NCBI GenBank assembly: GCA_018304505.1
Contig: JAGVWA010000012.1
Coordinates: 1 to 10,378, forward strand
Direction of reading: 5' to 3'
From: Nanobdellati archaeon
Lineage (GTDB): Archaea > B1Sed10-29 > JAGVWA01
Length of the DNA: 10,378 nucleotides
Shown here: piece after piece, positions 1-10,378 of the stretch
Position numbering within the stretch: position 1 is the first letter of the stretch
How the letters are laid out: every line of letters starts with the position of its first letter
The notes under the pieces: generated by a model
The model's input: only the letters and a program-made list of their open reading frames with translations
What the model was told of the DNA's origin: nothing
Database searches by the model: none
Position numbers and translations under genes: made by a program

Positions 1-1
1 C

Positions 2-103
2 GCCGCAATATACAAATACGAAGACCACGCCGGAGTACCCCCAGACGAAAAAAGAAACAACACCAAACGCGACGAAACAGAACTAGACATAATACTCGTA
101 TAA
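2..103 (+). CDS. C-terminal end of an unrecognised protein (5' end outside window)
   Basis: An open frame enters from the left edge and ends at TAA 101-103, giving 33 residues that start AAIYKYEDHAG and end in ELDIILV. The reading is acidic and lysine-rich with a hydrophobic last strand, as expected for the end of a soluble protein. The frame has no stop over its whole visible length. A fresh promoter follows 8 nt later, which supports a true gene end here. Too little is visible to name a family. Confidence 0.5.
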   Translation, partial: AAIYKYEDHAGVPPDEKRNNTKRDETELDIILV

Positions 104-111
104 GCAATAAC

Positions 112-119
112 TTTTTATA
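112..119 (+). promoter_or_regulatory. TATA box for the small gene at 141
   Basis: TTTTTATA lies 29 nt before the ATG at 141. This matches the TATA-to-start spacing of most other first genes in the window and implies a leaderless mRNA. Confidence 0.5.
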
Positions 120-140
120 CCTCCCATGCGCAAATAATAT

Positions 141-299
141 ATGTGGACACGGCGCAGCGACGAGTCTGAGTTTGAGGGACTACTAAAGGGCTCAATTAAA
201 CAGCCCATGTTAAAAGGAAAAACAGGGATAACTCCAACGCAAATTCCCCCCATGCCGCCAACGCCAACATCGAAAGAGCCCCCGACAAAACCAGTATGA
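141..299 (+). CDS. small proline-rich protein, 52 aa, begins MWT
   Basis: A 52-residue frame with ATG at 141 and TGA at 297-299, not recognised as any family. The N-terminal half is charged (MWTRRSDESEFEGLLKG). The C-terminal third is rich in Pro and Thr (PPMPPTPT followed by SKEPPTKPV), so the tail is probably disordered. There is no membrane segment, signal peptide or cysteine. The start is supported by a TATA box at the spacing typical of leaderless genes here. The neighbouring gene at 415 also begins ATGTGG and also ends in a Pro-rich tail containing IKQP and PPTP-like words, so the two may be distant paralogues. The gene is short and was called from promoter spacing and composition, not from homology. 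Confidence 0.5.
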   Translation: MWTRRSDESEFEGLLKGSIKQPMLKGKTGITPTQIPPMPPTPTSKEPPTKPV

Positions 300-311
300 T
301 GAAGAAAAACC

Positions 312-319
312 TTTATAAA
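312..319 (+). promoter_or_regulatory. TATA box upstream of the gene at 415
   Basis: TTTATAAA with a purine-rich upstream flank (GAAGAAAAAC) is a good archaeal BRE/TATA match. It predicts transcription from about 340, leaving roughly 75 nt of untranslated A/C-rich leader before the ATG at 415. The leader (341-414) contains no second TATA box at the usual spacing and no clear RNA fold. Confidence 0.45.
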
Positions 320-414
320 TGGAAACTAATTATAACTAGAATATACAATCGATACACCAAACACAATCGAACTAACCAAAACCAACAAAACACGACAGGA
401 GTTGAGCGCACAAC

Positions 415-660
415 ATGTGGGACACAAACAGCTCGCGAGAAGCACTTAATACTGAAACTAACGAACCAAAACCAGTTGCACAAAACAACAACATCGGCAG
501 GCTTATTCCATTGAGGTATAGACACATCGTACAAAACCTTGATCTTCACGGACTAAGTATTGGTGCAAGCAATAGCATAGAGGTTGAGGGAATCAAACAG
601 CCAGAACCACCAACGCCAAATGCCCAGTTGCCGCAGTGGTTCCCCCCCAGAAAACAATAA
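415..660 (+). CDS. small Asn/Pro-rich protein, 81 aa, begins MWD
   Basis: An 81-residue frame from ATG 415 to TAA 658-660, not recognised. The N-terminal third is polar (Asn, Thr, Glu). The middle has a possible helix or strand (GRLIPLRYRHIVQNLDLHGL). The C-terminal third is Pro-rich (KQPEPPTPNAQLPQWFPP) and ends RKQ. The start is the only ATG near a ribosome-site-like GGAG (398-401), though the 13-nt spacing is long. If transcribed from the TATA at 312-319 it has a leader, unlike most genes here. Its beginning and tail resemble the 52-aa protein at 141. The copy of the leuS 3' end begins 20 nt after its stop. An overlapping minus-strand frame has no promoter and reads as a shadow. Confidence 0.45.
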   Translation: MWDTNSSREALNTETNEPKPVAQNNNIGRLIPLRYRHIVQNLDLHGLSIGASNSIEVEGIKQPEPPTPNAQLPQWFPPRKQ

Positions 661-679
661 CGAAAACAATAACCATACT

Positions 680-702
680 TTATCAAAATCGCTAGCTTCA
701 AC
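680..702. repeat. leuS 3'-end repeat, copy R1
   Basis: These 23 bp are identical to 1097-1119 and match 1627-1649 at 21 of 23 positions. The last site is the coding end of leuS. Read on the minus strand in the leuS frame the copy would encode LKLAILI, against LKPAILIS in leuS. The two positions that differ from leuS are the same in R1 and R2, so these copies are closer to each other than to leuS. Confidence 0.8.
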
Positions 703-726
703 AACAGCTCTTTTTATTGCATAACC

Positions 727-734
727 ATTATAAA
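727..734 (+). promoter_or_regulatory. TATA box of the first hicB
   Basis: ATTATAAA lies 31 nt before the ATG at 758. A matching 13-bp string, ATAACCATTATAA, sits at the same distance before the second hicB, so the two promoters are copies of each other. Confidence 0.65.
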
Positions 735-757
735 CCTCTACTTCGAAAGTAAGACAC

Positions 758-1039
758 ATGGCTAAAAAATTAAACATAATAGAATTACCTGTATTTACCT
801 ACAAAGACGGCAAGTACTACGTATCAGAAGTTCCATTCATACATGTTGCTAGCCAAGGCAAAACAATAGATGAATCGATAGCCAACGTAACGGAAGCAGT
901 AGAGCTCTACTTCGAGGGAGAAGACGTAGAGGAGATACTAAAAGAAAAAGTGCCATTAAAAAGCAACGTGTACACAAGCACCATAGCATTTGACAAAAAA
1001 ACAAAACACTTAGTCGCCACTAGTTCTATAACGAGCTGA
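758..1039 (+). CDS. hicB: HicB-family antitoxin, now without an intact toxin partner
   Basis: This 93-aa protein has the HicB partial RNase-H-like fold. An N-terminal strand is followed by YKDGKYYVSEVPFI (about residues 15-28), then the SQGKTIDESIANVTEAVELYFE helix (about 32-53), the usual HicB core. In the family this protein neutralises the HicA mRNA-cleaving toxin in the cytoplasm. The C-terminal region (54-93) shows no recognisable ribbon-helix-helix or helix-turn-helix domain. The start at 758 fits a leaderless mRNA from the TATA at 727-734. Directly downstream lies only a broken hicA beginning, so it is an orphan antitoxin. It differs strongly in sequence from the second HicB at 1167, although their promoters and upstream repeats match. 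Retention may reflect cross-neutralisation or recent decay; both are inference. Confidence 0.75.
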   Translation: MAKKLNIIELPVFTYKDGKYYVSEVPFIHVASQGKTIDESIANVTEAVELYFEGEDVEEILKEKVPLKSNVYTSTIAFDKKTKHLVATSSITS

Positions 1040-1045
1040 GCCAGA

Positions 1046-1090
1046 ATGACAAAAATACCGGTGCTCTGGAAGAATTTATTGACCTTCTCA
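1046..1090 (+). pseudogene. remnant of a hicA toxin gene (first 15 codons, frameshifted)
   Basis: Six bases after the first hicB, ATG 1046 opens MTKIPVL, a typical HicA N-terminus. After codon 7 the frame is lost: continuing in the +2 frame gives LEEFIDLLN, which resembles the next HicA stretch (helix with EFIDLL). This fits a small deletion where a Ser-Gly pair would normally stand. The similarity stops exactly where repeat copy R2 begins at 1091, and the rest of the toxin is absent. It is therefore a hicA gene truncated by the repeat-bounded event and also frameshifted. The call rests on the match to the family N-terminus and on position after hicB; the fragment is short. Confidence 0.6.
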
Positions 1091-1124
1091 ACTAGCTTAT
1101 CAAAATCGCTAGCTTCAACGGCAT
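1091..1124. repeat. leuS 3'-end repeat, copy R2
   Basis: This block matches 1621-1654 (end of leuS and just beyond) at all but two positions over at least 33 bp, and includes the complement of the leuS stop codon (CTA at 1092-1094). It lies between the broken hicA and the promoter of the second hicB. The core 1097-1119 is identical to copy R1. Confidence 0.85.
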
Positions 1125-1135
1125 ATTACATAACC

Positions 1136-1143
1136 ATTATAAA
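1136..1143 (+). promoter_or_regulatory. TATA box of the hicB-hicA operon
   Basis: ATTATAAA lies 31 nt before the ATG at 1167, the same octamer and spacing as in front of the first hicB. No leader is expected. Confidence 0.65.
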
Positions 1144-1166
1144 CTCCCACCCCGTAACTAAAATAC

Positions 1167-1388
1167 ATGACTAAAAAATACGAATTTACCGTTCTGATTG
1201 AAAAAGACGAAGACGGCTGGCTAGTCGGAAAAGTGCCGGATCTACAAGGCTGTGCGACGCAAGCAAAAACCATGAATGAATTGATGAAACGCGTAAGAGA
1301 AGCCATCCTAGCTTGTCTTGAAAGCGAAAAACAAGAGCCCCAGCACCTAGAATTAATCGGCGTGCAAAAATTAGAGATAAACGCATGA
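1167..1388 (+). CDS. hicB: HicB antitoxin of the intact HicAB pair
   Basis: This 73-aa protein has the compact HicB fold: EFTVLIEKDEDGWLVGKVPDLQGC (about residues 5-28), then the helix TQAKTMNELMKRVREAILACLE (about 31-52). The strand DEDGWLVGKVPDLQGC is the classic HicB signature. It ends soon after the core and has no separate DNA-binding domain, so autoregulation, if any, is not obvious. The stop overlaps the hicA start (ATGA at 1385-1388), so the pair is translationally coupled in antitoxin-toxin order. The start follows a TATA box at leaderless spacing. Confidence 0.85.
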   Translation: MTKKYEFTVLIEKDEDGWLVGKVPDLQGCATQAKTMNELMKRVREAILACLESEKQEPQHLELIGVQKLEINA

Positions 1389-1618
1389 CCCGCTTAACCC
1401 CTATTTCTGGAAAGAAACTCTCTAAAATTGTAGAACAGCTTGGTTTCAAACTAGTTCATCAAAAGGGTAGTCACAAACGTTACGTTCATGACGATGGAAG
1501 AAAAACCACAATCCCCACACATGGAAACGAAGAAATCGGCATCGGCTTATTGATTGAAATCCTCGGACAAATCAAGATACCAAGAGAAGAGTTTTTAAAA
1601 CTACTAAAGAAAAGGTAA
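1385..1618 (+). CDS. hicA: HicA mRNA interferase toxin (YcfA-like)
   Basis: This 77-aa protein has the double-stranded-RNA-binding-like fold of HicA: MTRLTPISGKKLSKIVEQLGF (1-21), then the core strand QKGSHKRYVH (26-35) with the catalytic His at about residue 30 in the G-S-H motif, then TTIPTHGNEEIGIGLLIEIL (41-60). A C-terminal helix ends LLKKR. Family members cleave mRNA in the cytoplasm and are held inactive by HicB. All family landmarks are present, so it is probably active. It overlaps hicB by four bases. Its stop at 1616-1618 is only 3 nt from the end of leuS on the other strand, where the repeat copy R3 begins. Confidence 0.85.
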   Translation: MTRLTPISGKKLSKIVEQLGFKLVHQKGSHKRYVHDDGRKTTIPTHGNEEIGIGLLIEILGQIKIPREEFLKLLKKR

Positions 1619-1620
1619 CT

Positions 1621-1654
1621 ACTAGCTTATCAAAATCGCGGGCTTCAACGGCAC
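1621..1654. repeat. native leuS 3' end, repeat copy R3
   Basis: This is the coding end of leuS (last codons LKPAILIS and the TAG) and the presumed source or target of copies R1 and R2. It starts 3 nt after the hicA stop, so the cassette R2-hicB-hicA abuts it with almost no spare sequence. Confidence 0.8.
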
Positions 1655-4462
1655 CGCGTTGCCCGCTTTTGCTTCTTTTGACCCAGAAGCTTTCATCACT
1701 TCAACCTCAGCGCCAAAGCGCTGCTTGAAGAAATCGCTAGCCTCCTTGATGGCATCAAACTCCTGCTGCTCAGAAGGCACGTCATCAAGCAGCTCTCCAG
1801 CGTGCTTTGATAAGTAACTCACATAAGTCACTGCCTGCTTTCCATGGGCTTTGACATCCTCTTGCTGCATCGCGTTCTTCAAGATGTTCTGTGGATGCTT
1901 CATCTGCGCAGCCATCCTATAAACAGTGCGTTTCCATTCCGGCGCAATGAAAATAGTTATGTTCGCCAGTTTGCCTAAGTTGGCGAGCTTCTGCACGTTT
2001 TCAATGTCACCCTGTAAACCAAGGAGCATCTGCTCATTCGCCTCGGCTGTTCCATCAATTTTTGTCTCGTCAGCCACTGGGTACGGTTGCTGTACAACAA
2101 AGCCCTTGTTGCCAAGCTGCTCCCATAGCTCCTCGCACGTGTGCGGAATTACGGGGTTTATCAACTTAACAAGCGTCTCGGCAGCCCACTTTGCCACCTC
2201 CTTGTTGTCGCCATTCCTGGTTTTGTACCACGCCAGGACCTTGAGGCCTTCGAACATGGCCTGATCAATCGCCTTCCGCAGCTCAAGCGAATTGAAGCTG
2301 ATTGTGGTGCTCTTTATTATTGTGTTTATCCTGGACTCGAGCCACGCGTCTATATGTTTTTTCTTGCTGCCTTTGACTTGCTTCATTTCCATTACCGCAT
2401 TGTAGAAGCGCTCTGCTTGGCTTTTGTAATTCATCACAGTATCATGAGCCCATTCAATGTCGCTAAACGGGCTGCCGACGTGCGCGTAAAACAAACGCAT
2501 TCCGTCAACGCTATACTCATCAGCAGGCGGAATCGCATTACTAAAGACGCCGCCTTTGCTCTTGCTTATTTTTTCTCCGCCGCCTTCTGTAACCCAGTAG
2601 TTGACGAAGATGCCTTGTGGCCAGTCGTTCTCAGGAAGAATGGCCGCGTGGTTCATGATGTAAACCGGAAAGTGCACTGTCTGGTGTTCCTTGCCGCCAA
2701 GGTTGATATCGACAGGATACCAGTACTCAAATTCCTTTTTGACTTGTTTCCAAGTTTCGTTTTTTGGTTTTCCTTTACCTAAAAAAACGTAGTCGAAGAA
2801 TTCCTCTGTCAAGTCATCGAGCTGCAGCTTGCCTGCGTTGAAGTACCTTGACACAACGTAAAAAGCAGGATACAGCGTGGAATCACTGATGGCCTCGATT
2901 GTCCAGCCCTTGTCGAATGGAAATGGGGTACCAACCCAATTGCCTCTGCGCGTAGCGCTTCTATATCCGAACCAGTCCAACACGCCTGGCAGGTTATCCT
3001 TGTAGCTTTGGGGGTAAATGTTCATTCTCTTGGCATGCTCCTTCGACTTTTCTTTCACTTCCGGGTTTTTGTAGTCGATCACCCACTGGTCGTTGATTTT
3101 CTTTACAACGACGCGTTCGCCACACCTGCAAACAACTGGCTCTGAAAAGTCCACAAACACGTCTGCTTTGCCTGCGCTGATTAGTTCTTGTTTTATCTTG
3201 TCTTTGGCTTCCATTACGCTCATGCCAGCGTATTTCCCAGAGTGCTTCGTCATGGTACCTGTGTGGAACCCTGCCTTATATACCTCTTTTTTCGCTTCTT
3301 CGAGTTTCGGGTCGTCCTGATTCTTTATTTTGAGGTCTCGGCATATTTTCACTGCAGCCATGTCGCCATAGCCTTTCACTTCCATAATTGGGATTACCTC
3401 TATTGATTTTATTTTCTCGTAGTCCAGGCCGTATTTTTCGCAATCGACCTTGGACTTCTGCAAGTCCACGAGACCCATGTAATCGATAGGCGCATCGCTT
3501 GGCACCGACGTCACTATGCCAGAGCCAATGCCAGGGTCACAGAATTTACTTGGCAGGATAATGATTTCCCGATCGACCCCTGGCGCCTTAGCGTACTGTC
3601 CAATCAAGTTCCCGCCTTTGATTTTCTGTATCACCTCAAGGTTGTCTTTCTGATACCTCAGTTTGGACAGAGCTTCTTGGCTTAGTATCCATTCTTCCCC
3701 ATCGACCTTGGCGAGCGCATACTCGACGTTTGGATCGATCCACAAGTTGGTTTGCCCGTACACGGTTTCTGGTCTGAGGGTGGCGGCTATAATATACCGG
3801 TTTGGTTTTTCAAATTCGAACTTCAGCAAGGTGTACTCGTTCTGTTGCGCATTACCTCCTTTGCTCAAGTCGGTTTCGCTTGGGTCTACAGCTACAGAGC
3901 CGTCCTTTGGGCAGTAGGCCTCGTACGACTCGATTTGTTTCAACATTCCCAAGTTTTTGAGTTTCCTGAACTGCCACTCGATGAACTTCTGGTACTGAGG
4001 GTATTGCGTGCAAACGATGGCGTCAAAGTCCGCCAATAAACCGAAGCGCTTGAATGTCTTCTGGTAATTTTCTGTGAAGTATTTCAAGACAACCATGATG
4101 TCCTTTTCGCCATCCTTCTTGAGTTGCTCTATCTGCTTTTCATTGAGGCCGTCGATCTTGAGGTTGTTGATTATGTCTTCCCGGCCTTCTTTTAGTTTGC
4201 GGAGCCATGTTGGCGCCACGTTTCCAGAGGCGTGAGTGCCTACTGGAAAAAAGATTGAGTGGCCTTGCATCCTTTTGAGGCGGCAGATCATGTCGCTGTA
4301 AGTAAACCCCCGCATGTGCCCGACGTGCTGATGACCAGAGACGCCAGGGTAAGCAAAGTGCAAGTAGAATTTTTTCTCCCCCGTTGGCCCTGACTTGAGT
4401 TCTGGGCTAGCATACCATCTTTCCTGCCATTTCTTCTCGATTTGTTTGTGATCAAATTTCAT
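1622..4462 (-). CDS. leuS: leucyl-tRNA synthetase, archaeal/eukaryotic type
   Basis: This 946-aa class Ia synthetase charges tRNA-Leu with leucine in the cytoplasm. The HIGH motif reads HVGH at residues 46-49 inside FAYPGVSGHQHVGHMRGF, the archaeal pattern, and the KMSKS loop is KISKS at 631-635. The editing domain lies between, at about 222-440: the Thr-rich ATLRPETVYGQTNLWI (226-241) and GSGIVTSVPSDAPIDY (313-328) with the acidic residues at 323 and 327. An anticodon-binding helical domain (about 680-830) and the archaeal C-terminal extension ending PLKPAILIS follow. Length is normal for archaeal LeuRS. The start has an unusually clear Shine-Dalgarno site for this window and a leader of about 30 nt. 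The 3' end is the sequence repeated at R1 and R2. Confidence 0.97.
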   Translation of the reverse strand: MKFDHKQIEKKWQERWYASPELKSGPTGEKKFYLHFAYPGVSGHQHVGHMRGFTYSDMICRLKRMQGHSIFFPVGTHASGNVAPTWLRKLKEGREDIINNLKIDGLNEKQIEQLKKDGEKDIMVVLKYFTENYQKTFKRFGLLADFDAIVCTQYPQYQKFIEWQFRKLKNLGMLKQIESYEAYCPKDGSVAVDPSETDLSKGGNAQQNEYTLLKFEFEKPNRYIIAATLRPETVYGQTNLWIDPNVEYALAKVDGEEWILSQEALSKLRYQKDNLEVIQKIKGGNLIGQYAKAPGVDREIIILPSKFCDPGIGSGIVTSVPSDAPIDYMGLVDLQKSKVDCEKYGLDYEKIKSIEVIPIMEVKGYGDMAAVKICRDLKIKNQDDPKLEEAKKEVYKAGFHTGTMTKHSGKYAGMSVMEAKDKIKQELISAGKADVFVDFSEPVVCRCGERVVVKKINDQWVIDYKNPEVKEKSKEHAKRMNIYPQSYKDNLPGVLDWFGYRSATRRGNWVGTPFPFDKGWTIEAISDSTLYPAFYVVSRYFNAGKLQLDDLTEEFFDYVFLGKGKPKNETWKQVKKEFEYWYPVDINLGGKEHQTVHFPVYIMNHAAILPENDWPQGIFVNYWVTEGGGEKISKSKGGVFSNAIPPADEYSVDGMRLFYAHVGSPFSDIEWAHDTVMNYKSQAERFYNAVMEMKQVKGSKKKHIDAWLESRINTIIKSTTISFNSLELRKAIDQAMFEGLKVLAWYKTRNGDNKEVAKWAAETLVKLINPVIPHTCEELWEQLGNKGFVVQQPYPVADETKIDGTAEANEQMLLGLQGDIENVQKLANLGKLANITIFIAPEWKRTVYRMAAQMKHPQNILKNAMQQEDVKAHGKQAVTYVSYLSKHAGELLDDVPSEQQEFDAIKEASDFFKQRFGAEVEVMKASGSKEAKAGNAVPLKPAILIS

Positions 4463-4469
4463 GAAAAAA

Positions 4470-4476
4470 TCACTCC
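4470..4476 (-). promoter_or_regulatory. Shine-Dalgarno site of leuS
   Basis: GGAGTGA on the minus strand, 7 nt before the ATG at 4462. It fixes the start, and shows that leuS has a leader, unlike most first genes here. Confidence 0.6.
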
Positions 4477-4513
4477 AGGTTATCCTTTCCTTGTTTTATT
4501 GACTTTTCTTGAG

Positions 4514-4521
4514 TATTTATA
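4514..4521 (-). promoter_or_regulatory. TATA box of leuS
   Basis: TATAAATA on the minus strand, preceded by TTAAAAAGC. It predicts a transcription start near 4490 and a leader of about 30 nt that contains the Shine-Dalgarno site. Confidence 0.55.
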
Positions 4522-4567
4522 GCTTTTTAACTCACGTCAGTTTAAACTCGCTCAGGTGGCAAAATCG

Positions 4568-4575
4568 TTAAATAT
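4568..4575 (+). promoter_or_regulatory. TATA box for the gene at 4599
   Basis: TTAAATAT lies 31 nt before the ATG at 4599, the same spacing as at both hicB promoters. It is the reason to prefer 4599 over the more upstream ATG at 4581. Confidence 0.5.
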
Positions 4576-4598
4576 ACTAGATGCTCTTAAATACATTG

Positions 4599-4850
4599 AT
4601 GACTATGGCGGATGATACATCTATTGACGCTGGCAAGGCTAGCAGCATAGCAAAACAATACTTGATCGACACGTACGGTAATCTTGGCCAGTTTACATTT
4701 AAAATACACTCGATCAAAAGAAATTCAGCTGAACACATCTGGATTGTTGAGTGCGAATCTTATGCGACCCCTAAGGATGAAAAACCAACAGCGTACACCA
4801 TAAAAGTAAACATCAAAACAGGTGAGATCGTGTCAATCTCATCTATCTAA
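4599..4850 (+). CDS. small PepSY-like hypothetical protein
   Basis: An 83-aa soluble protein when started at 4599 (MTMADD); ATGs at 4581 and 4605 are also in frame. A helix (DAGKASSIAKQYLIDTY, about 9-25) is followed by strands: FTFKIHSIKRN, HIWIVECESYA, AYTIKVNIKTGEIVSISSI. The pattern of a helix followed by W-x-V-E-C and then a strand-turn ending in KTGEIVSI resembles one PepSY-type repeat, a fold of secreted or peptidase-inhibitor modules. Here no signal peptide or membrane segment is visible, so it would act in the cytoplasm. Its exact role is unknown. It stands alone under its own promoter, divergent from leuS. Confidence 0.65.
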   Translation: MTMADDTSIDAGKASSIAKQYLIDTYGNLGQFTFKIHSIKRNSAEHIWIVECESYATPKDEKPTAYTIKVNIKTGEIVSISSI

Positions 4851-4889
4851 TATCATAATGACCCTAAGCCTTATCAGCAGCGCTATTAG

Positions 4890-5105
4890 GCAAGGCTGCT
4901 TGCTCGGGAGAAAATCCTATCTCACGACCTCTTTGAAGAACTAGGCGTTACAGATGTGGCCCTTCTAAATTGTTCTGAAGACAAAAAGTATTTTGTCATA
5001 ACAAAGGAACGGCAACTACTTGGACAGATGCGAGCAAGAAAAATGAACACCATCGGCATAGACACGCTAACTGCGTTTTATTACAGCTTGCCCGAGCATG
5101 CGTGA
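4890..5105 (+). pseudogene. remnant of a PIN-domain-like (VapC-type) protein, C-terminal half
   Basis: An open frame with no usable ATG near its beginning runs from just after the in-frame TAG at 4887 to TGA 5103-5105. It reads ARLLAREKILSHDL, then VTDVALLNCSEDKKYFVITKERQLLGQMRARKMNTIGIDTL. The order 'D-x-A-L-L...F-V-I-T-K-E-R-x-L...M-x-T-I-G-I' matches the C-terminal half of PIN nucleases, where an acidic residue after V-I-T is expected; here K-E stands for the usual N-D. The N-terminal half with the first catalytic Asp is missing. Only internal methionines or a GTG at 4956 could start it. It ends 1 nt before the stop of the convergent methyltransferase. A decayed toxin is the best reading; a short functional protein from GTG 4956 is possible. 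Confidence 0.45.
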
Positions 5106-5106
5106 T

Positions 5107-5577
5107 CTATAGCTTAACGAGCACGTAGAAGTCAAGCTCTGATTTACCAATGTAGCCTGACGAAGTTGCTTTTTCCGCCAGATACTTTAGCTGGCCGTCC
5201 ATTCGCACTGGCAATGAAACCACAACAACGCCCCCTGGGTTTGCGTACCGTTCCAGGTTTTTGTTTTTCAGCAAGTGATAAGCGTCGATGCAAATGATGA
5301 GGTCGAACTTTTCATCAGTTACGAAGTTATCTGTCACATGGTACTCAATGTTGGGCTTGCGCTTGCCGATTGCCTCATCAGAAACGTCAACACCTACGAT
5401 GCGCTTGATGCCGTGCTGCTTGAAATCCAAGAAGTCCTCGAACCAGGCCCTACCGATGCCGATGTCCAGCAATGACTTTTTGTCATGCATGTAGAACTCT
5501 AGCGTTTCCCACAAGTCTTCGTACTTTTCGAACTGCTTGGGCCGCCAGGATTCGTATATCTGGTTTGAGTACTCCAT
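5107..5577 (-). CDS. small class I SAM-dependent methyltransferase-like protein
   Basis: This 156-aa protein has the Rossmann methyltransferase core: motif I SLLDIGIGRAWFEDFL (about residues 35-50), motif II IVGVDVSDEAIGKRKP (60-75), motif IV DLIICIDAYHLL (92-103), and a late strand GGVVVVSLPVRM (114-125). Motif I deviates from the common D-x-G-x-G-x-G: the third glycine is replaced (DIGIGRA). It has no substrate-binding insertions, so the target is not predictable. The ATG at 5577 lies 28 nt from a TATA octamer that also fits the divergent gene at 5628, so both are probably leaderless. Confidence 0.75.
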   Translation of the reverse strand: MEYSNQIYESWRPKQFEKYEDLWETLEFYMHDKKSLLDIGIGRAWFEDFLDFKQHGIKRIVGVDVSDEAIGKRKPNIEYHVTDNFVTDEKFDLIICIDAYHLLKNKNLERYANPGGVVVVSLPVRMDGQLKYLAEKATSSGYIGKSELDFYVLVKL

Positions 5578-5597
5578 ATACGAATTTTGACGAATGC

Positions 5598-5606
5598 TTT
5601 ATATAT
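5598..5606. promoter_or_regulatory. shared TATA element of a divergent gene pair
   Basis: TTTATATAT reads as a TATA box on both strands. The start codons lie almost symmetrically: ATG 5628 on plus is 30 nt from its first base, and ATG 5577 on minus is 28-29 nt from the other end. No second TATA box is visible in the 50-bp gap. Confidence 0.6.
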
Positions 5607-5627
5607 GAATAATCCTTTTTCTTGAAC

Positions 5628-6050
5628 ATGGCACTACAAATAGTACCCGTAAACTACGTAGCTGTTGTAGTAGCTGCGATTGCCAGCATGGTCATCGGGT
5701 TTCTCTACTACTCCCCGAGCTTGTTCGGTGGCAAATGGATGAAACTCGCAGGCATTACTAAGAAGGAAGCAGACAAAGCAATGAAGCAAGGCATGGCCAA
5801 AACATTGGTCCTTGGTTTCATCACTGCCCTAGTAATGGCGTGGGTGATCGCAATGATCATTGGCAACGTCGGTGCGGCCACGGTAACAGAAGGCGCAATG
5901 GTCGGCTTCTGGGCATGGCTGGGCTTTGTAGCCACATTTAGCTACCACGGAGTCCTCTGGGGAAAGCAACCTCATTCACTCTGGACCCTCCAAAACGGCA
6001 ACAACCTAATATCAATGGTAGTAATTGGCGCAATAATCGCAGCACTGTAA
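5628..6050 (+). CDS. DUF1761-like four-helix membrane protein
   Basis: A 140-aa integral membrane protein. The N-terminus VNYVAVVVAAIASMVIGFLYYSPSLFGGKWMKLAGI (about 8-43) is the DUF1761 signature: a first helix with 'G-x-L-Y-Y-S-P-x-L-F-G-x-x-W'. Three more hydrophobic segments follow at about 57-79, 88-108 and 125-140. A positively charged loop (KKEADKAMKQGMAK) lies between helices 1 and 2. The function of the family is unknown. ATG 5628 is preferred to the TTG at 5622 because it falls at the leaderless distance from the shared TATA. It ends in a hairpin shared with the convergent MazG-like gene. Confidence 0.75.
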   Translation: MALQIVPVNYVAVVVAAIASMVIGFLYYSPSLFGGKWMKLAGITKKEADKAMKQGMAKTLVLGFITALVMAWVIAMIIGNVGAATVTEGAMVGFWAWLGFVATFSYHGVLWGKQPHSLWTLQNGNNLISMVVIGAIIAAL

Positions 6051-6072
6051 AACTACACAGCTAAAAAACCAC

Positions 6073-6098
6073 TAGACGGGCCCTCAGGGCCCCATCTA
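6073..6098. terminator. bidirectional hairpin terminator between convergent genes
   Basis: The arms TAGA-C-GGGCCC (6073-6083) and GGGCCC-CA-TCTA (6087-6098) pair around a TCA loop. A T-rich run follows on plus (6097-6114), and six Ts follow on minus (the A-run at 6063-6068). The stop codon of the minus-strand gene lies within the right arm. Confidence 0.6.
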
Positions 6099-6416
6099 CT
6101 CTTCTTTCTTTTCAAATCTTTGGGTATCCCTATCGTGTAGTTTGTTTATTGTTCTATCAACGCATTCATCGAGGTTAATGCCAAGGGAGTTTGCCATGCA
6201 GGTTATAGTTACAATGAGGTCTGCTAGTTCATCTGCGACTTCCCTTGTTTGTTCAGACGGCTTTTTCTTTTTAGGACCATATCGGTGGTTGATTTCCCTG
6301 GCTAGCTCACCCATTTCTTCTGTCATGCGGGCCATTATTTCTAGTGGCTGCCAATAAGGAGTTTTAAATTGCTGAGCCCATTCGTCTACTTGCTCTTGCA
6401 CGTGCTTTAATGTCAT
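6096..6416 (-). CDS. MazG-like nucleotide pyrophosphohydrolase
   Basis: This 106-aa all-alpha protein belongs to the MazG/dUTPase-like superfamily, which hydrolyses nucleoside triphosphates to monophosphates and pyrophosphate and clears non-canonical nucleotides. The metal-binding motif is present: EEMGE at residues 33-37, then E63-x-x-D66 in VADELADLIVTI. The helix 1 region (HVQEQVDEWAQQF) and the basic loop GPKKKKPSEQTREV between the motif halves fit single-domain MazG proteins, and the length is normal for them. The start at 6416 is 29 nt from a TATA box, so the mRNA is probably leaderless. The stop lies inside the terminator hairpin. The substrate cannot be told from sequence. Confidence 0.85.
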   Translation of the reverse strand: MTLKHVQEQVDEWAQQFKTPYWQPLEIMARMTEEMGELAREINHRYGPKKKKPSEQTREVADELADLIVTITCMANSLGINLDECVDRTINKLHDRDTQRFEKKEE

Positions 6417-6437
6417 TAAGTAGTATAGGGCCTTGAT

Positions 6438-6445
6438 TTATTTAA
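6438..6445 (-). promoter_or_regulatory. TATA box of the MazG-like gene
   Basis: TTAAATAA on the minus strand, 29 nt from the ATG at 6416, indicates a leaderless transcript. Confidence 0.5.
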
Positions 6446-6500
6446 TCATTTTGTTTTCAAATACCCGGCCCATGTCCTATTTAAGTATGCTTAAGCTTAA

Positions 6501-6689
6501 TCAGGTTTCGCAAGCGCACTCGGCTTCCACTTGCTGGCATCCCCTGCACACAGGCATAATGTTTTCATTTCCACAGGGGTGCTCTTCGTCTTTTTCTATC
6601 ATGAAAGCGCTGCACATCTGGCACTTATACGCCACCGGAGCGTTGCACTTGCTGCACACATCCCCCGAGGTTGTTTGCCACGCCGTCAT
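6501..6689 (-). CDS. small Cys-rich zinc-binding protein
   Basis: A 62-aa protein with nine cysteines and one central histidine: C12-x2-C15, C23-x2-C26, H37-x-C39, C48-x2-C51, C58-x-C60. The sequence VCSKCNAPVAYKCQMCSAF followed by HPCGNE and VCRGC looks like two zinc knuckles that could bind two zinc ions; the family was not recognised. The start is ATG 6689, not the ATG at 6722, because a Shine-Dalgarno site (minus-strand GGTGAT, 6696-6701) lies 6 nt upstream and overlaps the stop of the preceding gene. It is the second gene of an operon with the DNPH1-like enzyme. A role in nucleic acid or protein binding is inference. Confidence 0.7.
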   Translation of the reverse strand: MTAWQTTSGDVCSKCNAPVAYKCQMCSAFMIEKDEEHPCGNENIMPVCRGCQQVEAECACET

Positions 6690-6695
6690 TTTTAC

Positions 6696-6701
6696 ATCAC
6701 C
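6696..6701 (-). promoter_or_regulatory. Shine-Dalgarno site overlapping the upstream stop codon
   Basis: GGTGAT on the minus strand contains the TGA stop of the DNPH1-like gene and lies 6 nt before ATG 6689. It decides the start of the zinc protein. Confidence 0.6.
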
Positions 6702-7104
6702 TTGTCTTGAAATACTCATCAATGTTATTTAAGGCTTCACCAACAGTTCGATAGCGCATGACTGGAAAGCTTCCGTTGCCTGAAATCATCGCACTAAGTC
6801 GCTGCCCGCGTTTTGGCCTGTACAAGCACAGGATGCGCTTTTGCATGTCCTCTGCCTTTGCGATCTCATAGCCAACGCCGATGCTCGGCACTGAAACATC
6901 GGCAACAACCACGTCTGCTAGGCGCAGCCAAGACATGTCCCGCTCATAGATCCAATCATCAGTGTTCACGCTATCGATTTCGGCCCCATGGGCAACGTGT
7001 TCTGTCAATACCTCGCCGTACTTCCTAAGGTGCGCGATGATCTTCTTGTATAGCCCCGTGTCAGCATCGCCACCGCGCATGGACCCTGCGAAGTAAATCT
7101 GCAT
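6697..7104 (-). CDS. DNPH1/Rcl-like 2'-deoxynucleoside 5'-phosphate N-hydrolase
   Basis: A 135-aa protein of the nucleoside 2-deoxyribosyltransferase superfamily. Landmarks are the N-terminal strand and glycine loop MQIYFAGSMRGGDAD (1-15), then WLRLADVVVADVSVPSIGVGYEIAKAE (59-85), whose Glu at about residue 80 matches the catalytic Glu of DNPH1-type enzymes, then ILCLYRP (91-97). These enzymes cleave the N-glycosidic bond of deoxynucleoside monophosphates, often modified ones, as nucleotide-pool cleaning. The start at 7104 is chosen by the TATA box 30 nt upstream and by the family N-terminus; a longer frame to 7212 adds an unrelated leader. It is the first gene of an operon with the zinc protein and divergent from the gene at 7156. 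Confidence 0.82.
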   Translation of the reverse strand: MQIYFAGSMRGGDADTGLYKKIIAHLRKYGEVLTEHVAHGAEIDSVNTDDWIYERDMSWLRLADVVVADVSVPSIGVGYEIAKAEDMQKRILCLYRPKRGQRLSAMISGNGSFPVMRYRTVGEALNNIDEYFKTR

Positions 7105-7126
7105 AACACAAATAATGAACACAAAG

Positions 7127-7134
7127 TATTTAAA
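7127..7134. promoter_or_regulatory. shared TATA element of a second divergent pair
   Basis: TATTTAAA has a palindromic TTTAAA core and reads as a TATA box on both strands. ATG 7156 (plus) is 29 nt from its left end and ATG 7104 (minus) 30 nt from its right end. The 51-bp gap has no other TATA candidate. Confidence 0.6.
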
Positions 7135-7155
7135 CGATTCTTGCCTTACTCTGTT

Positions 7156-7548
7156 ATGGGAATGATCGGCGGAATCATCAAAAAATACGAGGCGCAGGGC
7201 AAACAGAAACAAAGGGACGCCCGGGTAAAACTAGGCATGGAGCCAACCCCAAATTTGGAGAAGCACTCAGGAGATGGGATTATAGACGCAGAATCGGGTG
7301 CCAAGGAGCAGGCTAAGGAAATCGCCGAAGTCAAAGGCTATTCCCAAAAATCATATGAAGTAACCCCCGAAGACATGAAGATCTTCGAGTACAACAACAA
7401 ACTCGTGGAGTTCTACAAGAACATCGAAAGGGCCACCATCATCTTAAACGACTTAAACCAACACAAGCAAGTCCTGGAACAACTAAACCAGTTGCGTGAA
7501 GAAAACGTTTCTCTAAAAGACAGAATTAACCAGCTTGAGCAACGATGA
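7156..7548 (+). CDS. coiled-coil hypothetical protein
   Basis: A 130-aa protein, not recognised. The N-terminus MGMIGGIIKKYEAQGKQKQRD is short and amphipathic. A Gly/Ala/Glu-rich middle (about 38-60) follows, and from about residue 75 (MKIFEYNNKLVEFYKNIERAT) to the end it is helical. The last 40 residues (LEQLNQLREENVSLKDRINQLEQR) form heptads with Leu/Asn at core positions, a strong coiled coil. ATG 7156 is chosen over the TTG at 7141 by its distance from the shared TATA. Its stop overlaps the next start (ATGA at 7545-7548), so it is coupled to the Bud23-like methyltransferase and might be its partner or an independent oligomer. Confidence 0.75.
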   Translation: MGMIGGIIKKYEAQGKQKQRDARVKLGMEPTPNLEKHSGDGIIDAESGAKEQAKEIAEVKGYSQKSYEVTPEDMKIFEYNNKLVEFYKNIERATIILNDLNQHKQVLEQLNQLREENVSLKDRINQLEQR

Positions 7549-8132
7549 AGATCGAAGAAGAATACGGCCTGCCCGAAATTTATTTTTCAAAAGTCACAGC
7601 CGCGAATTACGAAAAGAGCCGCGCAATGCGAAAAATACAAACAGAAATCACGCGCAGGGCATTGGAATTCATAAAGTCCACCGAGGGCACTGCGCTCGAC
7701 ATTGGCTGCGGCACGGGATTTTCTATGCAGGTTCTCGCTGATGCAGGCTTCGATGCTGTCGGGGTTGACGTTTCGCAGGACATGATCGACATTGCCGTCA
7801 GCAAGGGCTTCAAAGCTCTGCATGGCACATTCATGAACCTGCCGTTCGACAACAATTCATTCGACGCTGCAGTTTCTATCAGCGCGCTGCAGTGGATTCA
7901 GGCAAAATCAGAATCAGAACTAATTAGGAATTACCTCAAGGTGCTCACAGAGATTTACCGGGTTCTAAAACCAAAGGGGGAATGTGTTATACAATTCTAT
8001 CCAATCAACGCCACTTACCACGATTTGTTCATCAAAGCTGTAAAGAAAACGCCGTTTACTGCTCGCACAGTCACTGATTTTCCAAACAATCAGAAGAAGA
8101 GAAAGACGTTCATCGTTCTTGAAAAACGCTAG
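7545..8132 (+). CDS. Bud23/WBSCR22-like rRNA (guanine-N7) methyltransferase
   Basis: This 195-aa class I methyltransferase carries Bud23-family landmarks along its whole length. The N-terminal PEIYFSKVTAANYEKSRAMR and IQTEITRRALEFI (10-43) precede motif I, ALDIGCGTGFSMQVL (50-64). VGVDVSQDMIDIA (72-84), LPFDNNSFDAAVSISALQW (99-117, with the SISALQW signature) and VIQFYPIN (148-155) follow. The C-terminal TDFPNNQKKRKTFIVL (177-192) matches the family's DFPNS-K-K tail. In eukaryotes Bud23, with Trm112, methylates a guanine of the small-subunit rRNA during ribosome assembly. The same target here is inference. It is shorter than the eukaryotic protein because it lacks the basic C-terminal extension. 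It is translationally coupled to the coiled-coil protein, and no Trm112 gene is visible. Confidence 0.82.
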   Translation: MKIEEEYGLPEIYFSKVTAANYEKSRAMRKIQTEITRRALEFIKSTEGTALDIGCGTGFSMQVLADAGFDAVGVDVSQDMIDIAVSKGFKALHGTFMNLPFDNNSFDAAVSISALQWIQAKSESELIRNYLKVLTEIYRVLKPKGECVIQFYPINATYHDLFIKAVKKTPFTARTVTDFPNNQKKRKTFIVLEKR

Positions 8133-8743
8133 CATCCGAATTCGTTGTCTATCGGGCAGAACTTCGAGGTCGCATTTGAGCCTTTAGGAATACCCGGTTC
8201 TGGCCCAGAATAGATGTACTCCATGACGTCTGTCTGATTCCACTCATGTTCGTGGTTCCAGAGCTGCCAGAAGTACCTCCACTCGTTCCAACCTATGCCG
8301 AGGTGCTGTACATAGACTCCATTTTCAGCTAGCATGCCGCCGATTTTTCTGCCGGTCATGCATGGGATGCTGTAGCAGTAAACAATAATGTCCTTGCCTG
8401 GGTTTGATTCCTGCAGCGCCTTGAATGAATTCACAATCCGTTCTACATCGCCGTAGGCGCTTGTCTCGGGGTCCTTGTAAGCAGGTATGCTCACTGCGCC
8501 GATTATGTGCTCGCGTTCATACTCCTCCTGGCTTCTCAGGTCAACAAGGGCAAAATCCTGACTAGGCCCCATGTGCTTCCGGATGCTGTGCGGGCTGACA
8601 TGCACTGCGTTTTCAATGTCATAGAATTCCTTGATCAGCTGGTCTTGCGATTTTTGCTGTTGCGTGAGCGCAAGTGTAACTAAAGAGCCCACTACTGCAG
8701 CAACAACCACTGCCATCAGCAAAACCTGCATTTGGGGCTTCAT
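8129..8743 (-). CDS. membrane-anchored rhodanese-like protein
   Basis: A 204-aa protein with an N-terminal hydrophobic segment (MQVLLMAVVVAAVVGSLVTLALT, about 5-27), then a polar linker and one rhodanese domain. The domain runs from FALVDLRSQEEYEREHIIGAVSIP (64-87) to the active loop IVYCYSIPCMTGRKIGGML (120-138), with the expected nucleophile Cys123, then VQHLGIGWNEWRYF. A second Cys (128) lies in the same loop, and two more (196, 204) lie in the tail, which is unusual and could form a disulfide. The domain would face outward if the segment is an anchor. Family members transfer sulfur or bind phosphate-like ligands. The start at 8743 is 30 nt from a TATA box. Its stop shares CTAG with the convergent gene. 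Confidence 0.8.
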   Translation of the reverse strand: MKPQMQVLLMAVVVAAVVGSLVTLALTQQQKSQDQLIKEFYDIENAVHVSPHSIRKHMGPSQDFALVDLRSQEEYEREHIIGAVSIPAYKDPETSAYGDVERIVNSFKALQESNPGKDIIVYCYSIPCMTGRKIGGMLAENGVYVQHLGIGWNEWRYFWQLWNHEHEWNQTDVMEYIYSGPEPGIPKGSNATSKFCPIDNEFGC

Positions 8744-8765
8744 AGAGTACTATCCCCAAAACGTC

Positions 8766-8773
8766 TTTATAAA
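8766..8773 (-). promoter_or_regulatory. TATA box of the rhodanese gene
   Basis: TTTATAAA lies 30 nt from the ATG at 8743 on minus. It is a perfect palindrome, but no suitable start codon lies at matching distance on plus. Confidence 0.55.
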
Positions 8774-8817
8774 AGTATCATAACCCTGCGTGCTATAACA
8801 ATAACCGGCACCGTTAC

Positions 8818-9063
8818 TCACCAGTACCGGATGTCGATTTTTCCTTTCTCTTTGAAGTACCTCAGCAAGAGGTATTGGATTTGCAGCAACAAGCCGACGA
8901 TGACAGCGATGCCCAGCAAGACCGCATCCTGGAATGCATCGAACGTGCCGAGGTAGAGCTTGTAGAACACGTACACAAACCCAATTAGCATTATCGCGGT
9001 GCCCCAGAGTTTGAACCACTCGGGCAGGTTTATCCAGTGCTTCTTGTTTAATATATGGTGCAT
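8818..9063 (-). CDS. two-helix membrane protein, 81 aa
   Basis: A small integral membrane protein with two hydrophobic stretches (LWGTAIMLIGFVYVFYKLYL, about 19-38, and DAVLLGIAVIVGLLLQIQYLLL, about 45-66). The basic N-terminus (HHILNKKHW) and C-terminus (RYFKEKGKIDIRYW) suggest both ends are inside. No family recognised. ATG 9063 is preferred to the GTG at 9096: the upstream gene's TGA (9069-9071) lies in a GAAGTGA site 6 nt before it, the same stop/Shine-Dalgarno overlap seen at 6689. It is the second gene of a two-gene unit with the soluble unknown at 9069-9344. Confidence 0.65.
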   Translation of the reverse strand: MHHILNKKHWINLPEWFKLWGTAIMLIGFVYVFYKLYLGTFDAFQDAVLLGIAVIVGLLLQIQYLLLRYFKEKGKIDIRYW

Positions 9064-9068
9064 TGCGT

Positions 9069-9344
9069 TCACTTCAATGATTTTCCTTTTTGCCACAAGC
9101 CTTTTTCGAAGTAGCCTATGTCTGCTTCTACAAGGGCCTTGTCAGTTATATTAATAGCGGCTCGGGTTTTGTCTGATTCAGCTCCCTTTATCGCCTTGCC
9201 CGATTGTAGGTTATCTTGTATCACAAATGAAATTGGGATATCCTTAGGATATACTACGCGAACCTCTACATTCTCATTGTTAAATAAGGTTTTCCATGTT
9301 TTTGTAGTTGGTTTGTAGTTTAGGAGGTTAATGTCGTCCGGCAT
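9069..9344 (-). CDS. small soluble hypothetical protein, 91 aa
   Basis: A 91-aa protein, not recognised. The sequence alternates strands (KTWKTLFNNENVEVRVVYP, ISFVIQDNLQSGKAI) with a helix-like acidic tail (ITDKALVEADIGYFEKGLWQ). No membrane segment, signal or cysteine. It heads a two-gene unit with the membrane protein at 8818-9063. The start at 9344 is the first Met after an upstream in-frame stop, but no TATA box lies at the usual 28-31 nt: the best candidate (TAAAAATA near 9356) is only about 14 nt away. The promoter is therefore unclear, and the head-to-head gene at 9363 has the same problem. Confidence 0.55.
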   Translation of the reverse strand: MPDDINLLNYKPTTKTWKTLFNNENVEVRVVYPKDIPISFVIQDNLQSGKAIKGAESDKTRAAINITDKALVEADIGYFEKGLWQKGKSLK

Positions 9345-9362
9345 TATTAACTTTATTTTTAT

Positions 9363-9596
9363 GTGGGGCTAGGAACCTACGATGACATAATTATACAAAC
9401 CCGTTTGCCAGAACAGATAATCAGAGACATGGAAAAACTCTATAGTAACATAAAACAAGTTGAAGATTTAAACTTCGAAGATTTAATGAAGATAGCTACT
9501 AAAAACGTTCAATTTAGGGTTACTGTAATGAAAAATCCCCAATTAGCAAGACAGAACCAAGACTCTGTAATACAGACATTCAAAAAAGCGCGATGA
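9363..9596 (+). CDS. small hypothetical protein, 77 aa, GTG start
   Basis: A 77-aa helical protein (GTYDDIIIQTRLPEQIIRDMEKLYSN then LNFEDLMKIATKN), Lys/Gln-rich at the end, with no family recognised. The only initiators are GTG 9363 or the internal ATG at 9429 (55 aa). The stretch TYDDIIIQTRLPEQIIRD before 9429 looks protein-like, so GTG is preferred. No TATA box stands 28-31 nt upstream. It stands head-to-head with the gene at 9344 over only 18 bp, so a shared or non-standard promoter, or a wrong start for one of them, must be considered. TGA 9594-9596 ends it. Confidence 0.45.
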   Translation: MGLGTYDDIIIQTRLPEQIIRDMEKLYSNIKQVEDLNFEDLMKIATKNVQFRVTVMKNPQLARQNQDSVIQTFKKAR

Positions 9597-9623
9597 TCAC
9601 CAACAGCAATCCCCCCGCAAGTT

Positions 9624-9633
9624 CTTATATACT
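9624..9633 (+). promoter_or_regulatory. TATA box of a short transcription unit
   Basis: CTTATATACT is a good TATA element with no long gene after it. It predicts a transcript starting near 9653-9657, covering the sequence just before and possibly through the tandem repeats. Confidence 0.5.
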
Positions 9634-9653
9634 AAAACAGCATCTATAGTGCT

Positions 9654-9792
9654 GCGATGACGTCACCAGGCTTGCCAGAACCTCTCTGAGGTGATGATGA
9701 AGATCATGAGTGCAGAGCAGCTTATCTGCTTACAGATAGGCGCAGCTTATCTGCTTACAGATAGGCGCAGCTTATCTGCTTACAGATAGGCG
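9654..9792 (+). ncRNA. candidate short RNA or leader with three hairpin repeats
   Basis: The predicted transcript begins at GCGATGA, a near match to a C box. CTGA (9686-9689) and GTGATGA (9691-9697) would be D' and C' boxes of a C/D RNA, but the first spacer (25 nt) is too long and no final D box is clear. The alternative is a short leader: a leaderless ATG 9657 reads MTSPGLPEPL then TGA (9687-9689). That stop overlaps a GAGGTGAT site followed by ATGs, as at the operon junctions at 6689 and 9063. A 31-codon frame (9694-9789) then runs through the repeats. Three 25-nt hairpins form the 3' part. Neither reading is established. Confidence 0.25.
9718..9792 (+). repeat. three tandem copies of a 25-bp hairpin unit
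   Basis: Units 9718-9742, 9743-9767 and 9768-9792 are identical, followed by a 4-nt partial copy (CAGC, 9793-9796). Each forms a stem CTTATCTG / CAGATAGG around the loop CTTA. There are no spacers, so it is not a CRISPR array. The first 14 bp of the same unit reappear at 10365-10378, right after relE. Confidence 0.9.
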
Positions 9793-9810
9793 CAGCAATT
9801 TTAACTTATA

Positions 9811-9820
9811 GTTTGCAAAC
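9811..9820. promoter_or_regulatory. palindrome next to the relBE TATA, possible operator
   Basis: GTTTGCAAAC is a perfect 10-bp palindrome directly before ATTTATATAG (9821-9830), the best TATA box for relB. The position suits binding by the RelB or RelBE repressor; no direct evidence. A second weaker TATA (TTGTATAA, 9835-9842) fits a leaderless start at 9861. Confidence 0.4.
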
Positions 9821-9860
9821 ATTTATATAGTTTATTGTATAATAAATCTATAGTGATTCT

Positions 9861-10109
9861 ATGGTATCTTATACAAGCATACAAATCTTGCCTGAAACAA
9901 GAGAAGAATTAAGTCATTTGAAATCAAGCCCTCGGGAGACTTATGACGAGTTAATCAAAAAATTGATTGAATTGATTCCAGAAGGAGACGAAGAAGGCAC
10001 TTACAAAGATGAATTTAAAGTTGGCCTTTTGAACGCAAAACTCGATGCCATAAAAGGAAGAACCTATTCGCTTTCAGACGTAAAAAAATCCCTAGGACTG
10101 AATAAATGA
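9861..10109 (+). CDS. relB: RelB-like antitoxin
   Basis: An 82-aa protein with the layout of small archaeal RelE-partner antitoxins. The N-terminal strand-helix part SYTSIQILPETREELSHLK (3-21) could form a ribbon-helix-helix, with the helix ETYDELIKKLIELIP (27-41). An acidic linker (EGDEEGTYKDEF) and a C-terminal toxin-wrapping region (LDAIKGRTYSLSDVKKSLGL, 61-80) follow. It binds and blocks RelE and probably represses its own operon. Its stop overlaps the relE start (ATGA at 10106-10109), so the two are coupled. The ATG at 9861 is the only good start and follows a TATA and a palindrome. Confidence 0.75.
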   Translation: MVSYTSIQILPETREELSHLKSSPRETYDELIKKLIELIPEGDEEGTYKDEFKVGLLNAKLDAIKGRTYSLSDVKKSLGLNK

Positions 10110-10360
10110 CCTGGAAGATTGAGTTTACAAAAGAAGCACTTAGAGACATCTCAAAACTTGAAACAAAGATTCTCGACAGGATACTAGACAAACTTGAACA
10201 GACAAGAGAGAACCCACATCATTATTTTCAACGCTTGGTGGGCCACGATGATTTCAAATTCAGGGTGGGCGATTATAGGATACTAGTGCTCTTATTGCAT
10301 GACGAGAAAATAATAATACAAAAAGTAGGACACCGAAAAAACGTTTACAAACGTCTCTAA
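10106..10360 (+). CDS. relE: RelE-family mRNA interferase toxin
   Basis: An 84-aa protein of the RelE/ParE fold: MTWKIEFTKEALRDISKLETKILDRILDKLEQTRENP (1-37), then LVGHDDFKFRVGDYRILVLL (44-63) and the last strand IIIQKVGHRKNVYKRL (69-84). K-F-R-V-G-D-Y-R-I and G-H-R-K-N-V-Y are the family signatures and carry the basic and aromatic residues used for ribosome-dependent mRNA cleavage in archaeal RelE. Nothing is missing. It is coupled to relB. Its stop (10358-10360) is followed within 5 nt by the next copy of the 25-bp hairpin repeat. Confidence 0.85.
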   Translation: MTWKIEFTKEALRDISKLETKILDRILDKLEQTRENPHHYFQRLVGHDDFKFRVGDYRILVLLLHDEKIIIQKVGHRKNVYKRL

Positions 10361-10364
10361 GCAG

Positions 10365-10378
10365 CAGCTTATCTGCTT
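10365..10378 (+). repeat. start of a fourth copy of the 25-bp hairpin unit (cut by window end)
   Basis: These 14 bp (CAGCTTATCTGCTT) are identical to the first 14 bp of the units at 9718, 9743 and 9768. The copy runs into the window edge, so the number of units downstream is unknown. It places relBE between two runs of the same repeat. Confidence 0.8.

Follow-up and report, generated by a model that had tools for sequence, protein, structure and literature searches.

Toxin–antitoxin cassettes between copies of the leuS 3′ end in an archaeal genome: probable serial insertion with long, variable target duplication

The leuS gene and the copies of its 3′ end

The window analysed here is the entire contig C2, 10,378 bp in length, of a 917-kb archaeal genome that is 93% complete. 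Its reverse strand carries leuS (1622–4462), recognised from Pfam and from its orthologues as an intact host gene for a leucyl-tRNA synthetase of 946 amino acids, whose native 3′ end, stop codon included, occupies 1621–1654 of the same strand (R3, located from the list of open reading frames and the repeat search). The repeat search placed two further copies of this end on the forward strand: a middle copy, R2, at 1091–1123, and an outermost and most decayed copy, R1, at 674–706. A preliminary description of this DNA had reported that the leuS end recurs at 1091–1124 with two mismatches over 33 bp, that its 23-bp core is found again at 680–702, and that the native end remains intact, and all three points were borne out. 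R2 (1091–1123) matches the native end (1621–1653) at 31 of 33 positions, the exact core of R1 (680–702) is identical to 1097–1119 of R2 (23/23), and R1 as a whole (674–706) shows 82% identity to R2 across 33 nt. When up to three mismatches were allowed, the core was found exactly three times in the window, with 0 copies expected from 200 shuffles, and the count over all 917 kb of the genome was likewise three, always at the leuS site; R1 was likewise marked as unique in the genome. Chance similarity of the repeats was rejected (0 in shuffles), and dispersal of the core over many unrelated sites, which had been considered earlier, was not found, the core being confined to this one spot. A search of a viral contig collection for the core also gave no match.

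R1 and R2 both read CTAG where R3 reads CGGG, and the leuS codon at this position specifies proline in R3 and in the leuS genes of relatives alike, from which the state common to R1 and R2 is the derived one. None of 75 other archaeal leuS genes carries a comparable duplicated end, each having a single end, and the event appears on that count to be lineage-specific, as far as sampled. The closest leuS genes are 48–55% identical (at best 55% among 40 relatives and 49% among GTDB contigs), and those of Candidatus Forterrea multitransposorum and of a Candidatus Iainarchaeum-like MAG show 44% identity, from which the host probably belongs to the Diapherotrites/Iainarchaeota group of DPANN archaea. 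The leuS search of the 40 relatives and the GTDB contigs revealed no genome of the same family in which an empty site could be sought.

Two hicBA cassettes at the leuS end

The three leuS-end repeats bracket two hicBA cassettes. The second of these is an ordinary HicBA type II toxin–antitoxin (TA) pair, in which the antitoxin gene hicB2 (1167–1388, forward strand, 73 amino acids; HicB-like family PF15919, E = 1.8e-7) overlaps by 4 nt, within one operon, the intact toxin gene hicA2 (1385–1618, forward strand, 77 amino acids). The latter matches PF07927 (HicA_toxin, E = 1.3e-16) and PDB entry 1whz, with the conserved GSH motif present as GSHKRY in the translation. Cassette 1 differs in being degenerate, with its toxin deleted. 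Its antitoxin gene, hicB1 (758–1039, forward strand, 93 amino acids), has no Pfam match and no NCBIfam name at the cut-off level, and was assigned from 49% identity over 55 amino acids to a HicB adjoining a HicA in a relative (L062), together with weak matches to solved HicB structures. An intact HicA toxin is absent from this cassette; its first and last codons alone are left at 1046–1095 (forward strand), where MTKIPV (1046–1063) is fused, with a change of frame, to the tail LEEFIDLLN and a stop codon (1066–1095). The N-terminal score of this remnant, hicA1, is reached by 1.1% of ATG starts, and not one of 12,169 stop-anchored peptides has its C-terminal tail motif; an alternative score taken from the last ten HicA residues, which have ragged ends, is weaker, with 6% of peptides reaching the hicA1 level. 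Cassette 1 was most likely a full hicBA pair from which an internal deletion removed the toxin; the preliminary description had overlooked what remains of hicA. R2 looks like a former native leuS end, because the hicA1 stop codon (TAG, 1093–1095) overlaps the copy of the leuS stop within it; by the same token, cassette 1 would once have held the place next to the leuS end that cassette 2 now occupies.

The two antitoxins share 37% identity over just 43 amino acids, with similar protein starts (MAKK and MTKK). The stretches behind R1 and R2 (715–770 and 1124–1179) are 80% identical over 56 nt, and include promoter 1 (721–735) and promoter 2 (1130–1144), both reading ATAACCATTATAAAC on the forward strand, and in both the ATG follows 31 nt after the start of the TATA-like ATTATAAA. 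Such spacing of an archaeal TATA-like box is consistent with leaderless transcription. The earlier observation of near-identical promoters, set at the same distance from clearly different hicB genes, therefore holds.

The derived bases common to R1 and R2, together with promoters that are 80% identical before very different hicB genes, suggest exchange or gene conversion between the cassettes, or re-entry of units composed of leuS end, promoter and hicBA by recombination at the leuS end. A simple independent insertion, with neither exchange nor gene conversion, fails to explain the common CTAG and the like promoters, and conversion and leuS-end recombination can both have acted in turn. A specific form of the latter is that small circles of this composition circulate and enter the leuS end by homologous recombination of the Campbell type, exchanging cassettes between conserved edges. 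The two substitutions found in R1 and R2 and absent from leuS, at a codon that specifies proline in the relatives, speak in its favour, as do the promoters. Against it, the host end must already be joined to a TA pair, which leaves the first insertions unexplained; 23–33 bp is short for homologous recombination; and gene conversion between R1 and R2 would equally account for the common bases. The entry of such circles is accordingly rated as rather unlikely, and it is in any case a variant of the explanation favoured below, as applied to the second leuS event, and not its opposite. Homologous recombination between leuS ends, offered as an alternative in the preliminary description, is thus possible for the second event at this locus and leaves the first insertions unaccounted for.

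The position of R1 and R2 directly upstream of the hicB promoters, and the palindrome GCTAGC contained in both, would also accord with a regulatory role as HicB operators or common terminators whose likeness to the leuS end is fortuitous. This reading is very improbable, given the agreement with the neighbouring gene's coding end at 31 of 33 positions, the zero count in shuffles, and the wholly different repeats found at other TA loci. No inverted repeats bounding the leuS cassettes were seen in the repeat search.

A second probable insertion in the window

A second TA locus occupies the far end of the contig. Three tandem 25-bp units GCAGCTTATCTGCTTACAGATAGGC (9716–9791, forward strand) precede an antitoxin gene (9861–10109) and an overlapping ParE/RelE toxin gene (10106–10360; PF05016, E = 9.1e-10) on the same strand, and a 16-bp copy of this flank (AGCAGCTTATCTGCTT, 10363–10378, forward strand) reaches the contig end. 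Since the GCAGCTTATCTGCTTACAGATAGGC sequence recurs after the toxin stop and runs into the contig end, the repeat of 25-bp units at 9716–10378 probably broke the assembly. HicA/ParE genes also stand at contig ends in related drafts (G005:C37, G011:C50, G003:C12, G010:C11, and G036:C5), as expected if flanking repeats break assemblies.

Other probable insertion sites in the same genome

A uniform flank test was applied to all loci, a repeat score of at least 16 counting as flanked. By this measure, 9 of the 12 HicA/ParE loci of the genome lie between direct repeats of 16–118 bp: four HicA loci (L035, L037, L038, and L040) and five of the six ParE/RelE loci (L083, L084, L085, L087, and L088). 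Only 3.5% of 600 non-TA control positions reach this score, the strongest of them being repeat-protein, coding-repeat or paralogue regions. PIN (VapC) loci are mostly without repeats (1/8 flanked); many PIN proteins are not TA toxins. In a repeat scan over 259 kb of the 917 kb, once coding repeats, paralogues and a palindromic motif are set aside, the direct repeats of at least 18 bp flank TA genes.

The repeat sequence is different at every site and derives from local host sequence, the sources being the leuS end, a tRNA-like 3′ end, the apgM, ATPase and pilin promoters, and a vapC end. About ten unrelated sites are involved; their targets are gene ends and promoters, and their inserts come from several TA families. 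Among the four flanked HicA loci, a perfect 43/43-bp repeat of the apgM promoter surrounds a hicAB pair upstream of apgM, and a 25/25-bp repeat of an ATPase promoter surrounds a hicBA pair upstream of a secretion-type ATPase, the other two being the tRNA-end array and leuS. A fifth HicA locus adjoins a gene 3′ end that is duplicated over 97 bp, and hicA is followed there by a third, degenerate copy. The ParE/RelE loci show, besides the 16-bp repeat of the present window, a 33-bp imperfect repeat with the pilin promoter, an array of imperfect repeats of about 50 bp, a 22-bp repeat near tyrS, and, at L088, a 117/118-bp repeat of the vapC 3′ end; the last is not a textbook target duplication, the native copy being ambiguous on closer reading. 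A DUF4258/MqsA-like pair with flanking direct repeats provides a further case.

Serial arrangements occur beyond leuS. An array on contig C3 is built of three different TA cassettes, set apart by four copies of a tRNA-like gene's 3′ end. This gene may be intron-bearing or decayed, as it scores just below the Rfam tRNA cut-off (28.1 bits against 29). The middle cassette of this array (L042, 10900–11302) is an inverted hicBA pair whose hicA contains an in-frame TAG, and is another decayed older cassette. The inserts hold TA-sized reading frames only, with no recombinase encoded within, and the toxin stop is often 3–30 nt from the repeat. In the L085 array of the same contig (315–3045), the stretches between four imperfect repeats are taken up by a nucleotidyltransferase-like gene, a RelBE pair and an NYN-domain gene, from which the inserts are not solely classical TA pairs.

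The genome-wide pattern bears on whether a single inherited tandem duplication of the leuS end and hicBA, with later divergence of the hicB genes, could account for the leuS locus. The presence of hicBA in both cassettes and the like promoters and protein starts are what such a duplication would leave. The 80% identity of the promoters, however, lies far above the similarity of the proteins (37% over 43 amino acids); elsewhere, unrelated TA families in opposite orientation stand between copies of one repeat, and other sites have single insertions with exact flanking repeats. A tandem duplication, already contemplated in the preliminary description as a competing history, is therefore improbable.

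Archaeal relatives

The same association was sought in relatives, which are archaea mostly of other orders and phyla, with a repeat score of at least 18, a spacing of at most 1000 bp, and positions around leuS as controls. Eight of 58 HicA/ParE loci were flanked, as against none of 664 control positions (Fisher P = 1e-9). In one genome (G027, locus L057), an 84/84-bp repeat spans the promoter of an MBL-fold gene together with its first codons, and at L080 a repeat of about 112 bp corresponds to the 3′ end of an aldolase-like gene. The sole genus mate compared for the 84-bp case is missing the host gene and offers no empty site to read.

Recombinases and shared motifs

The preliminary description had seen no integrase in the window, and had proposed that a recombinase be looked for in the same genome. 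Genome-wide searches, at 93% completeness, detected no tyrosine recombinase (PF00589), not even one of the Xer type, no serine recombinase (PF00239), and no Cas1 (PF01867); in control genomes, PF00589 was found in 14 of 14 and PF00239 in 10 of 14. Several candidate identities were rejected on these grounds. An integrative element of the integrase type is not supported, there being no tyrosine or serine recombinase in the genome; casposon or CRISPR-type insertion would call for Cas1; and an integron is at odds with the lack of PF00589 and with repeats that are unrelated between sites and share no common attC. A common recognition motif, GGTTTAAACC, was also discarded, as it is missing from the leuS, tRNA-end, pilin, apgM, and vapC repeats.

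It might still be argued that the cassettes are non-autonomous integrative elements with a gene end as attachment site, mobilised in trans by a tyrosine recombinase from a virus or plasmid. Such integration classically leaves a copy of the 3′ end of a tRNA or protein gene beyond the insert, and integrases are known to build arrays at a single site. The absence of both recombinase families, which the control genomes largely possess, weighs against it, as do repeats that vary in sequence and length by site and targets that in several cases are promoters; the proposal carries little probability. The analogy with integrase-type elements drawn in the preliminary description is not supported in the form given there, since about ten unrelated sites, with different repeats of 16–118 bp at gene ends and promoters and with several TA families, fit the duplication of whatever target is struck and not the use of one attachment site.

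The palindrome GTTTAAAC was seen 15 times against 4.5 expected in the sampled sequence, an excess of about threefold, often within or beside TA inserts (L041, L042, L044, L052, and L094), and is possibly a regulator site.

Proposed mechanism of insertion

The repeats, the cassettes, the local origin of the repeats, their enrichment around TA loci, and the absence of the recombinases sought are matters of observation. Repeats of local host sequence and variable length, TA-only inserts, and no tested recombinase together form the signature of insertion with long target duplication. The leuS locus is probably the product of serial TA insertion with such long and variable duplications, two hicBA pairs having entered successively at the leuS 3′ end, and the preliminary view, that TA cassettes with leuS-end copies at their edges have entered where a housekeeping gene ends, is supported. 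Each insertion would duplicate the leuS end, keeping leuS intact and leaving the second copy on the far side; R1 would date from the first event and R2 from the one that followed, R3 being the leuS end of today, and the older cassette would later have lost its toxin through internal deletion. The same process would have been at work in other archaea and, within this genome, at some ten further sites that are gene ends or promoters.

The molecular step of insertion, we infer, dispenses with a dedicated integrase: most likely, a TA fragment would be trapped at a fork or a staggered break, with fill-in of the long overhangs, or a small circle carrying the host end would recombine in. Tolerated sites would be those at which the host gene comes through the duplication undamaged, which would account for the gene ends and promoters. 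In this genome, the repeats belong to intact host genes. As to persistence, an insert between direct repeats ought to be readily lost. Recombination across the repeats of a TA insert, however, would remove the antitoxin and leave toxin behind, which would be lethal, and TA inserts would survive; mainly TA modules may thus be left between direct repeats because the addictive pair punishes its own loss. The tight cassette ends count against target-duplicating capture, since fragments caught at random would not be expected to show them without later trimming, as do the mostly repeat-free PIN loci. The broader proposition, that recombinase-free capture of addiction modules at gene ends with target duplication is a major route of TA entry in archaea, producing polarised integrase-less arrays whose flanking repeats make every loss lethal, is a tentative one and falls somewhat short of an even chance.

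Relation to known systems

Insertion with long target duplication is known for restriction–modification (RM) systems in bacteria (PMC3874152, PMC3031569, PMC1643837), where the duplications are on the order of 100 bp (PMC3874152). For Helicobacter pylori and other prokaryotes, it is attributed to Nobusato 2000 and Furuta 2010, as cited in PMC3874152 and PMC3031569. RM systems are likewise addiction modules without a recombinase of their own, situated between long, variable and local direct repeats. The present case differs in that the inserts are type II TA pairs, the host is an archaeon, the repeats are mostly 16–118 bp, and insertions are stacked at one gene end; moreover, the RM cases were established by comparison with genomes in which the site is empty, whereas the archaeal TA case rests on the repeats in place. 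The full-text literature searched for direct repeats or duplicated targets on either side of TA modules contained the RM precedent only and no TA report; subscription papers fell outside this search, which does not establish that such a report is absent.

Integrons and superintegrons with TA cassettes also form arrays of small, promoter-bearing TA cassettes between repeats, but here no integrase gene was found and the repeats are site-specific local host sequence, not one attC family. Integrative elements at tRNA or gene 3′ ends, archaeal and bacterial, similarly keep the host gene intact with a copy of its 3′ end beyond the insert, whereas the inserts described here are about 500–1200 bp, hold only TA (or similar) genes, duplicate promoters and 5′ ends too, and come with no integrase found.

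How chromosomal TA modules, mostly located off recognisable mobile elements, arrive is a long-standing open question. The genome described here offers about ten insertion scars, old and recent, with serial arrays and a plausible selective reason for their persistence. Through it, TA modules are connected with the target-duplicating insertion known for RM systems, which can be probed by empty-site comparison, and a small gene pair enclosed by direct repeats of local sequence provides a signature for finding unknown TA systems.

One further insert of the genome (L041, contig C12, 6164–7238) consists of two overlapping genes of 80 and 234 amino acids between 97-bp duplicated gene ends. Neither gene has a Pfam or NCBIfam match; by analogy, this pair may represent an unknown TA or defence module.

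Follow-up and report, generated by a model that had tools for sequence, protein, structure and literature searches.

In Helicobacter, restriction-modification genes have been found to insert with a long target duplication (Nobusato 2000 and Furuta 2010, as cited in the parts of PMC3874152 and PMC3031569 that treat such insertions). According to the same parts of these two papers, duplications of ~100 bp were inferred by genome comparison, and the direct repeats permit tandem amplification by unequal crossing-over. A MaOC1-linked ParDE module of Microcystis aeruginosa is flanked by two identical 152-bp direct repeats, which contain a shorter internal inverted repeat and adjoin the stop codon of a gene (PMC7935541). 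Integron gene cassettes have been reported for Archaea too (PMC9668308, in the part concerned with their occurrence), and archaeal integrated elements of multi-kilobase size, which encode their own integrase, are located at tRNA genes and bounded by direct repeats, one of which overlaps the tRNA gene (PMC4158269).

The DNA analysed here (the window) is the entire contig C2 (10,378 bp) of a 21-contig, 917-kb archaeal genome bin that is 92.8% complete. The window contains a relB-like antitoxin gene of the DUF7557 family (9861-10109, + strand; 82 aa; Pfam PF24434, E = 4.9e-6) followed by a relE/parE-family toxin gene (10106-10360, + strand; 84 aa; Pfam PF05016, E = 6.2e-10). The relE family profile matches the solved RelE structures 2khe, 4fxe, 1wmi, and others, and the GDYR and GHRK positions are conserved in the toxin. 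By the family of the toxin and the presence of a small antitoxin gene upstream, relBE is predicted to be a type II toxin-antitoxin (TA) pair of the RelE/ParE family; NCBIfam yielded no match above cut-offs. The two genes overlap by 4 nt and are probably co-transcribed, and equivalents of the DUF7557 antitoxin precede relE, in the same gene order, in loci L062-L066. A likely relBE promoter region (9811-9829, + strand), recognized from the archaeal promoter layout, consists of a palindrome (GTTTGCAAAC, 9811-9820) and a TATA-like box (TTTATATA, 9822-9829) and is located 3′ of the hairpin array described below. The closest relatives of this RelE are found in archaea such as Diapherotrites and Micrarchaeota, and one distant RelE match was obtained in viral contigs.

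The relBE operon is flanked on both sides by copies of the same hairpin repeat. The left direct repeat (9717-9796, + strand) comprises three perfect 25-bp hairpin units plus 5 nt, for which Tandem Repeats Finder reported 3.2 copies of GCAGCTTATCTGCTTACAGATAGGC with a 100% match. The right direct repeat (AGCAGCTTATCTGCTT; 10363-10378, + strand) starts 2 nt past the relE stop codon and consists of the first 16 nt of a further unit, with a 16/16 match to 9716-9731; because the window is a complete contig, the remainder of this copy is cut off by the contig end. A 16-nt match inside the 18 nt remaining after relE is far beyond chance. Only relB and relE, and no transposase, are present between the repeats. 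These results agree with an earlier note on this DNA, which had described three perfect tandem units before relBE and a fourth beginning after relE; the 14 bp starting 5 nt after relE that it gave for the latter reflects a different choice of phase for the same 16-nt copy. The CTTA loop described there was also found by RNA folding, but the stem, which had been given as 8 bp, is 9 bp long (GCTTATCTG/CAGATAGGC) and includes one G-U pair. The three units can, in addition, be folded jointly into one long hairpin (-42.8 kcal/mol).

When up to 3 mismatches were allowed, three full copies of the 25-bp unit were detected in the 917-kb bin, every one of them at the relBE locus, and the wider occurrence in other intergenic regions that the earlier note had set against its own reading was not seen in the bin. 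No match to the unit was found in 60 other genomes, none to its 20-nt core in GTDB genome contigs or IMG/VR, and no credible Rfam family over positions 9300-10378. Since the unit is absent elsewhere, it is not a dispersed repeat, and an element of the REP or MITE type was rejected. A CRISPR array was rejected as well, the units abutting at a 25-bp period with no spacers, and an integron and a transposon were likewise rejected for relBE by the features tested. A second tandem hairpin mini-array, with a 23-bp unit (TGCATTAGTAATGCACAAAAGCT), is present at C1:17108-17168 (L006), between two tRNA-synthetase-like genes and with no TA gene nearby; this array is unrelated to that at relBE, which indicates that hairpin arrays occur independently in this genome.

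Tandem hicB-type cassettes, i.e. a lone hicB-like gene followed by hicBA, are located at 674-1653 of the same window and are separated by three copies of the 3′ end of the leucyl-tRNA synthetase (LeuRS) gene. The source copy (1621-1653, - strand), which comprises the last 10 codons and the stop codon of LeuRS, and a second copy (1091-1123, - strand), which matches it at 31/33 positions and forms the left boundary, enclose the genes for the HicB antitoxin (1167-1388, + strand; Pfam PF15919, E = 1.8e-7) and the HicA toxin (1385-1618, + strand; Pfam PF07927, E = 1.3e-16). The hicB-like gene (758-1039, + strand; weak PF15919 match, E = 0.011) lies between the second copy and a third (674-706, - strand), which is more diverged and older. 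The promoter regions of hicB and the hicB-like gene are 80% alike. The parallel that the earlier note had drawn between relBE and the repeat-bounded hicBA locus is therefore apt, and the hicBA repeats are copies of the LeuRS gene 3′ end. The relatives compared, 15 in all, are of the same order or class at closest; each of them has one copy of the LeuRS 3′ end and lacks hicBA after LeuRS. The duplication is thus lineage-specific, and the possibility that the LeuRS 3′ end is a conserved attachment site was rejected because no duplicate is present in the 15 relatives.

Bracketing by direct repeats is strongly enriched at TA loci across this genome. In total, 19 family-defined loci (6 RelE, 6 HicA, and 7 PIN) were analysed by an ungapped search with a bracketing repeat score of at least 16, and 10 of them were bracketed, compared with 12 of 943 control positions sampled in the same genome (p = 3e-13) and 2 of 140 small ORFs (p = 2.6e-9), gene type being matched in the small-ORF set only, and there in part. 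One of the two bracketed small ORFs is itself a TA-like pair. The relBE operon of the window scores 16 in this test. Bracketing repeats are lacking at roughly half of the TA loci, among them both hicBA loci of C12 and 6 of the 7 PIN genes, and the repeat at the relBE locus of C13, which may represent only a shared promoter motif, was given little weight. The repeat sequence is different at each locus, so that it is the arrangement and not the sequence that is general; repeat length varies between 16 and 118 bp, and no end sequence shared by the loci was apparent, so that a single enzyme is not indicated.

A gene-blind scan of 447 kb of the 917-kb bin identified additional bracketed loci, namely an MNT-HEPN pair and AbiE in C16, an AAA_14/DUF4143 ATPase in C9, and an MqsA-like gene in C5; the other strong repeat pairs in the scanned region were mainly coding repeats or paralogues. 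At several loci, one copy of the repeat is the 3′ end of the adjoining gene, and the other is found on the far side of the TA operon. The genes concerned are LeuRS, two genes of C16, for which the repeat extends exactly to the stop codon, and a PIN gene of C5, for which it is 118 bp long with one mismatch. A further array was found at C3:122148-124150 (L117 822-2824), where four direct repeats are interspersed with three TA-like operons and the last repeat corresponds to the 3′ end of a tRNA-like sequence (Rfam score 28.1, just under the gathering score of 29). The C5 PIN gene, which adjoins the relBE locus of C5, looks broken: the 118-bp piece of its 3′ end is present on each side of that relBE (C5:34649-34766 and C5:35352-35469; L106 17769-17886 and 18472-18589), and the continuations differ. 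Near the TA promoters and the boundaries of repeats in C5, C10, C3, C4, and C16, palindromes of the GGTTTAAACC type are found repeatedly.

The same arrangement was observed in other genomes. In relatives from the same class, bracketing was seen at 6 of 42 TA loci, compared with none of 92 control positions (p = 7e-4). RelE homologues from GTDB contigs, mostly of other DPANN archaea, were tightly bracketed, i.e. with one repeat immediately 5′ of the antitoxin gene and another immediately 3′ of the toxin gene, at 12 of 78 loci, compared with 4 of 1892 control positions (p = 1e-14); a few of the 78 loci are mutually related, which leaves the picture unchanged. Pairs of these loci reveal transfer units that end at the repeats. 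L227 and L229 are 97.8% identical across the repeat-relBE-repeat segment only, and the sequences outside are unlike except for further repeat copies; L219 and L225 are 85% identical, again across the repeat-relBE-repeat unit only. In L229, from a Micrarchaeota bin, four cassettes (relBE, AAA_14/DUF4143, AbiE, and AAA_14/DUF4143) are placed between five 49-bp repeats (384-5586), the last of which is formed by the 3′ end of a host gene. In L227, the relBE cassette of L229 adjoins a different ATPase.

These results suggest that TA gene pairs move and stack as repeat-bounded cassettes without a recombinase of their own. On balance, relBE in the window is rather likely to be one case of this general pattern, i.e. 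a minimal TA cassette that was inserted with target duplication and that later took part in recombination between the repeats. The cassette, which would consist of the antitoxin, the toxin, and their promoter and carry no recombinase, would have been inserted next to or within hairpin sequence and would have left at least 16 bp of target sequence copied on either side of relBE. In the general pattern, small TA and ATPase/AbiE operons would come to lie between locus-specific direct repeats copied from the adjoining gene, often from its 3′ end, and the host gene would stay intact because the repeat is copied from the end of the gene. Homologous recombination between the repeats could then mediate precise excision, swapping between strains, and the stacking of further cassettes, and the addictive toxin would select against loss of the cassette. 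The gene-end origin of the repeats, together with the single LeuRS 3′ end in the 15 relatives, points to target duplication on insertion. The repeats, their enrichment at TA loci, the gene-end origin at several loci, the arrays, and the transfer units of other genomes are observed; what we infer is that relBE in the window has the same history, how the initial insertion proceeded chemically, and that recombination drove the later steps. The hairpin probably represents target sequence; most simply, the threefold array pre-existed the insertion, and it may have expanded by slippage. The three identical units may plausibly have been expanded recently. The view of the earlier note that relBE is a mobile cassette is thus supported through other loci (10/19 versus 12/943, and the two genome pairs sharing a repeat-relBE-repeat unit), and not by the relBE locus alone.

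Insertion at gene 3′ ends might instead be catalysed in trans by a recombinase of a plasmid or virus, the repeats being attachment sites as in the elements at tRNA genes. Such an enzyme would be expected to produce repeats that are gene 3′ ends, as at several loci including the tRNA-like one, and to let cassettes accrete in tandem at a single site, as in the L229 and C3 arrays. One recombinase specificity, however, would hardly serve all of the loci, because the repeat sequences differ between them. No recombinase gene was found within the cassettes examined, and the bin (92.8% complete) contains no match to the tyrosine integrase domain (Phage_integrase, PF00589) or to the serine recombinase domain (Resolvase). 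We therefore consider a recombinase in trans unlikely.

There is also a small chance that relBE has never moved and that an ordinary intergenic mini-satellite happens to flank it, the downstream copy having arisen by local duplication. Short tandem arrays are not unusual here, and the mini-array at C1:17108 demonstrates that hairpin units can be arrayed where TA genes are lacking. The unit at relBE, however, is confined to this locus and flanks the operon on either side in the same orientation, and the strong enrichment of direct repeats at TA loci also argues against a coincidence.

The position of the right repeat at a contig end raises the question of whether the terminal 16 nt were wrongly extended into the upstream repeat during assembly. 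Many contigs in this assembly have ~99 bp in common at their ends, as expected with an assembler k of 99, whereas C2 stops inside the repeat, and comparison of its 3′ end with all other contig ends revealed no overlap in common and no join to another contig. The bases preceding the two copies differ, however (AAGCAGCAG downstream and AGAGCAG upstream), so that the downstream copy did not arise by the assembly simply looping back into the array, and comparable brackets are found in the interior of long contigs. An artefact of this kind is very improbable. The contig end was also considered as a presence/absence polymorphism, which was rejected because, at k = 99, a simple polymorphism would not be expected to break the contig 16 nt inside the repeat. 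Other contig ends showed further peculiarities. C2 and C14 start with the same 103 bp (window 1-103 and L103 1-103), which are 99% identical, correspond to a gene 3′ end, and are followed by divergent sequences; these 103 bp represent either a further duplicated gene end or a strain variant. The start of C7 (L020 1-100) carries a long near-perfect inverted repeat with arms of ~27 bp, and several TA loci in relatives, like relBE here, are separated from a contig end by no more than a few tens of bases.

A regulatory role of the hairpins, either as antitoxin operators upstream or as terminators that would provide the insulation proposed in the earlier note, is scarcely credible: the hairpins are stable in RNA folding and the array ends ~25 bp before the TATA-like box, but the array precedes the promoter and would thus be missing from the relBE transcript, the hairpin is not followed by a T-run, the downstream copy cannot serve as an operator of the relBE promoter, the repeats around other TA loci have different, unrelated sequences and in many cases are coding gene ends, and searches of other genomes, including those with related relBE loci, did not detect the hairpin.

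How solitary chromosomal TA operons move without a recognisable mobility gene is an old question. The genome-wide signature described here, i.e. locus-specific repeats derived from adjoining gene ends, transfer units whose ends coincide exactly with the repeats, and arrays composed of different cassettes, makes an answer based on recombination testable by sequence comparison. As a tentative generalization, which we hold to be possible but doubtful, DPANN and other archaea may harbour a mobile class free of recombinases, in which TA, AbiE, and AAA_14/DUF4143 operons take the end of a host gene as portable homology, spread, swap, and stack at gene 3′ ends via the homologous recombination of the host, and are kept by toxin addiction. 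If true, this would explain why many different TA modules are kept in streamlined DPANN genomes without detectable integrases.

In the open-access literature, outside of which most subscription journals lie, no description of this bracketing pattern for archaeal TA operons was found, and the closest precedents are restriction-modification genes and one cyanobacterial TA locus, none of which concerns archaeal TA operons. Unlike the elements integrated at tRNA genes, the cassettes described here are ~0.4-1.5 kb in size and carry only TA or ATPase genes. Arrays such as those in L229 and C3 resemble integrons, as these are presented in the part of PMC9668308 cited above, in that small cassettes, often TA, alternate with repeats, but differ in that no integrase family match is present in the genome and in that the repeats are locus-specific copies of host sequence and not one family of recombination sites. 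In the Microcystis ParDE module, as at relBE, a TA pair of the ParE family is fenced by direct repeats with an inverted repeat inside; that module, however, represents one cyanobacterial locus, where each side has a single long repeat, whereas here the hairpin units are short and three in number and the pattern is genome-wide. The restriction-modification insertions, as portrayed in the cited parts of the two papers, share with the present cassettes an addiction-type gene pair, the lack of a transposase, and long target duplications of variable length. Inserts bounded by direct target copies of variable length were likewise observed here at the LeuRS, C16, and C5 gene ends, the right copy at relBE being truncated by the contig end. 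The present cassettes differ from these insertions in that they are archaeal TA operons, that the duplications are 16-118 bp long and often correspond to gene 3′ ends, and that different cassettes are assembled into arrays.
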